A stretch of DNA of 64,000 bases from Streptomyces fumanus (lineage in GTDB: Bacteria > Actinomycetota > Actinomycetes > Streptomycetales > Streptomycetaceae): positions 496,001-560,000 of the forward strand of contig NZ_BNBI01000002.1 of the NCBI RefSeq assembly GCF_014655295.1, in the 5' to 3' direction. Shown in pieces: positions 1 to 64,000 of the stretch. The first letter of the stretch is position 1. Every line of letters begins with the position of its first letter. The notes beneath the pieces are model-generated. The model had not been told where the DNA came from, searched no databases, and saw only the letters and a list, made by a program, of their open reading frames with translations. The translations under genes were made by a program, and so were the position numbers.

Positions 1-1
1 G

Positions 2-415
2 GCGAGCGAAACCGGCGCCGGTGCCGATCACGCGCTCACCGCCTGGGCAGACATCGACGCAGCCTCCGTCACCACGCACGTACGCACTCTGATGCGCACC
101 TGCTGGCGCCTCGGTGGTCTCCCGGAGTATCAGCACCTGCGCCTGCGCGCCTGGGCCCACACTCTCGGCTACCGAGGCCACATTCTGACCAAATCTCGTG
201 CGTACTCCACCACGTACGCGGCACTGCGCGCCGAACGCGCTCGCCACGTCGGCCAAGAGGCCATGTCCGCGGCGCTCACCGAACGGCACTGGCGTTACGT
301 CGGCTCTGGCCATACCCCTGGTGCGGCCCTGATCGCGGCTGGCATCGCGGAGGACATCGCACAGTGTCGTGCTGCGGCAGAGGACGCCTTCAGAGCCGGC
401 GGTGATGCCGTCTGA
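2..415 (+). CDS. RepSA-type replication initiator, C-terminal part (start outside window)
   Basis: The reading frame is open from the window edge to the TGA at 413-415; a Met at 92 is internal. The translation (TCWRLGGLPEYQHLRLRAW, then SRAYSTTYAALRAERARH) has the look of the C-terminal end of RepSA-family initiators of pSAM2-like actinomycete integrative and conjugative elements, which start rolling-circle replication of the excised element. The catalytic HUH and Tyr motifs would lie upstream, outside the window. It faces the serine recombinase gene and is followed after 41 bp by a small ORF. The family assignment is recognition of sequence character, not a search. Confidence 0.7.
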   Translation, partial: ASETGAGADHALTAWADIDAASVTTHVRTLMRTCWRLGGLPEYQHLRLRAWAHTLGYRGHILTKSRAYSTTYAALRAERARHVGQEAMSAALTERHWRYVGSGHTPGAALIAAGIAEDIAQCRAAAEDAFRAGGDAV

Positions 416-456
416 CGACGCAGAGAGACGAGCGGGGAAGGGCGGACGCTGAGGAC

Positions 457-582
457 GTGGCAGCAAGGGCGTGGATCGAGCGTCAGCTACGCGAGTCTCC
501 CCCGCTCTCCGACGAACAGTTGCGGAGCGTGGGGGAGATCCTGGGCCTCCACCTCACTCGGAGGTCTTCCACACCGGCTTGA
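457..582 (+). CDS. Tiny ORF (41 aa) between rep and the recombinase
   Basis: A GTG-started frame gives a 41-residue product with the core WIERQLRESPPLSDEQLRSV. Short proteins or domain tails with this 'LxxxPPLSxEQ...LxxLL' character are common in Streptomyces plasmids and prophages next to recombination genes, but I know of no function. No convincing ribosome-binding site is seen (GACGCTGAG upstream). Its last 29 bases overlap the 3' end of the opposing recombinase gene. A role as an excision (directionality) factor is only a guess from position and size. It may also be a truncated remnant. Confidence 0.4.
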   Translation: MAARAWIERQLRESPPLSDEQLRSVGEILGLHLTRRSSTPA

Positions 583-2119
583 GCAGATCGGGATCGAACG
601 CCTTGTTGCCCTTGCCACCTGGTACGGCGATCACCGCACTGAGTACCTTCTTCATAGCCTCGCGCTTCTGCGTGAGCGTCTTGCCTGCCCACGACTTCCT
701 GACGTCGTCCTGGGCCTCCTCTGCCTCCGCCTTGAGTGCTTCGTGAGCCTTCTGGTCGGCTCTCAGCTCCTTGATCCGCCGTTCGAGGACGGGGAGGTTA
801 CGAAAGAACGCCTCATCGTCGATGTCCGTGTCCTCATCGTCGTGCCAGCGGCGTTCCAGTTCCCTGCGGCTCTGGAGCGCGCGCTCCAGAGCTTCCGCCT
901 TGTCCCAGTCCGGCACGTCCTGGGCCCTGGTCGCCGCGTCATGCTCCAGTTTGGCGATCACCAACTCTTCGATGATCTCGTCCGTCTTGTCGCCGCGCTT
1001 GTAGGTCTTGTTGCACCCACCGTCCACGGTCTTCTTGCACATGTAGGCGTGCCGGTACTTGAGCCAGTCGTTCGCCTTGATGCCGATCATCTTGTTGTTG
1101 CAGATGCTGCCGTCTTCCAGGACGTTGCCGCACCGGAGGATGTTGGTCAGCAGGTACTTGTGGACCAGGCCACCACGTGGCGACCCCTTGCCCTGGCCGC
1201 GCTCTCTGATCTTGGCGGTGACGGCGAACCACTGATTCGGGGTGATGATCGCGGCCCACTCGCCCACGATGGGCTGATCATCACCGTCCCGGACGATCTC
1301 ACCGTTGATCTCGCGGTAGCCGCAGAGCCTCGCATTCAACAGCACCTGCTTGACCGTCTGGTACTGGAACGGATTCCCGCGACTCGTGATGAAGCCGGCT
1401 TCCTTCCACCGTCGCGTGATCTCCGAGATCGACGCCCCGGCGATCACGTCGTGTACGGCGGTACGGATGGCGTCGGCCTCGTCCGGGCGCAGCGTCACCT
1501 TGTCGTCCTCCCACCCGAAGGGACGCCAGGCCGAAACGGACTGCCCGCGAATCGCCCGGCTGCGGTGACTGTTCCGGCTCCTCCGCTGCTTCTTCCTCGT
1601 CTCGCTGAGGGACATGGCGACCCCCACGAGCCCCTTGATCTCGAACCCCTCGGCGTACAGGTCCTGGACGCCGTTCGAGTCGTGATAGACGCGTCCCTCG
1701 TGTGAGGTGAACGCCTTCAGGTATCGCTCCCAGTCACTCGGTCGCCGGTGCAGGCGGTCGTCGTTGACGGCCATGACACCGTGTATCGGGTATCCCTCGG
1801 GCGTTGCTCCTGCCGCAAGATCGGCCAACAACTGCTCATAGTCATCCCGTACGACGCTCTCCTTGCTCGCGCTCTTGTCGTTGTCCGTATAGCGGTAGAC
1901 GATCAGCCATCCGAGCCGGCGGGCAGCCTCGGCCATGTCCCGGTGCTGGTCCTCGATGCCGTGGGCGTCTTTCACACGGCCATCGAACGAGATGCGCGCG
2001 TAGCAGACAACGCACTTCAGGTTGGGGTCGGCGGCCAGCAGGGCGCGTACCTCCTCGACGGACGGTAGTCCATCCGGCACGCCTCGCAGCTTGCTGATCA
2101 GCTCTTCGCGCTTGCCCAC
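554..2119 (-). CDS. Large serine recombinase (integrase of the element)
   Basis: A 521-aa protein. Residues about 35-180 form the resolvase catalytic domain, with VCYARIS (nucleophile Ser in the YxRxS motif) and an arginine-containing LHRRPSDWE segment. This is followed by a recombinase domain (about 200-310) and a zinc-ribbon-like segment with Cys pairs (LRCGN...GSICNN...YMCKKT...GGCN). A long charged helix precedes the C-terminus, typical of the coiled coil in phiC31-type integrases. The GTG start at 2119 has GGAGG 8 nt upstream. The start codon lies about 75 bp from the thiC fragment, as expected for an integrase beside its attachment site. It should catalyse attP x attB integration. pSAM2-type elements usually use tyrosine integrases, so this pairing is less usual. 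Confidence 0.9.
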
Positions 2120-2200
2120 GGTGTCCCCCTCCGGTCACTGACTGGGCTGCTGGGACGACCGTAGCGCATGTGTGGCTTCTAGTAATGCTCCTCTCGATGA
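2120..2200. other. Probable attachment-site junction (element/thiC)
   Basis: Host thiC coding sequence is recognisable from about 2194 (TCG ATG AAG ...) rightwards. Immediately left of it the expected codons of the Phe-Cys-Ser-Met segment are replaced (CTC CTC TCG ATG instead of a Cys codon). Sequence left of about 2193 is therefore element DNA, and the crossover lies in or close to 2194-2205. The element integrase starts at 2119. The second junction lies outside the window, so the common core cannot be defined here. Confidence 0.6.
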
Positions 2201-2325
2201 AGATCTCTCAGGACATCCGCCGGGAACACGGCGGCAGCCGGACCGAGATCGAGGAGGGCATGGCCCAGAAGTCGAAGGAGTTCGCGGCGGCCGGCAACCG
2301 GGTCTATCTGCCGATCGCCGACTGA
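2194..2325 (+). pseudogene. thiC: thiC 3' fragment (phosphomethylpyrimidine synthase C-terminus)
   Basis: The frame reads [15 protein letters not shown], then [19 protein letters not shown] and a stop at 2323-2325. This matches the last ~43 residues of bacterial ThiC, the radical-SAM HMP-phosphate synthase of thiamine synthesis. Only the tail after the CX2CX4C iron-sulfur motif is present; the catalytic body would be on the far side of the integrated element. In-frame ATGs at 2185 and 2197 exist but a useful product is unlikely. Whether the element supplies a replacement 3' end to the distant thiC copy cannot be seen here. Confidence 0.85.
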
Positions 2326-2360
2326 CGCGCCAGGGGAATCGCCGACTGACGCGCGAGGGG
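2314..2360 (+). repeat. 24-bp tandem duplication over the thiC stop codon
   Basis: ATCGCCGACTGACGCGC plus (C/G)AGGGG occurs twice in direct succession (starting near 2314 and 2338). The first copy contains the last codons and stop of thiC. Confidence 0.8.
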
Positions 2361-2391
2361 AGGGGACGGACCGTGCGGCCTGTCCCCTCCC
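2358..2391. terminator. Bidirectional hairpin terminator
   Basis: GGGAGGGGAC (2358-2367) is perfectly complementary to GTCCCCTCCC (2382-2391) across a 14-nt loop. It lies between the converging thiC fragment and the membrane-protein gene. No U-run follows, as is common in Streptomyces. Confidence 0.7.
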
Positions 2392-2409
2392 GGGTCCCTG
2401 GTGGGGCGG

Positions 2410-3276
2410 TCACTCCGGCCGGTGCTCCGGGCCTCCGAAGTCCGGGCTGGTGTAGTCCGGGCTGGAGTAGCTGGGGCGCGGGCCGGCGGCGGGACCGTTC
2501 TCGGGGCTGGTGAACCCCGGGCGGCCGTAGCCCAACTGCGGCATACGGCTGGACGGGGCCGGCGGCGGCGTACCGCGCAGCGCGCCGGCCGCGTCGGGGT
2601 CAGCGAGCGCGTCCTGGAGGAACGGCAGGATGCCGCGTTCCAGCAGGGCCTTCCGCCAGGCGTCCCGGGCGCGCTGCACCTCCCCGTCGAGCACCCCGTA
2701 CGACGCGGCCTCGGCTGAGGGGCGGTTGCGCAGGGCGGTGGTCAGCAGTCCGGCGGCGGCGACGAGGATCGCGACAGCGGTCACCGCGCCGAACACCCAT
2801 CCGGTGGTGAGCAGGGTCCGCGCGAACTCCTGACCGGGGACGAGCATCCGCAGGACGTACCCGACCAGCAGGAAGATCGCTGCGGCCGTGCCGGCCAGGA
2901 CCGGTGCCAGCACGGCGATGACCGCGACGGCCCCCGCGCCGGCGGCCTCGGTGATCTCTCCCATGGTGGCGGCGAGCCCCGTGGCGTTCGAGCCGGGATC
3001 GGCGGAGCCGGATTCCGGCACGGACGACGACGGGGTGGACCGCGCCGGCTGGCGCAGTTCCTCGCGGACCTTCACATAGTGCTGGTACTCGGCCGCCGCG
3101 GCCGCGGTGATCAGGGCGGTGGCGTTGAGCGCCATGGTGCGCAGTTGTTCCGGGTTGAGCCGCTGACCGACAGCGGCCAGCTCCGGACGGTGTGGTGCGG
3201 AGCGCAGCGCCTCGTCGAGGACCCGCGCGTACTCCTGGCGGTCCTCGTTCGACAGGTGCTGCGGAACGCTGTTCAT
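2410..3276 (-). CDS. Two-TM membrane protein of unknown function
   Basis: A 288-aa product. The N-terminal ~110 residues are soluble and helical. Two hydrophobic segments follow at about 116-142 (VAVIAVLAPVLAGTAAAIF) and 155-180. The tail is cytoplasm-like and rich in Pro, Ser and Gly, with repeated YTSPDF/YSSPDY units at the end. The ATG at 3276 was chosen because GGGGG lies 6 nt upstream; an ATG at 3282 is also in frame but too close to that site. I do not recognise a family. Its left neighbour is the thiC fragment. Its right neighbour is a phosphoesterase gene in the same orientation, 188 bp away, so co-transcription is uncertain. Confidence 0.75.
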   Translation of the reverse strand: MNSVPQHLSNEDRQEYARVLDEALRSAPHRPELAAVGQRLNPEQLRTMALNATALITAAAAAEYQHYVKVREELRQPARSTPSSSVPESGSADPGSNATGLAATMGEITEAAGAGAVAVIAVLAPVLAGTAAAIFLLVGYVLRMLVPGQEFARTLLTTGWVFGAVTAVAILVAAAGLLTTALRNRPSAEAASYGVLDGEVQRARDAWRKALLERGILPFLQDALADPDAAGALRGTPPPAPSSRMPQLGYGRPGFTSPENGPAAGPRPSYSSPDYTSPDFGGPEHRPE

Positions 3277-3464
3277 GTGCATCCCCCGATGCTCCGTAGG
3301 GCTTGGGGCTCGCATGCCAACGAGCCGTCGGGCAGAAACGGAGGGGAGCCTGCTACGGATACGCCGATGGTAGAGCGGTGACGGTACGAGGTGACAGGGG
3401 GTTTCCAGAAATTGGGTGCCGATACGCATATGCGCCGACGGCGAAGACCCGGTCCGGTGAACGC

Positions 3465-4538
3465 TCAGTCGGCCAGCGGCAGTTGCTGGACCAGCAGCTT
3501 TCCGGCCATGGTCACCCCGCCGTCCATCGCGATGGCGAGTCCGTCCGCGTAGACATGGGGTCCGTCGACCACCGGACCGGATTCGTCCTCGCCGTCCTCG
3601 GAGCCGACCTCGCCCAGCAGATACGGGATGGGGCTGTGGCCGTGGACGATCCGGGTGCCGCCGTACGTGTCCAGCAGCGAGCGCACGGCATCGGCGCCGC
3701 CCTCGTCCCGGAAGGAAAAGCGCTTGGTGAACTTGCGGAAGAGATCCCACACCTCGTCCGCGTCGTTGCGGGTGAGGGTCTCGTGGATGGTGTCGTTGAC
3801 CTCTTCGATGGACCGGCCGTAGTCGAGGTAGGCGGTGGTGTCGGAGTGCACCAGGAGGTGGCCGTCGACCTCCTCCACCGCGTCCAGGCGGGCCATCCAC
3901 TGGAGATGGTGGTCCTGGAGGCGGTCCATGTCGGTCTTCTGGCCGCCGTTCAGCAGCCAGGCCGCCTGGAAGGTGGCGGTGCCCGCGCCCGAGTTGACGG
4001 GGGTGTCGCCGAACCGCTTGGCGCCGAGCAGCAGCAGTTCGTGGTTGCCCATGAGGGCCTTGCAGTAGCCGCCGGCGGCCGCGGCCTCGGCGGACAGCCG
4101 CATCACCAGGTCGATGACGCCGATGCCGTCCGGACCGCGGTCGGTGAAGTCGCCGAGGAACCACAGCCGGGTGGTGCCGGCGCACCACTGGCCGTCGGCG
4201 TCGATCAGGCCCTGCTCCTGGAGGGCGGCCACCAGTTCGTCGAGGTAGCCGTGCACGTCGCCGACGACGTACAGCGGGCCGGGTCCAGTGGCGGGCTGCG
4301 TGGCCGGGGCGGCGGGTTCGGCGCCCGTCTGCGGTGCGTCACCCCGGTGGATGACGGGCAGGTCGCGCTCGGTGGGCGTGTACCCCTCCGGTACGGCCTC
4401 CTCGTGCGGGGGGACGACGTCACCGGGGTGTGTGCTGTCGGCGTACGGACCGGTCTCGTGGACGTACGCGGGCACCCGGAAGTCGCGCAGCGTCGCCGTC
4501 CGCTCCACCTCGGGTCCCTGACCGGCCCCCTGAGTCAT
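3465..4538 (-). CDS. Calcineurin-like metallophosphoesterase
   Basis: A 357-aa protein with the complete metallophosphoesterase signature: GDVHG (about residue 95), GDFTDRG (about 135) and GNHE (about 168), with later His residues (VHSDTT, VHGHSP) that complete a dinuclear metal site. The layout resembles PPP-type and Ap4A-hydrolase-like phosphatases; the substrate is unknown. The ~90-residue N-terminal extension is Pro/Thr-rich and poorly structured. The start at 4538 has GGAGG 5 nt upstream. The open frame continues 27 codons further upstream without a better site. It lacks a signal peptide and is probably cytoplasmic. Confidence 0.88.
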   Translation of the reverse strand: MTQGAGQGPEVERTATLRDFRVPAYVHETGPYADSTHPGDVVPPHEEAVPEGYTPTERDLPVIHRGDAPQTGAEPAAPATQPATGPGPLYVVGDVHGYLDELVAALQEQGLIDADGQWCAGTTRLWFLGDFTDRGPDGIGVIDLVMRLSAEAAAAGGYCKALMGNHELLLLGAKRFGDTPVNSGAGTATFQAAWLLNGGQKTDMDRLQDHHLQWMARLDAVEEVDGHLLVHSDTTAYLDYGRSIEEVNDTIHETLTRNDADEVWDLFRKFTKRFSFRDEGGADAVRSLLDTYGGTRIVHGHSPIPYLLGEVGSEDGEDESGPVVDGPHVYADGLAIAMDGGVTMAGKLLVQQLPLAD

Positions 4539-4878
4539 CGACCCCTCCACCATCGCGCCGCATCTGCACCGCTTCGGACTGCCTGGTCGCAGCGGCCCGC
4601 GGTGTCGTGGGCCCATCATAGGAATGCGGATCGCGCTGTGTGATGACCCAGGGGTGGTGAATCAGAGCAGGACTCCGGTTCGCCGTGGCTTTCGCCCCGA
4701 TTGGCCCGGGCTTCGGCCACCCTTTGGACACCTCAGGGACACCTTGCGCCCGCTTGGCCCCACCGTTCCCGACGGGCCCGCGTGTCTCACCGTGGCGTTC
4801 CCCGTCCTCGTCGTCCGCCGTCTCCCGTCCCCGGGAAGAAGGACGGCGGACGGCGGAGGACGGACGGGGACGCTGTGG
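4539..4878. other. Intergenic region, 340 bp
   Basis: Between the phosphoesterase start and the end of the LacI-type gene, both leftward. Apart from the hairpin at 4802-4863 I see no gene, tRNA or clear operator. The right-hand part should hold the phosphoesterase promoter. Confidence 0.6.
4802..4863 (-). terminator. Long GC-rich hairpin terminator of the LacI-type gene
   Basis: Arms of about 21 nt (4802-4822 and 4842-4863), CCGTCCTCGTCGTCCGCCGTC against GACGGCGGACGGCGGAGGACGG, pair with one mismatch or bulge. The hairpin lies just after the stop of the leftward regulator gene. Confidence 0.75.
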
Positions 4879-5991
4879 TCACTCCCCCTCGGGTGAGCGC
4901 GGCGGGCTGATGGTCGTGCGCGGCGGGCGGCGCTGCGAGGAGGTCCGCACGATCAGTTCGGTCGGTATCACCTGCTCGACCGGCTGCTCCGACTCGGCCC
5001 CCTCGATGGCGTCGATGAGGAGCTGCACCACCGCGGTGCCGATGCGGCGCGGCTTCAGCGAGAGGGTGCTGATGGGCGGCTCGGTGGTGGCGTACACGGT
5101 GGACTCGCTGCAGCAGACCAGCAGCAGGTCGTCCGGTACGCGCAGTCCGTAGCGGCGGGCGGCGGCGAGCAGGTCGGTGCCGTTGGGGTCGAACAGGCCG
5201 TAGACGGCGTCGGGCCGGTCGGGGCGGGCGAGCAGCCGGTCGGCCGCGACGGCGCCCGCGCACGGATCGTGCGCCGGGTACGCCTCGTACACCGGGGTCT
5301 GGCCGACCCGCTCGCACCAGCGCAGGTACGCGGTGGTCGACAGGTGGGTGTAGGTGTCGGTGGTGGTGCCGGTGAGCAGGCCGATCCGGCGGGCGCCGGC
5401 GTCGGCGAGGTGGTCGAGGATGCCGAGGACGGCGGCCTCGTGGTCGTTGTCCACCCAGGCCGTCACCGGGAGCGTGCCGGCCGGGCGGCCGTCGGAGACG
5501 ACCGGGAGACCCTGCCGGGCCAGCTCGCTGACGACCGGGTCCTGGTCGGAGGGGTCGACCACGACCGTGCCGTCCAGGGCGACGTTGGACCACACGTCGT
5601 GGCGGGAGGTCGCGGGCAGGATGACGAGGGCGTAGCCGCGCGCCAGCGCGGCCGAGGTGGCGGCCCTCGCCATTTCGGCGAAGTACGCGAACTCGGTGAA
5701 GGTGAAAGGTTCATCCCCGTACGTCGTCACGGTCAGGCCGATGAGGCCCGACTTCCCGGTGCGGAGCGTACGGGCGGCGGCTGACGGGCGGTAGCCCAGC
5801 CGGTCGGCCACCTCTCGGACATGGCGTCGGGTGGCGTCCGGGAGCCGGCCCTTGCCGTTGAGGGCGTCGGAGACGGTCGTGATGGAGACTCCGGCGGCGG
5901 CGGCGACGTCTCTGATCCCCGCCCGACCCGGCCGACTGCCTCGACGTGAGGTTTCCGCGCGGCTCACCTGGTGCTTCCCTGCTGCTGTCAT
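4879..5991 (-). CDS. LacI-family transcriptional regulator
   Basis: A 370-aa protein with the LacI helix-turn-helix near residues 28-75 (IRDVAAAAGVSITTVSDALN, then RVREVA-like and LGYRPSAAARTL). It is followed by a periplasmic-binding-protein-like effector domain starting GLIGLTVTTYGDEPF and containing the RRIGLLTG and DRPDAVYGLFD segments typical of the family. The ATG at 5991 is the only suitable start before the HTH, without a strong Shine-Dalgarno sequence. It probably binds a sugar-like ligand. It is separated by 400 bp from the divergent hisC, and its operator may lie there. Nothing nearby identifies the regulated pathway; autoregulation is typical of the family. Confidence 0.88.
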   Translation of the reverse strand: MTAAGKHQVSRAETSRRGSRPGRAGIRDVAAAAGVSITTVSDALNGKGRLPDATRRHVREVADRLGYRPSAAARTLRTGKSGLIGLTVTTYGDEPFTFTEFAYFAEMARAATSAALARGYALVILPATSRHDVWSNVALDGTVVVDPSDQDPVVSELARQGLPVVSDGRPAGTLPVTAWVDNDHEAAVLGILDHLADAGARRIGLLTGTTTDTYTHLSTTAYLRWCERVGQTPVYEAYPAHDPCAGAVAADRLLARPDRPDAVYGLFDPNGTDLLAAARRYGLRVPDDLLLVCCSESTVYATTEPPISTLSLKPRRIGTAVVQLLIDAIEGAESEQPVEQVIPTELIVRTSSQRRPPRTTISPPRSPEGE

Positions 5992-6391
5992 GGCGAGCCG
6001 ATAGTAGGGCTCATGCGGTGGGGTAAGGCGGACGCATATGCATACGTTGACAGGCACGTTTCTGCATGGTCGTGAGTGGTCAACTGCCTTAGAAGACAAG
6101 CCACTTAGCGCGTTGGACCCCTGTACGTTACGTGTCGAGGTGCGTGGGCCTGGCGAGGGTCCGATGTTGCGAAGAGGTCTCAACTCACTACTACGGGGGA
6201 TGCGCGCCACGGAGTGAGCTACCGGCGCGTAGATATATGTACGGCGCGCCCCCCGAAACGTACGCCTTCGCGTGCTGTTGCCCCTGATGCCCCTGTGACG
6301 CAGGGGGCTGGTCGCACCTCTACGCGCCGGGGCCCAATCCTCATAAGGTGAGAAGTATTCGATGCCGGTGGTGGTCACGAGGAGGACTGCG
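5992..6391. promoter_or_regulatory. 400-bp divergent promoter region (LacI gene / hisC)
   Basis: This unusually AT-rich spacer separates two divergent genes. It contains a small perfect palindrome TATGCATA (6038-6045) within ACGCATATGCATACGT close to the LacI-type gene, a candidate LacI operator. A GGCGCG...CGCGCC inverted repeat around TAGATATATGTA (about 6222-6250) also stands out. TTGACA at 6047-6052 has no matching -10 at normal distance, so no promoter is assigned. Confidence 0.4.
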
Positions 6392-7471
6392 GTGAGCGAG
6401 ACGAGCCCCAAGCTGCGCGCCGAGCTGGAGGGAATCCCCACCTACAAGCCGGGCAAGCCCGCGGCGGCCGACGGGCCGGCGGCGTACAAGCTGTCCTCCA
6501 ACGAGAACCCGTACCCGCCGCTGCCGGGCGTGATGGAGACCGTGGCGGAGGCGGTGCGGTCCTTCAACCGCTACCCGGACATGGCCTGTACGGGCCTGGT
6601 GGACGAGCTGGCCGAGCGGTTCGGGGTGCCGGCCTCCCACCTGGCCACCGGTACGGGGTCGGTCGGGGTCGCCCAGCAACTGGTGCAGTCGACCGCCGGG
6701 GCCGGGGACGAGGTGATCTACGCCTGGCGGTCCTTCGAGGCGTACCCGATCATCACGCAGATCAGCGGGGCGGCCTCGGTGCGGGTGCCGCTGACGGCGG
6801 GGGAGGTGCACGACCTGGACGCCATGGCCGCCGCCGTGACCGAGCGGACCCGGTTGATCTTCGTCTGCAATCCGAACAACCCGACGGGCACGGTGGTGCG
6901 GCGGGCCGAGCTGGAGCGGTTCCTGGACCGGGTCCCCGGCGATGTGCTGGTGGTGCTGGACGAGGCGTACCGCGAGTTCATCCGGGACCCCGAGGTGCCG
7001 GACGGCGTCGAGATCTACCGCGATCGGCCCAATGTCTGCGTGCTGCGGACCTTCTCCAAGGCGTACGGTCTGGCCGGCCTGCGGGTCGGTTTCGCGATCG
7101 CCCATGAGCCGGTGGCGGCGGCGCTGCGCAAGACGGCGGTGCCGTTCGGGGTGAGCCAGATCGCGCAGGAGGCGGCGATCGCCTCGCTGCGGGCCGAGGA
7201 CGAGCTGCTCGGCCGGGTCGGGTCGCTGGTGTGCGAGCGCACCCGTGTGGTCGAAGGGCTGCGCGCCCAGGGCTGGACGGTGCCGGAGACCCAGGCCAAC
7301 TTCGTGTGGCTGCGGCTGGGGGAGCGGACGGCCGCCTTCGCGGAGGTGTGCGAGAAGGCCGGGGTGGTGATCCGGCCGTTCCCGGGTGAGGGCGTGCGGG
7401 TGACGGTCGGCGAGAGCGAGGCGAACGACATCTTCCTGAAGGCGGCGGAGGGCTTCCGCAGGGAGCTGTAG
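6392..7471 (+). CDS. hisC: Histidinol-phosphate aminotransferase
   Basis: A 359-aa class I/II PLP-dependent aminotransferase with HisC features: SSNENPYPP at the N-terminus, [13 protein letters not shown] (about 170) and the PLP-lysine motif [12 protein letters not shown] with Lys at residue 223. It transaminates imidazole-acetol phosphate to histidinol phosphate; some actinobacterial paralogues act on aromatic amino acids instead. The GTG at 6392 has GGAGG 6 nt upstream; the open frame from 6362 has no such site. It stands alone, away from other his genes, so it could be a second HisC-like or phenylalanine aminotransferase. It ends before a parS-bearing terminator. Confidence 0.85.
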
Positions 7472-7503
7472 CCCCTGGGCGGCCCGGTGCCGCCCCCGCT
7501 GCT

Positions 7504-7542
7504 GCCCGTTTCACGTGAAACCACGTGAAGCGGGCATTTTTT
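7504..7542 (+). terminator. Rho-independent terminator of hisC built around a parS site
   Basis: GCCCGTTTCACGTG (7504-7517) pairs with CACGTGAAGCGGGC (7522-7535) through 13 Watson-Crick pairs and one G-U pair, with loop AAAC, followed by ATTTTTT. This is one of the most canonical terminators in the window. Its left arm plus loop is the parS motif. Confidence 0.9.
7508..7521. promoter_or_regulatory. parS: parS site 1 (perfect GTTTCACGTGAAAC)
   Basis: A perfect 14-bp palindrome equal to the Streptomyces/B. subtilis-type parS consensus bound by ParB. It is embedded in the hisC terminator. parS sites in Streptomyces cluster around oriC and organise origin segregation during sporulation. Confidence 0.9.
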
Positions 7543-7609
7543 CGGGGTTGACGTCACAGGGGACCCCCCTTCCGATGTCGAAAAGCGGTAGGTCATAATT
7601 GCTTGTGAA

Positions 7610-7625
7610 TGTGAACGCGTTCACA
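7610..7625. promoter_or_regulatory. Rex operator (ROP) upstream of cydA
   Basis: TGTGAACGCGTTCACA is a perfect 16-bp palindrome matching the Rex operator TGTGAAC-N3-TTCACA. Rex senses the NADH/NAD+ ratio and, in S. coelicolor, represses cydABCD under oxidised conditions. The site ends 83 bp before the cydA start. A further half-like TTGTGAAT lies immediately to the left (7603-7610). The exact promoter is not assigned. Confidence 0.9.
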
Positions 7626-7708
7626 AGCGTGTCGGGTTGCTCCCTAGATAGGTGTGACATACACGCACAAAATGCCGCTGACCACGGCGATGTAAGGAGA
7701 TCGACGAC

Positions 7709-9214
7709 GTGGACATGGCTCTGGCGCCAGAGACGCTGGCGCGCTGGCAGTTCGGCATCACCACCGTCTACCACTTCCTGTTCGTCCCCCTGACGATTTC
7801 GCTGGCCGCCCTGACGGCCGGCCTGGAGACCGCCTGGGTGCGCACGGGCAAGGAGAAGTACCTCCAGGCCACCAGGTTCTGGGGCAAGCTCTTCCTGATC
7901 AACATCGCCATGGGTGTGGTCACCGGCATCGTGCAGGAGTTCCAGTTCGGCATGAACTGGTCGGACTACTCCCGCTTCGTCGGTGATGTCTTCGGTGCCC
8001 CGCTCGCCTTCGAGGCGCTGATCGCCTTCTTCTTCGAGTCGACCTTCATCGGCCTGTGGATCTTCGGCTGGGACAAGCTGCCGAAGAGGATCCACCTGGC
8101 CTGCATCTGGATGGTCTCCATCGGCACCCTGCTGTCGGCGTACTTCATCCTCGCGGCCAACTCCTGGATGCAGCACCCCGTCGGCTACAAGATCAACGAG
8201 GCGAAGGGCCGCGCCGAGCTGACCGACTTCTGGGCGGTCCTCACCCAGAACACCGCGGTCAACCAGGTCTTCCACAGCTTCTCCGCGGCCTTCCTGACCG
8301 GTGGCGCCTTCATGGTGGGCATCGCCGCCTTCCACCTGCTGCGCAAGAAGCACATCCCCGTGATGCGCACCTCGCTCCGGCTGGGCCTGGTGACCCTGGC
8401 GGTCGGCGGCATGCTCACCGCGATCAGCGGCGACACCCTCGGCAAGGTCATGTACGAGCAGCAGCCGATGAAGATGGCCGCCGCCGAGGCGCTGTGGGAC
8501 GGCGAGCAGCCGGCGCCCTTCTCCGTCTTCGCCTACGGGGACGTCGACGAGGGGCACAACAAGGTCGCCCTGGAGATACCCGGCCTGCTGTCCTTCCTCG
8601 CCCACAGCGACTTCGACTCGTACGTGCCCGGCATCAACGACACCAACAAGGCCGAGCAGCAGAAGTTCGGGCCGGGCGACTACAAGCCCATCGTGCCCGT
8701 CGCCTACTGGGGCTTCCGGTGGATGATCGGCTTCGGCATGGCGTCCTTCTCGCTCGGTCTTCTGGGGCTGTGGCTGACCAGGAAGAAGTTTCTGCTGCCG
8801 GCCGCCTGGCGGACCGGCGAGGACGAGGTGCCGCACCTGGTCCTGCTGAAGAAGCCGCTCGGATCGAGGCTCACCAGGCTGTACTGGCTGCTGGCCCTGT
8901 GGACGATGGCCTTCCCGCTGATCGCCAACTCCTGGGGCTGGATCTTCACCGAGATGGGCCGCCAGCCGTGGGTCGTCTACGGCCTCTTCCAGACCCGCGA
9001 CGCGGTCTCCCCCGGGGTCTCCACGGCCGAGGTCGTCATCTCGATGACCGCCTTCACCCTGCTCTACGCCGTGCTGGCCGTCATCGAGGTCAAGCTGCTC
9101 GCCAAGTACGTCAAGGCCGGTCCGCCCGAGCTGACCGAGGCCGACCTCAACCCGCCCACGAAGATCGGCGGCGACGCCCGGGACGCCGACAAGCCGATGG
9201 CCTTCTCGTACTAG
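7709..9214 (+). CDS. cydA: Cytochrome bd ubiquinol oxidase subunit I
   Basis: A 501-aa polytopic membrane protein that carries haems b558, b595 and d and oxidises quinol, reducing O2 with high affinity. Visible features are the N-terminal helix with conserved His22 (TVYHFLFVPLTI), the VNQVFHSFSAAFLTGGAF helix with a second conserved His (~190), and the GRQPW motif (about 415) near the haem/quinol site. The loop after helix VI is short, as in actinobacterial and firmicute short-Q-loop enzymes. The GTG at 7709 has AAGGAGA 8 nt upstream. It is the first gene of cydA-cydB-cydCD and is controlled by the Rex operator upstream. Confidence 0.97.
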   Translation: MDMALAPETLARWQFGITTVYHFLFVPLTISLAALTAGLETAWVRTGKEKYLQATRFWGKLFLINIAMGVVTGIVQEFQFGMNWSDYSRFVGDVFGAPLAFEALIAFFFESTFIGLWIFGWDKLPKRIHLACIWMVSIGTLLSAYFILAANSWMQHPVGYKINEAKGRAELTDFWAVLTQNTAVNQVFHSFSAAFLTGGAFMVGIAAFHLLRKKHIPVMRTSLRLGLVTLAVGGMLTAISGDTLGKVMYEQQPMKMAAAEALWDGEQPAPFSVFAYGDVDEGHNKVALEIPGLLSFLAHSDFDSYVPGINDTNKAEQQKFGPGDYKPIVPVAYWGFRWMIGFGMASFSLGLLGLWLTRKKFLLPAAWRTGEDEVPHLVLLKKPLGSRLTRLYWLLALWTMAFPLIANSWGWIFTEMGRQPWVVYGLFQTRDAVSPGVSTAEVVISMTAFTLLYAVLAVIEVKLLAKYVKAGPPELTEADLNPPTKIGGDARDADKPMAFSY

Positions 9215-9235
9215 GCGTAAGGGAGCTGCACAGTC

Positions 9236-10240
<1,005 letters not shown>

Positions 10241-10293
10241 GTCCGGTCAGGGTGCGTTTCACGGACGCCGTCGTACGGCGGGTCCGGCACACG

Positions 10294-10307
10294 GTTTCAC
10301 GTGAAAC
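10294..10307. promoter_or_regulatory. parS: parS site 2 (perfect)
   Basis: GTTTCACGTGAAAC lies in the 88-bp gap between cydB and cydCD. It is separated by 37 bp (start to start) from parS site 3. Confidence 0.9.
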
Positions 10308-10328
10308 GCACCTCCGGGACGAGAGGGC

Positions 10329-13300
10329 ATGTTTCACGTGAAACCCATCGATCCACGTCTCCTGCGGTACGCCCGCACCACCCGGCTCTTTCTGATCGCC
10401 GTCGTCGGTCTCGGCGCCGTCGGCGCGGGACTGGTCATCGCCCAGGCGATGCTCATCGCCGAGATCGTGGTCGGCGCCTTTCAGCACGGTATGACGGCGG
10501 CCGGACTCCGCACTCCCCTGCTGCTGCTGGCGGCCGTCGCCTGCGGCCGGGGACTGGTCGGCTGGCTCACCGAGCTGGCCGCGCACCGGGCGAGCGCGGC
10601 GGTCAAGTCGGAGCTGCGCGGAAGGCTGCTGGAGCGGGCGACCGCCCTCGGCCCCGGCTGGCTCGGCGGACAGCGCACCGGCTCCCTGGTCGCCCTGGCC
10701 ACCCGGGGGATCGACGCCCTGGACGACTACTTCTCGCGCTATCTGCCGCAGTTGGGCCTCGCGGTGGTCGTCCCCGTGGCCGTGCTGGTCCGGATCGTCA
10801 CCGAGGACTGGGTGTCGGCGGCCATCATCGTCGTCACCCTGCCGCTCATCCCGGTCTTCATGGTGCTGATCGGCTGGGTCACCCAGTCCCGGATGGACCG
10901 GCAGTGGCGGCTGCTGTCCCAACTGTCCGGTCACTTCCTCGACGTGGTCGCGGGCCTGCCGACGCTGAAGGTGTTCGGCCGGGCCAAGGCGCAGGCCGAG
11001 TCCATCAGGCGGATCACCGGCGAGTACCGGCAGGCGACCATGCGGACGCTGCGGATCGCCTTCTTGTCGTCCTTCGCCCTGGAACTGCTCGCCACGCTCT
11101 CGGTGGCACTGGTCGCCGTGACGATCGGCATGCGCCTCGTCCACGGCGACATGGCCCTGTACGACGGTCTGGTCGTGCTGGTGCTCGCGCCCGAGGCGTA
11201 TCTGCCGCTGCGGCAGGTCGGGACGCAGTACCACGCGGCGGCCGAGGGCCTGGCGGCGGCCGAGGACGTCTTCGCGGTGCTGGAGACCCCGGAACCGGAG
11301 CGCGGCAGCCGTCCGGTGCCCCCGAGCGGTGCCCTTTCCTTCGAAGGGGTGACCGTCCGCTACCCCGGCCGCTCGGCCGACGCGGTGTCGGACGTCAGCT
11401 TCACCGTCGAGCCCGGGGAGACGGTCGCGCTGGTCGGCCCGAGCGGGGCGGGCAAGTCCACGCTCCTCGACGTGCTGCTCGGCTTCGTCCGCCCGGCGGA
11501 GGGACGGGTGCGCATCGGGGGAGCCGAGCTCACCGGCCTCGACCTGGCGCGCTGGCACGCCCAGGTGGCCTGGGTGCCGCAACGCCCGCACCTGTATGCC
11601 GCGACCATCGCCGAGAACGTACGGCTGGCCCGGCCCGACGCCGACGACGCCGCCGTACGCCAGGCGCTGCGGGACGCCGGGGCGCTGGCCTTCGTCGAGG
11701 AGCTGCCCCAGGGCCTGGAGACGGTACTCGGCGAGGACGGGGCCGGGCTGTCCGCCGGGCAGCGGCAGCGGCTGGCGCTGGCCCGGGCGTTCCTCGCGGA
11801 CCGGCCGGTGCTGCTGCTGGACGAGCCGACGGCCGCCCTCGACGGGGCGACCGAGGCCGAGATCGTGGCGGCGGTACGGCAACTGGCGCGCGGCCGGACG
11901 GTCCTGCTGGTGGTGCACCGCCCGGCGCTGCTGGAGGTGGCCGACCGGGTCGTGCGACTGGCGGAGCCGGCCGCGCCCGCGCGGACACGGGCCGGGACCG
12001 CCACGCCGGCCGCCGCACCCGTCGAGGATCCGGCTCCGGCCGCCTCCGGCCGGCCCGCCCCCGGCGCCCGTGCGGAGGGCGGGCCGCTGGGCCGGGTCCG
12101 TGCCCTGTCCGCTGCCCGGCGCGGCCGGCTCGCCCTCGCGTTGCTGCTCGGCAGTCTCGCGCTCGGCAGCGCCGTCGGCCTGATGGCCACCTCCGGGTGG
12201 CTGATCTCGCGGGCCTCGCAGCAGCCGCCGGTGCTGTACCTGATGGTGGCGGTGACGGCGACGCGGGCCTTCGGAATCGGCCGGGCCGTGTTCCGCTACG
12301 CCGAGCGGCTGGTGTCGCACGACGCCGTCCTGCGGATGCTGGCCGACACCCGGGTCGCCGTCTACCGGCGACTGGAGCGACTGGCGCCCGCCGGGCTGCG
12401 CCGCGGCCGCCGCGGCGATCTGCTGACCCGGCTGGTCACCGACGTCGACGCGCTCCAGGACTACTGGCTGCGCTGGCTGCTGCCCGCCGGGGCCGCCGTG
12501 GTCGTCTCGGCCGCGTCCGTCGGCTTCACCGCCTGGCTGCTGCCGGAGGCCGGTGCCGTGCTCGCCGCCGGACTGCTGGCCGCCGGTGTGGGCGTCCCGC
12601 TGCTCACCGGCGCCGTCGCGCGGCGGGCCGAGCGCAGGCTGGCCCCCGCCCGCGGGCTGCTCGCCACCCGGGTCACCGACCTGCTCACCGGCACCGCCGA
12701 ACTGACCGTCGCCGGGGCGCTGCCCGCGCGGGCCGCCGAGACCCGCCGCGCCGACGGGGCGCTGACCAGGATCGCCGCCCGGGCCGCCACCGCCACCGCG
12801 CTCGGCGACGGCCTCACCGCACTGATCTCCGGGCTGACCGTCGCCGCCGCCTCCCTCGCCGGAGTCCAGGCGGTCGCCGACGGCCGGCTCGGCGGCGTGG
12901 CCATGGCGGTGGTCGCCCTCACCCCGCTGGCCGCCTTCGAGGCCGTACTCGGCCTGCCGCTCGCCGCGCAGTACCGGCAGCGGGTGCGGCGCAGCGCCGA
13001 GCGCGTGTACGAGGTGCTTGACGCGCCGGAGCCCGTACGGGAGCCGGAGACTCCCCGGCCGGCGCCCGCGACGCCCTTCCCGCTCGTCGTCCGGGGCCTC
13101 GCCGCCCGCCACCCCGGGCAGGACCGGGAGGCCCTCGCCGGCCTGGACCTGACGCTGACGCGGGGGCGCCGGATCGCCGTGGTCGGGCCGTCCGGGTCGG
13201 GCAAGACGACCCTGGCGCAGGTGCTGCTGCGGTTCCTGGACGCCGACGCCGGTTCGTACACGCTGGCCGGGGTCGACGCGAGCGCCCTGGACGGCGACGA

Positions 13301-13826
13301 GGTACGGAAGCTGGTCGGGCTGTGCGCCCAGGACGCGCACCTCTTCGACAGCTCGGTGCGCGAGAACCTGCTGCTGGCCAGGAAGGACGCCACCGAGGCG
13401 GACCTGCGCGACGCGCTCGCGCGGGCCCGGCTGCTGGACTGGGCCGACAGCCTGCCCGACGGTCTCGACACCCAGGTCGGGGAGCACGGGGCACGGCTGT
13501 CGGGCGGCCAGCGGCAGCGGCTGGCGCTGGCCCGGGCGCTGCTCGCCGACTTCCCCGTGCTGGTCCTCGACGAGCCCGCCGAGCACCTCGACCTGCCGAC
13601 CGCCGACGCCCTCACCGCCGACCTGCTCGCCGCCACCGAGGGCCGCACGACCCTGCTGATCACGCACCGGCTCGCCGGACTCCGGGACGTCGACGAGGTG
13701 ATCGTCCTGGACCGGGGGCGGGCCGTGCAGCGGGGGACGTACGCGGAACTGACCGCCGTACCGGGTCCGCTGCGGACGATGGCCGAACGGGAGACGGCGT
13801 CGGACCTGCTGGTGACGGCCGGGTAG
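10329..13826 (+). CDS. cydCD: Fused CydC-CydD thiol ABC exporter for cytochrome bd assembly
   Basis: A 1165-aa protein made of two ABC half-transporters in tandem. Each half has a six-helix membrane domain followed by an ATPase. The first ATPase has Walker A GPSGAGKST (Lys376), signature LSAGQRQRLALARAF and Walker B LLLDEPTAAL; the second has GPSGSGKTT (Lys959), LSGGQRQRLALARAL and LVLDEPAEHL. E. coli CydDC exports cysteine and glutathione and is required to assemble cytochrome bd. The fused form is usual in Streptomyces. A Pro/Ala/Arg-rich linker (about 555-600) joins the halves. Codons 2-6 are made from a parS site, so the N-terminus reads MFHVKP. Confidence 0.95.
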   Translation: MFHVKPIDPRLLRYARTTRLFLIAVVGLGAVGAGLVIAQAMLIAEIVVGAFQHGMTAAGLRTPLLLLAAVACGRGLVGWLTELAAHRASAAVKSELRGRLLERATALGPGWLGGQRTGSLVALATRGIDALDDYFSRYLPQLGLAVVVPVAVLVRIVTEDWVSAAIIVVTLPLIPVFMVLIGWVTQSRMDRQWRLLSQLSGHFLDVVAGLPTLKVFGRAKAQAESIRRITGEYRQATMRTLRIAFLSSFALELLATLSVALVAVTIGMRLVHGDMALYDGLVVLVLAPEAYLPLRQVGTQYHAAAEGLAAAEDVFAVLETPEPERGSRPVPPSGALSFEGVTVRYPGRSADAVSDVSFTVEPGETVALVGPSGAGKSTLLDVLLGFVRPAEGRVRIGGAELTGLDLARWHAQVAWVPQRPHLYAATIAENVRLARPDADDAAVRQALRDAGALAFVEELPQGLETVLGEDGAGLSAGQRQRLALARAFLADRPVLLLDEPTAALDGATEAEIVAAVRQLARGRTVLLVVHRPALLEVADRVVRLAEPAAPARTRAGTATPAAAPVEDPAPAASGRPAPGARAEGGPLGRVRALSAARRGRLALALLLGSLALGSAVGLMATSGWLISRASQQPPVLYLMVAVTATRAFGIGRAVFRYAERLVSHDAVLRMLADTRVAVYRRLERLAPAGLRRGRRGDLLTRLVTDVDALQDYWLRWLLPAGAAVVVSAASVGFTAWLLPEAGAVLAAGLLAAGVGVPLLTGAVARRAERRLAPARGLLATRVTDLLTGTAELTVAGALPARAAETRRADGALTRIAARAATATALGDGLTALISGLTVAAASLAGVQAVADGRLGGVAMAVVALTPLAAFEAVLGLPLAAQYRQRVRRSAERVYEVLDAPEPVREPETPRPAPATPFPLVVRGLAARHPGQDREALAGLDLTLTRGRRIAVVGPSGSGKTTLAQVLLRFLDADAGSYTLAGVDASALDGDEVRKLVGLCAQDAHLFDSSVRENLLLARKDATEADLRDALARARLLDWADSLPDGLDTQVGEHGARLSGGQRQRLALARALLADFPVLVLDEPAEHLDLPTADALTADLLAATEGRTTLLITHRLAGLRDVDEVIVLDRGRAVQRGTYAELTAVPGPLRTMAERETASDLLVTAG
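10331..10344. promoter_or_regulatory. parS: parS site 3 (perfect), within the first codons of cydCD
   Basis: GTTTCACGTGAAAC starts with the G of the cydCD ATG and encodes Phe-His-Val-Lys. ParB spreading from this and site 2 would cover the cydCD translation start. Confidence 0.9.
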
Positions 13827-13915
13827 GCGGACCGGCCGCCACCGCGGCGTGCGGGGCGATCCGCTCACCCACGGTCCGACTTTCCCCCGCAAATCGACCT
13901 TATTAGGCTCAGATC

Positions 13916-15580
13916 ATGACCGCCGAGCCGTCTCCCGGCCCTCCGCCGTCCCGGCCGGGGCCCTCCGCAGAGTCGCGGGAACGGGTGCCGAGGCTGCTGG
14001 AGGTGATGCGGTGCGTCGGCAGCGGGCCGGACCCGCGCACGGCGCTGGACCGGATCCGCGAGACGGCGGCGGCCCTGACCGGCGCCCGGTACGCGGCCAT
14101 CGGGGTCGCCGCCGAGGACGGGGAGGGCCCGGCCGACTTCGGCCGGCACGGGACCGGCCAAGGTCAGCACGGGACCGGCCACGGCCGGCACGGGACCGGC
14201 CAAGGTCAGCACGGGACCGACATCCTCCGCCATGGGACTGACGAGAGGGATGACCACCGGACCGGTCCGGCGGAGCACCCGTCGGCGCCGGGCTCCCTCG
14301 GCGTCCCGATCCGGGTGCGGGGCGAGGTCCTCGGCACCCTCTGCCTGGGCGACAAGCGCGGCGGCGAACCGTTCGACGAGGAGGACCTCGTCCTGGCCCG
14401 GGTCCTGGCCGCCGAGGCGGGCATCGCCATCGGCAACGCCCGGCTGTACGAGGCCGCCCGGCAGCGGGAGCGCTGGATCGACGGGTCGGTCGCCGTCACC
14501 ACGGCCCTGCTGTCCGGCGACGACACCGACGACGCCCTCCAGGTGGTCGCCGAGCAGGCCCGCCGGCTCTCCGGCGCGGCCGCCGGGGTCGTCCTGCTGC
14601 CGGTGGACGGCGGCGGCCTGGAGATCGCGGCCGTGTCCGCGCCGAGGCCCCCGGAGACACTGGGCACGGTCGTCCCGCCGAGCAGCGGCATCGCCACCGA
14701 ACTGCTCGCCGGACGGTCCGTGCGGGTGGACGACGCGGCCACCGACCCCCGCCTGGCCGACGGCCTCGCCCGCGCCTACGGCCCCGTCCTGCTGCTGCCG
14801 CTGTGCAGCGACGGACGCGTCCTCGGGGGCCTCGTCATGGCCCGCGCCCGCGGGGAACGCCCGTTCACGCGGGCGGAGCGCGATCTCGCCGACGGGTTCG
14901 CCGCGCAGGCCGCCCTCGCGCTGATGGTGGCCGAGGCGCAGCGCGACCGGGAACGGCTCGCGGTGCTGGAGGACCGCGACCGCATCGCCCGCGACCTGCA
15001 CGACCTGGTCATCCAGCGGCTGTTCGCCACGGGGATGCTGCTGGAGGACGCCCAGCGCGAGGCGGCCGTCGCCGAGGTGGGCGACGGGGTCGGCCGGGCC
15101 GTGGACGGACTCGACGTCACCATCCAGGAGATCCGCTCGGCGGTCTTCGCGCTCCGGCAGCCCGCCGAGGAACCCTCGGGGCTGCGCACCCGCGTCCGGC
15201 GCGAGATCGCCATGGCCGCCGTACCGCTCGGCTTCACGCCCGCGCACCGCTGGGTCGGGCCGGTCGACAGCGCGGTCGGCGAGACCACCGGCAAGAACCT
15301 GATCGCCGCCCTGCGCGAGGCGCTCTCCAACGCCTTCCGGCACGCCGGCGCCTCCCGGATCGAGGTCGTCGTCGACGCGACCGTCACCCTGCCGGACGGC
15401 CGTCCGGGCGTCCGGCTGACCGTCGCCGACGACGGCGTGGGCCTGCGCGCGGGCGGCCGGCGCAGCGGACTGCGCAACCTGGAGCGCCGCGCCGAGTCCC
15501 TCGGCGGAGCCAGTTGGACCGGCCCCGGCATCGGACCGGACGGCGCCGGCACGACCGTCGTCTGGGAAGCGCCGTACTGA
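13916..15580 (+). CDS. GAF-domain sensor histidine kinase, DevS/DosT-like
   Basis: A 554-aa protein with two GAF domains (about 40-190 and 205-345), a HisKA_3 dimerisation helix with RDLHDLVIQRLF (phospho-acceptor His362) and a HATPase domain with N-box EALSNAFRHA (~469) and DDGVGL. The order and the H-box resemble mycobacterial DevS/DosT, whose first GAF domain binds haem and senses O2, NO or redox state. The position next to cytochrome bd fits redox sensing, but haem binding is inference. No response regulator is adjacent. The first GAF domain is interrupted by a Gly/His/Gln repeat (about 75-105). No strong ribosome-binding site precedes the ATG. Confidence 0.9.
   Translation: MTAEPSPGPPPSRPGPSAESRERVPRLLEVMRCVGSGPDPRTALDRIRETAAALTGARYAAIGVAAEDGEGPADFGRHGTGQGQHGTGHGRHGTGQGQHGTDILRHGTDERDDHRTGPAEHPSAPGSLGVPIRVRGEVLGTLCLGDKRGGEPFDEEDLVLARVLAAEAGIAIGNARLYEAARQRERWIDGSVAVTTALLSGDDTDDALQVVAEQARRLSGAAAGVVLLPVDGGGLEIAAVSAPRPPETLGTVVPPSSGIATELLAGRSVRVDDAATDPRLADGLARAYGPVLLLPLCSDGRVLGGLVMARARGERPFTRAERDLADGFAAQAALALMVAEAQRDRERLAVLEDRDRIARDLHDLVIQRLFATGMLLEDAQREAAVAEVGDGVGRAVDGLDVTIQEIRSAVFALRQPAEEPSGLRTRVRREIAMAAVPLGFTPAHRWVGPVDSAVGETTGKNLIAALREALSNAFRHAGASRIEVVVDATVTLPDGRPGVRLTVADDGVGLRAGGRRSGLRNLERRAESLGGASWTGPGIGPDGAGTTVVWEAPY
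14136..14233 (+). repeat. In-frame GC-rich repeat inside the first GAF domain
   Basis: CACGGGACCGGCCA(A/C)GG is repeated in four copies about 18 bp apart, with a fifth diverged copy, and encodes RHGTGQGQHGTGHGRHGTG. It interrupts the GAF fold between the DGEGP and GVPIRVRGE segments. The size suggests a recent expansion. Confidence 0.85.
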
Positions 15581-15678
15581 GGCCCGCGCGGCCGGGGCTG
15601 ACCCGTGTGCAGCAACCGGTCCCCCGGCCGGGCGACTGGACATGACCCGGGGGCCCCGCGCGGGCCACGATCGCTGCC

Positions 15679-16719
15679 ATGCGCTCATCCCGCCGCCATC
15701 CGCTGCTCGTCCCGGCGCTGCTGTGCGCGTTCGCCGCGCTCGGGGCCCGCCCCACCGACGCCACCGACACGGGCGCCGGGTCCGGTGCCGGTGCCGAGGT
15801 GATCCGGCTGTACGAGGACGCCGCCGCGGCGACCCGGCGGTACGAGGAGGGGCGGCGCGCGGCCGAGGCGCAGCGGGCCAGGGCGCGGCGGTACGAGAGG
15901 CTGCTGGACCGGCAGCGCGAGGAGACGGCCGTCATCAACGAGGACCTGGGCCGGATCGCCCGCGCCCAGTACCGCGGCGGCGGACTGCCGCTCACCGCAC
16001 GGATGCTCCTCGCCGACGACCCGGACGAGCTGATGCGCGGTCAGCGCGCGGTGCGCCAGGCCGACCTGGCCGTCGACCGGGCGATCGGCAGGAGCCGGCG
16101 GGCCGAGGCCCGGCTCGCCGCCGACGAGGCGAGGGCCGAGGCGGCCTGGCGGGGCCTGGAGCAGCGCAACACCGAACTGGCCGCCCTGAAGCAGGACATC
16201 GCCCGCCGGCTGGCGGCGGCCCGGTCCCGGCTGCAGGGAGAGGCCGCCGCCTCGGTAGCGGCCGGCACCTGTCCCGGCGCGGTCCGCCCGGACCGGCCCG
16301 AGACGCGCTTCAGCCGCCCCTGGGTCGCGCCGGTGGAGACGTACGACCTGTCCGCGTCGTTCGGCAGCGGCGGGACCCGGTGGGCGCACCGGCACACCGG
16401 CCAGGACTTCGCGGTGCCGGTCGGCACGCCGGTGCGGTCGGCCGGCGCGGGGCGGGTGGTGCGGGTGTCGTGCGGCGGGGCCTTCGGCATCCAGGTCGTC
16501 GTCCAGCACCCGGACGGCTACTGCACGCAGTACGCCCACCTCTCCGCCGTCACCGTCGACCCGGGCGACCGGGTCGGTACCGGGGAGTGGGTCGGGCAGT
16601 CGGGCGACACCGGCAACTCCACCGGGCCGCACCTGCACTTCGAGGTGCGGGTCACCCCGGAGCCGGGGTCGGCGCTGGACCCGGTGCCGTGGCTGGCGCG
16701 GCGGGGCGTCTCCCTGTGA
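15679..16719 (+). CDS. Secreted M23-family peptidase with coiled-coil domain
   Basis: A 346-aa protein with an N-terminal signal-like hydrophobic stretch (LLVPALLCAFAALGA). A long Arg/Ala/Glu-rich coiled coil spans about 40-195 and a C-terminal LytM/M23 domain about 210-346. Zinc ligands are present: HTGQD (His239, Asp243) and HLHFE (His318, His320). The layout matches EnvC/NlpD-like or M23 endopeptidases that cut, or help cut, peptidoglycan cross-links. Because the zinc residues are complete it is probably active. It converges with the following HAD gene with only 6 bp between stops. Confidence 0.88.
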   Translation: MRSSRRHPLLVPALLCAFAALGARPTDATDTGAGSGAGAEVIRLYEDAAAATRRYEEGRRAAEAQRARARRYERLLDRQREETAVINEDLGRIARAQYRGGGLPLTARMLLADDPDELMRGQRAVRQADLAVDRAIGRSRRAEARLAADEARAEAAWRGLEQRNTELAALKQDIARRLAAARSRLQGEAAASVAAGTCPGAVRPDRPETRFSRPWVAPVETYDLSASFGSGGTRWAHRHTGQDFAVPVGTPVRSAGAGRVVRVSCGGAFGIQVVVQHPDGYCTQYAHLSAVTVDPGDRVGTGEWVGQSGDTGNSTGPHLHFEVRVTPEPGSALDPVPWLARRGVSL

Positions 16720-16725
16720 GCGGCG

Positions 16726-17595
16726 TCAGGGCCGCTGGGCGAGCAGCCGCTCGATCACGACCGCGACCCCGTCGTCGTTGTTGGCGACCGTCCGCCCCGA
16801 GGCGGCGGCGATCACGTCCGGGTGGGCGTTGCCCATGGCGTACGACCGGCCCGCCCAGGTGAGCATCTCCACGTCGTTCGGCATGTCCCCGAAGGCGACG
16901 ACCTCCTCGTGGGAGATGCCGCGCTCGGCACAGCACAGGGCGAGCGTGCTGGCCTTGGAGACGCCGGGTCCGCTGATCTCCAGCAGGGCGCTGGGGCTGG
17001 ACCGGGTGACGTTGGCGCGGTCGCCCACGGCCAGTCGGGCCAGGGTGAGGAAGGCGTCGGGGTCAATGTCGGGGTGGTAGGCCAGGATCTTCAGCACCGG
17101 CTCGTCGGGGAGGGGACCGTCCGGGCCGAGCAGTACCTCGGCGGGCAGCAGGACGTCGGGGACCTCCGTGTGCAGCTTCGGGTAGTCGGGCTCCTGGTTG
17201 AAGCCGTACGTCTGCTCGACCGCGTACACCGTGCCCGGCGCCGCCTCCCGCAGCAGCCGTACGGTGTCCAGGGCGTTGGCCCGGGCCAGCTCCCGCACCA
17301 TCACGAACCGGTGAGCCCCGGAGCCGCCGTGCAGGTCGACCACGGCGGCGCCGTTTCCGCAGATGGCGAGGCCGTGGCCGTGGACGTGGTCGCTGACCAC
17401 GTCCATCCAGCGGGCCGGGCGGCCGGTGACGAAGAAGACCTCGATGCCCGCGGCCTCGGCGGCGGCCAGCGCGGCGACCGTGCGCGGAGAGACGGACTTG
17501 TCGTCGCGGAGCAACGTTCCGTCCAGATCGGTGGCGATGAGGCGTGGACGAGCGGCGGCGGCAGGGGGCTGGGGCTGTCGAGTCGCTGAGGTCAC
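16726..17595 (-). CDS. HAD-superfamily (Cof-type) phosphatase
   Basis: About 289 aa. Motif I is [10 protein letters not shown] near the N-terminus, motif II VTGR, and motif III/IV Lys ... [11 protein letters not shown]. The large C2B cap domain lies between motifs II and III, as in the Cof/YbiV/YidA subgroup that removes phosphate from sugars and cofactors. The substrate is unknown. The GTG at 17595 is my preferred start because it begins just before the conserved core; an ATG at 17613 is also possible. The window holds a second paralogue next to serS (24907-25731). Confidence 0.85.
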   Translation of the reverse strand: MTSATRQPQPPAAAARPRLIATDLDGTLLRDDKSVSPRTVAALAAAEAAGIEVFFVTGRPARWMDVVSDHVHGHGLAICGNGAAVVDLHGGSGAHRFVMVRELARANALDTVRLLREAAPGTVYAVEQTYGFNQEPDYPKLHTEVPDVLLPAEVLLGPDGPLPDEPVLKILAYHPDIDPDAFLTLARLAVGDRANVTRSSPSALLEISGPGVSKASTLALCCAERGISHEEVVAFGDMPNDVEMLTWAGRSYAMGNAHPDVIAAASGRTVANNDDGVAVVIERLLAQRP

Positions 17596-17786
17596 GCGGT
17601 CATTGTCCCGCATATGCCTGCACGACCGTGCGGCGGTCCGCACAGATGTGAGGCACGGCTCCCCTGGTCACCGGCGCAGGGGGCTCGCTCGGCCCGCCCC
17701 GCCTCGCCCCGCCAGGGTCGTGGGCCACGGCCTCCGGGTCCCCGGCACGCGAGGTCCCGTCGAAGCTCGCCGCCCGGCTCGTGCCG

Positions 17787-18689
17787 TCACCTCAACTGCG
17801 CCGGTGCCTCCATGGCGATCCGCTCGAAGATCTTCTCGTCCACCGCGAAGTCCGACCCGGGGATCGGCCAGTGGACGACGATCTCGGTGAAGCCCAGCTC
17901 CCGGTGGCGTCCGGCGAAGTCCACGAAGGCGTCCAGCGACTCCAGCGGCCGGTTGCGGTCCGGGGTGAAGCCGGTGAGCAGCACCTTGTCGAGTTCGTTC
18001 ACGTTCCGGTCGATCGCGGCGCAGGCGTCCGCCAGCTTCTCGGCCTGCCCCCGCAGCGCCCGGACCGACTGCTCGGGCGTCCCGTCCTCGAACAGCTTCG
18101 GGTCACCGGTCGTCACCCACGCCTGCCCGTACCGCGCCGCGAGCCGCATCCCGCGCGGTCCGGTCGCCGCCACGCCGAACGGCAGCCGGGGCCGCTGCAC
18201 ACACCCCGGGATGTTCCGCGCCTCGTGGGCGGAGTAGAAGTCACCCTCGTACGACACCGCGTCCTCGGTCAGCAGCCGGTCGAGCAGCCCCAGGAACTCG
18301 GCGAACCGGTCGGCCCGCTCACGCGGTGTCCAGGGCTCCTGGCCGAGCGCGGTGGCGTCGAAGCCCGTGCCGCCCGCTCCTATGCCCAGCGTGATCCGGC
18401 CACCGGAGATGTCGTCCAGCGAGATCAGCTCCTTCGCCAGCGTCACCGGGTGCCGGAAGTTCGGCGAGGTCACCAGCGTGCCCAGCCGCATCCGCTCGGT
18501 CACGGACGCGGCGGCGGTCAGAGTGGGCACCGCTCCGAACCACGGGCCGTCCCGGAAGCTGCGCCAGGACAGGTGGTCGTAGGTGTACGCGGCGTGGAAG
18601 CCGAGCTGCTCGGCCCGTGTCCAGGTCGAACGGCCGCCCTCGTGCCAGCGGCGATAGGGGAGGATCACGGTGCTCAGGCGCAGGCTCAT
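17787..18689 (-). CDS. LLM-class (luciferase-like) flavin-dependent oxidoreductase
   Basis: A 300-aa protein with bacterial-luciferase-like TIM-barrel features: [20 protein letters not shown] near the N-terminus, the [13 protein letters not shown] strand, [17 protein letters not shown], and [16 protein letters not shown] towards the middle. Such enzymes use FMNH2 or F420H2; the substrate is unknown. The ATG at 18689 fits where family similarity begins. An upstream in-frame ATG at 18749 would read through the parS site and is less likely. The ribosome-binding site is poor, and a leaderless transcript is possible. Confidence 0.83.
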
Positions 18690-18714
18690 GTCCCGAGCGT
18701 AAGCCGTGCCCCCG

Positions 18715-18728
18715 GTTTCACGTGAAAC
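18715..18728. promoter_or_regulatory. parS: parS site 4 (perfect)
   Basis: GTTTCACGTGAAAC lies 25 bp upstream of the LLM oxidoreductase start, in the same 230-bp spacer as three DnaA-box-like sequences. Confidence 0.9.
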
Positions 18729-18853
18729 ATCCCTGCCCGCGCTGATCACCGCCGCATCCGTCCAGGGCGCCGGTCCTCTCCTCGCCCCGCCGCTTCACCC
18801 GGCCGGTGTGCCGAAGAGACGCGTATCACGCGAACGATGTCGCGGACGAGGTT

Positions 18854-18907
18854 TGATCCACAGCAAATCCAGTTATCCACAGCGGAATTGGGGACGGCTG
18901 TGGAGAA
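18854..18907. promoter_or_regulatory. Small cluster of DnaA-box-like sequences
   Basis: TTATCCACA (18873-18881) is a perfect DnaA box. TGATCCACA (18854-18862) and TGTGGAGAA (18899-18907, reverse TTCTCCACA) each have one mismatch. All lie within 54 bp, next to parS site 4. Confidence 0.6.
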
Positions 18908-18916
18908 CTCGCGCCG

Positions 18917-20674
18917 CTACAGCGGTGGTTCGACGCGTGCGAGCGCCCGCAGGGCCCGGGGCAGGAAGCGCGAAAGGAGCCGCGCCCCGCGTGCCTCGGG
19001 CGTCACCGGTACCACGGCCTTGTCCCGCACCACCGCCTCCAGGATCGCGCGGGCGACCTTCTCGGGCGGGTAGTTCCGCAGCCGGTACAGGCGGGCCGTG
19101 CGCCGCCGCAGCCGCCGTTCCTCCTCGGCGTCCACCCCGGCGAAGTGCGCGGTGGAGGTGATGCCGGTGTCGACCAGGCCGGGGCAGACGGCGGTCACCC
19201 CGATGCCCCGGTCGGCCAGCTCGGCACGCAGGCACTCGCTCAGCATCAGTACCGCCGCCTTGGAGGTGCTGTACGCGGGCAGCGCGCGGGAGGGCTGGTA
19301 GGCCGCCGCCGAGGCGATGTTGACGATGTGGCCGCCCTGTCCGCGCTCGGCCATCCGCCCGCCGAACAGCCGGCAGCCGTGGATGACGCCCCACAGATTG
19401 ACGTCGAGGACCTTCCTCCAGTCCTCCGGCGTGGTGGCGAAGAAGGACCCGGACAGGCCGATCCCGGCGTTGTTGACCAGCACGTCGACCACGCCGTACT
19501 CGGCGGTGACCTTCTCGGCGAGCTTCTCCATGGCCTGCTCGTCGGAGACGTCGGTGGTCTCGGCCCACGCGGCGGGCGCGCCGGAGGTGCGGGCCAGCTC
19601 GGCGGTGCGGGTCGCGGCCCCGCCGTCCCGGTCGACGGCGATCACCCGCGCGCCGGCCTCGGCGAACGCCAGTGCCGTGGCCCGGCCGATGCCCCCGCCC
19701 GCCCCGGTGACCAGCACGAGCTGCCCGCCGAACCGGTCGGCGTGCCGGCCGCGCGCGGTCACCCCGGGCCGGCCGCCCTCGACGGCCGTGACGAACTCGG
19801 TGATCCACGTGGCGAGCAGGTCGGGCCGGGTGCGCGGCAGCCAGTGCTTGGCGGGCAGGGTGCGCCGGGTCAGCTCCGGCACCCACCGCTCCAGGTCGTC
19901 GTAGAGCCGCGCGGAGAGGTACGCGTCGTCCAGGGGCGTGATGAGCTGCACGGGCGCGTGGGCGAGGGCGTCCGGGCGGGGGCGGCGCAGCCGGGGCCGG
20001 ATGTTGTCGCGGTAGAGCCACGCGCCGTGCGCCGCGTCGGTGGGCAGGGAGCCGGTCGGGTAGTCGTCGGTCGGCACGTTCTCCAGGCGGCGCAGCAGGC
20101 CCGGCCAGCGTCGGCCGAGCGGTCCGTGCCAGGCCAGTTCGGGCAGTACCGGCGTGTGCAGCAGGTAGACGTACCAGGACTTGGCGCCCTGGCCGAGCAC
20201 CTGGCCGACCCGGCGCGGGGTGGGCCGCCGCACCCGCCGGGCGATCCAGTGCCCGAAGTGGTCCAGGGACGGGCCGGACATCGAGGTGAAGGACGCGATC
20301 CGGCCCTCGGTGCGGGCCACGGTGACGAACTCCCAGGACTGGACCGACCCCCAGTCGTGGCCGACCAGGTGCACGGGCCGGTCCGGGCTCACCGCGTCCG
20401 CGACGGCCAGGAAGTCGTCCGTCAGCTTCTCCAGCGTGAACCCGCCGCGCAGCGGTCGCGGCGCGGTCGACCGGCCGTGGCCGCGGACGTCGTACGCGAC
20501 GACGTGGAAGCGGTCGGCGAGGCGGGCGGCCACCTCCGACCAGACCTCCTTGCTGTCGGGGTAGCCGTGGACGAGGACCACGGTCGGCCGGCCCGGGTCG
20601 CCCAGCTCCGCCACGCACAGCTCGACCTCGCCCGTCCGCACGCGGCGCACGCGCGCGTCCCGCAATCCCGTCAC
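18917..20674 (-). CDS. Alpha/beta hydrolase - short-chain dehydrogenase fusion (EphD-like)
   Basis: A 585-aa two-domain protein. Residues about 1-295 are an alpha/beta hydrolase with VHGYPDSKEVW (oxyanion HG) and GHDWGS (nucleophile Asp, epoxide-hydrolase type). Residues about 310-585 are a classical SDR with TGAGGGIG (NADP-binding), NNAG, and the catalytic pair in YSTSK (Tyr468, Lys472). The fusion and order match mycobacterial EphD, implicated there in mycolate modification; Streptomyces lacks mycolates, so the substrate is different or unknown. The ATG at 20674 follows a GGAGGA-rich stretch. The last codons lie beside the DnaA-box group. Confidence 0.9.
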   Translation of the reverse strand: MTGLRDARVRRVRTGEVELCVAELGDPGRPTVVLVHGYPDSKEVWSEVAARLADRFHVVAYDVRGHGRSTAPRPLRGGFTLEKLTDDFLAVADAVSPDRPVHLVGHDWGSVQSWEFVTVARTEGRIASFTSMSGPSLDHFGHWIARRVRRPTPRRVGQVLGQGAKSWYVYLLHTPVLPELAWHGPLGRRWPGLLRRLENVPTDDYPTGSLPTDAAHGAWLYRDNIRPRLRRPRPDALAHAPVQLITPLDDAYLSARLYDDLERWVPELTRRTLPAKHWLPRTRPDLLATWITEFVTAVEGGRPGVTARGRHADRFGGQLVLVTGAGGGIGRATALAFAEAGARVIAVDRDGGAATRTAELARTSGAPAAWAETTDVSDEQAMEKLAEKVTAEYGVVDVLVNNAGIGLSGSFFATTPEDWRKVLDVNLWGVIHGCRLFGGRMAERGQGGHIVNIASAAAYQPSRALPAYSTSKAAVLMLSECLRAELADRGIGVTAVCPGLVDTGITSTAHFAGVDAEEERRLRRRTARLYRLRNYPPEKVARAILEAVVRDKAVVPVTPEARGARLLSRFLPRALRALARVEPPL

Positions 20675-20750
20675 GTCTCCTCCGTCCGGCCACCCGTGCG
20701 TTGCCGCCGAATCTCCCAGTTGTTAGACGCAACGTCAACAGCACGCCACG

Positions 20751-20921
20751 CCCGTACCCGGATCCCACCCGCACCCGAGCCCCATCCGCACCCGAGCCCC
20801 TCCCGCACCCGAGCCCGAGCCGCACCCGCATCCGAGTCCCACTCCCACCCCCGCCTCAACCCCGACCCCGACCCCGACCGACCCCGACCGACCCCGACCC
20901 GGACCCCGCCCCCGCCCTGAC
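20751..20921. repeat. Low-complexity CCCGANCC/CACCCG repeat tract
   Basis: About 170 bp of degenerate hexamer repeats (CACCCGAGCC, GACCCC, CGACCC) lie between the EphD-like gene and the ABC operon. Long frames crossing it are repeat artefacts. Nothing else is seen here. Confidence 0.85.
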
Positions 20922-21043
20922 CCTGAGACATAGCCCTCAAGCACGGCCCCCCTAAGGTTCCGTACGACTGGAGTCGGACGCCAAGACGGCCCTCCGGGTT
21001 GACGACCGGCGTGGCGTCCGTCACTACCGTCAGGGACGTGACT

Positions 21044-22006
21044 GTGATCGCGACCGAAAGCCTGAGCAAGCGGTTCCCCCGGGTGACCGCTCTTGACCGG
21101 CTCACCGTGGACGTCGGACCGGGTGTGACCGGTCTCGTCGGAGCCAACGGGGCCGGCAAGTCTACGCTCATCAAGATTCTGCTGGGCCTCTCCCCGGCCA
21201 CCGAGGGCCGCGCCGAAGTGCTCGGACTCGACGTCGCCACCAAGGGCGCCACCATCCGCGAGCGGGTCGGCTACATGCCGGAGCACGACTGCCTGCCGCC
21301 CGACGTCTCGGCCACCGAGTTCGTCGTGCACATGGCCCGCATGTCCGGCCTGCCGCCCACCGCCGCCCGCGAACGCACCGCGGACACCCTGCGCCACGTC
21401 GGCCTGTACGAGGAGCGCTACCGCCCCATCGGCGGCTACTCGACCGGCATGAAGCAGCGCGTGAAGCTCGCGCAGGCCCTGGTGCACGACCCGCGGTTGG
21501 TCTTCCTGGACGAGCCCACCAACGGCCTCGACCCGGTCGGCCGCGACGAGATGCTCGGCCTGATCCGCCGCATCCACACCGACTTCGGCATCTCGGTCCT
21601 GGTCACCTCGCACCTGCTGGGCGAACTCGAACGCACCTGCGACCACGTGGTCGTCATCGACGGCGGCAAGCTGCTGCGCGCCAGTTCCACCACGGACTTC
21701 ACCCAGAACACCACGACCCTCGCCATCGAGGTCACCGACACCGACGAGCACCCCGACGGCACCCGCGCGGTGCGCGACGCGCTCCACGCGCGCGGGGTGA
21801 GCGTCGAGGACGGCAGCGGACTGCCCGGCGCGGGCCGGGTGCTGCTGCTCACCACGACCGGCGAGGAGACGTACGACCTGGTCCGGGACGTGATCACCGA
21901 CCTCGGGCTGGGCCTGGTGCGCATGGAGCAGCGCCGGCACCACATCTCGGAGGTCTTCAAGGACAGCGACGCGGAGCGGAAGGAGGCGGTCGGCCATGGC
22001 AACTGA
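21044..22006 (+). CDS. ABC transporter ATP-binding protein (first pair)
   Basis: A 320-aa ATPase with Walker A GANGAGKST, Q-loop region GYMPEHDCLPP, signature YSTGMKQRVKLAQALVHD, Walker B LVFLDEPTNGLD and a downstream switch His (SHLLGE). The C-terminal extension is about 90 residues, as in the CcmA/NatA-type ABC-2 exporter ATPases. GTG at 21044 (MIATES) has GGGA 7 nt upstream; a GTG at 21038 is possible. It starts a four-gene operon of two ATPase-permease pairs and overlaps the next gene by 11 bp. The substrate is unknown. Confidence 0.9.
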   Translation: MIATESLSKRFPRVTALDRLTVDVGPGVTGLVGANGAGKSTLIKILLGLSPATEGRAEVLGLDVATKGATIRERVGYMPEHDCLPPDVSATEFVVHMARMSGLPPTAARERTADTLRHVGLYEERYRPIGGYSTGMKQRVKLAQALVHDPRLVFLDEPTNGLDPVGRDEMLGLIRRIHTDFGISVLVTSHLLGELERTCDHVVVIDGGKLLRASSTTDFTQNTTTLAIEVTDTDEHPDGTRAVRDALHARGVSVEDGSGLPGAGRVLLLTTTGEETYDLVRDVITDLGLGLVRMEQRRHHISEVFKDSDAERKEAVGHGN

Positions 22007-22904
22007 GCAGCCCACACCCGCCGCGGCGGGCGACCAGACCCGCATCCACAACATCGGCTACCGCGGCTACGACGGCCCGCGCCTCGGCCGCGCCTACGCC
22101 CGCCGCTCCCTGTACTCGCAGTCCCTGCGCGGCGCCTACGGACTCGGCCGGTCGGCCAAGACCAAGGTGCTGCCGATGCTCCTGTTCGCGGTGATGTGCG
22201 TGCCCGCGGGCATCATGGTCGCGGTGGCCGTCGCCACCAAGGCGGACGAGCTGCCGCTGAGGTACACGACGTACGCGGTCGTGATGCAGGCCGTGATCAG
22301 CCTGTACCTCGCCTCCCAGGCACCCCAGTCGGTCTCCCGCGACCTGCGCTTCAAGACCGTACCGCTGTACTTCTCGCGGCCCATCGAGACCGCCGACTAC
22401 GTCCGCGCCAAGTACGCGGCCCTGACCTCGGCGCTGTTCGTCCTGACCGCCGTGCCGCTGCTCGTCCTCTATGTGGGCGCCCTGCTCGCCAAACTCGACT
22501 TCACGGACCAGACCAAGGGATTCGCTCAGGGACTCGTCTCCGTGGCACTGCTCTCGCTGCTCTTCGCCGGCGTCGGCCTGGTCGTCGCCTCCGTCACCCC
22601 GCGCCGCGGCTTCGGCATCGCGGCCGTCATCGCCGTGCTGACCATCCCCTACGGGGCGGTCTCCACCCTCCAGGCCATCGCGGACGTCCAGGACAGCTCC
22701 GGCGCCGTCCCCTGGATCGGCCTGTTCTCGCCGATCACCCTCATCGACGGCGTGCAGACCGCCTTCCTCGGCGCGACCTCCGGCTTCCCCGGCGGCACCG
22801 GCCCGTCGACCGCCGAGGGGCTGGTCTACGTCCTCGTCACCCTCGGCCTGATCGCCGGCTCCTACGGCCTGCTGATCCGCCGCTACAAGAAGGTGGGCCT
22901 GTGA
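21996..22904 (+). CDS. ABC-2 type permease (first pair)
   Basis: A 302-aa membrane protein with an N-terminal cytoplasmic region (NIGYRGYDGPRLGRAYARR) and six predicted helices. It starts inside the previous gene (11-bp overlap) and ends in a GTGA overlap with the next, so all are translationally coupled. It forms an exporter with the ATPase encoded upstream. The short EAA-like region (SVSRDLRFKTVPLYFSRP) supports an ABC-2 permease rather than an importer. Confidence 0.88.
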   Translation: MATEQPTPAAAGDQTRIHNIGYRGYDGPRLGRAYARRSLYSQSLRGAYGLGRSAKTKVLPMLLFAVMCVPAGIMVAVAVATKADELPLRYTTYAVVMQAVISLYLASQAPQSVSRDLRFKTVPLYFSRPIETADYVRAKYAALTSALFVLTAVPLLVLYVGALLAKLDFTDQTKGFAQGLVSVALLSLLFAGVGLVVASVTPRRGFGIAAVIAVLTIPYGAVSTLQAIADVQDSSGAVPWIGLFSPITLIDGVQTAFLGATSGFPGGTGPSTAEGLVYVLVTLGLIAGSYGLLIRRYKKVGL

Positions 22905-23812
22905 CAACCCTCAGCATCGACCACGTCTCCCGCTGGTTCGGCAACGTGGTCGCCGTCAACGACATCACCATGACGATCGGCCCCGGCGTCACCGGCCTCC
23001 TCGGCCCCAACGGCGCCGGCAAGTCGACCCTCATCAACATGATGGCCGGGTTCCTCGCCCCCTCCACCGGCACGGTCACCCTCGACGGACAGCCGGTCTG
23101 GCGCAACGAGGCCATCTACCGGCACATCGGCATCGTCCCCGAGCGCGAGGCGATGTACGACTTCCTCACCGGCAAGGAGTTCGTCCTCGCCAACGCCGAA
23201 CTGCACGGCCTCGACGCCCGGGCCGCTCAGCGGGCCCTGGCCACCGTCGAGATGGAGTACGCGCAGGACCGCAAGATCGCCACGTACTCCAAGGGCATGC
23301 GCCAGCGCGTGAAGATGGCGAGCGCCCTCGTGCACGACCCCTCGCTCCTGCTGCTGGACGAGCCGTTCAACGGCATGGACCCGCGCCAGCGGATGCAGCT
23401 CATGGACCTGCTGCGCCGGATGGGCGACGAGGGCCGCACCGTCCTGTTCTCCTCGCACATCCTCGAAGAGGTCGAGCAGCTCGCCTGGCACATCGAGGTC
23501 GTGGTCGCCGGACGCCACGCGGCCAGCGGCGACTTCCGCAAGATTCGCCGCCTGATGACCGACCGGCCGCACCGCTACCTGGTCCGCTCCAGCGACGACC
23601 GGGCCCTGGCCGCGGCCCTGATCGCCGACCCGTCGACCTCCGGCATCGAGGTCGACCCGGCGGAGGACGCGCTGCTCATCCAGGCCGTCGACTTCGGCCG
23701 GTTCACGACCCTGCTGCCGAGGGTCGCCCGCGACCACGGCATCCGGCTGCTCACGGTCTCGCCGTCGGACGAGTCCCTCGAGTCCGTCTTCTCGTACCTC
23801 GTCGCGGCGTAG
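22901..23812 (+). CDS. ABC transporter ATP-binding protein (second pair)
   Basis: A 303-aa ATPase related to the first one: Walker A GPNGAGKST, signature YSKGMRQRVKMASALVHD, Walker B LLLLDEPFNGMD and switch His in SSHILEE. It starts at the GTG that overlaps the stop of the preceding permease (GTGA). The first and second ATPases appear to be paralogues from duplication of a pair. Confidence 0.9.
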   Translation: MTTLSIDHVSRWFGNVVAVNDITMTIGPGVTGLLGPNGAGKSTLINMMAGFLAPSTGTVTLDGQPVWRNEAIYRHIGIVPEREAMYDFLTGKEFVLANAELHGLDARAAQRALATVEMEYAQDRKIATYSKGMRQRVKMASALVHDPSLLLLDEPFNGMDPRQRMQLMDLLRRMGDEGRTVLFSSHILEEVEQLAWHIEVVVAGRHAASGDFRKIRRLMTDRPHRYLVRSSDDRALAAALIADPSTSGIEVDPAEDALLIQAVDFGRFTTLLPRVARDHGIRLLTVSPSDESLESVFSYLVAA

Positions 23813-23823
23813 GAGGCCGAAGA

Positions 23824-24543
23824 ATGTACGACCCCACAGTCGCCCGGCTCACCTACCGGGCCCTGCTCGGCCGCCGCCGGGCCCTCATCCTGGGCGCCCT
23901 GCCCCTGCTGCTGATCGTCATCGCGGTGGCGGTACGCGCCCTGACCGGCGCCGACGACCAGACCGCCACCGATGTCCTCGGCGGTTTCGCGCTCGCCACC
24001 ATGGTGCCGATCATCGGTGTGATCGCGGGCACCGGAGCGATCGGCCCGGAGATCGACGACGGCTCGGTGGTGTACCTGCTCTCCAAGCCGATCAAACGGC
24101 CGACGATCATCTTCACCAAGCTGATCGTCGCGATCGCCGTGACGATGGTCTTCTCCGCGGTGCCCACGATGATCGCGGGCCTGATCCTGAACGGCAACGG
24201 CCAGCAGATCGCCGTCGCCTACACCGTCGCCGCGCTGGTCGCCTCCATCGCGTACGCCGCGCTGTTCCTGCTGCTCGGCACGGTCTCCCGGCACGCGGTG
24301 GTGTTCGGGCTGGTCTACGCGCTGGTCTGGGAGGCGCTGTTCGGCTCCCTGGTGCCCGGCGCCCGCACCCTCAGCGTCCAGCAGTGGTCCCTCGCGGTCG
24401 CCGAGAGGGTCGCCGGGGGCGACCTGGTCACCTCCGACGTGGGCCTGACCACCGCGACGGTCCTGCTGGTCGTGGTGACCGTCGCCGCCACCTGGTACGC
24501 GGGCCAGAAGCTGCGCACCCTCACTCTCGCCGGGGAGGAGTGA
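23824..24543 (+). CDS. ABC-2 type permease (second pair)
   Basis: A 239-aa protein with about six hydrophobic helices, beginning 11 bp after the ATPase with GGAGG (GTAGGAGGCC) upstream. The GPEIDDGSVVYLLSKPIKRP loop is typical of ABC-2 exporters of the NosY/YhaP sort. It is the last gene of the operon and is followed by a repeat-rich spacer. Confidence 0.88.
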   Translation: MYDPTVARLTYRALLGRRRALILGALPLLLIVIAVAVRALTGADDQTATDVLGGFALATMVPIIGVIAGTGAIGPEIDDGSVVYLLSKPIKRPTIIFTKLIVAIAVTMVFSAVPTMIAGLILNGNGQQIAVAYTVAALVASIAYAALFLLLGTVSRHAVVFGLVYALVWEALFGSLVPGARTLSVQQWSLAVAERVAGGDLVTSDVGLTTATVLLVVVTVAATWYAGQKLRTLTLAGEE

Positions 24544-24560
24544 GGGGCGCGCGGACCGCC

Positions 24561-24725
24561 GGTTGACCGGTGGCGGCCGCCTTGGCCGGTGACGGTCGCC
24601 TTGATCAGTGGCGGTGGCCTTGGCCGGTGACGGCCGCCTTGATCAGTGGCGGTGGCCTGACCGGTGGCGGTCGCCTGACCGGTGGCGGTGGCCCGACCGG
24701 TGGCGGTCGTCTTAATCGGTGGCGT
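24561..24725. repeat. Tandem GGTGGCGGTNGCC-type repeat in a convergent spacer
   Basis: Units such as TTGATCAGTGGCGGTGGCC, TTGGCCGGTGACGG and TGACCGGTGGCGGTCGCC recur about ten times in 165 bp between two convergent genes. The rest of the 363-bp spacer (24726-24906) shows no gene. Confidence 0.85.
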
Positions 24726-24906
24726 GCGCCCCGGCGGGGTCCGCACACTGGTCGGGTCCGCGCGCCGGGACGGGCGGTCGCTTCGAGCACGCGGCGCATC
24801 CCGCCCGCGTGGACCGCCCCTCCCGGTGCGCGCTCTGCGCCGTCCAGCCGTCCGGCGCGGGCCGGGCCGGACGGCCGCTCGGTGACCCGGCGGTGAGCGT
24901 GACCGC

Positions 24907-25731
24907 TCAGCCGTCGCCGAGCAGCTCCTCCAGTACCACCGCGATCCCGTCCTCGTCGTTCGAGGACGTCACCTCGTCCGCCACCGCCTTCAGCTCGGCG
25001 TGGGCGTTGGCCATCGCCACGCCCCGGGCCGCCCAGGCGAACATCGGGACGTCGTTGGGCATGTCGCCGAAGGCGATCGTGTCCGCCGCCTTCAGCTTCA
25101 GCCGGCGGGCCGCCAGCGACAGCCCGGTGGCCTTGGACAGGCCCAGGGGGAGCAGCTCGACGATGCCGGCCCCGGCCATGACGACCGTGACGAAACCGCC
25201 CGCGGTCCGCCGGGCCACCTCGGCCAGTTGGTCGTCCGACAGCGTCGGATGCTGGATGTAGATCTTGTTCAGCGGCGCGGACCACAGGTCGGACGCGTCG
25301 GTGAACGGAGTCGCCGGCAGCGACGCGCCGACCTGGTACCCGGGGCCGACCAGCACCTCGCCGTCCAGCCCGTCGCGGCTGGCGGCCAGGTACAGCGGGC
25401 CCGTCTCCGCCTCGATCTTGGCCAGCGCCACCCCGGCGAGCTGCCGGTCCAGCGTGACCGAGGTCAGTAGCCGGTGCTCCCCGGCGTGGTACACCTGCGC
25501 GCCCTGCCCGCAGACGGCCAGGCCGTCGTACCCGAGGTCGTCCAGGACGTGCCGGGTCCAGGGGACCGCGCGGCCGGTGACCACGATGTGGGCGGCGCCC
25601 GCCGCGGTGGCCGCGGCGAGCGCGTCACGGGTACGCCGCGACACCGTGTGGTCGGTGCGCAGCAGCGTCCCGTCCAGATCGGTGGCGACCAAGCGGTACG
25701 GGAAGCCCGTGCCGGCGGGGGCGTCGCTCAC
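24907..25731 (-). CDS. HAD-superfamily (Cof-type) phosphatase coupled to serS
   Basis: A 274-aa protein with motif [13 protein letters not shown], motif II VTGR, motif III Lys in LGLSKATGL and motif [15 protein letters not shown]. It is a paralogue of the 16.7-kb HAD gene. The GTG start at 25731 overlaps the serS stop (GTGA), so it is translationally coupled to seryl-tRNA synthetase. The substrate is unknown. A link to serine phosphate metabolism is tempting but unsupported, because SerB-type enzymes belong to another HAD subgroup. Confidence 0.88.
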
Positions 25732-27005
25732 TTGGCCACCGGCTCCAGGATCTCCCGCCCGCCCAGGTACGGACGCAGCACCTGGGGCACCCGCACCGAG
25801 CCGTCGGCCTGCTGGTGGTTCTCCAGGATCGCCACGATCGTGCGCGGTACGGCGCACAGGGTGCCGTTGAGCGTGGCGAGCGGGCGGACCTGCTTGCCCT
25901 CGCGGACCCGGATCGACAGGCGGCGCGACTGGAACTCGGTGCAGTCCGAGGTCGAGGTCAGCTCGCGGTACTTGCCCTGGGTCGGGATCCACGCCTCGCA
26001 GTCGAACTTGCGCGCGGCCGAGGAGCCGAGGTCACCGGAGGCCACGTCGATCACCCGGAACGGCAGCTCCAGCGAGGTCAGCCACTGCTTCTCCCACTCC
26101 AGCAGGCGCTGGTGCTCGGCCGCCGAGTCCTCGGGGAGGACGTAGGAGAACATCTCGACCTTGTCGAACTGGTGGACGCGGAAGATGCCCCGGGTGTCCT
26201 TGCCGTGCGAACCGGCCTCGCGGCGGAAGCAGGGCGAGAAGCCCGCGTAGCGCAGCGGCAGCCGGTCGGCGTCCAGGATCTCGTCCATGTGGTAGCCGGC
26301 CAGCGCGACCTCGGAGGTGCCGACCAGGTACAGGTCGTCCTTGTCCAGGTGGTACACGTCCTGGGCGGCCTGGCCGAGGAAGCCGGTGCCGCCCATGGCC
26401 TGCGGGCGGACCAGCGCCGGGGTGAGCATCGGCGTGAAACCGGCGGCGGTGGCCTGGGCGATCGCCGCGTTGACCAGGGCCAGCTCCAGGAGGGCGCCGA
26501 CGCCGGTCAGGAAGTAGAAGCGCGATCCGGAGACCTTGGCGCCGCGCTCGACGTCGATGGCGCCGAGCCGCTGGCCCAGCTCCAGGTGGTCCAGGGGCTC
26601 GAAGCCCTCGGCGGCGAAGTCGCGGATGGTGCCGTGCGTCTCCAGCGTGACGAAGTCCTCCTCGCCGCCCACGGGGACGTCGGGGTGGACCAGGTTGCCG
26701 AGCCTGGCGAGCAGGGCCTGGGTCTCCGCGTCGGCCGCGTCGCGCTCGGCGTCGGCGGCCTTGACGTCGGCGGCGAGCTGGCTCGCGCGCTTGAGCAGCT
26801 CGGCCTTCTCGTCGCCGGTGGCCTTGCCGATGAGCTTGCCGAGGCCCTTCTGCTCGGAACGCAGCTCGTCGAAGCGGACGCCGGACGACCTGCGCCGTTC
26901 ATCGGCGGCGAGGAGGGAGTCGACGAGCTCGACGTCCTCTCCACGGGCGCGCTGCGACGCACGCACACGGTCGGGGTCCTCACGGAGCAGGCGAAGGTCA
27001 ATCAC
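25728..27005 (-). CDS. serS: Seryl-tRNA synthetase
   Basis: A 425-aa class II synthetase, full length. The N-terminal long coiled-coil arm (about 30-105) binds the tRNA-Ser variable arm. Class II motifs are visible: motif 2 around [20 protein letters not shown] and motif 3 near the end ([20 protein letters not shown]). The start is a GTG ([14 protein letters not shown]). The 597-bp spacer upstream holds a DnaA-box cluster. It is co-transcribed with the HAD gene through a 4-bp overlap. Confidence 0.97.
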
Positions 27006-27602
27006 GCGGCCAAGGCTACCGGTGCGAGGTGACGGCGTTCGACTCCCTATTGCCGGGCGCCGGTCAAGCCGGTTCGTCCCATTCGCCGGAACGGTGGAGG
27101 ATTCGGCGGGGGATTGACCCGATTCCCTTGTGCGGAAGGGGACTTGGGGGCGCGCCGTCCACAGGAATCCACAGTCGCGGAAAGTTATCCACAGGCTGTG
27201 CGAAAGATCTGTGGACTGCCGAAACGATCATTCCGAATCGGACATCCGGGGTGAACAATGGACGAAGAATTCTTCTCCCAAACCCGCCACGGGCCCACTT
27301 TCGAGTGGGAACGCGTCCCTCCGGAGGATGGCGGGCAAGAAACAGGTGGACGAGGGGTGACCTGGAGACCTGTGGACGAAGATGTGCCCTGTGGGCCGAT
27401 TTGTCGACTGGATGGCGGTTCGTTGTCGACTTGTCCCCAGGTCGAGAAGCGGACCTGTGGATAACTTCTGTGGATAACCAAAATCAGCAGATACGACGGT
27501 CGGATCCGCCGGAGCCATAGGACTCACCGGACCCATAGGACCCACCGGGCCCATAGGACCCACCAGCCCCACCGGACCCGTAGGTCTCGGTCACCCCGGC
27601 GG
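27006..27602. other. 597-bp spacer upstream of serS
   Basis: Low-GC for this chromosome in its middle part. It contains the DnaA-box cluster described separately and a short repeat CCCATAGGACCCACCGG in 3-4 copies at about 27511-27585 near the pheA end. No convincing gene is present; the overlapping short frames are repeat artefacts. The serS promoter must lie here. Confidence 0.7.
27155..27477. promoter_or_regulatory. DnaA-box cluster (3 perfect boxes plus several degenerate)
   Basis: Perfect TTATCCACA boxes lie at 27185-27193 (+), 27456-27464 (-) and 27469-27477 (-). The last two are 13 bp apart. One-mismatch boxes are at 27371-27379 (reverse TCGTCCACA) and 27431-27439 (TTGTCCCCA). Two-mismatch boxes are at 27155-27163, 27165-27173 and 27210-27218. 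The density far exceeds chance for GC-rich DNA. The segment could titrate DnaA or regulate serS; it does not look like oriC, since no dnaA/dnaN genes adjoin. Confidence 0.7.
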
Positions 27603-28535
27603 TCAGAACCGCCCGTCCTGGCACCGCGCGACCCAGTCCGCCGCCGCCACGAACTCCTCGTCGGACGTCCCCGGCAGCGTCGGACGCACCGCGGACGGCT
27701 CCACGCCCGCCCGCGGGTACGAACCGAGGAACCGCACCTGGAGGCAGATCCGCTTCAGCCCCGTCAGGGCCTCGGCCATCCGCCGGTCGGAGATGTGCCC
27801 CTCGGCGTCGACGCAGAAGCAGTAGTTGCCGATGCCCGCGCCGGTCGGCCGGGACTGGAGCAGCATCAGGTTGATGCCCCGGGTGGCGAACTCGCCCAGC
27901 AGGTCACGCAGCGCGCCGGGGTGGTCGTCGCGCTGCCACAGCACGACGGAGGTCTTGTCGGCACCGGTCGGCGCGGCCGGCCGGGCGGGCCGGCCCACCA
28001 GCACGAACCGGGTCTGGGCGTTCTCCGCGTCGTGGATGCCGGCCTCCAGCACCTCCAGTCCGTACCGCTCGGCGGCGAACTCACCGGCGAAGGCCGCGTC
28101 GTACCGGCCCTCCTGGACCAGCCGGGCGCCGTCCGCGTTGGAGGCGGCGGACTCCCAGACGACATCGGGGAGGTGGGTCCTGATCCAGTTGCGCACCTGC
28201 GGCTGGGCGACCGGGTGGGCGGTGACCGTCTTGATCTCCGACAGCTTGGTGCCGGGGCGGACCAGCAGCGCGAAGGTGATCGACAGCAGCACCTCGCGGT
28301 AGATCATCAGCGGCTGCCCGGCGACCAGCTCGTCGAGGGTGGTGGTGACGCCGCCCTCCACCGAGTTCTCGATCGGCACGAACGCTGCCTCGGCCTCGCC
28401 GCCGCGCACCGCGTCCAGCGCGGACTGCACGGACACGTACGGGACCAACTGGCGGGTCGCCGCCTCCGGAAGCGTCCGCAGGGCGACTTCGGTGAAGGTG
28501 CCTTCAGGGCCGAGATACGCGTAACTGGCTGGCAT
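27603..28535 (-). CDS. pheA: Prephenate dehydratase
   Basis: A 310-aa protein. The catalytic domain (about 1-185) has AYLGPEGTFTE at the N-terminus and the FVPIENSVEGGVTTTLD segment; the conserved ARF-type motif appears as NAQTRFVLVG. A C-terminal ACT domain (about 200-280, KTSVVLWQRDDHPGALRDLL and ESRP-like LQSRPTG) binds phenylalanine for feedback inhibition. It converts prephenate to phenylpyruvate. It is a monofunctional enzyme without a chorismate mutase domain, as is usual in actinobacteria. The ATG lies at 28535. Confidence 0.96.
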   Translation of the reverse strand: MPASYAYLGPEGTFTEVALRTLPEAATRQLVPYVSVQSALDAVRGGEAEAAFVPIENSVEGGVTTTLDELVAGQPLMIYREVLLSITFALLVRPGTKLSEIKTVTAHPVAQPQVRNWIRTHLPDVVWESAASNADGARLVQEGRYDAAFAGEFAAERYGLEVLEAGIHDAENAQTRFVLVGRPARPAAPTGADKTSVVLWQRDDHPGALRDLLGEFATRGINLMLLQSRPTGAGIGNYCFCVDAEGHISDRRMAEALTGLKRICLQVRFLGSYPRAGVEPSAVRPTLPGTSDEEFVAAADWVARCQDGRF

Positions 28536-28587
28536 GGCCTCACCCTAATGCGCCGTACGCGCCCCTCGTACCGGGATCCGCCGGGGC

Positions 28588-29898
28588 TCACCCCTCCAGC
28601 AGGCGCTGCCCCACGTACTCGCCCTCGGCCGCCCCGCCCGGCACCGCGAACAGCCCGCTCGCCTCGTGCCGGACGAACGCCGACAGGGCGTCCCCGCGAT
28701 CCAGCTTGCGCTGCACCGGCACGAAGCCGCGCAGCGGATCGGCCTGCCAGCAGATGAACAGCAGCCCCGCGTCCGGGACCCCGTCCGCGTCGAAGCCGTC
28801 GTGGTACGAGAAGGGCCGGCGGAGCATCGCCGCGCCGCCGTTCTGGTCGGGGCGGGTGATGCGGGCGTGCGCGTTGATCGGCACGACCAGGTTCCCGTCC
28901 CGGTCGGTCTTCTCCAGGTCCATCTCGGTCGTCTCGCCGCCTCCCGACAGCGGTGCCCCGTCCGCCTTCCGCCGCCCGATGACCCGCTCCTGCTCCGCGG
29001 ACGACAGCTCCTCCCAGTCGTCGAGCAGCATCCGGATCCGGCGTACGACGACATAGGAGCCGTTCGCCATCCACGCCGGGTCCTTCGCGCCGGACTCCGG
29101 CACCCAGATCCGCTGCTCGAAGTCGGTGTCGGAGGGCTTGGGGTTGCGGGTGCCGTCGACCTGGCCCATCAGGTTCCGGGCCGTCATCGGGTGGGCGGTG
29201 GCGCCCGGCGACCGGTTGAAGCCGTTCATCTGCCAGCGGACCCGGGCGGCCGACCCGGCGTCCTTCTGGATCGCGCGCAGCGCGTGGAAGGCGACCAGCG
29301 CGTCGTCCGCGCCGATCTGCACCCACAGATCGCCGTTGCTGCGCGCCTTGTCGAGACGGTCGGAGGAGAAGTCGGGCAGCGGATCGAGGGCGACCGGCCG
29401 CTGCTTCTCCAGCCCGGTCCGGGCGAAGAAGCTGTGGCCGAACCCGAAGGTGACGGTCAGCGAGGACGGCCCCGCGTCCCGGGCCACGTCCGTGTCACCG
29501 GCACCGGCCGGTTCGCCCGCCATCAGCCGCCGGGCCGTGTCCGACCAGCGGCGCAGCAGCGCGGCGGCCTCTTTCCGCCCGGCGCCCGGCGCCAGGTCGA
29601 AGGCGACGAGATGGCCGCGGGCCTGCATCGGCGTGATGATGCCGGGCTGATGTTTCCCGTGAAACATCACCCGGCCCTCGCCCAGCGAGGTCAGCGGCGT
29701 GGCCCCGGCGGGCGCGGCGGCGTACCCCGCGGCGCCGCCCGCCGCGCCGAGCACGAGCCCGGTGGCACCGGCGGTACCGAGCAGCTTCCGCCGCGAGATG
29801 CCGCCCGCGGCGCCGGGCCGGGCCGTCCCGGCGGCGGGGGCCTCGCGGGAGTCGGGGGCGCCGGAAGCGGGGGCCTGCGGAAGGGTCTGGTCAGCCAT
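28588..29898 (-). CDS. Tat-exported DyP-type haem peroxidase (DtpA/EfeB-like)
   Basis: A 436-aa protein with a twin-arginine signal (ISRRKLLGTAGATGLVLGAA, about 35-60). The DyP motif GxxDG is present as GQVDGTRNPKPSD, with the catalytic distal Asp, followed by the C-terminal region with a candidate proximal His. It oxidises substrates with H2O2 outside the membrane. It begins 9 bp after the CopCD gene stop, in the copper operon, as for DtpA of S. lividans, which is linked to copper-dependent morphogenesis. Codons near residue 80 (MFHGKH) are made from a near-parS sequence. Confidence 0.93.
   Translation of the reverse strand: MADQTLPQAPASGAPDSREAPAAGTARPGAAGGISRRKLLGTAGATGLVLGAAGGAAGYAAAPAGATPLTSLGEGRVMFHGKHQPGIITPMQARGHLVAFDLAPGAGRKEAAALLRRWSDTARRLMAGEPAGAGDTDVARDAGPSSLTVTFGFGHSFFARTGLEKQRPVALDPLPDFSSDRLDKARSNGDLWVQIGADDALVAFHALRAIQKDAGSAARVRWQMNGFNRSPGATAHPMTARNLMGQVDGTRNPKPSDTDFEQRIWVPESGAKDPAWMANGSYVVVRRIRMLLDDWEELSSAEQERVIGRRKADGAPLSGGGETTEMDLEKTDRDGNLVVPINAHARITRPDQNGGAAMLRRPFSYHDGFDADGVPDAGLLFICWQADPLRGFVPVQRKLDRGDALSAFVRHEASGLFAVPGGAAEGEYVGQRLLEG
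29652..29665. promoter_or_regulatory. Degenerate parS-like site (one mismatch)
   Basis: GTTTCCCGTGAAAC differs from parS at one central position, breaking the palindrome. It lies inside the DyP peroxidase gene. ParB binding may be weak or absent. Confidence 0.5.
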
Positions 29899-29906
29899 GG
29901 TGCGGT

Positions 29907-31910
29907 TCAGCCGATCTGCGTGTTCTTGGAGACGGTCACCTGGTCGATGTCGGAGGTCCGTACCGTCGCGGCGACCTCCCAGTCACCGGCCATGGGCAAC
30001 TGGACGCCGCTCGCCGACCAGTGTCCCGTGGTGATGTGGTCGGGGGCGACGGAGAGCGGCCCGATGTCCTTGGCCTTCAGGGTGAAGGCCAGCTTCAGCT
30101 CGGGGATGTCGACGGCACGGCCGTCCGGGGACTCGACGAAGACGTGCACGCTGTTGGCGCCCACGCGAGCGGGGTCGAGTTCGATCCGTACGACGCCCTT
30201 GCCGTCCTTGCCGCCGGTGTCGAAGGGCAGGTCCAGGGTGACCGCCCCGGAGGCCGAGGCGTCGCCCGAGGCGGCGGAGGACGAGGTGGCGGCCCGTGCC
30301 TCCTGCTCCGTACGCCCCGGTTCGGTCTGGGTCAGGACGGTGGTGACGGCCAGCAGGACCACGGCGACGCCCGCCTCGGCGAGCACGGAGCGGCGCAGTC
30401 CGGAGCGCCGCGGGTCGGCGTCCCGCAGCTTCTTCTGCCGCGCGGCATCCACCGCGGCCCGCTGCCGCGCGAGCTGAGCGGCCCGCGTGGCGTCTCCGAC
30501 GGTTCCGGAGCGACCCGCGCTTTCGGAGGCACTCGCGCCTTCGGAGCCGTCCGCTCCTTCGGAAGCCCCTGTCCCCCCGGGGGCACCCGCTCTGCCGGAG
30601 CCGTCCGCTCCTTCGGAAGCCCCTGCTTCTCCCGACACGCCCGCCATCTCGACGGAATCCGCCCGGGAACCCTCCCCGGCCCCCGCCACCAACCGCCCCG
30701 TCCACCGCCGAGAAAAATACGCGACGCCCACCAGCACCCCCACCAGCACGATCTTGGCCAGCAGCAACTGCCCGTACCGCGTGTCGGTGAACGCCGACCA
30801 GGAGCCCAGTTGCCGCCAGGACTGGTAGGCGCCGGTCACCACCAGCGCGACCACGCTGGCGAAGGCGACCTGCGAGAAGCGGCGTACGGCGGAGGCGTCC
30901 ACCGGTGTCGCCGCGGGCGCCCGGTACAGCGCGGCCAGCAGTGTGGTGAGCCCGCCGAGCCAGGCGGCGACGGCCAGCAGGTGGAGCACGTCGACCGGCA
31001 TGGCCAGGCCCGCCTGGAGCCCGACCGAGGCGTGCTCGGACATCGCCCAGGTCGCGGCGAGCCCCACCGCCACCACGGTCCCGCCGACGGCGAGCCCGAA
31101 GGTGAGGTCCCGCTTCTCGTCGTCCTCCCGCTTGTCGTACGCCCCGAACAGCACCGCGACGAACAGCGCCGCCGCGGCGAGCAGCAGCAGCCGGGAGACC
31201 AGCGCCGCGCCCGTCTTGGTCTGGAGGACCTCGCCGAGCAGGCCCAGGTCGAAGATGTCGGCGACCTCGCCGGACCCGGTGTAGGAGCCGCGCAGCAGCA
31301 GCAGGGCGAGGGTGGCGGCGGTGAGCGCCAGCCACCCGGAGACCACCACCCGCTGCACGGTCCGTATCCCCGAGCCGCGCGGCCAGCAGGCGAGCACGAA
31401 GGCCGCGCCGCCGACCAGCACCACGAACCCGGCGTAGGCCACGTACCGCGCGAGGCCGTAGAGCCCGTCGACCAGCCCGCCGCCCCCGGTCTGGTCGCCG
31501 ACCGCGACGGAGGTCTCGGAGGGGGCGCCGATGGAGAAGGCGAAGGCGCCGGAGACGGGGTGGCTGTCGGCGGAGACCACCTGGTAGGTCACGGTGTAGG
31601 TGCCGTCGGGCAGCCCGGAGTGGAGTGCCACGCCGTACGTGGTGCCGCTGACGTTCTCCGGGTCGCCCCGGTCGACGCGCCGGCCCTCGGGGTCGAGGAC
31701 GCGCAGCGAGTCGTCGTCCAGGGAGACCGATTCGGAGAAGGTGAGCGAGACCCGGGCCGGGGCCCGGTCGACCACCGCCCCCTGCTGCGGATCGCTGCCG
31801 GTCAGCGCGGCGTGCGCGGCGGCGGGGCCGGCGGCGGCGAACAGCGCGCAGACCGCTGCCAGGAGCAGCAGTACCAGCGTGCGGGCCCGTGGGGCGGCGG
31901 TCTGCGTCAA
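29907..31910 (-). CDS. CopC-CopD copper resistance/import fusion protein with extra C-terminal domain
   Basis: A 667-aa protein. After a signal peptide, CopC begins with AAAHAALTGSDP, whose first His is the expected Cu(II) ligand at the mature N-terminus. It ends with ADSHPVSGAFAFS, followed by the CopD membrane domain (about eight helices, residues 140-400). A low-complexity Gly/Ala/Ser/Glu linker (about 410-470), one further helix (about 510-530) and a YtkA/FixH-like beta domain complete the protein. The start is a rare TTG with AGGGG 7 nt upstream. It probably moves copper across the membrane in concert with the PCuAC and Sco proteins encoded upstream. Confidence 0.9.
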   Translation of the reverse strand: MTQTAAPRARTLVLLLLAAVCALFAAAGPAAAHAALTGSDPQQGAVVDRAPARVSLTFSESVSLDDDSLRVLDPEGRRVDRGDPENVSGTTYGVALHSGLPDGTYTVTYQVVSADSHPVSGAFAFSIGAPSETSVAVGDQTGGGGLVDGLYGLARYVAYAGFVVLVGGAAFVLACWPRGSGIRTVQRVVVSGWLALTAATLALLLLRGSYTGSGEVADIFDLGLLGEVLQTKTGAALVSRLLLLAAAALFVAVLFGAYDKREDDEKRDLTFGLAVGGTVVAVGLAATWAMSEHASVGLQAGLAMPVDVLHLLAVAAWLGGLTTLLAALYRAPAATPVDASAVRRFSQVAFASVVALVVTGAYQSWRQLGSWSAFTDTRYGQLLLAKIVLVGVLVGVAYFSRRWTGRLVAGAGEGSRADSVEMAGVSGEAGASEGADGSGRAGAPGGTGASEGADGSEGASASESAGRSGTVGDATRAAQLARQRAAVDAARQKKLRDADPRRSGLRRSVLAEAGVAVVLLAVTTVLTQTEPGRTEQEARAATSSSAASGDASASGAVTLDLPFDTGGKDGKGVVRIELDPARVGANSVHVFVESPDGRAVDIPELKLAFTLKAKDIGPLSVAPDHITTGHWSASGVQLPMAGDWEVAATVRTSDIDQVTVSKNTQIG

Positions 31911-31925
31911 GGTTGGTCCCCTCCC

Positions 31926-32396
31926 TCAGTGCCCGGCGGACGGCCGGTACGTGGCCGGCTTCACCGGCATCGCGACCGTGACGGGGTCGGAGCCGGTGAA
32001 GTGGAGTGCGACGGAGACCGTCTCACCCTGCTTCGGCCGCTGCTTCAGCTTGTCGAACATCAGGTGGTTGCCGCCGCTCTGCAGCACGAGCTCGCCGTGG
32101 GCGGGGACCGGCAGCCGGTCGACCTGGCGCATCGCCCCGTCGACCGTCTCGTGCACGGTGACCTCGCCGGCGTCGCTGGTCACCGAGGTCAGCTCGGCCG
32201 CGGCGCCGCCGTCGTTGGCGATGGTCAGGAACCCGGCCGCCATCGAGTCGGAGACCGGCTGCGGCATGTAGGCGCCGCTGACCGAGATCCGCGCGGCCGT
32301 CTTCCCCGCGTCCCCCGCCCCGGAGTCCTCCGAGCCGCACCCCGTGAGGACCAGCGCGCCGGTCAGCACCGCCGCGCACAGCACGGGGCCTCTCAC
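31926..32396 (-). CDS. PCuAC-type extracellular copper chaperone (lipoprotein)
   Basis: A 156-aa protein with a lipobox (LTGC at about 18-21). The DUF461/PCuAC copper-site residues are visible as a Met-rich AYMPQP near the start, HETV and the NHLMFDKLK segment, giving the H(M)x10Mx21HxM-like pattern. It delivers Cu(I) to cytochrome oxidase or other extracytoplasmic cuproproteins. The GTG start overlaps the stop of the Sco1 gene (GTGA). In S. lividans the homologue passes copper to Sco. Confidence 0.92.
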   Translation of the reverse strand: MRGPVLCAAVLTGALVLTGCGSEDSGAGDAGKTAARISVSGAYMPQPVSDSMAAGFLTIANDGGAAAELTSVTSDAGEVTVHETVDGAMRQVDRLPVPAHGELVLQSGGNHLMFDKLKQRPKQGETVSVALHFTGSDPVTVAMPVKPATYRPSAGH

Positions 32397-33046
32397 GGCT
32401 TCTCCCCCTTGATCAGCTTGGGCAGGTCGGCGGTGTAGTCGTCCACGGTGGCGTCCTCGCCGTAGAGCACGTATCCCGCGTCGGTCTTCGGGGAGAAGGC
32501 GATGACCTGGGTGCCGTGCGTGGAGACGACCTTGCCGTCCTTGTCCTTCTTCGGCGCCTCGATGGAGATGCCGAGCGTGCGGGCGCCGGCCTGGATGGTG
32601 TCGAAGTCCCCGGTCAGGCCGATGACCTGCGGGTCGATGCCCTTCAGCCAGGTGCCGAGGGCGGCGGGGGTGTCCCGCTCGGGGTCGGTGGTGACGAACA
32701 CCACGCGCAGTTCGTCCTGTTCGGCCTTGGGCAACTGCTTCTTCGCCACGGCGATGTTGTTCATCGTCAGCGGGCAGACGTCGGGGCAGTTGGTGTAGCC
32801 GAAGTAGATCAGCGTGGGCTTGCCCGCGGTCCGCTCGCGCAGGTCGTACTTCTCGCCCTGCGTGTCGGTGAGGACCAGGTCCGGCTTCTCGAACGGCTTG
32901 TCGAGGACGGTGGCGGCCTGCTGGGTGGCGGGGTCCTCGGAGACCACGGTGACCGGCCGGTCGGCGTCGTTGTCGCCGCCGCAGGCGGACAGGGTCAGGG
33001 AGGCGGCGGCGAGCAGGGCCGCCGCGGCGAACGTCTTCTTGCGCAT
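32393..33046 (-). CDS. Sco1/SenC-family copper chaperone (lipoprotein)
   Basis: A 217-aa lipoprotein (lipobox LSAC) with a thioredoxin-like fold. The copper motif CPDVC (CxxxC) lies at about residues 94-98 in GYTNCPDVCPLTM, and the third ligand His is in VSTHGTQVIAF. It is involved in CuA assembly of cytochrome c oxidase or thiol-redox control. The ATG at 33046 follows a GGACA-type weak site. It overlaps the downstream PCuAC gene by 4 bp. Confidence 0.94.
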   Translation of the reverse strand: MRKKTFAAAALLAAASLTLSACGGDNDADRPVTVVSEDPATQQAATVLDKPFEKPDLVLTDTQGEKYDLRERTAGKPTLIYFGYTNCPDVCPLTMNNIAVAKKQLPKAEQDELRVVFVTTDPERDTPAALGTWLKGIDPQVIGLTGDFDTIQAGARTLGISIEAPKKDKDGKVVSTHGTQVIAFSPKTDAGYVLYGEDATVDDYTADLPKLIKGEKP

Positions 33047-33135
33047 AGAGAAATGTCCCAGTTGTGTGTGCACCGGCGCGCACCGGGGTCCCCCGGTCGG
33101 GGCGGGACCCCGGCGCGCGCCGGACGAGAGGTGCG

Positions 33136-33876
33136 TCAGGCGCCCGCGCGCCGACGCCCGGCCAACACGCCGTAGCCGATGCCCGCCGCCCCGACGACGA
33201 TGCCGACGATGCCCAGGACGCGGGCGGTGGTGTCGGTCCCACCGGAGGAGTCGTCGTCGGCCTCGGCGGCGGTGGTCTCGGCCGCCGCCGCGGTGTCGTC
33301 GTCGGCCGCCGCGCCGGCCGAGCCGCCGTGGGCGTCGTCCTCGGCGTCGGACAGGTGGAGCACGGGGGCCGGGTTCTCGGGCTCCTCCTGGCCCTCCTGC
33401 GGCACCTCGATCCAGCGCACGACCTCCTTGTTGGAGTACGTCTGGACCGCCTTGAACACCAGCTCGTCGGCGTCCTCGGGCAGCGCGCCGAGGGAGATCG
33501 GGAACTGCTGGAAGTACCCCGGGCGGATGCCGTCGCCGTCCGCCGTCCAGGTCACCTTGGTGACGGCCTTGGTGATCTTCTCGCCGTGCGACTCGATCGG
33601 CTTGTCCAGCGTGCCGACGGTGACCTTGGTGTCCCAGCCGTCGACCGCCTGCGGCATCACCGACGCCAGCGGGTGGTCGGCGGGCAGGGTGACCTCCAGC
33701 TTGGTGGTGGAGGCGTTGTCGCGCTCGTTGGGGACCTTGAAGTTGACCGTCGCGTAGCCGCCCTTGGCGGCCTCGCCCACCGGCTGCACGCTGACGTGCG
33801 CGAAGGCGGGGGAGGACAGGACCAGGACGGTGGCACCGGCGACGGCGCCGGCGGCGGCGATACGGGAAGCCTTCAT
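33136..33876 (-). CDS. YcnI-like (DUF1775) copper-associated membrane-anchored protein
   Basis: A 246-aa protein. A signal peptide ends in SPAFA, directly followed by HVSVQP, so the mature protein begins with a His that in YcnI proteins binds copper. The DUF1775 beta domain (about 27-175) includes the conserved Trp in VRWIE-like segments. An Asp/Ala/Glu-rich linker, one helix (VLGIVGIVVGAAGIGYGV) and an RRR tail provide sortase-independent anchoring. It is the first gene of the leftward copper cluster. Confidence 0.9.
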   Translation of the reverse strand: MKASRIAAAGAVAGATVLVLSSPAFAHVSVQPVGEAAKGGYATVNFKVPNERDNASTTKLEVTLPADHPLASVMPQAVDGWDTKVTVGTLDKPIESHGEKITKAVTKVTWTADGDGIRPGYFQQFPISLGALPEDADELVFKAVQTYSNKEVVRWIEVPQEGQEEPENPAPVLHLSDAEDDAHGGSAGAAADDDTAAAAETTAAEADDDSSGGTDTTARVLGIVGIVVGAAGIGYGVLAGRRRAGA

Positions 33877-34005
33877 GACAGAACACTCCGCTTCGATGAG
33901 TTCCGCGGACTCCGGTGGAGCCCGGTGAGGGGAAGACGCGCACACGCGCGTGCCGCACGACGGCGTCCCCCTCCACCGGTGCGGCGGAGCGGCGGGCGCG
34001 TCGTG

Positions 34006-34812
34006 TCAGGCGGCGAGGACGAGCGCGGCGGCGGGCGGTCCCCGCCGGATCACCGAGTGCTGGAGTGCGGTGGTACGCAGCCGTACCGGCGCGAGCGGGC
34101 CGGTGCGCGGCAGGCGCGCGACCGCCCCGGCGGCGTCCGGCAGCCCGGCGCACAGCACGCGCACCAGCGCCAGCGCGGCGCGCAGGGCGCGGACCAGCGC
34201 CCCCTCGGCGACCGTGTGCGCGGAGTGCGCCGACAGTTCGACGAGCCGGGCCAGGGCCAGGTCGCCGCGGCGCAGCAGCCAGCCGGTGGCGACGGCCGCG
34301 AGGAGGTGCCCGAGCAGCATGGGCAGGGACGGCAGCAGGGAGCCCAGCCCGTCCCCGCCGGAGGCCGCCGCGTCCGCGGGATGGTGCGTGTGGGTGCGGG
34401 GGGCGAGCCGCGCGTCGGTGAGGATGCGCTGGGCCCGGGCGGGGCTGATCGCCGCCGCGGTGGTCCCGCACAACAGCTTCGCGGCCTGCTGGACCAGCGT
34501 CGCGTCGGCCTCCGTACCCGCGGCGGTGGCGGCGGCCGGCGTGCTTCCGTGCTGCCCCAGGCCGAACAGGGCGTGCAGCACCGTCTGCCCGGCCGCCAGC
34601 AGCGCCACGATCCCCGGCAGCGAACGCTCCCGTCCGGCGAGCGGCGCGGCGACCGCGATCACCCCGAGGAACCCGGCGCCCAGCGTCCACGCCGGGACTC
34701 CGGCGCAGGAGGCCAGCGAGTGCCCCGCCCCGGCCAGCACGACGCAGACCGCGGCGAACACCGCGGCCCGCAGCAACCGGAGGTCCTTCCCGGCGGGGTG
34801 GGGGGCAGTCAT
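34006..34812 (-). CDS. Polytopic membrane protein at the head of the copper cluster
   Basis: A 268-aa hydrophobic protein with about five to six helices and a His-containing loop (RTHTHHPADAA). No family recognised. It lies 129 bp upstream of the YcnI-like gene in the same orientation, so it may be part of the copper operon. The His-rich loop would fit metal handling, but this is inference. Confidence 0.75.
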   Translation of the reverse strand: MTAPHPAGKDLRLLRAAVFAAVCVVLAGAGHSLASCAGVPAWTLGAGFLGVIAVAAPLAGRERSLPGIVALLAAGQTVLHALFGLGQHGSTPAAATAAGTEADATLVQQAAKLLCGTTAAAISPARAQRILTDARLAPRTHTHHPADAAASGGDGLGSLLPSLPMLLGHLLAAVATGWLLRRGDLALARLVELSAHSAHTVAEGALVRALRAALALVRVLCAGLPDAAGAVARLPRTGPLAPVRLRTTALQHSVIRRGPPAAALVLAA

Positions 34813-35033
34813 GGCGGCCCCATCATCGCACCGGCCCCACCCGCCCCGTACGGCAGGTCCACAAGATGCCGTACGACCGGAAGGTCACCTTCTGTAGAGG
34901 ACCGTCCCTCATACACGGGGCACCACCGGGACGCATCCGCCGTATGGGCGGTCTCACGTCAACGCTGCGCTTACGGCCCGGCACACCGGGCAATACGTAA
35001 CGGTATGTCGAGCCGCGGCCGGGAGGCTGGAGC

Positions 35034-35480
35034 ATGAGCATCTGGTGGTCACTCCATCTGCGGCGCGAGGCCGCGAGCGTGCCGCTGGCCCGCCGCCTGC
35101 TGATCGGCACCATGGAGACCGCGGGCGTCGATCCCGACATCTCCTACGACCTCTCCGTCGCCCTCAGCGAGGCGTGCGCCAACGCCGTGGAGCACGGCGG
35201 GGACGGCGATCAGGGCGGCGCGGGCGAGGCGTACCGCGTCACCGCCTACCTCGACGGCGAGCGCTGCCGGATCGAGGTGACCGACACCGGGCCCGGCTTC
35301 CCCGGCGCCCCCGCGGTCCGCCCGGCGCCCGTGGACGCGGAGCACGGCCGGGGCCTGGGCCTGATCCGGGAACTGGCCGACCATGTGCACATCGGCACCG
35401 CGCCGGGCCGGCGCGGTGCCGTGGTGAGCTTCGACAAGATCCTCAAGTGGCGGGAGGACGCCCCGCTGGTGGCGGTGTGA
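35034..35480 (+). CDS. RsbW-like ATP-binding protein (anti-sigma factor kinase family)
   Basis: A 148-aa single-domain HATPase_c protein: N-box LSEACANAVEHGG (about 45-56), G1 box VTDTGPGFP and G2 box GRGLGLIRELAD. This is the Streptomyces RsbW/SpoIIAB-like family, whose members phosphorylate anti-anti-sigma factors or bind sigma factors. The ATG has GGAGG 6 nt upstream. No partner gene is adjacent. The 221-bp spacer between it and the divergent membrane-protein gene must contain its promoter. Confidence 0.9.
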   Translation: MSIWWSLHLRREAASVPLARRLLIGTMETAGVDPDISYDLSVALSEACANAVEHGGDGDQGGAGEAYRVTAYLDGERCRIEVTDTGPGFPGAPAVRPAPVDAEHGRGLGLIRELADHVHIGTAPGRRGAVVSFDKILKWREDAPLVAV

Positions 35481-35495
35481 ACTCCCGCGCGCCGC

Positions 35496-36953
35496 TCAGC
35501 CCTTGAGGGCGGCCATCCACGCCTCGACCTCGTCGGAGCGGCGCGGCAGCGCGGCCGACAGGTTCCGGTTGCCGTCCTCCGTGACCAGGATGTCGTCCTC
35601 GATGCGGACGCCGATGCCCCGGTACTCCTCCGGCACGGTCAGGTCGTCGGCCTGGAAGTACAGCCCCGGCTCCACGGTGAGCACCATGCCGGGCTCCAGC
35701 GTCCCGTCGACGTACGCCTCCACCCGCGCGGCGGCGCAGTCGTGGACGTCCATGCCGAGCATGTGACCGGTGCCGTGCAGCGTCCAGCGGCGCTGCAGGC
35801 CCAACTCCAGCACCCGCTCCACCGGACCCTCCACGAGCCCCCACTCGACCAGCTTCTCGGTCAGCACCCGCTGCGCGGCGTCGTGGAAGTCGCGGTACTT
35901 GGCGCCCGGTCGCACCGCCGCGATCCCGGCCTCCTGGGCCTCGTAGACCGCGTCGTAGACCTTCTTCTGGATCTCGCTGTACCGGCCGCTGACCGGCAGC
36001 GTGCGGGTGACGTCGGCGGTGTAGTACGTGTGCGTCTCCACGCCCGCGTCCAGCAGCAGCAGGTCGCCGGAGCGGACCGGGCCGTCGTTGCGCACCCAGT
36101 GCAGGGTGCAGGCGTGCGGGCCGGCGGCGGCGATGGTGCCGTAGCCGACGTCGTTGCCCTCCACGCGGGCGCGCAGGAAGAACGTGCCCTCGATGTAGCG
36201 CTCGCTGGTCGCCTCGGCCTTGTCGAGGACCTTCACCACGTCCTCGAAACCGCGCACGGTCGAGTCGACCGCCTTCTGCAGCTCGCCGATCTCGAAGCCG
36301 TCCTTCACCAGGCGGGCCTCGGAGAGGAAGACGCGCAGCTCCTCGTCGCGCTCGGCGGTGACCTTGTCGGTCAGGGCGGCCTCGACACCGGCGTCGTAGC
36401 CGCGCACGACGCGGACCGGGCCGGTGGCCTCGCGCAGCCTGCCCGGCAGTTCCCGCACGTCGGCGGCGGGGATGCCGTACAGCTTCGCGGCCTCGGTGAG
36501 GGAGTGCCGGCGGCCGACCCACAGCTCGCCCTGGCCGTCCAGCCAGAACTCGCCGTTCTCCCGGTCGGAGCGCGGCAGCAGGTAGATGGTGGCCTCGTGC
36601 CCCTCGCCCTTGGGCTCCATGACCAGGACGCCGTCCTCGGTCTGGTTGCCGGTGAGGTACGCGTACTCGACGGAGGCGCGGAAGGGGTACTCCGTGTCGT
36701 TGGAGCGGGTCTTCAGGTTGCCCGCCGGGATCACCAGGCGGTCACCGGGGAAGCGGGCGGAGAGCGCGGCGCGGCGGGCGGCGGTCTCGGCGGCCTGGGC
36801 GATCGGCTCCAGGTCGCGCAGCTCGGTGTCGGCCCAGCCGGACTTCATGTTCTCGGCCAGCTCGTCGGAGACGCCCGGGTACAGGCCGTTCTTCCGCTGC
36901 TTGATCGGCTCTTCCTCGGTGGTCTCCGGGGTCTCCGGAAGCTCCTCCGCCAC
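35496..36953 (-). CDS. pepP: Xaa-Pro aminopeptidase
   Basis: A 485-aa M24-family metallopeptidase. The N-terminal aminopeptidase-P domain carries RFPGDRLVIPAG. The pita-bread catalytic domain carries the metal ligands: DAGVETHTYYTADVTRT (two Asp), HGTGHMLGMDVHD (His), and Glu residues in LTVEPGLYFQ and GIGVRIEDD. It removes an N-terminal residue before proline. I prefer the GTG at 36953 (GAGGAGG 6 nt upstream) to the ATG at 36959, which touches that site. It converges with the RsbW-like gene. Confidence 0.94.
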   Translation of the reverse strand: MAEELPETPETTEEEPIKQRKNGLYPGVSDELAENMKSGWADTELRDLEPIAQAAETAARRAALSARFPGDRLVIPAGNLKTRSNDTEYPFRASVEYAYLTGNQTEDGVLVMEPKGEGHEATIYLLPRSDRENGEFWLDGQGELWVGRRHSLTEAAKLYGIPAADVRELPGRLREATGPVRVVRGYDAGVEAALTDKVTAERDEELRVFLSEARLVKDGFEIGELQKAVDSTVRGFEDVVKVLDKAEATSERYIEGTFFLRARVEGNDVGYGTIAAAGPHACTLHWVRNDGPVRSGDLLLLDAGVETHTYYTADVTRTLPVSGRYSEIQKKVYDAVYEAQEAGIAAVRPGAKYRDFHDAAQRVLTEKLVEWGLVEGPVERVLELGLQRRWTLHGTGHMLGMDVHDCAAARVEAYVDGTLEPGMVLTVEPGLYFQADDLTVPEEYRGIGVRIEDDILVTEDGNRNLSAALPRRSDEVEAWMAALKG

Positions 36954-37065
36954 GGTCATCCTCCTCGATACGGCACTGGACCACCCCCCATCGTACGGTC
37001 GGACGGAAGGGGGCCCAGGGGCGAAGGACCTGTTACACCTGGCCTTACTCGAACTACATCTGGCC

Positions 37066-38502
37066 TTACTCGAAGCCGACCGCCAACAGGACGACGTCCT
37101 CCTCGGAGTCGGCCCGGTCGGCCCCGTCCGGCAGGACGGTCCGCAGGACGTGGTCGGCGACGGCCTCCGGATCGTGCCGCTTGGCGCGGGGGACGCCGGC
37201 CGCCGCCGCGTGCAGCCGGGCGAAGGCGCGGTCGGCCGGGTCGCCGGTGCGGCGCAGCAGCCCGTCGGTGTACAGCAGAACCGTCTCTTCAGGCTCTGCC
37301 TGCACCTCCACGCTGGGCGCCTCCCAGCAGGCCAGCATGTTCAGCGGCGCGGAGAGGGAGGTCTCCACGAACTCGGTGCGCCGGGCGCCGGTCAGCAGCG
37401 GCGGGCAGTGCCCGGCGCCGGCCAGCGTGATCCGGCGCAGCGCGGGCTCGCAGTACCCGAACAGGGCGGTCGCCGAGCGGGCCGGTTCGGTGAGCCGGAG
37501 CAGCAGCTCCAGGTCGGACAGGACGGCGACCGGGTCCTCGCCCTCCATCACCGCGTACGCCCGCAGGGAGGCGCGCAGCCGGCCCATCGCGGCGACCGCG
37601 CCCGGCCCCGACCCGGTGACGGAGCCGACGCTGAGGCCGAGCGCCGCGTCCGGCAGCGCCAGCGCGTCGTACCAGTCGCCGCCGCCGCGCGGCCCGGTGC
37701 GGTGCCGGACGGCGATCCGGACCCCGGACACCCGCGGCAGCCGGGACGGCAGCAGCTCCTCGGCGAGGGCCGCCATGCACGCGCGCGTGCGCTCCGTCTC
37801 CAGCAGCCGGGCGAGGTGTTCGGCGGCGTAGCGGACGTACAGCCCGGCCAGGTGCCGCTGCCGCTCGCGGGGCTCGGCGGGCTCGTCGTACAGCCAGACG
37901 GCGGCTCCCAGGCGGCCGGCGTCGGTGCGCAGGGGGAGCGCGAAGCTGGCGGCGTAGCCGAGGCGGACGGCGACCTCGCGCTGCCGGGGGTCCAGTCCCT
38001 CCTCGGCGAACAGGTCGGGCTCGGCGATCCCGGCCTCGCCGACCGGCAGCCCCTCCAGGATCCGCCCGTACGCCGAGGCGCCGCGCGGGACGGTCTCCAG
38101 GTGGCCGAGGTCGGCGCGGGCCAGTCCCAGGCCGGTCGTGGTGTCGGGGCCGAGTCCGTCGGCCGGTTCCAGTACGACGAGGCCGCGCCGGGCGCCGACC
38201 AGGGCGGCACCGGCCCGCAGCAGTTCCTGCGCCGCGTCGGCGAGGGAGCCCGTACGGGCCAGCCGTTCGGTCAGTTCGTGCAGCGTGGTCAGGTCGGAGA
38301 CCCAGCCGGCCAGCCGGTCCTGGAGGAGGGCGCCCGGTGCGGCGGGGGAGGCCGGCCGTGTGACCGGTGTGACAGACGCGACAGTGTGTGCCGGTGGGGG
38401 AACCGTTGAATCGATTCCAGCCACTTTCGGAGGCAGCGGGGCGTTCATGGCAACCGGCTTTCCGACCGGCGCATACTGCTCAAAAGCATTGCGAACCCCC
38501 AT
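37066..38502 (-). CDS. GAF-domain PP2C-type (SpoIIE) serine phosphatase
   Basis: A 478-aa protein: an unstructured N-terminus, a GAF domain (about 95-230) and a PP2C/SpoIIE phosphatase domain (about 250-478). The metal-binding signatures are GGDWYDALAL, LLYTDGLLRR and a C-terminal DSEEDVVLLAV. Such proteins dephosphorylate anti-anti-sigma factors and counter RsbW-like kinases; two such kinases lie within 6 kb, but a functional pairing is inference. The ATG at 38502 lacks a strong ribosome-binding site. The last 15 bases (CTGGCCTTACTCGAA on the + strand) are duplicated just beyond the stop. Confidence 0.9.
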   Translation of the reverse strand: MGVRNAFEQYAPVGKPVAMNAPLPPKVAGIDSTVPPPAHTVASVTPVTRPASPAAPGALLQDRLAGWVSDLTTLHELTERLARTGSLADAAQELLRAGAALVGARRGLVVLEPADGLGPDTTTGLGLARADLGHLETVPRGASAYGRILEGLPVGEAGIAEPDLFAEEGLDPRQREVAVRLGYAASFALPLRTDAGRLGAAVWLYDEPAEPRERQRHLAGLYVRYAAEHLARLLETERTRACMAALAEELLPSRLPRVSGVRIAVRHRTGPRGGGDWYDALALPDAALGLSVGSVTGSGPGAVAAMGRLRASLRAYAVMEGEDPVAVLSDLELLLRLTEPARSATALFGYCEPALRRITLAGAGHCPPLLTGARRTEFVETSLSAPLNMLACWEAPSVEVQAEPEETVLLYTDGLLRRTGDPADRAFARLHAAAAGVPRAKRHDPEAVADHVLRTVLPDGADRADSEEDVVLLAVGFE

Positions 38503-39068
38503 GTCTTCTGCGCCGCCAGCAGTGTCTCCACATGTACACGCACTCGTGAGGGGATGTCCAGCATTGTCCTGCTGGGATTCCTGGTGTCCGTGGGACGTGA
38601 GCGACTTCCTTCTCGACATCTTGCGCAAAATCAAAGTTGGCTTGAAACTACCCTGGAGGACGGCTTGTTGGGGTCGACTGGGGGTGCTCCACGGAGCGTC
38701 ACAGCGGTCGTGATGGGTACGTACTCGGTGAAAGCCGGGACCGGTGGCAAGCCACCCGGAACCCGGCGGTGCAACCGGGCGTCCTATCCACCGACGACCG
38801 TGCCCCATCCTCCCGTGGCGGAGGCGGAGAGAAATACGCGGGACGGCAAAACGCCAGACTTCGCCACCCCCGCGCCCCGCCCGTGCTTTTGATGGACGCA
38901 GTATGGACGGACCGGCCGCGGACGCAGCCAGTGCTCGGCCCATAGGGGTTCCCCTTGCCTCCAGCAGGGGTGTGATGCGCCAACAGCTACGCACAGCGAA
39001 GTGATCGACACATGGTGTGATGTGGACCACGGTGTTGCCAGGCGTGCAACGGAAAGGAACGAGCGCTC
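38503..39068. other. 566-bp divergent spacer with a structured segment
   Basis: Separates the PP2C gene from a rightward primase-polymerase-like gene. Around 38734-38767 GCCGGG pairs with CCCGGC enclosing GGTGG-CAAG-CCACC, giving a compact nested hairpin. CGGCGGTGCAACCGGGCG follows. No tRNA and no riboswitch class that I can name matches. No convincing ORF is present. Confidence 0.5.
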
Positions 39069-39731
39069 ATGCGCGAGATCCTCGGAAGGCGACGCGGGCT
39101 CCTGTCCCAGCGCGACACAGGGCCTGACCTGCTCAGCGCGGCCCTGACCTGCGCCACGGAATGGCAGTGGCCCGTCCTCCCGGGCGTGGCGGCGGACCTG
39201 CGGGGGCGTTCCCGCTGCTGCTGCCCCGACCCGGAGTGCACGGTGCCCGGAGCGCATCCCTTCGACCCCGGCCTCCTCGCGGCCAGCACCGACGCGCGCA
39301 TGGTGCGCTGGTGGTGGACCAACCGCCCGGCGGCACCGATCGTCCTGGCCACCGGCGGCACGGCACCCTGCGCGGTCTCCCTGCCCGCGCTGCCGGCCGC
39401 CCGCGCCCTGACCGCGCTCGACCGGACCGGCATCCGCCTCGGCCCGGTCGTCGCCTCCCCGACCCGCTGGTCGATCCTGGTCAAGCCGTACTCCATGGCG
39501 CAGTTGGGCGAGCTGCTCTACGCCAAGGACTTCGTCCCCGGCTCCCTGCGCTTCCACGGCGAGGGCGGCTACCTCGCGCTGCCGCCGTCGGAGACCGGCC
39601 GGGGCACCGTCCGCTGGGAGCGGGCCCCGCTGCCCGGCTCGGCCTCCCCCTGGGTGCCCGACGTCGAGGCCGTGGTCGACGCGGTGGTCGACGCCCTCAC
39701 TCGTACGGGTGTGAGCGCGCCCGAGTTGTAG
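39069..39731 (+). CDS. Bifunctional primase-polymerase-like protein (probably degenerate)
   Basis: A 220-aa protein similar in layout to the N-terminal Prim-Pol (AEP) domain of Streptomyces and plasmid proteins: ALTCATEWQWPVLPG at the start, a Cys cluster (CCCPDPECTVPGAHPF) and ARMVRWWWTNRPAAPIVLATGG. The hhDhD catalytic motif of active enzymes is not visible; the corresponding strand reads GIRLGPVV. It may therefore be non-catalytic. The ATG has AAGGAA 10 nt upstream. Its paralogue at 46963-47829 keeps the motif. Confidence 0.8.
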   Translation: MREILGRRRGLLSQRDTGPDLLSAALTCATEWQWPVLPGVAADLRGRSRCCCPDPECTVPGAHPFDPGLLAASTDARMVRWWWTNRPAAPIVLATGGTAPCAVSLPALPAARALTALDRTGIRLGPVVASPTRWSILVKPYSMAQLGELLYAKDFVPGSLRFHGEGGYLALPPSETGRGTVRWERAPLPGSASPWVPDVEAVVDAVVDALTRTGVSAPEL

Positions 39732-39786
39732 CGGCGCCCGGCGCGGGCGGGCCCGGTGCCCGGCCGCGGTCGTTATCGTCCGCCTC

Positions 39787-40557
39787 ATGCCGCTGCACCC
39801 TGGAGAGCCACGCGCGGACGCCGGACGCCACCGCGCCGGTCCGGACGCCCGGCGGCTGCGGCTGTTCGCCCTGGTGGGGGTGGTCACGGGCGCGGTCGTC
39901 CTGCCGTACGCCGTGGCCACGGCCGGCTCCGAACGCGGCCGGCCGGGCGGCACACCGCCGGACCGGGACGACCGGACCGCCGGAGTCCTGGAGGGCACCG
40001 GCACCCTGGGCGCCGCCCGCGCCGGGGACGGCACCGGTACGGGAGACGGTACGGGCCCGGAGGACGACGCCGGTGCCGCCGCGGCCGCCGCGGCCGCCGC
40101 GGCCGGTGGCGGCACCCCGGCCGGGGACGGCGAGGGGCCGTGGCGAGCCGGGGGCGACGCGCCGGACGCCGGGCCCTCCCCCACCGCGACGGCACTGGCC
40201 CCGGGCCTCGCCACCACCGCGCGCTGCGGACCCGAACTGGCCTCCCCCGAGGGCATCGAGGCACAGACCTGCGTCCTCACCCAGGGTGAGCGGACCTGGG
40301 GGCGGACCTACTACCGCAATGTGACCGCGCGCCCCCTGGACGCGGTGCTGAGTCTGCTGGGGCCCGCGGGCCGCACCCTCCGCACGCGCTGCCCGGTGGC
40401 CGCCGGGGACGCGCCGGAGTCGTGCGACACACCACGGGAACGTGCCCGGGGCCCCGCGGGTTCCTACACGGCCGTCGCGGAGTTCGCGGACCGGGCCGGC
40501 TACGGCCCGCTGCTGCTCCGCACCGGAAGCAACTCCCCCGCGAGAACGGGCAGTTGA
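39787..40557 (+). CDS. Single-pass secreted/membrane protein of unknown function
   Basis: A 256-aa protein with one N-terminal hydrophobic helix (about 25-43, LFALVGVVTGAVVLPYAVA), a Gly/Thr/Asp/Ala-rich linker that includes a ten-alanine run, and a C-terminal domain with four Cys (ARCGPE, EAQTCVL, RTRCPVA, ESCDTP) that could form two disulfides in an extracytoplasmic beta fold. I do not recognise it. It starts 55 bp after the primase-like gene without a visible ribosome-binding site. Confidence 0.7.
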   Translation: MPLHPGEPRADAGRHRAGPDARRLRLFALVGVVTGAVVLPYAVATAGSERGRPGGTPPDRDDRTAGVLEGTGTLGAARAGDGTGTGDGTGPEDDAGAAAAAAAAAAGGGTPAGDGEGPWRAGGDAPDAGPSPTATALAPGLATTARCGPELASPEGIEAQTCVLTQGERTWGRTYYRNVTARPLDAVLSLLGPAGRTLRTRCPVAAGDAPESCDTPRERARGPAGSYTAVAEFADRAGYGPLLLRTGSNSPARTGS

Positions 40558-40597
40558 CACCCGACTGCGGACCGTGAACGCCCGGAGGTACGCAAAG

Positions 40598-40689
40598 GCC
40601 CGGTTGCTGGCGACGGGGGATGCACCAGCAACCGGGCTACTCGAACGGTAACAAGAGATCGGCGGTTAGCAAATTCGATCTCTGCTTTT
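40598..40689 (+). ncRNA. Candidate small RNA or double-hairpin element
   Basis: Hairpin A: GCCCGGTTGCTGG (40598-40610) and CCAGCAACCGGGC (40625-40637), 13 bp perfect, loop CGACGGGGGATGCA. Hairpin B: AGAGATCG (40654-40661) and CGATCTCT (40676-40683), 8 bp perfect, followed by GCTTTT. The pair sits in a convergent spacer. It could be a small RNA ending at a terminator or simply tandem terminators. The purine-rich loop of A resembles hairpins I associate with other Streptomyces intergenic regions. Confidence 0.5.
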
Positions 40690-40803
40690 CCGGTCACCGA
40701 CTGGCTTGTCCCAAGGGGGAGTTGTGACTGGAGTCACCCGCCCGGCGCGCCGCCCCCCGACCGGCCCGCCGGCGGCGGCGCGGCGCACCCGCGCGGGCGG
40801 CCG

Positions 40804-41766
40804 TCAACTGAGCGTGACCTGCCGGTTGGTGAGACCGCCGCGGGCCCGCCGCTCCTCCGCGGTGAGCGGCGCCTCGGCGGCCAGGGCCTCGGCGAGCCGC
40901 TCGGCGAACTCGGCGGCGGGCTTCTCCACGTCCTGCGCCGTGACCCCGCTCGGCAGGTCCCAGACCGGCACGGTCAGCCCGTGGGCGCGGAAGGAGCCGA
41001 CCAGCCGGGTGCCCTCGCCGAGGGAGGACCGCCCCGCCGCGTGCAGCCTGGCCAGGGCGTCCAGCAGGCGCTCCTCCTCGTGCGGCATGACCCAGCGCAG
41101 GTGGTTCTTCTCCGGGGTCTCGCACCAGTACGCGGCGTCGACCCCCGCCAGCTTGACGGTCGGGATGGCCGCGGCGTTGGCCCGCTCCAGGGAGGCGGAC
41201 ACCTCCGGAGTGGCGTTCTGCGCGTCCGGGACCCAGAACTCGAATCCGTCATGCACCACTGGCTCGAAAGCGCCCTCGGGGGCGAGTACGTCCTGCAGCC
41301 GGGGTCCGTCGGCCGGCGCCCGGCGGGCCTGCACCGGGGTGCCCGGCTCGGCGGTCAGCGCGCGCCGCAGGGTGTCGGCGAGGTCGCGGCTGATGTCCCC
41401 GGAGGCCGTGTCGTTCTGCAGGCCCAGGAGGACCGAGCCGTCGTCGCGGCGCAGGGCCGGCCAGGCCATCGGCAGGACGGTCGCCAGGGTGACGGACGGG
41501 ACGCCCTCGGGGAGGCCGTCCTTCAGCGTCAGCTCGACGGTGGCCGCCGGGACCAGCTCGCGCAGGGCGACCCAGTCGCACTCGCCGGGCAGCCCCTCGA
41601 ACGGGCGCTGCACCAGCTCGGTCACGGCCTGTGCGGCGGCCCGGCCGTGGCATGCCTTGTAACGGCGGCCACTGCCGCAGGGGCAGGGCTCGCGGGCGCC
41701 GACCACCGGGATCTCTCCGTCGAGCTGAGGGCGCTTGGCCTTCGTCTGAGGTCGCTTCTTGGCCAT
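40804..41766 (-). CDS. SEC-C motif protein (DUF5926-like)
   Basis: A 320-aa protein. A zinc-binding SEC-C motif lies near residues 27-42 (PCPCGSGRRYKACHG), the rest being an alpha/beta domain of unknown role. SEC-C motifs occur at the end of SecA and in proteins that contact SecB, ribosomes or nucleic acid. A Lys/Arg-rich N-terminus (MAKKRPQTKAKRPQ) precedes it. The ATG has GGGAGA upstream. Widely conserved in Streptomyces by my recollection; function unknown. Confidence 0.85.
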   Translation of the reverse strand: MAKKRPQTKAKRPQLDGEIPVVGAREPCPCGSGRRYKACHGRAAAQAVTELVQRPFEGLPGECDWVALRELVPAATVELTLKDGLPEGVPSVTLATVLPMAWPALRRDDGSVLLGLQNDTASGDISRDLADTLRRALTAEPGTPVQARRAPADGPRLQDVLAPEGAFEPVVHDGFEFWVPDAQNATPEVSASLERANAAAIPTVKLAGVDAAYWCETPEKNHLRWVMPHEEERLLDALARLHAAGRSSLGEGTRLVGSFRAHGLTVPVWDLPSGVTAQDVEKPAAEFAERLAEALAAEAPLTAEERRARGGLTNRQVTLS

Positions 41767-41838
41767 CGTGGGGTCTCCCGGTTACGGCTTCTCGTACGGG
41801 CGCGAGCCTAGCCGTTCGCGGGATGAGCGAGGTGGGGC

Positions 41839-41883
41839 TGTGGACAACGCCGGGCGGGGCCCCGAGACCCTGGCTGTGGAGAA
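41839..41883. promoter_or_regulatory. Pair of DnaA-box-like sequences
   Basis: TGTGGACAA (41839-41847) is the reverse of the Streptomyces consensus TTGTCCACA. TGTGGAGAA (41875-41883) has one mismatch. They are 36 bp apart in the spacer upstream of the SEC-C gene. Confidence 0.5.
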
Positions 41884-41925
41884 GCCCCGAGCCGGGAACC
41901 GGCCCCGGGGGTCCCCCGATCAGCC

Positions 41926-42011
41926 CAGGTCGTCGAACGCGTCAACCAGGTCGCCGAACGCGTCAACCCAGGTCGTCGAATGGGTCACCCCAGGTCGTCG
42001 AACGCGTCCGC
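41926..42011. repeat. Four ~21-bp repeats at the end of an ATPase gene
   Basis: CAGGTCGTCGAACGCGTCAAC is repeated with small changes at 41926, 41947, ~41969 and ~41991. The last copy encodes the C-terminal ADAFDDLG of the neighbouring gene; the others lie beyond its stop. Confidence 0.85.
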
Positions 42012-42536
42012 GAAGTCCAGCCCCGGTATGTCGGACACCGCCGGGGCCGCGACCCGCGTGGCGAAGTCGGACCGCCGGTGCCCGGCGTCCGGGTCGTACA
42101 CGTCCTCGTGGACGACGGCCCAGACGGTGACCTCGCCGCAGGCGTCGTCCCGTACGCCCCAGTCGTCGGCGAGCGCGGTGATGATGTTGAGCCCCCGTCC
42201 GCCGTGCGCCGTGACCGACGGGGTCGCCGGGGCGGGGCGGGTCGGACCGCCGCCGTCCGTGACCTCGACGACCAGCCGGCCGCTCGGGTCCACCCGCCAG
42301 GCCGCACGGACGTCGCCGTCACCGGCCAGGGCGTCGCCCAGTGGTCGGCCGTGCTTGCACGCATTGCTCAAAAGTTCGGAAAGGATCAGTACGGCATCGT
42401 CGATGACCGATTCCGCCACCCCACCGCTGCGCAACTGATCACGCATCCGGTGTCTTGCTTCCCCCACGCCCGCAGGGCCATGGGGTACGGCCATGCTCGA
42501 CGACGTGGGCACCTCCTGTGCCACCACAAACGCCAC
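41985..42536 (-). CDS. RsbW-like ATP-binding protein (anti-sigma family)
   Basis: A 183-aa protein with HATPase_c boxes: LILSELLSNACKHG (N-box), VEVTDGGGPTRP (G1) and GGRGLNIITALAD (G2). It has an acidic C-terminal tail ending FADAFDDLG. The GTG at 42536 (start MAFVVAQEVPTSSS) has AAGGAGG 8 nt upstream. It belongs to the large Streptomyces family of orphan anti-sigma-type ATPases. The tail lies in a 21-bp repeat array that could lengthen or shorten it. Confidence 0.88.
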   Translation of the reverse strand: MAFVVAQEVPTSSSMAVPHGPAGVGEARHRMRDQLRSGGVAESVIDDAVLILSELLSNACKHGRPLGDALAGDGDVRAAWRVDPSGRLVVEVTDGGGPTRPAPATPSVTAHGGRGLNIITALADDWGVRDDACGEVTVWAVVHEDVYDPDAGHRRSDFATRVAAPAVSDIPGLDFADAFDDLG

Positions 42537-42674
42537 CCCCGAGACCTCCTTCGCCCCACGCCACGGTGTGGATGCCCCATTGGCCTGAAGCGGAAACCGG
42601 CCGATCCCCGCCCGGTGACGCACTCGAAACGGGCGGATACGCTCCGAACGCGCCGGTGCACACCCCGTAAGGGG

Positions 42675-43520
42675 TCAGAGATCGTCGCGGCCGGTGCGGC
42701 CCAGGTGGTCGAGGACCGCGCGGGGACGGTTGGTGATGACGGCGTCGACGCCGAGCGACGCGCACAGGTCCACGTCCCGGGTCTCGTTCACGGTCCACAC
42801 GTGCACCTGGTGGCCGGCCCGCTTCAGGCGCTCGACGTATCCGGGGTGGCTCCGCACGATCCGCAGCGAGGGGCCGGCGATGCCGACACCGAGAGGCAGC
42901 TTCCCGTCGCGCAGCCGGGGCGAGACGAACTGCATCAGGTAGACCGTCGGCAGCGTCGGCGAGGCCGCCCGCACCCGGTGCAGCGACCGCGCGGAGAAGC
43001 TCATCACGCGGACCGGGGACTCCTCCGCGCGGGGCGGCGCGTCCAGCCCGAACCGCTTGAGCAGCACCAGCAGCCGCTCCTCCACCTGACCCGCCCACCG
43101 CGTGGGGTGCTTGGTCTCGATGGCCAGCTCGACCCGGCGCCCGGCATCGGCCACGAGCTCCAGCAACCGCTCCAGGGTGAGTACGGAGGTCGCCTCCCGG
43201 TCCTCCGGCCGGTGCACCCAGTCCGGCTCCTCGTCGCGCACCCCGGCCCCCGCGCGGGTCTTCCAGGAACCGAAGTCCAGCGCGGCCAGGTCGGCCAGCT
43301 CCAGGGCGGAGACCGCGCCGCGGCCGTTGGACGTACGGTTGACGCGGCGGTCGTGGACACACACCAGGTGGCCGTCGGCGGTCAGGCGCACATCGCACTC
43401 CAGGGCGTCCGCCCCGTCCTCGATCGCCTTGCGGTACGCGGCCAGGGTGTGCTCCGGAGCCTCCTCCGAGGCCCCGCGGTGGGCGACGACCTGGAGCCGG
43501 TGCTGTCGTGCGTGGGTCAC
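42675..43520 (-). CDS. Glycerophosphodiester phosphodiesterase
   Basis: A 281-aa GDPD-family TIM-barrel: HRGASEEAPEHTLAAY (catalytic His), LECDVRLTADG (metal Glu and Asp) and VCVHDRRVNRTSNG (second catalytic His). A Lys/Glu pair follows in AIETKHP. It hydrolyses glycerophosphodiesters to glycerol-3-phosphate and an alcohol. No signal peptide, so probably cytoplasmic. The start is a GTG. Confidence 0.93.
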   Translation of the reverse strand: MTHARQHRLQVVAHRGASEEAPEHTLAAYRKAIEDGADALECDVRLTADGHLVCVHDRRVNRTSNGRGAVSALELADLAALDFGSWKTRAGAGVRDEEPDWVHRPEDREATSVLTLERLLELVADAGRRVELAIETKHPTRWAGQVEERLLVLLKRFGLDAPPRAEESPVRVMSFSARSLHRVRAASPTLPTVYLMQFVSPRLRDGKLPLGVGIAGPSLRIVRSHPGYVERLKRAGHQVHVWTVNETRDVDLCASLGVDAVITNRPRAVLDHLGRTGRDDL

Positions 43521-43774
43521 CGCGTCATGGTGCCACCGCGCGAGGGTAGACGGGGCACCAGGACGAGGACTTCCCGCCCGGTAGGCCCTAAATTACCGAT
43601 GTAAGTAAAGGCCGGGGACGCACAGCAACGCCTTATGGTGCTCTGACGGCCCGTGGGAAAAGCTGACGGCATACAAACCGACATGTGGAGCGGGACCCCG
43701 GGTCGGCGCGCACCAGCGTGGCCGAGCGCGACCGAGTGCGACCGAACGACAGCCGTGGATCGAGGAGAGAAGCT

Positions 43775-45268
43775 GTGAGCACCGAGAACGAGGGCACCGC
43801 GGTACCCCCGGCCCCGTCCGCACCTCCCGTGCCGGTGGATTCTCCCGCAGCCAGCGCCCAGCCGCAGGGCGGCCCGGCCGACGCCTCCCAGGGCCGGCCG
43901 CCGTACGCGCCGCCCACGCCGCCCGCGTCGGCGGCGCCGGGCCAGCAGGGCGTCCAGGGCTCGGCCCCCGACGCCTCCTGGCCGCCGCCCCCGCCGCCGT
44001 CCACCCCGTCGTACGGCGGTCACGGCGACGGCCCGGCCGGCCCCGGCGGACCGGGCGGTCCGGGTGGTCCGGGCGACCCGGGCAGTCCCGGAGGCTGGGG
44101 CGCCCCGTACCAGCAGCCCGCGCCCGCGCCCCAGCAGCCCGCGCCGAAGTCCGGCCGCGGGCGCGGCGGCCTGTTCGCCGGTGTCCTGGTGGCCGCCCTG
44201 GTGGCGGGCGGCCTGGGCGGCGGCCTCGGCTACACGCTGGCCGAGAACAACGACGACAGCGGTTCCACCACGGTCGCCGCCTCCGACACGGGCGGCTCGC
44301 TCAAGCGCGACCCGGGCACGGTCGCGGGCGTGGCCGCCAGGTCGCTGCCCAGCACGGTCACCATCGAGGCCGAGAGCACCAGCGGCGAGGGCGGCACCGG
44401 CACCGGCTTCGTCTTCGACAAGCAGGGCCACATCCTCACCAACAACCACGTGGTCGCCGAGGCGGTCGACGGCGGCAAGCTCACCGCCACCTTCCCCGAC
44501 GGCAAGAAGTACAACGCCACGGTGGTCGGCCACGCCCAGGGCTACGACGTCGCCGTCATCAAGCTCCAGAACGCGCCGACGACCCTCAAGCCGCTCGCCC
44601 TCGGCGACAGCGACAAGGTGGCCGTCGGAGACTCCACCATCGCCATCGGCGCCCCCTTCGGCCTGTCCAACACGGTGACCACGGGCATCATCAGCGCCAA
44701 GGACCGCCCGGTCGCCTCCAGCGACGGCAGCGCCGACAGCAAGGCGTCCTACATGAGCGCCCTGCAGACCGACGCCTCCATCAACCCGGGCAACTCCGGC
44801 GGCCCGCTGCTGGACGCCCAGGGGAACGTCATCGGGATCAACTCCGCGATCCAGTCCGCGAGCAACGGCCTCGGCGGCACCGGCCAGGCCGGCTCCATCG
44901 GCCTCGGCTTCGCCATCCCGATCAACCAGGCCAAGTACGTCGCCCAGCAACTGATCAAGACCGGCAAGCCGGTGTACGCGAAGATCGGCGCCTCCGTCTC
45001 CCTGGAGGAGACCACCGACGGCGCCAAGATCACCGACCAGGGCGTCGGCGGCGCCGAGCCGGTCGAGCCGGGCGGCCCCGCCGCCGACGCCGGCCTCAAG
45101 CCCGGTGACGTCATCACCAAGCTCGACGACCACGTCATCGACAGCGGCCCGACCCTGATCGGCGAGATCTGGACCCACCAGCCCGGCGACAAGGTCACGG
45201 TCACCTACGAGCGCGGCGGCAAGGAACACACCGTCGAACTCACCCTCGGCTCCAAGACGGGCGACTGA
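43775..45268 (+). CDS. HtrA/DegP-like membrane-anchored serine protease with PDZ domain
   Basis: A 497-aa protein. A Pro/Gly/Ser-rich cytoplasmic N-terminus (about 1-130) is followed by one transmembrane helix (LFAGVLVAALVAGGLGGGLG). A trypsin-like domain carries the complete triad: His225 (NNHVVAE), Asp258 (YDVAVIKL) and Ser341 (NPGNSGGPL). A PDZ domain (about 405-490) contains AGLKPGDVITKLD. It degrades or senses misfolded proteins outside the membrane. The GTG at 43775 has GAGGAGA upstream. The N-terminal extension is typical of Streptomyces HtrA paralogues. Confidence 0.95.
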   Translation: MSTENEGTAVPPAPSAPPVPVDSPAASAQPQGGPADASQGRPPYAPPTPPASAAPGQQGVQGSAPDASWPPPPPPSTPSYGGHGDGPAGPGGPGGPGGPGDPGSPGGWGAPYQQPAPAPQQPAPKSGRGRGGLFAGVLVAALVAGGLGGGLGYTLAENNDDSGSTTVAASDTGGSLKRDPGTVAGVAARSLPSTVTIEAESTSGEGGTGTGFVFDKQGHILTNNHVVAEAVDGGKLTATFPDGKKYNATVVGHAQGYDVAVIKLQNAPTTLKPLALGDSDKVAVGDSTIAIGAPFGLSNTVTTGIISAKDRPVASSDGSADSKASYMSALQTDASINPGNSGGPLLDAQGNVIGINSAIQSASNGLGGTGQAGSIGLGFAIPINQAKYVAQQLIKTGKPVYAKIGASVSLEETTDGAKITDQGVGGAEPVEPGGPAADAGLKPGDVITKLDDHVIDSGPTLIGEIWTHQPGDKVTVTYERGGKEHTVELTLGSKTGD

Positions 45269-45329
45269 CCCCCACGCCCGTGCCGACCCGTTACCCTGGT
45301 CCCCGCGCCACCGATCACGACCGGCGCGG

Positions 45330-45416
45330 GGTGGGTTGCCCGAGCGGCCTAAGGGAACGGTCTTGAAAACCGTCGTGGCGGCGACGTCACCGTGGGTTCA
45401 AATCCCACACCCACCG
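45330..45416 (+). tRNA. tRNA-Ser (anticodon UGA)
   Basis: Acceptor stem GGTGGGT (45330-45336) pairs with ACCCACC (45409-45415), discriminator G. The anticodon TGA lies in the loop CTTGAAAA. A long variable arm (GTGGCGGCGACGTCAC) marks a class II tRNA, and the T arm contains GGTTCAAATCC. CCA is not encoded. Confidence 0.97.
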
Positions 45417-45425
45417 CGGAGTTAT

Positions 45426-45456
45426 GGCCCCTGACCAGGCGAGATGGTCGGGGGCC
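45426..45456 (+). terminator. Hairpin terminator after tRNA-Ser(UGA)
   Basis: GGCCCCTGACCA (45426-45437) pairs with TGGTCGGGGGCC (45445-45456), one G-U pair, loop GGCGAGA. Confidence 0.8.
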
Positions 45457-45468
45457 GTTGCCGTGTCG

Positions 45469-46014
45469 TCAGGGGCGGGACAGGGACCAGGTCTGGAGGG
45501 CGTAGGGGCGGCCCTTTTCCTCGCCGGTGATCAAGGGGGTGTCGAGGAGGGTGAAGCCCGCCTTGGTGGCTACGGCGACGCTGGCGGTGTTCTCGGCCTC
45601 CAGTTCCAGGATCACGCGGGCCGCGTCGAGTTGGTCGAAGGCGTACGCGGTCATCAGGCGGACCGCCCGGACGGCCAGCCCCTGGCCGCGGTGGGCCGGG
45701 CCGACCGCGTAGCCGATCTCCATGGCGTCGGGGGTCCGGCGCAGCATGACCTCGCCGAGGGGTGCGTCGCCGTCGGTGGTGATGGCGAGCAGCATGGCCG
45801 TGCCGTCCGCCCGCAGTTGCCGGTCCCGGTCCAGCCGTGCGCGGGCGGCCGCGTCGTCGAAGGGGGAGACGATCGGGGTCCAGTACGCGATGTCGGGGTG
45901 GTCGAACAGCGCCGGCATCGCGGGCAGGTCGTCCTCCGTCCAGTCGCGGAGGATCAGGCCCTCCCCGGAGAGCCGTATCCGCTCGGGGAAGGGCGATGAC
46001 ACGGGGCTGTTCAC
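45469..46014 (-). CDS. GNAT-family N-acetyltransferase
   Basis: A 181-aa protein of the RimJ/RimL-like acetyltransferase_3 group: LRDWTEDDLPAMPALFDHP at the start, EIGYAVGPAHRGQGLAVRAV (acetyl-CoA-binding motif A with GxGxA) and LELEAENTASVAVATKAGF (motif B). The substrate is unknown; relatives modify protein N-termini or antibiotics. The GTG lies at 46014. Confidence 0.9.
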   Translation of the reverse strand: MNSPVSSPFPERIRLSGEGLILRDWTEDDLPAMPALFDHPDIAYWTPIVSPFDDAAARARLDRDRQLRADGTAMLLAITTDGDAPLGEVMLRRTPDAMEIGYAVGPAHRGQGLAVRAVRLMTAYAFDQLDAARVILELEAENTASVAVATKAGFTLLDTPLITGEEKGRPYALQTWSLSRP

Positions 46015-46256
46015 GTGGGGGACCTCTCTGGCCGGTTCGGGACGGGACGGGATGGGACGGGGCAGGATAACCGGGGGCGGGTGGCGAACGACCAGGGTTT
46101 TTCCGGCGTCCGTGACGGGAGCGGGGGGTCGCCCGTTTCTCGTCGTCTCGGCTCTTGGGGGCGTCGAGGGCCAGGGGGCTGCGGGGTCGTATGGTGCGGG
46201 GGCAGGGAAGGTGCTGGTGGCGCGGCGGTCGGTCGTCGTGGGCGGGAGGGGGAACG

Positions 46257-46901
46257 GTGATCAGTCTGGCCGCTGTCGGGGGAGTGGCGCTGGTGGAGTT
46301 GGGGATGGCGCTGACTCCCGGGCCGAACATGATCCATCTCGCCTCCCGTGCGATCGCCCAGGGGAGGAGGGCGGGGTTGGTCGGGCTCGGCGGGACGGCC
46401 GTGGGGTTCGTGTGTTACCTGGTGGCCGCGGCCGCGGGGCTGTCCGCGTTGTTCGTCGCCGTGCCGGTGGCCTTCCTGGTGGTCAAGCTGGCCGGGGCCG
46501 TGTACCTGGGCTTTCTCGCCTGGGGCATGCTCAAGCCCGGGGGCCGGTCGCCGTTCGCGCCGGCCTCGGACGTGCCTCCGGTCTCCGATGCCCGGCTGTT
46601 CTCGATGGGGTTGCTGACCAATCTGCTCAACCCCAAGATCGCTCTGCTGTACGCCGCCCTGCTGCCCCAGTTCCTGGACCCGCAGGCGGGTCCGGCGTGG
46701 GCGCAACTGCTTCAGCTCGGCGGGGTGCAGATCGTCGTGGGGATCGCCGTGAACGCCCTGGTGGTGCTGGGCGCGGCGCGGGTGTCGGCGTTCCTTGCCG
46801 CCCGGCCGCGGGCGCTGGCGGTCCAGCGGTTCACGGCGGGGGGTCTGCTGGGGGTCTTCGCGGTGCGGACCGCCCTGTCGCGTACTCCCGGCGCCGCCTG
46901 A
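46257..46901 (+). CDS. LysE/RhtB-family amino-acid exporter
   Basis: A 214-aa protein with six predicted helices and the family signature near the N-terminus, ALTPGPNMIHLASRAIAQG. SMGLLTNLLNPKIALLYAALLPQF is the conserved central motif. The GTG at 46257 has GGGAGGGGG upstream. It exports amino acids or related small molecules; the substrate is unknown. Confidence 0.93.
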   Translation: MISLAAVGGVALVELGMALTPGPNMIHLASRAIAQGRRAGLVGLGGTAVGFVCYLVAAAAGLSALFVAVPVAFLVVKLAGAVYLGFLAWGMLKPGGRSPFAPASDVPPVSDARLFSMGLLTNLLNPKIALLYAALLPQFLDPQAGPAWAQLLQLGGVQIVVGIAVNALVVLGAARVSAFLAARPRALAVQRFTAGGLLGVFAVRTALSRTPGAA

Positions 46902-46962
46902 ACCTCGCCGGGAGCGCCGGGAGCGCCGGGAGCCCCAGGGGCCTTCCGCCGGGTCCCGTCCG

Positions 46963-47829
46963 TCACGGCCGGTGCCCCGTCATGCGGGCCGCCGAGGCGA
47001 TGGTCGCGCGGGCCTCCTGTTCGGTGAGGCCGGTGTGGACGGCCGCGTCGATCAGGGCGTTCTTGAGGGCGGGCCCGATGCCGTCCTCGTAGGCGCGGCA
47101 GGCGGCCCAGAAGAGACGGGTGTTGCGCTGGCCCTCGTGGGCGGCGAGGACGAACTGGACGAGACCGCGGCCGTGTCCCCCGGTGGCCGCCGGTGCCCGG
47201 CCCGGTCGCCGCGGCGGGGGCAGGAGCAGGCGCAGCAGGGCGGGTGGGCAGGTGGCGGGCGGCAGATGGGCGGTGCCCGGCGCCGTGGTGTAGGCACCGT
47301 GCCGGGTGACGGAGCCGGGGCCGACCAGGTAGCCGCCGGCGCCGCGGACGTCGATGCCGGGCGCGAGGCGGCCCGCGGAGTTGGGGACGGCCACGCCGGG
47401 CGGGCCGGTGAGCCAGAGGTGCCGTCCGCCGCTGGGGGTCAGCACGACCACCGTGGGCGGGATGGTGAACAGGTGCCGCAGGGCCAGTTCCCGCAGGGCG
47501 GTCGAGGAGGCGCCGTCCGGCTTGGTGTCCAGGTCGATGCCGATGAGGTGGTGCGGCGGCAGTCCGCAGGCGATGCCGTAGCCCGTGGCCCAGGGCGCCG
47601 CCGCGAACAGTTCCCGGACGCGGGCGGGGTCGGTGGCCGCGTCGTACACCCCGTGGCCCAGGCGGCCGCACTCGCCGTGGCAGGGCCGGGGGTCGGGGTC
47701 GTCGCGGTGCGGGGAGCGCAGGGCCGGCAGCTTGGTGGGGGACAGGGGGATGACGGCCAGGCCGCGTTCGGCGGCTGACAGGGCGTGTGCGAGGGCCGGC
47801 GTCCTGGCCTGCCGGTCGGTGGTGGCCAT
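46963..47829 (-). CDS. Primase-polymerase (AEP/Prim-Pol) domain protein
   Basis: A 288-aa protein of the bifunctional DNA primase/polymerase N-terminal family. It has GLAVIPLSPTKLPAL, the catalytic hhDhD motif GIDLDTKPDG, GGRHLWLTGP and DVRGAGGYLVGPGS. A zinc-like Cys/His set (CHGECGRLGHG) lies near residues 49-59. The C-terminal ~80 residues are helical. Such domains are found in plasmids and prophages and, as stand-alone genes, in Streptomyces chromosomes. It converges with the LysE gene. It keeps the metal-binding Asp pair, unlike its paralogue at 39069. Confidence 0.88.
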   Translation of the reverse strand: MATTDRQARTPALAHALSAAERGLAVIPLSPTKLPALRSPHRDDPDPRPCHGECGRLGHGVYDAATDPARVRELFAAAPWATGYGIACGLPPHHLIGIDLDTKPDGASSTALRELALRHLFTIPPTVVVLTPSGGRHLWLTGPPGVAVPNSAGRLAPGIDVRGAGGYLVGPGSVTRHGAYTTAPGTAHLPPATCPPALLRLLLPPPRRPGRAPAATGGHGRGLVQFVLAAHEGQRNTRLFWAACRAYEDGIGPALKNALIDAAVHTGLTEQEARATIASAARMTGHRP

Positions 47830-48187
47830 GGGTCCATGGTCGTACGCATGTTCGAGGAAGGGAAGGGGGCAGTGTCCGGCACGCGGAGGTGGCCGGGGTC
47901 GGGGCGGTGGTGGCGTAACGGTTCACCTCTTGTGGGGCTTGGGGTGTGGTGGTCCCGCATGTCCCGAGTGGGAGGACAGGGAGGTAAAAGGGTTTATCTA
48001 CTTGTCCTCACGCTTGAGAGGGAATCGGAGTGTCCGAGGTGGTTCGCCGGGGGCGGGTGGGCAACTCTGATCACGCGACGTCGTGCACCACACCGAGGCG
48101 GGTGGCCAACTGCCTTGGGAAATGGCCTGGTTCAGGTATTCACGCGCGGCCGGTGGTGAGCCGGAGCGCAGCTTTCAGGAGGACAAC
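47830..48187. other. Spacer upstream of the secreted protein
   Basis: A 358-bp divergent spacer. The segment GGTAAAAGGGTTTATCTACTT (about 47982) is the most AT-rich part and is a likely promoter area. No gene or hairpin stands out. Confidence 0.5.
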
Positions 48188-48511
48188 ATGGCAAGCATCC
48201 GTACCGCCCGCGTCATCGCCGCCGTCTCCGCCCTGCCCCTCGCCGCCGCCCTCTTCGCAGGCATGGCCGCCGCGGACAGCGGCGCCCTCGCGGACAACGG
48301 ATCGGCCGCGATCGCCTCGGAAGCCTTCGCCGGGATCGTCGGCAGCGGCGTCGGCGGGGACAACTTCGGCAACTCGGCGACCACCCAGCAGCAGGCGGTC
48401 GGCGCGGGCGCCTCGAACCAGAGCAACACCGCGCAGGTCAACGGGTCGGCGTTCACGGCCGTCAGCCAGGGCAACGAGAACGTGGCCGTCGGCTTCAGCC
48501 CGCTGTGGTGA
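48188..48511 (+). CDS. Small secreted Asn/Gln-rich protein
   Basis: A 107-aa protein with a Sec signal peptide (about 1-29, ending in AAAD). The mature ~78 residues contain no Cys and spaced Asn/Gln/Ser units (GDNFGNSATTQQQAVGAGAS, NQSNTAQVN, SQGNENVAVG), a pattern reminiscent of curlin-like or beta-solenoid repeats. The ATG has AGGAGG 5 nt upstream, an excellent site. It is flanked by long spacers, so monocistronic. Similarity to chaplins or rodlins is not evident at the motif level, but location and composition fit a surface protein. Confidence 0.8.
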   Translation: MASIRTARVIAAVSALPLAAALFAGMAAADSGALADNGSAAIASEAFAGIVGSGVGGDNFGNSATTQQQAVGAGASNQSNTAQVNGSAFTAVSQGNENVAVGFSPLW

Positions 48512-49116
48512 CGGGCTGAGGGGCCGGTGAGGTGTGGGGACACCGGCGCCGGCCCCCAGGATCACCGGAGGGGGTGTTGCTCCGCGTCCGCGCGGTGGTG
48601 CTACGGCGCCGCCGCGCGGGCGTCTTTCCACGCGCCCCGCGCCCGCGCCCGCGCCCCGCGCCCGCGCCCGCGCACCGCGCCCGTGTCCCGCGCACCGCGC
48701 CCGTGTCCCGCGCCCGCGCCCGTGTCCCGCGCCCGTGTCCCGCGCCCGCGCCCGTGTCCCGCGCCCGTGTCCCGCGCCCGCGCCCGTGTCCCGCGCCCGT
48801 GTCCCGCGCCCGCGCCCGTGTCCCGCGCCCGTGCCCCGCGCCCGCGCCCGTGCCCCGCGCCCGCGCCCGTCCCCCCGGCCCGCGCCCGTGCCCCCTGGCT
48901 CGTACGCCGCTCCCGTCCCGCTTCTGTCCCCGCTCTTGTCCCCGCTCCCGTCCTCCTCCCCGGCGGAGGTACCCCCAGGGGTGAACCCGCACCCCGTCTC
49001 CTCCCCTCGTCCACCTTCAGGAGGTGCAGCGGGTGCCGGCCCTACAACCTGAGGGGGACGTGGCTTCGGGACCTGCGGCCGATCCGGGGACGCCCCCTCG
49101 CTCCTAGCGTTGAGCC
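48512..49116. other. 605-bp spacer containing a tandem-repeat array
   Basis: Contains the CCCGCG/CCCGTG array described separately. Beyond about 48900 the sequence becomes ordinary and should hold the promoter of the sigma-factor gene (GGCTTCGGGACC... near 49063). No ORF with normal composition is present. Confidence 0.6.
48631..48893. repeat. Tandem array of 13- and 19-bp GC-rich units (32-bp period)
   Basis: CGCGCCCGTGTCC (13 bp) alternates with a 19-bp version CGCGCCCGCGCCCGTGTCC. The longer unit starts at 48709, 48741, 48773 and 48805, exactly 32 bp apart. Flanking copies are degenerate. All six frames stay open across the array because no stop codon is possible in it, which explains the long spurious frames there. 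Confidence 0.9.
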
Positions 49117-49674
49117 ATGACCACACCCGTCTGCACCAGCGCTTCGAACGCCGCTACCGCAGCGACGCGGACCCTGCCGTACCCGTCGTTCGCGTCGTAC
49201 GTCAAGGCCCGTCAGCCGGTGCTGCTGCGTACCGCCCGGTCGCTGACCGCCAACCCGAGCGACGCCGAAGACCTGTTGCAGACCGCGCTCGCCAAGACGT
49301 ACGTCGCCTGGGAGCGGATCGAGGACCACCGGGCGCTGGACGGCTATGTGCGCCGGGCCCTGCTGAACACGCGGACCTCGCAGTGGCGCAAGCGCAAGGT
49401 CGACGAGTTCGCGTGCGAGGAGCTGCCCGAGCCGGAGCCCGCGCCCGCCGGGGACGACCCGGCGGAGCAGCAGGCGCTGCACGACGCGATGTGGCGGGCG
49501 ATCATGCGGTTGCCCGCGCGGCAGCGGGCGATGGTCGTCCTGCGGTACTACGAGGATCTCAGCGAGGTCCAGACGGCCGAGGTGCTCGGCGTCTCCGTCG
49601 GCACGGTGAAGTCGGCGGTGTCCCGGGCCTTGGGCAAGCTGCGTGATGATCCGGAGTTGGGGATCGTTCGGTAA
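49117..49674 (+). CDS. SigE-family (ECF) RNA polymerase sigma factor
   Basis: A 185-aa sigma-70-like factor. Region 2 contains SFASYVKARQPVLLRTARSL and ADLLQTAL-type NPSDAEDLLQTALAKTYVAW. Region 4 contains LPARQRAMVVLRYYEDLSEV and a helix-turn-helix (QTAEVLGVSVGTVKSAVSRA). This matches the Streptomyces SigE-family (MbA/SigE70-like) ECF group, which often lacks a classical adjacent anti-sigma factor. None is seen next to it. The ATG was chosen at the first Met, with no strong ribosome-binding site. Confidence 0.92.
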   Translation: MTTPVCTSASNAATAATRTLPYPSFASYVKARQPVLLRTARSLTANPSDAEDLLQTALAKTYVAWERIEDHRALDGYVRRALLNTRTSQWRKRKVDEFACEELPEPEPAPAGDDPAEQQALHDAMWRAIMRLPARQRAMVVLRYYEDLSEVQTAEVLGVSVGTVKSAVSRALGKLRDDPELGIVR

Positions 49675-49815
49675 GGGGGACCGAAAAGGAAGGGCGGCCT
49701 CCCGGCCCCGTCCGGGTGATCGATCACGCTCCCCTAGTGACATACCACGCGGTATGTGCGCAGAATCAGCGCAACCCTTGCCACCGCGTAGGCAATGTCG
49801 CCCCGGGAGGACACC

Positions 49816-51471
<1,656 letters not shown>

Positions 51472-51549
51472 CCACGGTCGGGCACTGTCCGGGCGCTGTC
51501 CGCGAGGACCGGTCGCCGTCGACGGCCCCCGCCGCGTACCCAGGGCCGG

Positions 51550-52821
51550 TCACCGCTTCCGCACCACCGTCACCGACCACCCCAGCACCAGCCACGCCCC
51601 CGCCACCGCGCAGACGCCGCCCCAGCCCCAGTGGCCGAAGGCGGGTCCCGCCAGGGCCGAGGCGAGCGCGCCGCCCGCGAAGCCGGCGACGACGTAGGCG
51701 GTGTTGGCGGTGGCCGGCGTGGAGGTGGTGGTCAGGGCGAGGGTCTGGTTGGCGACGTGCGAGGCGACCAGCGCGGCGTGCACCAGTACCGCCGCCGCGC
51801 ACAGGGCCGCCATGACGTGCCCGCCCAGCCAGAACAGCGGCACGGAGACCGCGGCGAGCAGATACGCCGACCGTACGACCTTGGCGGCACCGAACCGGTC
51901 CACCAGCCCGCCGGCCACCGGCGCGACCGCGCTGGCGGTCAGCCCGAACAGGCCGAACAGCCCGGCCGCGGCGGTCGACAGGTCGTACCCGTCACCGGTC
52001 AGCAGCAGCGCCAGCGAGGTCCATACGGCGCTCCAGGCGCCGTACATCCCGGCCTGGCGCACGCACGCGCGCCACAGGTCGGGCGAGCGCCGCACCACGC
52101 GCGGCAGCGCGGCCAGCCCGGCGAACAGCGGTCCCTCGCGCCGCCGCCGCTCCGCGGGGAGGACGTACGCGGTGGCCAGGCCCAGCAGCGCGGTCAGCAC
52201 CGCCGCGCCCAGGAACACCACCCGCCAGCCGTACGCCTGTCCGATCAGGCCGCCGACCACGCGGGCCGCGACGACGCCGGTGAACAGACCGCCGATGACG
52301 GCCGCGACATGGCTGGCCCGGCGGTCGGCGGGGGCGCGCTCGGCGACCAGCGGGACCAGGAGCTGCGGGACGACGGTCGCGGCGGAGGCGACCAGTACGG
52401 CACCCGCGAGCGCGGCCGTGCCGCCCGACAGCGCGCCGGCCACCAGGGCCGCCGCGGCGACCAGGGCGAGGACGGCGACCAGCCGGCGCCGGTTGACGCT
52501 GTCGCCGAGCGGGGCGAAGAAGAGCAGGCCGGCCGCGTAGCCCAACTGCGCGACCGAGGCGAGCCAGGCCACGGCCGACGGGGTGGAACCGAAGTCGTGG
52601 GCGATGAGGGAGAGCAGCGGGGCCGCGAGGTAGATGTTGGCGGCGGTGACCGCGGTGCAGACGGTGATCAGGGGGAGGAAGAGCCGCGCACGGAGGGAGC
52701 GGCCGGATCGATCGGAACGGCGGCCGGATCGATCGGAACGGCCGGAACGGTTCTTCTGGTGGGGGCCACGGCTCATCTCCCCGTCGGGCGTGGTCCCGGT
52801 GGTTGCGGCTGGTGACGACAT
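51550..52821 (-). CDS. MFS transporter (drug/metabolite exporter)
   Basis: A 423-aa protein with 12 predicted helices and motif A-like GDSVNRRRLVAVLAL after helix 2. The short N-terminal tail carries the repeat (R)SDRSGRRSDRSGR from a small DNA tandem repeat. It belongs to the DHA-type (YnfM-like) exporters. The ATG at 52821 has AAGGAGT upstream. It diverges from a TetR gene, with two operator-like palindromes between them, the usual arrangement for a repressor-controlled efflux pump. The substrate is unknown. Confidence 0.9.
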   Translation of the reverse strand: MSSPAATTGTTPDGEMSRGPHQKNRSGRSDRSGRRSDRSGRSLRARLFLPLITVCTAVTAANIYLAAPLLSLIAHDFGSTPSAVAWLASVAQLGYAAGLLFFAPLGDSVNRRRLVAVLALVAAAALVAGALSGGTAALAGAVLVASAATVVPQLLVPLVAERAPADRRASHVAAVIGGLFTGVVAARVVGGLIGQAYGWRVVFLGAAVLTALLGLATAYVLPAERRRREGPLFAGLAALPRVVRRSPDLWRACVRQAGMYGAWSAVWTSLALLLTGDGYDLSTAAAGLFGLFGLTASAVAPVAGGLVDRFGAAKVVRSAYLLAAVSVPLFWLGGHVMAALCAAAVLVHAALVASHVANQTLALTTTSTPATANTAYVVAGFAGGALASALAGPAFGHWGWGGVCAVAGAWLVLGWSVTVVRKR

Positions 52822-52850
52822 GGGCGGGCGGACTCCTTCGCGCACACGGG

Positions 52851-52868
52851 CAACTAACTGGTTGGTTG
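52851..52868. promoter_or_regulatory. TetR operator copy 1
   Basis: CAACTAACTGGTTGGTTG is an 18-bp palindrome-like site with one mismatch from the second copy's arms. It lies 30 bp upstream of the MFS start. Confidence 0.75.
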
Positions 52869-52906
52869 GAAGAACGCGCCCGCCCCGCCCCTCATTCCCG
52901 CCACGC

Positions 52907-52924
52907 CAACCAAATAGTTGGTTG
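52907..52924. promoter_or_regulatory. TetR operator copy 2
   Basis: CAACCAA-ATAG-TTGGTTG is a perfect 7-4-7 inverted repeat 24 bp before the TetR start. It is 56 bp (start to start) from copy 1. Confidence 0.85.
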
Positions 52925-52947
52925 CCCGCCGGGACTACCCTGGGCCC

Positions 52948-53526
52948 ATGGCAGCAAGGGACCCCGAGGCCACCAAAGCCCGGATCTTCGCGGCGGCCGT
53001 GGCGGAGTTCGCCGCGCACGGTGTCGCCGGCGCCCGCATCGACCGCATCGCGGCCGAGGCCAAGGCCAACAAGCAGCTCATCTACGCCTACTACGGCAAC
53101 AAGACGGAGCTGTTCGCGACCGTCCTGGAGAAGAAGATGCTCGACCTGGCCATCTCGGTCCCGGTCGACCCGGACGACGTCGAGGGCTGGGTCGACCGCC
53201 TCATGGACTACCACGCCGCCCACCCCGAACTCCTGCGCCTGCTGTTCTGGGAGGGCATGGAGTACGGCGTCGCCGAGCTGCCGCACGAGGCCGAACGCCA
53301 CGCGCACTACGCCCGCAAGGTCGCCGCCGTCCGCGACGGCCAGGACCGCGGCGTGATCACCGACGCCATCCCGGCCCCCGACCTGCTCTTCCTGCTGGTC
53401 GCGATGACCAACTGGGCGATGGTCGTCCCCCAGATGAAACGCATCCTGATCGGCGGCGACCCCCCGGACGCCGACCGCCTGCGCGCCTCGATCAAGGAGG
53501 CGGCCCGCAGACTGATCGCGCGGTAG
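52948..53526 (+). CDS. TetR-family transcriptional regulator
   Basis: A 192-aa protein with an N-terminal HTH (KARIFAAAVAEFAAHGVAGA...RIAAEAKANKQLIYAYYGNK) and a helical C-terminal domain typical of the TetR_C group. The ATG at 52948 begins just before the HTH; an upstream frame exists but crosses the operator. It is divergent from the MFS exporter and probably represses both genes through the paired palindromes. The inducer is unknown, possibly the exported compound. Confidence 0.92.
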   Translation: MAARDPEATKARIFAAAVAEFAAHGVAGARIDRIAAEAKANKQLIYAYYGNKTELFATVLEKKMLDLAISVPVDPDDVEGWVDRLMDYHAAHPELLRLLFWEGMEYGVAELPHEAERHAHYARKVAAVRDGQDRGVITDAIPAPDLLFLLVAMTNWAMVVPQMKRILIGGDPPDADRLRASIKEAARRLIAR

Positions 53527-53597
53527 CCGCGTATGCGCCTGTGTATGCGCCTGCGTATGTGTATGCGTACGCGTATGCCGGCACCGCTACCGGACCG

Positions 53598-56500
53598 CTA
53601 GTTCGTGCCGATCCGGGCGAGCAGCTCCACGATCCGGGACTGCACCTCGCTGCTGGTGGACCGCTCCGCCAGGAACAGCACGGTCTCGCCGGACGCCAGC
53701 CGCGGCAGGTCGGCCGCGTCGACGGCGGCGGTGTAGACGACCAGCGGGGTGCGGTTGAGCAGGCCGTTCGCCCGCAGCCAGTCCACGATCCCGGCCTGCC
53801 GCCGGTGCACCCGCAGCAGGTCCATCACGACCAGGTTGGGCCGGAACTGCCCCGCCAGCGCCACCGCTTCCGCGTCGCTCGTCGCCCGCGCCACCTGCAT
53901 CCCGCGCCGCTCCAGCGTCGCGGTCAGCGCCAGCGCGATCTCCGCGTGCTCCTCGATCAGCAGCACCCGCGGCGGATGCTGCTCACTGTCCCGGGGCGCG
54001 AGCGCCTTCAGCAGGACGGCCGGGTCGGCGCCGTACGCCGCGTCCCGCGAAGCCTGCCCGAGCCCGGCCGTCACCAGCACCGGCACCTCGGCGGCGACCG
54101 CGGCCTGCCGCAGCGACTGGAGCGCCGTACGGGTGATCGGCCCGGTCAGCGGGTCGACGAACAGCGCCGCCGGGAACGCGGCGATCTGCGCGTCGACCTC
54201 CTCGCGCGAGTGCACGATCACCGGCCGGTAGCCGCGGTCGCTCAGCGCCTGCTGCGTACTGACGTCCGGCGCGGGCCAGACCAGCAGCCGGCGCGGGTTG
54301 TCCAGCGGCTCCGGGGGCAGCTCGTCGTCCATCGGCTGCGGACGCGGCGGGTCCGCCACCTCCACGGCCCCACCGGGACCGTCCAACGGCTCCGGCCCCT
54401 CCGCGGCGTCCTTGTCCGGCGCCCCTATGGCATACGAACGGCCGGCCCCCTCGGTTCCCGGCGCGCGGCGCGCGGGCGCGGGCGGCTGCTCGGCCGACGG
54501 ATGCGGACGGGCCGCCCCGGCGGCCGGGTCGGGCGGAGTGCCCAGCTTGCGGCGGCGGCCCGAGCCGCCCGGCTGATGCGGGGCGGGCGTCGCCGACTGC
54601 TGCGCCTGGGCGGCCTGCCGATTGAACGGCACGCCCTGTCCCAGCGTCCGCACACTGATCGCCCGCCCCTGCGTGGAGTCCGGATCCACCGGCCCCGCCG
54701 CCTCCGCGGGCAGCGGCTGGGCGACGCGGGGGGCGTTCTCCGGCGGGAGGGGCGTACCCCGGCCGGGGGTGACCTGCGGCACGGGCGCGGGGGCCTGCGG
54801 GGGTACGGGTGCGCCACCGCCCGTGGCCTCACCGGCAGCGGGCCAGGGCTGGGGGGAGGGGCCGGGGGCGGCGGGGGCCGGCCTGGGGGGCGTCTGGGGC
54901 TGGGGGTGAGGCTGGGCCTGCGGTTGCGGCAGAGGCTGCCCGACGGGGGCACCCGGAGCGGGTACGCCGCTCTGGGCGGGTACGCCGGACTGGGCGGGTA
55001 CGCCGGTCTGGGCGGGTACGCCGGACTGAGCGGGTCGGCCAGCCTGGCCAGGCACGCCCGCCTGAGCCGGTACGCCGGCCTGCGGCGAGCCACCGGCCTG
55101 CGGGGAGGCACCGGCCTGCGGCGAGCCACCGACCTGAGGCGACGCGTCACCGCCGGGCCCGGGCACGCCCCCCTGCGCGGCAGCCGCAGTCTGGGCACCC
55201 TGCCCCGCCACGGCCCCCTGCCCCACCACGGGACCGGGCGCCGGAACCGGACCAGCTCCCTGCGGCGGTACGACACCGCCGGGCGCCACCGGCTGCTGCC
55301 CGGTCGGCACCGGCGGCCGCACGGGTACGCCGGGCGCGACCGCCTGCACGGACGCCCCCGGAACCGGTGCGACCGGCGCGGCCGGCGCGACCGGCGGAAC
55401 CTGCTGCACCGGCGCCCCCGCCTCGCCCGCCCGGCGACGGCGGCCGGTGGGCGCGCTGGTCGGATGCGCTTGCGGCGGGGTGTGGTCGTCGGCCTGGTCG
55501 TGCGGGACGGCGTCGTGCCGGCCGGCACCGTGCGTACCGTCGTCGATCAGCGCGTCCGTGGCGGCAGCGGGCGCGGGAACCCGCACCGGCCCCGCACCAC
55601 TCGCCACGCCACCGGATCCGACCACGCCACCAGATCCGGCCACGCCACCGGACCCGACCGCACCCTCGGCGGCCCGGTCCGCGTCGGCCGGAGGCAGGGC
55701 GAACACCTGGCGCGGAGCCGCCTCCTGCGTGGCGGCCCGCTCGGCCGCCGAGGCGAGGGCACGGCGTCGGCGCCCGGTCGGCTGGGACGCGTCCTCGGCG
55801 GCGGCCGCACCGGCCTGCGCGGGCAGCGCCGGCGGCAGCGCGTGCTGTTCCCCGGGCGCGCGCCGCGCACGCCGCCCGGCGGACTCGGGCGTCCCCTGCG
55901 AAGGGACGGGCACGCCCTGCGGCGGTACCGTCCCGCCCAGTCCGTTGCCGGACGCGGCGGTCCCCGCCGCGTGCTCGGCGGCGGTGAGGACGGCGCCCTC
56001 GGAGACACCGGCGCCCGGTGCCTCGTACATCTGTGAAGCCGGTGCCTCGGGTACGCCGGTGATGGCGTCGCCGACCGCCCCGGTGACCGCCCCGCCGAGC
56101 ACCTCGGGGGCCGCGCCCTCCGCGGGCCGCCCGCGCCGGCGCCCGGTCCCACCGGAGCCCTCGCCCGCCGTCGCCTCGGGGGCGGGCACCGCCTGCTCCG
56201 CGACGGGGGCCGTGTCCCCCGCGGCTCCCGCCCGGCGCCTGCGCCGCCCGGTCGGCACGGCCGCCGGGTCCGCCCCGGTACCGCCCGCCGGCCCGCCGTC
56301 GGCGTCGCCGTCCAGGAAGGCGTCGACGGAGGCCCGCCGGGCCCGCCGCCGCCCGCCCCCACCGGAGCCGTGCTCACCCGCGCCGATCTCCCCCGCACCG
56401 GGCACAGGCCCGCCCGGAACGGAACTACTCCCGTCCCCGGCCGGCAGGGCGGCCTGTCCGGCCGGGCCGGGCGGGGGAGCCACGGCCCCCGCCCCGCCCC

Positions 56501-58151
56501 CGATCGGGACTTCGAGGACGTACGCGCTGCCGCTCATCCCCGGCACGTCATGCGTCTGGAGCACGCCGCCGTGCGCCCGCACGATCCCGCGCACGATCGG
56601 TTCGTGCACCGGGTCGCCACCGGCGTACGGCCCGCGCACCTCGATCCGTACCACCTCGCCGCGCTGGGCGGCGGCGACCACGACGGTGTTGTCGAGGTAA
56701 CCGCCCGCCGAGACGGGCGTGTTGCCGGTCGCGTCGACACCGGCCACGTCGGCGACGAGATGCGCGAGGGCGGTGGCGAGCAGCCGGGCGTCGACCTCGG
56801 CCTCGATGGGCGGGGCGTGCACGGCGAACTGCACCCGGCCCGGCCCGATCAGCTCCACGGCCCCGTCGACACCGGCGGCGACGACGGCGTCGAGCATCAC
56901 CTTGGTCCGGGTGACACCCCCGCCCTCGGCGTCGAGCCGCTGGTAGCCGAGAACGTTGTCGATCAGGGTGGTGATCCGGGAGTAACCGGCCGAGAGGTGG
57001 TGCAGCACCTGGTTGGCCTCGGGCCACAACTGCCCGGCGTCGTCGGCGGCCAGCGCGGCCAGCTCGCGGCGCAGCTCCTCCAGCGGTCCGCGCAGCGAGG
57101 TGCCGAGGAGGGTCAGCAACTGCTCGTGCCGGGCGGCGAGCGCCTCGTACCGGTCCTTCTCGCGCTCGCCGAGCGCGGCGTACCGCTCCTCGCCCGCGGC
57201 CAGTTCCTCCGCGTGCTGTTCGCGCAGTTCGGCCAGTTCGTCGGCGTGCCGCTGGCGCAGCGCGGTCAGCTCGGCGGCGTGCTCCTCGGCGAGCCGCTCC
57301 ACCTCCTCGGCGTGCCGCTCGGCCGCCTCCTCCTTCTCCTTGACGACGGCGTCGTACGACCGCCGGTCGGTGAAGGTCATCACGGCGCCGACGAGCTGGT
57401 CGCCGTCGCGGACCGGCGCGGTGGTCAGGTCGACCGGGACCTGCTCGCCGCTCTTGGCGTACAGCACCTGCCCGCGCACCCGGTGCTTGCGCCCGGAGCG
57501 CAGGGTGTCGGCGAGCGGCGACTCGCCGTACGGGAACGGGGAGCCGTCGGCGCGCGAGTGCAGGACGAGGGTGTGCAGCTCGCGTCCGCCGAGGTCGCTG
57601 GCGCGGTAGCCCAGTATCTGGGCGGCGGCCGGGTTGACCAGGACGATCCGGCCGTCGGTGTCGGTGCCGACGACGCCCTCGGACGCGGCCCGCAGGATCA
57701 TCTCGGTCTGCCGCTGCGAGCGGGCCAGCTCGGCCTCGGTGTCGACGGTGCCGGAGAGGTCGCGGACGACGAGCATCAGCAGTTCGTCGCCGGTGTAGCC
57801 GTAGGTGTCGTAGCTCTGCTGCCCGGTCTGGAGGTTGGCGCTGGTGACCTCGACGGGGAACTCGCTGCCGTCGGTGCGCCGGGCGACCATCCGCGTCGGC
57901 TTGGTCCGCGCCCGGGGGTCGATGTGCTCGGGGCGGCGCATGGAGCCGGGGATCAGCTTGGAGTCGAACTCCGGCAGCAGATCGAGGAGCCCGCGCCCGA
58001 CCAGGGCGGTGCCGGGCGCCTCGAAGGCTTCGAGCGCGATGGTGTTCGCGTTGACGACGGTCCCGTTGGCATTGACCAGCACCAATGCGTCGGGCAGCGC
58101 GTCCAGTATGGCTGCGAGGCGAGCAGCGCCTCGGGATGGCCTGCTGCTCAC
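53598..58151 (-). CDS. Giant PAS - kinase-like - receiver protein, probable pseudokinase
   Basis: A 1517-aa protein. Two PAS domains (about 8-130 and 145-270) are followed by a Glu/Ala/Arg coiled coil (about 275-345) and a DHp-like helix pair in which the usual His-Glu-Leu-Arg-x-Pro box is replaced by TSLRGPLEEL, with no His. An HATPase-like region lacks clear N and G1 boxes. A ~725-residue Pro/Ala/Gly/Gln-rich linker follows. Two receiver-like domains end the protein: the first has LFVDPL, and the second has the acidic LLIEEH and phospho-acceptor-like VVMDLL. It resembles large Streptomyces hybrid kinases but appears unable to autophosphorylate by the normal route. Confidence 0.85.
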   Translation of the reverse strand: MSSRPSRGAARLAAILDALPDALVLVNANGTVVNANTIALEAFEAPGTALVGRGLLDLLPEFDSKLIPGSMRRPEHIDPRARTKPTRMVARRTDGSEFPVEVTSANLQTGQQSYDTYGYTGDELLMLVVRDLSGTVDTEAELARSQRQTEMILRAASEGVVGTDTDGRIVLVNPAAAQILGYRASDLGGRELHTLVLHSRADGSPFPYGESPLADTLRSGRKHRVRGQVLYAKSGEQVPVDLTTAPVRDGDQLVGAVMTFTDRRSYDAVVKEKEEAAERHAEEVERLAEEHAAELTALRQRHADELAELREQHAEELAAGEERYAALGEREKDRYEALAARHEQLLTLLGTSLRGPLEELRRELAALAADDAGQLWPEANQVLHHLSAGYSRITTLIDNVLGYQRLDAEGGGVTRTKVMLDAVVAAGVDGAVELIGPGRVQFAVHAPPIEAEVDARLLATALAHLVADVAGVDATGNTPVSAGGYLDNTVVVAAAQRGEVVRIEVRGPYAGGDPVHEPIVRGIVRAHGGVLQTHDVPGMSGSAYVLEVPIGGGAGAVAPPPGPAGQAALPAGDGSSSVPGGPVPGAGEIGAGEHGSGGGGRRRARRASVDAFLDGDADGGPAGGTGADPAAVPTGRRRRRAGAAGDTAPVAEQAVPAPEATAGEGSGGTGRRRGRPAEGAAPEVLGGAVTGAVGDAITGVPEAPASQMYEAPGAGVSEGAVLTAAEHAAGTAASGNGLGGTVPPQGVPVPSQGTPESAGRRARRAPGEQHALPPALPAQAGAAAAEDASQPTGRRRRALASAAERAATQEAAPRQVFALPPADADRAAEGAVGSGGVAGSGGVVGSGGVASGAGPVRVPAPAAATDALIDDGTHGAGRHDAVPHDQADDHTPPQAHPTSAPTGRRRRAGEAGAPVQQVPPVAPAAPVAPVPGASVQAVAPGVPVRPPVPTGQQPVAPGGVVPPQGAGPVPAPGPVVGQGAVAGQGAQTAAAAQGGVPGPGGDASPQVGGSPQAGASPQAGGSPQAGVPAQAGVPGQAGRPAQSGVPAQTGVPAQSGVPAQSGVPAPGAPVGQPLPQPQAQPHPQPQTPPRPAPAAPGPSPQPWPAAGEATGGGAPVPPQAPAPVPQVTPGRGTPLPPENAPRVAQPLPAEAAGPVDPDSTQGRAISVRTLGQGVPFNRQAAQAQQSATPAPHQPGGSGRRRKLGTPPDPAAGAARPHPSAEQPPAPARRAPGTEGAGRSYAIGAPDKDAAEGPEPLDGPGGAVEVADPPRPQPMDDELPPEPLDNPRRLLVWPAPDVSTQQALSDRGYRPVIVHSREEVDAQIAAFPAALFVDPLTGPITRTALQSLRQAAVAAEVPVLVTAGLGQASRDAAYGADPAVLLKALAPRDSEQHPPRVLLIEEHAEIALALTATLERRGMQVARATSDAEAVALAGQFRPNLVVMDLLRVHRRQAGIVDWLRANGLLNRTPLVVYTAAVDAADLPRLASGETVLFLAERSTSSEVQSRIVELLARIGTN
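54945..55145. repeat. Coding tandem repeat in the linker of the giant protein
   Basis: The unit GGCGGGTACGCCGG(A/T)CTG and variants encode runs of GVPAQSGVPAQ and SPQAGGSPQAG. The array is in frame and lies in the disordered linker. Confidence 0.85.
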
Positions 58152-58463
58152 GAGACGCCTTCCTCCCTGTTACCGCACCTTGCCGACCGCGGCCATCTTG
58201 CCAACCTGCCCGCGACGTGTCACGCGAGGGAGTCTAAGGGCTGGGGTGGTGCCCGCGGCGCCGGACGGGAGGGAGGTCGCCCGACGAAGTGACCCGGAAC
58301 AGGTGCCCGAGCGCCCTGACATCGGGCGACCGTCACAGGACCACCGCCGGACCCGCGAGAGACGCGCACGGCTTCCCCATGGCACCCGCATGACTCCTGC
58401 GGAGCACCCGGGGTCTCCTGCCGCGTCTCCCGCGTGGACCGGCTCACCGCCGCCGCACGCCCC
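58152..58463. other. 312-bp spacer upstream of the giant gene
   Basis: Contains the promoter region of the 1517-aa gene. I see no ORF of normal composition, no tRNA and no strong hairpin. Confidence 0.5.
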
Positions 58464-58961
58464 TCAGGAGGCCCCGGGCGAGCGCAGCTCGGGCAGCAGC
58501 GGTACGAGCCGGTCCCAGCGCCCGATCTGGCAGCCGTCGCGCCGGTCGTACCTGGCGTCGACGGGCCGCCCGGCCCAGGTGCCGGTGACCCGCGCGGTGG
58601 CCGGACCGCCGTACTGCATGGTGCAGACGCTGCCTTCGGGCACGGGCGCGAAGACGTTCCGCCCCGCGCGCGTGCTCCGCTCCACGGCGGCACAGGCCCC
58701 CCGGGGATCGGGGTGGCTGCCCCCTCGCTGGGGACGGCAGTACACCTCGTACGTCCCGTCCACGCCCTTGCCGGCGTCGCGGACGGTGACGGTGAGCCGG
58801 TCGACGCGGTCCTCGTCCCGTACGGGCGGAGGAGCGGCGGTCCCGCCGACCGGGCCGGCGGCGGGGCCGGCGGCGGCCGTGGCCGGGGGCATGACGGAAA
58901 GGGAGGAGAGCGCGGCGGCACAGACGGCGGCGGCGCCGAGGAGGCGAGTGACCTGCAGCAT
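58464..58961 (-). CDS. SSI-type (I16) secreted subtilisin inhibitor-like protein
   Basis: A 165-aa protein with a signal peptide (about 1-30, ending PATAAA). The mature domain has the four SSI cysteines: YEVYCRPQ, RGACAAVE, GSVCTMQY and DGCQIG. The reactive-site segment in SSI is C-P-M-V-Y; here it reads C-T-M-Q-Y, so P1 is predicted Met and P1' Gln. It inhibits extracellular serine proteases in Streptomyces. Family assignment by Cys pattern and the GTWAGRPVDARYDRRDGC segment. The precise target protease is unknown. Confidence 0.85.
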   Translation of the reverse strand: MLQVTRLLGAAAVCAAALSSLSVMPPATAAAGPAAGPVGGTAAPPPVRDEDRVDRLTVTVRDAGKGVDGTYEVYCRPQRGGSHPDPRGACAAVERSTRAGRNVFAPVPEGSVCTMQYGGPATARVTGTWAGRPVDARYDRRDGCQIGRWDRLVPLLPELRSPGAS

Positions 58962-59127
58962 GACCTGACTAACGCGCCGGCGCCCCGGACGTTGCGCACC
59001 CGGCGGAAGGGCTTTGCCCTGCGGGCCGCCTGCCTAGTACCGTGGGGGTCGATTGGTGACACCGCGCTCGACTGTGTCATCATCGGCAAGCACCGCTCGC
59101 GCTCGCCCGCGAGAGGCTGTGTTGTCT

Positions 59128-59218
59128 GGAGGCGTCGCCTAGTCCGGTCTATGGCGCCGCACTGCTAATGCGGTTTGGGCCTTAAAGCCCATCGAGGGTT
59201 CAAATCCCTCCGCCTCCG
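59128..59218 (+). tRNA. tRNA-Ser (anticodon GCU)
   Basis: Acceptor stem GGAGGCG (59128-59134) pairs with CGCCTCC (59211-59217), discriminator G. The anticodon GCT lies at 59164-59166. The long variable arm (TTTGGGCCTTAAAGCCCA) marks a class II tRNA. The T arm contains GGGTTCAAATCCC. CCA is not encoded. Confidence 0.97.
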
Positions 59219-59230
59219 CACAAGATCACC

Positions 59231-59257
59231 GAAGCCCCGGCCCCCGGCCGGGGCTTC
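59231..59257 (+). terminator. Hairpin terminator after tRNA-Ser(GCU)
   Basis: GAAGCCCCGGCC (59231-59242) and GGCCGGGGCTTC (59246-59257) pair perfectly over 12 bp with a 3-nt loop. Confidence 0.85.
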
Positions 59258-59394
59258 GTCGTTCCTCCGGCGTTTCCGCAGGTCACAAGGGGTGTGCCGA
59301 ACGGATTTCACATGACGGCGGCAGTCATGTAATGTTCTTCCTGTCGCCGCGAGCGGGCCGAAAGGACCGAAAGCGGCAGACGACAACAGAACAA

Positions 59395-59467
59395 GCACTC
59401 GTAGCTTAACGGATAGAGCATCTGACTACGGATCAGAAGGTTGCAGGTTCGAATCCTGCCGAGTGCA
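59395..59467 (+). tRNA. tRNA-Arg (anticodon ACG)
   Basis: Acceptor stem GCACTCG (59395-59401) pairs with CGAGTGC (59460-59466), discriminator A. The anticodon stem TCTGA/TCAGA encloses CTACGGA with anticodon ACG (59428-59430). The T arm is GCAGGTTCGAATCCTGC. tRNA-Arg genes are common attachment sites for actinomycete integrative elements. Confidence 0.97.
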
Positions 59468-59475
59468 CAGCAGGT

Positions 59476-59510
59476 CAAAGCCCCCGCCGATCCTCCCGGA
59501 GGGGGCTTTG
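59476..59510 (+). terminator. Hairpin terminator after tRNA-Arg
   Basis: CAAAGCCCCC (59476-59485) pairs with GGGGGCTTTG (59501-59510), a 10-bp perfect stem. Confidence 0.85.
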
Positions 59511-59700
59511 TCGTGCCGTACAGCAGCGAAGTACAGCAACCGTGTCAGCCGGTGCCGCCCATCGCATCGTCCAGCTTGCCGGTGGGGGGCACGCATCACG
59601 CAGAGGCTCGGCAGCGGCAGGGCTCCATGATCAGGCAAGGGGTGCCAGACGATGTGGCCGGCGCCCACGGACGACTGTGCCGGCGCGGCTTCCCTAACCG

Positions 59701-59866
59701 TGTCCGCAAAGTGCCTCCTGCCCCGCGGCGCCTGGCACGCACTCTCGTCGCACCGGACACAGCCCCGAGTACGCCCAGTACGAGGGGCTGCGTCCGGCAC
59801 GCCGAAAGCACGCACCAGGCGCCGCGGGGCCCGCCCTCCGGGCGGACGGAGGGACTTTGCGGGACA
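59701..59866. repeat. Long imperfect inverted repeat (arms ~72 and ~89 nt)
   Basis: The left arm 59701-59772 (TGTCCGCAAAGTGCCTCC ... CCCCGCGGCGCCTGG ... CCGGACACAGCCCC) is the reverse complement, at roughly 75-80% by eye, of 59778-59866 (GGGGCTGCGTCCGG ... CCAGGCGCCGCGGGG ... ACTTTGCGGGACA). The right arm carries an extra ~17 nt (a GCCCTCCGGGCGGACGGAGG insertion). The loop is about 5 nt. Long frames across it are mirror-image artefacts. Confidence 0.8.
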
Positions 59867-59898
59867 CGACCCAGGCGCCCTCCTCGAGACGACAAGGG

Positions 59899-60815
59899 TC
59901 ACGTTCTCAGCCAGGCGCGCCGGTGACGGGCCACGGCATACACCTGCTCCACTTGCTCCAGGGTGAGCTTGCCAGTGAGGGGACCCAGGGCCGCCACCTC
60001 TCGCTCTTGGTAGACCCGCACGGTGTACTGCGTGGCGGCACGGTGCAGGGACGCGACGCCCACGAAGACCAGGGCAGGTTCGACAGGCACGGTGAAGTCG
60101 CAGTACCGCCCCAGTACGACTCGGACGTAATCGGCTTCCGCCTTGCTCGCGGCGGCGTACGGATACGGCTGCCCGCCATTGATCTTCGCCATGGTGTCGC
60201 CGACCCAGACCGATGCACCTCGATGGGTCTTGGTGTTGATGGCGAACACGCCTCCTGGACCGATCAGTAGGTGATCGATGTCGCCGCCGTTGCTCTTCTC
60301 GATGCCGTGAAGGACCCGCCAACCGAGCGGGCCCAGCCGTTCCAGCTCTCGCCCGACCCGACGCTCGCCGTCGAGCCCGGTGAACCAGTTGTCCCATTCC
60401 GTGGGCTGTCTCAGCAGCTTTGCCCGCAGCCGCTGTGCCGTTGACGGGCCCCGCTCGGCGATCGTTCCCAGGAGTCGGGCCCCCGGGCGGTTCCTCGCCA
60501 GGTCGTCCCCCGGAGAGAGTGGTGGAAGGGGAGCCGGTCGCTCCGCCCTGTGCGGCGGAACAGGGTGACTGTGCTGCTGCTGGGCAGGTGGAGCAGGGCG
60601 CCGTAAGGGGACACTGGGATGTTCAGGGGCGAGCGTGATTCCATCCCTAGGTGCCGCTGCAGCACGGCCAGCGCTTCGTCTCGGTACTTCGGCGCCTTGA
60701 TCGTCACGACCTTCGTCGCTCGGTCCGCCCACGCGACAGCAGTCCCATCCGGAAGGTTGACGTAGAGCCGATCCTTGCCGTGTCGCTTCCACGGATTCAC
60801 CGTCAGGTCGCTCAC
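59899..60815 (-). pseudogene. NERD-domain (nuclease-related) protein, interrupted by a frameshift
   Basis: The N-terminus (from the GTG at 60815, AGGGGG upstream) reads SDLTVNPWKRHGKDRLYVNL ... AVLQRHLG. The C-terminus, in the -1 frame, reads DGITLAPEHPSVP ... and contains the NERD domain (GLDGERRVGRELERLG, HGIEKSNGGDIDHLLIGPGG, FAINTKTH), whose conserved residues are typical of the nuclease-related family. Re-reading one G at the GGG run (complement of 60645-60647) joins the frames as HLG-DGI. Either a real -1 frameshift mutation, a homopolymer error, or programmed frameshifting. The downstream part alone has a Met start but no RBS-supported alternative. Confidence 0.75.
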
Positions 60816-61063
60816 CAGTCGCCCCCTATGCCTGCCACCCCACACCTATGCCAGCAGCCGATGGCTGGATCGACAAGACCGCAGTCCACCGACCCGCACA
60901 GACAGGGCCAACCGGCCGGGGAATCTTGACCTCCGGTCATTTCGAAAGCGCAGCCCTGACGGCTCTACTGGCCGCCACTGAACAGATTGATCACTCTCCC
61001 CGCAGCAGCTCCAGCCCAAAGTCTCTGCGTCGACCTAAGCCGCGGAGACTGCAGGGGTGCCTA

Positions 61064-61528
61064 TTAATGACGCTCCAGGCTGAAACGCATGGCATCGATC
61101 AGCCGATACCGGGCTTCTCGGTAAGCCCTCCGTGCCTCCACACATTCAGGATCTTCACGTGTGAAGCCATTGATTACGCTGTCCCGGTAACCCGCCAGCT
61201 CGTTCGCAGCGCTTATCGCAAGTCGCACAACCTTCACGGGCGCCATGAGTTCGAGCTGATGCTGCTTGGCGTACACGCCGTGCCGTCCAATGACAGTGCG
61301 CACGTTGTCAGCCCGTTCCTCAGCCGTAAGGCCAGGGTCTCGACTCGTTTGGGTGATTTCATCCCGAGCTTGTGTTAGTGCATCAACGTACTGGGCGTAC
61401 GAACTCCGCATCGCATCCCTGTCGCGCTCAGAAAGGTCACGCCGCCATCTAAGATGGTCTGCGGTCAGAGTGCTGGCAATGCCAATGACTGCACCAACCG
61501 CAGTCGCCGCTATCGCTGTCCACTGCAT
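61064..61528 (-). CDS. Small membrane-anchored protein of unknown function
   Basis: A 154-aa protein with one N-terminal helix (AIAATAVGAVIGIASTLTAD) and a charged helical cytoplasmic domain (SERDRDAMRSSYAQYVDALT, etc.). Its base composition is clearly lower in GC than the chromosome core, suggesting recent acquisition. Not recognised as a named family. It lies between the NERD pseudogene and the XRE regulator. Confidence 0.65.
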   Translation of the reverse strand: MQWTAIAATAVGAVIGIASTLTADHLRWRRDLSERDRDAMRSSYAQYVDALTQARDEITQTSRDPGLTAEERADNVRTVIGRHGVYAKQHQLELMAPVKVVRLAISAANELAGYRDSVINGFTREDPECVEARRAYREARYRLIDAMRFSLERH

Positions 61529-61936
61529 GGCCAGCAGGGTAAGGGTTAGAAGAGAGCCCGTTGCTCTGTTCAGTATTCTGTCCTAGTTCGCTGCCCTATC
61601 CCGTCCAGAGGTGGGCTGCTGAGCGGTGCTCGGCGACGATCAACGCCGTCAACCGCCAACAGCTAAGTGGCAGTATTGATCGATTGTATGGCTTTTTAGG
61701 TCAGAGGCGCTCACAAGCGGAGGACAGGGAATTATCCTTGTCGTGTCACTTTATGAAGTCTCATGCGTCACCGTCCGTGGATGATTGGCTACGCACCGGT
61801 CGAGCAGTTCCCTCAGCTTCTCGGATCCGGCCAGGAGCGACTGCACACGACCGAGGAGTACCTGATCGTTCAACGCCACCGGTCCGGGTGGTCGAAAGCA
61901 GGGCGGCTGAGGCGTCTGCCTTGCCGGACGGACGCC
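61529..61936. other. 408-bp AT-richer spacer in the accessory region
   Basis: Composition is lower in GC (e.g. GGCAGTATTGATCGATTGTATGGCTTTTTAGG at 61670). Short frames here do not look coding. I see no tRNA or clear repeat. It may be remnant DNA from an earlier insertion. Confidence 0.5.
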
Positions 61937-62788
61937 TCAGCGCGAGCGCAGCGTCCGGCGCACCGTGCTGATGAGGTTCTGAGCGTCAACGCCGTGCACG
62001 GCGGACTCCTGGAGTGTGTTCCAGACCTGCAGATAGGTCGCCACGCTCTCGGCATCGTCCAGCCACAGCTCCGCATGCCAGTCCTCGGCGATCACGAGCC
62101 TGTTGTCCAAGATCCAGAATCCGTTGGCTGGGGGGATCTTGAGCGAGGAGCCGAGCGGAATGATCCCCAGCTCCACGGTGTCCATGCCGATGACCCCCGC
62201 GAGCCGATCGAGTTGGCCGGCGAGGACAGACGAAGGGCAGATCAGGGCGTGCAGGGCTGGCTCCCACACCAGGGCGTGAAACTTGCGGCCTGCCTCGTAC
62301 AACCACTCCTGGCGCCGCATACGGGCACGGACGGCGGCATCTGTGTCGCGGACCGAGCCGTGGAGGTCTGCGTAACGCAGGAAGATGTGGTGTGCGTAGT
62401 CGGCAGTCTGCAGCATGCCGGGAACGACAGACTCCTCCCAGGCGTAGATGGCTCGGGACCGCCCGACCTCGAGGTTCCAACTGTCCTGCACGGGCCGGTG
62501 CCCGGCGGCCAGTTGCCGGCGCCAGGAGCGGATGTGGGACTCGAAGCCCTTGAGACGGGCGTCCAGTTCATCGAAGACATCCGGCTGGCCGACACCCTCG
62601 GCCCAGGCCCGTAGGTCCTTGCTCGTGGCGGTCTGCTGGCCGTTCTCCAGCTTGTAGATCTTGGAGTGTGGCCAGCCGAGTCGCTGAGCCAGTCGCGTGC
62701 CGGTGAGCCGTCCTTCCGGGGCCGACAGCCGGAGTTCCCTCAAGCGCAGCCCGAGAGCCTGTCTGGCCTGCTGGAAGTCTGTGCTCAC
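61937..62788 (-). CDS. XRE-family regulator with DUF5753 domain
   Basis: A 283-aa protein. The XRE helix-turn-helix spans about residues 25-75 (GTRLAQRLGWPHSKIYKLEN). The DUF5753 ligand-like domain spans about 105-275 (WEESVVPGMLQTADYAHHIF and AELWLDDAESVATYLQVWN). This is the very large Streptomyces family often paired with a small DUF397 or DUF6879 gene and linked to development, e.g. WhiJ/BldB-like systems. It starts 12 bp after the DUF6879 gene stop, so the two form an operon. The start is a GTG. Confidence 0.92.
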   Translation of the reverse strand: MSTDFQQARQALGLRLRELRLSAPEGRLTGTRLAQRLGWPHSKIYKLENGQQTATSKDLRAWAEGVGQPDVFDELDARLKGFESHIRSWRRQLAAGHRPVQDSWNLEVGRSRAIYAWEESVVPGMLQTADYAHHIFLRYADLHGSVRDTDAAVRARMRRQEWLYEAGRKFHALVWEPALHALICPSSVLAGQLDRLAGVIGMDTVELGIIPLGSSLKIPPANGFWILDNRLVIAEDWHAELWLDDAESVATYLQVWNTLQESAVHGVDAQNLISTVRRTLRSR

Positions 62789-62800
62789 TGGTTCCGCTCG

Positions 62801-63553
62801 CTAGTGATCGGCGTCGAGTTGCGCCGCGAACTCGTCGTACGGGACGGACCCGTGCACCGCTGCGTCGCGGATCTGGCAGTACCGCAAGACGTCAGCGGGC
62901 TCCGTGATGATCTCGACGTCGTGGAAGGCGTCCTCGTCCTCGAAGCGCAGTACGGCCACCAGCCGACTGTCGAAAATCCAGAAGTCCTCCGCGGGCAGCC
63001 GGAGCAGCTCCGCGTCCTCGCGCCACAGGTTCCGCACGTCCTCGCCCGTAGCCGCGTTGCACTTCGCGTAGTCGAGCAGGAACAACTGCTCTTCGGTCGG
63101 CGGGTTGTCGATGACGCGCACCCGCCCGACGTACTTGCCGCTGGCCGTCTGCCGGCGGATGTTGGCGCACCACTCGCTGTCGAGGTCGCACGGGGCCGTG
63201 CCGGTGGAGAGGAATTCCGCGTACCCCGGATCCTCCCGGTCCGTTGCGTAACCCCGCCGTGTCTCCAGGTGCCAGGCCGAGTGCTCGAAAGTCTCGAAGA
63301 GCCGTCCGAAGTCCTCCAGGCCGATCAGCTCGGGCACGCTAACGACCTCCTTGGGCCCGTGATGGACGAGCAATTCACGCGGCACGATCACTGCGGTATC
63401 TCCGGGGCCGAAGTGCTGGAGCTGGGTGATGTCCTCGGGGTCGAGGAGCGGTGTTCCTTGGACGATGATCTCACCGGAGTCCAGATCCTCGTGGACGGCG
63501 GGGCAGCCACCGTTCTTGCTGTCGGTGCCGTTGAAGCGCAGTCGTCGTACCAC
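62801..63553 (-). CDS. DUF6879-type protein with an N-terminal extra domain
   Basis: A 250-aa protein. The N-terminal ~75 residues (RRLRFNGTDSKNGGCPAVHE, then LLDPEDITQLQHFGPGDTAV) look like an independent small domain. The rest (PELIGLEDFGRLFETFEHSA ... EDFWIFDSRLVAVLRFEDED ... AADVLRYCQIRDAAVHG-type end) matches the DUF6879 family. The GTG at 63553 has GGGAGG 5 nt upstream. An internal AAGGAGG at the domain boundary followed 8 nt later by a GTG (start VPELIGLED) could initiate the second domain separately. In many genomes DUF6879 neighbours XRE-DUF5753 genes, as here. Confidence 0.8.
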   Translation of the reverse strand: MVRRLRFNGTDSKNGGCPAVHEDLDSGEIIVQGTPLLDPEDITQLQHFGPGDTAVIVPRELLVHHGPKEVVSVPELIGLEDFGRLFETFEHSAWHLETRRGYATDREDPGYAEFLSTGTAPCDLDSEWCANIRRQTASGKYVGRVRVIDNPPTEEQLFLLDYAKCNAATGEDVRNLWREDAELLRLPAEDFWIFDSRLVAVLRFEDEDAFHDVEIITEPADVLRYCQIRDAAVHGSVPYDEFAAQLDADH

Positions 63554-63648
63554 GGTCGCCTCCCATGGTGTGGGCCCTGTCACCATCAGCATCACCGGCG
63601 TCGATGCGCCCGCACCACAGCGCGCACCCCCTCGTGTGAGACCACACA

Positions 63649-63686
63649 AGAACATTCAGCCAGAAGGGGAGAACATTCCAGAACAT
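63649..63686. promoter_or_regulatory. Helically phased AGAACAT repeats in a divergent promoter
   Basis: AGAACATTC at 63649-63657 and 63670-63678 and AGAACAT at 63680-63686 are 21 and 10 bp apart, about two and one helical turns. A small GTGTG-AGAC-CACAC inverted repeat (63634-63647) lies adjacent. They sit between the DUF6879-XRE operon and the divergent small gene, a likely binding region for the XRE regulator. Confidence 0.6.
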
Positions 63687-63727
63687 CACATAGCGATCAG
63701 TAACTCCCCGTCCGTACCGTCCTGTCC

Positions 63728-63928
63728 ATGGTCACAGCACGCGACGATGTCAACGCCTTCGCAGCCATGGAATCCCTGCGCGTGGCTCTCGATCAGGCAC
63801 ACATCGTGCTGCCGTCACTCGGAGTCGATGCCGGCTCGCCCGCTCTTGGGCTCGTGGAACTGGGGCGTGTGCGCGCCGACGTGGCCATGCGGCTGGCAGA
63901 GGCACTCCGACACGGCGGCGACGAGTGA
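63728..63928 (+). CDS. Small protein near the XRE regulator
   Basis: A 66-aa protein (MVTARDDVNAFAAMESLRVA ... LGLVELGRVRADVAMRLAEA), helical, with no signal peptide. Small ORFs of this type often accompany DUF397/XRE modules in Streptomyces by my recollection, but no function is known. The ATG lies 41 bp from the phased repeats without a strong ribosome-binding site. Confidence 0.65.
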   Translation: MVTARDDVNAFAAMESLRVALDQAHIVLPSLGVDAGSPALGLVELGRVRADVAMRLAEALRHGGDE

Positions 63929-63972
63929 GCGGCACGAGTGGGCCCGGCGAGGACGGCGGTCTCCCGCCTCGG

Positions 63973-64000
63973 ATGACCTTGCGGGTGTACACCGTGGACC
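63973..64000 (+). CDS. Start of a further small gene, cut by the window end
   Basis: ATGACCTTGCGGGTGTACACCGTGGAC begins a frame reading MTLRVYTVD and is open to the window edge. The N-terminus resembles a family of small Streptomyces proteins that sit beside such regulators; this is recollection only. The left neighbour ends 45 bp before it. Confidence 0.45.

What the first reader, a model, noticed from the sequence alone, without database searches (positions are those of the whole stretch)
27155..27477. DnaA-box cluster outside oriC, upstream of serS
Three perfect TTATCCACA boxes plus at least five near-boxes occur in 320 bp of low-GC intergenic DNA. DnaA-box clusters away from oriC titrate DnaA in E. 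coli (datA), and I recall a comparable cluster in S. coelicolor whose removal increased initiation. Coupling to serS could also link protein synthesis to replication.
Basis: partly seen in the sequence, partly recalled or inferred. Interest (0 to 1): 0.6.

Follow-up and report, generated by a model that had tools for sequence, protein, structure and literature searches.

The report
Conserved DnaA-box cluster near Streptomyces origin
A 320-base stretch about 94 kb from the replication origin of a Streptomyces chromosome carries a conserved set of binding sites for the replication initiator DnaA; it is most likely the local copy of a known element that soaks up DnaA and restrains replication, and in a relative a signal-sensing regulator is reported to bind there too.

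Summary
Three perfect TTATCCACA boxes and nine weaker ones lie in window 27155-27477, between pheA and serS, about 94 kb from the box-dense stretch beside dnaA (oriC). In 580 kb around dnaA it is the top-scoring box cluster, just ahead of oriC and a cluster at C2:403 kb. All 80 closest serS loci carry it, 79 with two convergent cores exactly 25 bp apart; 17 of 20 loci from other genera of the family have two or more perfect boxes, 0 of 34 outside. It is most likely the ortholog of the S. coelicolor cluster whose deletion raises initiation (Smulczyk-Krawczyszyn 2006; not held, the name D78 is recalled). Coupling to serS is not supported: in 8 genomes another gene separates cluster and serS, while the cluster keeps its geometry beside pheA. 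New lead: an S. coelicolor study lists the serS upstream region as an EMSA-confirmed ScbR2 target with serS expression unchanged, and its predicted site falls inside this cluster, over a weak box. That an antibiotic-sensing receptor touches the DnaA sink is untested. Verdict: a member of a known kind with one testable extension.

The parts
27155..27477 (.). DnaA-box cluster, whole element
27469..27477 (-). strong box B1 TTATCCACA; tandem with B2, 13 bp apart; conservation 0.89
   Evidence: tandem core spacing of 13 bp in 61 of 80 relatives
27456..27464 (-). strong box B2 TTATCCACA, mean majority fraction 0.99 over 81 aligned rows
27431..27439 (+). weak box TTGTCCCCA, conservation 0.96; in 580 kb found only in the oriC stretch, upstream of dnaA, and here
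27423..27431 (+). conserved near-box TTGTCGACT, conservation 0.90
27401..27409 (+). conserved near-box TTGTCGACT, conservation 0.88
27371..27379 (-). weak box TCGTCCACA, conservation 0.66
27345..27353 (-). weak box TCGTCCACC, conservation 0.82
27336..27363 (-). counterpart of the possible ScbR2 binding site printed for S. coelicolor serS (26 of 28 identical); overlaps the weak box 27345-27353
   Evidence: PMC4595836 Table 2; placed
27210..27218 (-). weak box CAGTCCACA, partner of B3 in the convergent 25-bp pair; core conserved, first three bases variable
27185..27193 (+). strong box B3 TTATCCACA, conservation 0.99
27165..27173 (+). weak box GAATCCACA, conservation 0.67
27155..27163 (+). CCGTCCACA, the counterpart of a fourth box that is a perfect TTGTCCACA in many relatives
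25728..27005 (-). serS, seryl-tRNA synthetase, downstream gene
27603..28535 (-). pheA, prephenate dehydratase, upstream gene; the cluster lies beyond its 3' end
   Evidence: Pfam PDT and ACT

Best explanation
It is an origin-proximal DnaA sink, most likely the ortholog of the S. coelicolor cluster that restrains replication. DnaA would occupy the strong boxes at both ends (27456-27477 and 27185-27193) and spread cooperatively over the weak boxes between them. Because the cluster is about 94 kb from oriC it is copied soon after initiation, so the number of sites doubles early and free DnaA falls, which delays a second initiation. Shown here: the sites, their conservation, fixed geometry, nearness to dnaA, and independence from serS. 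Inferred: DnaA binding at this locus, cooperativity, titration, and the effect on initiation.
For: Top-scoring box cluster in the 580 kb examined around dnaA (score 11, with C2:403298 and the oriC stretch at 10; my weights). TTGTCCCCA occurs three times in 580 kb: oriC stretch, upstream of dnaA, and here. 80 of 80 closest serS loci have at least two perfect boxes (41 four, 31 three, 8 two); 79 of 80 have the convergent 25-bp pair. Listed 9-mers average 0.86 majority fraction, the rest of the cluster 0.66, the spacer toward pheA 0.22. Two or more perfect boxes in 17 of 20 loci of other genera of the family, in 0 of 34 outside. serS lies 76-131 kb from dnaA in 10 other Streptomyces. 18 of 60 and 15 of 58 perfect boxes of two one-contig chromosomes lie within 100 kb of dnaA, 1.3 expected. 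Two papers report the S. coelicolor precedent (passages).
Against: No binding or deletion data for this species. The 2006 paper could not be read, so identity with its cluster D78 rests on recall. PMC4285127 lists TTGTCCACA as the high-affinity S. coelicolor box, while the strong boxes here are TTATCCACA. The 80 loci are the best of 572 relatives from a capped scan, so they favour close kin. The DNA between cluster and serS start is as conserved (0.68-0.71) as the non-box DNA of the cluster. In other genera 3 of 20 loci have no perfect box within 1.4 kb of serS and 6 of 20 lack the 25-bp pair.
Confidence: 0.8

Rival explanations
1. A DnaA-dependent control element of serS that couples protein synthesis to replication.
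For: It lies upstream of serS in most of the family examined; the nearest box ends about 150 bp before the serS start codon, and the DNA in between is fairly conserved (0.68-0.71).
Against: 8 of 10 examined g7/g8 loci have a deacetylase-like gene between cluster and serS while the cluster keeps its geometry next to pheA; in G073 (g19) boxes lie about 30 bp from the pheA match and about 1.8 kb from serS. serS fold change 0.947 in the ScbR2 table.
Confidence: 0.07
2. A DARS-like site that reactivates DnaA by nucleotide exchange instead of sequestering it.
For: A convergent pair followed by tandem boxes (27210, 27185, 27165, 27155) recalls the order of boxes in the E. coli DARS2 region (scan).
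Against: Spacing differs: 25, 20 and 30 bp here against 14 and 12 bp in the MG1655 region (box assignment mine). The S. coelicolor precedent is negative control.
Confidence: 0.05
3. A second, auxiliary replication start.
For: Its box score rivals that of the oriC stretch.
Against: A box-dense stretch already stands beside dnaA; G+C is 57%. I did not look for an unwinding element.
Confidence: 0.03
4. Chance accumulation in low-G+C spacer DNA.
For: The spacer is lower in G+C than the window.
Against: Resampling of the same spacer gives 0.01 perfect boxes against 3; two or more perfect boxes also upstream of serS in 13 of 16 other genera of the family.
Confidence: 0.01

Closest known systems
Streptomyces coelicolor origin-proximal DnaA-box clusters (H69, H24, D78; Smulczyk-Krawczyszyn et al. 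2006; cluster names and details recalled, paper not held)
   Same: Box cluster outside oriC, near oriC, same genus. The 28 bases printed from the S. coelicolor serS upstream region match here at 26. The three top non-oriC clusters in 580 kb lie beside a rhomboid gene, before dnaB, and before serS, which fits the recalled cosmids.
   Different: Another species; affinity and deletion effect untested here; that D78 is the serS cluster was not confirmed from a text.
E. coli datA
   Same: Non-oriC DnaA-box locus that lowers initiation; two papers call the S. coelicolor clusters similar or analogous to it (passages).
   Different: datA needs an IHF site (passage) and promotes hydrolysis of DnaA-bound ATP (start of abstract); no IHF-type site was sought here; neighbours differ.
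E. coli DARS2
   Same: Convergent and tandem boxes in one intergenic region.
   Different: Spacing 14 and 12 bp against 25, 20 and 30 bp here; opposite effect.
B. subtilis oriC-proximal DnaA-box clusters (Okumura et al. 2012; cited; paper not held)
   Same: Near oriC, restrain initiation, per the citing papers.
   Different: Sequence and geometry not compared.

Membership tests
Streptomyces origin-proximal DnaA-box cluster (D78 type) | several strong DnaA boxes in one short non-oriC stretch | tested here: met
Streptomyces origin-proximal DnaA-box cluster (D78 type) | close to oriC | tested here: met
   about 94 kb from the box-dense stretch beside dnaA; dnaA-serS 76-131 kb in 10 other Streptomyces
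Streptomyces origin-proximal DnaA-box cluster (D78 type) | same locus as S. coelicolor D78 | tested here: inconclusive
   28 bases printed for SCO3961 match this cluster at 26; that D78 is this locus is recalled; paper not held
Streptomyces origin-proximal DnaA-box cluster (D78 type) | binds DnaA strongly; deletion raises initiation | not testable with these tools
   needs bench work; repression of untimely initiation is reported for S. coelicolor clusters (passages)
datA | IHF-dependent stimulation of DnaA-ATP hydrolysis | not testable with these tools
   no IHF-type site was sought
DARS | core of three closely and regularly spaced boxes | tested here: not met
   25-bp convergent pair here, 14 and 12 bp in the MG1655 DARS2 region; box assignment is mine, DARS1 was not scanned
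serS regulatory element | stays next to serS | tested here: not met
   separated from serS by a gene in 8 of 10 g7/g8 loci

The most novel reading that the evidence does not exclude
The cluster is a signal-gated DnaA sink: the antibiotic-responsive receptor ScbR2 binds in its middle, over a weak DnaA box between the two strong ends, and changes how much DnaA it holds. Secondary-metabolite signals would then act on replication and aerial growth through this site, in parallel with the ScbR2-AdpA-oriC route.
Probability: 0.15. Interest if true: 0.72.

Novelty: new member of a known kind. Interest (0 to 1): 0.42.

Why it matters
It extends an element reported in one species to most genera of its family, gives it a fixed grammar (strong ends, conserved weak sites, a 25-bp convergent pair), and separates it from serS. 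It also joins it to an existing ScbR2 binding record: the ScbR2 paper's main text does not contain the word DnaA, and the only held paper with ScbR2, DnaA and Streptomyces together was a transcriptome study seen in the listing. If ScbR2 does act there, the open question of how Streptomyces ties replication to development and antibiotic production becomes directly testable at one 28-bp site.

Tried and rejected
A conserved RNA hairpin in the middle of the cluster (suggested by the window sequence): consensus folding of 81 aligned sequences gives about zero energy on both strands; rejected. Rfam: three hits at E up to 10, none near its gathering score. Plasmid records: one short hit to the tandem-repeat spacer only. 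Papers naming D78 with DnaA and Streptomyces: one, and there D78 is an amino acid. SCO3961 and SCO3962: one held paper each. My first delimiting of the intergenic region cut some loci short and was replaced by a fixed 850-bp stretch. DARS1 was fetched but not scanned. The box lists were capped, so only G003 was listed in full there; G001 and G048 were rerun.

Full report
WHAT IS THERE. The window lies in a Streptomyces genome (its serS is 82-94% identical to the 80 relatives, 79 of them titled Streptomyces and one 'Actinobacteria bacterium') at C2:496001-560000 of an 8.15-Mb assembly. Between pheA (27603-28535, minus strand; Pfam PDT and ACT) and serS (25728-27005, minus strand) is a 597-bp spacer. 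It holds three perfect TTATCCACA boxes at 27185 (+), 27456 (-) and 27469 (-), and 12 sites in all with at most two mismatches to TTRTCCACA, against 2.04 in resampled copies.

RARITY. The genome has 47 perfect TTRTCCACA (reversed-pattern control 13). In the 580 kb of contig C2 that I scanned (of 663 kb), the best three 350-bp windows, with my own weights of 3 for a perfect and 1 for a one-mismatch box, are this cluster (11), C2:403298-403647 (10), and C2:428996-429345 (10), which lies beside dnaA and which I take to be oriC (dnaN was not checked). Next come C2:465827-466176 (6), in front of dnaB, and C2:514550-514899 (5), which is the group at window 18854-18907. The weak box TTGTCCCCA occurs three times in 580 kb: in the oriC stretch, upstream of dnaA, and here. 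Twelve of the 47 boxes lie within 100 kb of oriC, 1.15 expected.

CONSERVATION. All 80 have at least two perfect boxes in the 850 bp upstream (41 four, 31 three, 8 two). The usual order, read toward serS, is two forward boxes 13 bp apart, a gap of about 260 bp, then two reverse boxes 30-31 bp apart. A forward TCCACA core stands exactly 25 bp before a reverse core in 79 of 80. Its first three bases vary while the core stays, so it looks kept as a weak site (inference). Of six more divergent Streptomyces loci (of the 45 same-genus genomes), 5 have two or more perfect boxes and 6 the 25-bp pair. Of 20 loci covering all 16 other genera of the family (20 of its 51 other-genus genomes). Of 34 loci outside the family (14 of the 15 same-order genomes, one left out because its serS was split; 20 of the 56 genomes outside the family), 0 and 0. 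The 25-bp pattern with one perfect box occurs in 45 of 61 family genomes and its backward control in 0 of 61; in G073 that match is far from serS, and in G080 no true serS was found. Against: the non-box DNA between cluster and serS is about as conserved (0.68-0.71) as the non-box DNA inside the cluster (0.66).

POSITION. serS lies 76-131 kb from dnaA in 10 other Streptomyces, on the same side and strand, and 67-158 kb away in four other genera of the family, with the relative orientation inverted in two (G103, G076); 272 kb in one genome outside the family. In the one-contig chromosomes G001 and G048, 18 of 60 and 15 of 58 perfect boxes fall within 100 kb of dnaA (1.3 expected each). The only places there with three perfect boxes in 350 bp are the serS cluster and one 19-23 kb beyond dnaA on the other side; in this genome the second is 26 kb beyond dnaA.

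NOT A serS SWITCH. For all 9 genomes of genus g7 and the one of g8 that one search drew, I fetched the pheA-serS interval. In 8 of 10 a gene on the opposite strand separates cluster and serS. It is similar (57-61%) to, or in G062 is, a protein with the Pfam polysaccharide deacetylase domain. In all 8 the first core site lies 10-180 bp past the pheA match and the 25-bp pair is intact, 1.0-1.2 kb from serS; the other 2 (G103, G109) lack the extra gene. In G073 (g19) boxes lie about 30 bp past the pheA match and 1.8 kb from serS, with another geometry. In G076 (g6) and G063 (g9) boxes occur on the other side of pheA, not between pheA and serS; these are results against strict conservation.

HOW IT PROBABLY WORKS. 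The strong ends would load DnaA and the weak sites between them would extend the complex; the site is copied early after initiation and doubles the sink. E. coli work argues that boxes concentrated near oriC suit titration (PMC12371093, abstract and one section read). Two papers state that S. coelicolor clusters repress untimely initiation, one calling them analogous to datA, both citing Smulczyk-Krawczyszyn 2006 (PMC4585315 and PMC5742627, passages). From memory only: that paper names clusters H69, H24 and D78, finds DnaA affinity for D78 about eightfold that for oriC, and reports more initiation and earlier aerial mycelium when D78 is deleted; serS lies on cosmid D78. The paper is not held.

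A NEW LEAD. PMC4595836 (abstract and start of the introduction, section 4, figures and tables, and passages) lists sco3961 (serS) among ScbR2 targets confirmed by EMSA in S. coelicolor, with a possible site of 28 bases and a fold change of 0.947. That site matches the window at 27336-27363 with 26 of 28 bases, and L011 with 27. It covers the weak box 27345-27353, in the middle of the cluster. 44 of 80 relatives match it at 20 or more bases, 36 do not; the maximum for shuffled sites was 18; 1 of 20 other-genus loci and 0 of 34 outside loci reach 20. Cautions: the block holds a DnaA-like core, so its conservation cannot be credited to ScbR2 alone; the site is a motif prediction, and the footprint figure concerns sco6268; the ChIP-seq had 491 ScbR2 peaks, spread along the chromosome, and 42 promoters were confirmed; the authors themselves note that binding need not change the adjacent gene. 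The scbR2 mutant forms aerial hyphae early. AdpA, whose gene is a ScbR2 target, reduces access of DnaA to oriC, and mutation of its oriC sites gives more frequent replication and faster aerial growth (PMC3411110, abstract). ScbR2 acting at the DnaA sink would fit but is untested. The window's genome has four genes above the ScbR-family cut-off.

VERDICT. A real, conserved, origin-proximal DnaA-box cluster, most likely the ortholog of a known S. coelicolor element. The serS link is dropped. The ScbR2 overlap is the part worth bench time.

Noticed in passing
window 18854-18907: A small box group (TGATCCACA, TTATCCACA, TTCTCCACA). In G001, G004, G006, G012 and G014 a perfect convergent 25-bp pair stands 9-11 kb from the serS start, in G048 8.4 kb; here, 8 kb from serS, the pair is imperfect and 26 bp apart.
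   Followed up: partly
G000 C2:403298-403647 (L003) and C2:465827-466176 (L006): Two further DnaA-box clusters near oriC, one beside a rhomboid gene (and a small ORF that I read as crgA from memory), one before dnaB; perhaps the recalled H69 and H24 clusters.
   Followed up: partly
G073 contig C1, e.g. L204, L205, L207: This family member has 320 perfect TTRTCCACA (control 9) against 44-64 in six other genomes; in the stretches read many stand in tandem units of about 76 bp with a CCCCTG...CAGGGG inverted repeat. A genome this full of DnaA boxes is odd.
   Followed up: partly
window 27401-27409 and 27423-27431: TTGTCGACT twice, 0.88-0.90 conserved; 2 of only 3 copies in 580 kb. May be weak DnaA boxes or a site for another protein.
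   Followed up: no
window 27501-27579: Tandem repeat (18-bp unit, 3.9 copies) between pheA and the cluster; that spacer is the most variable part of the interval in relatives.
   Followed up: no
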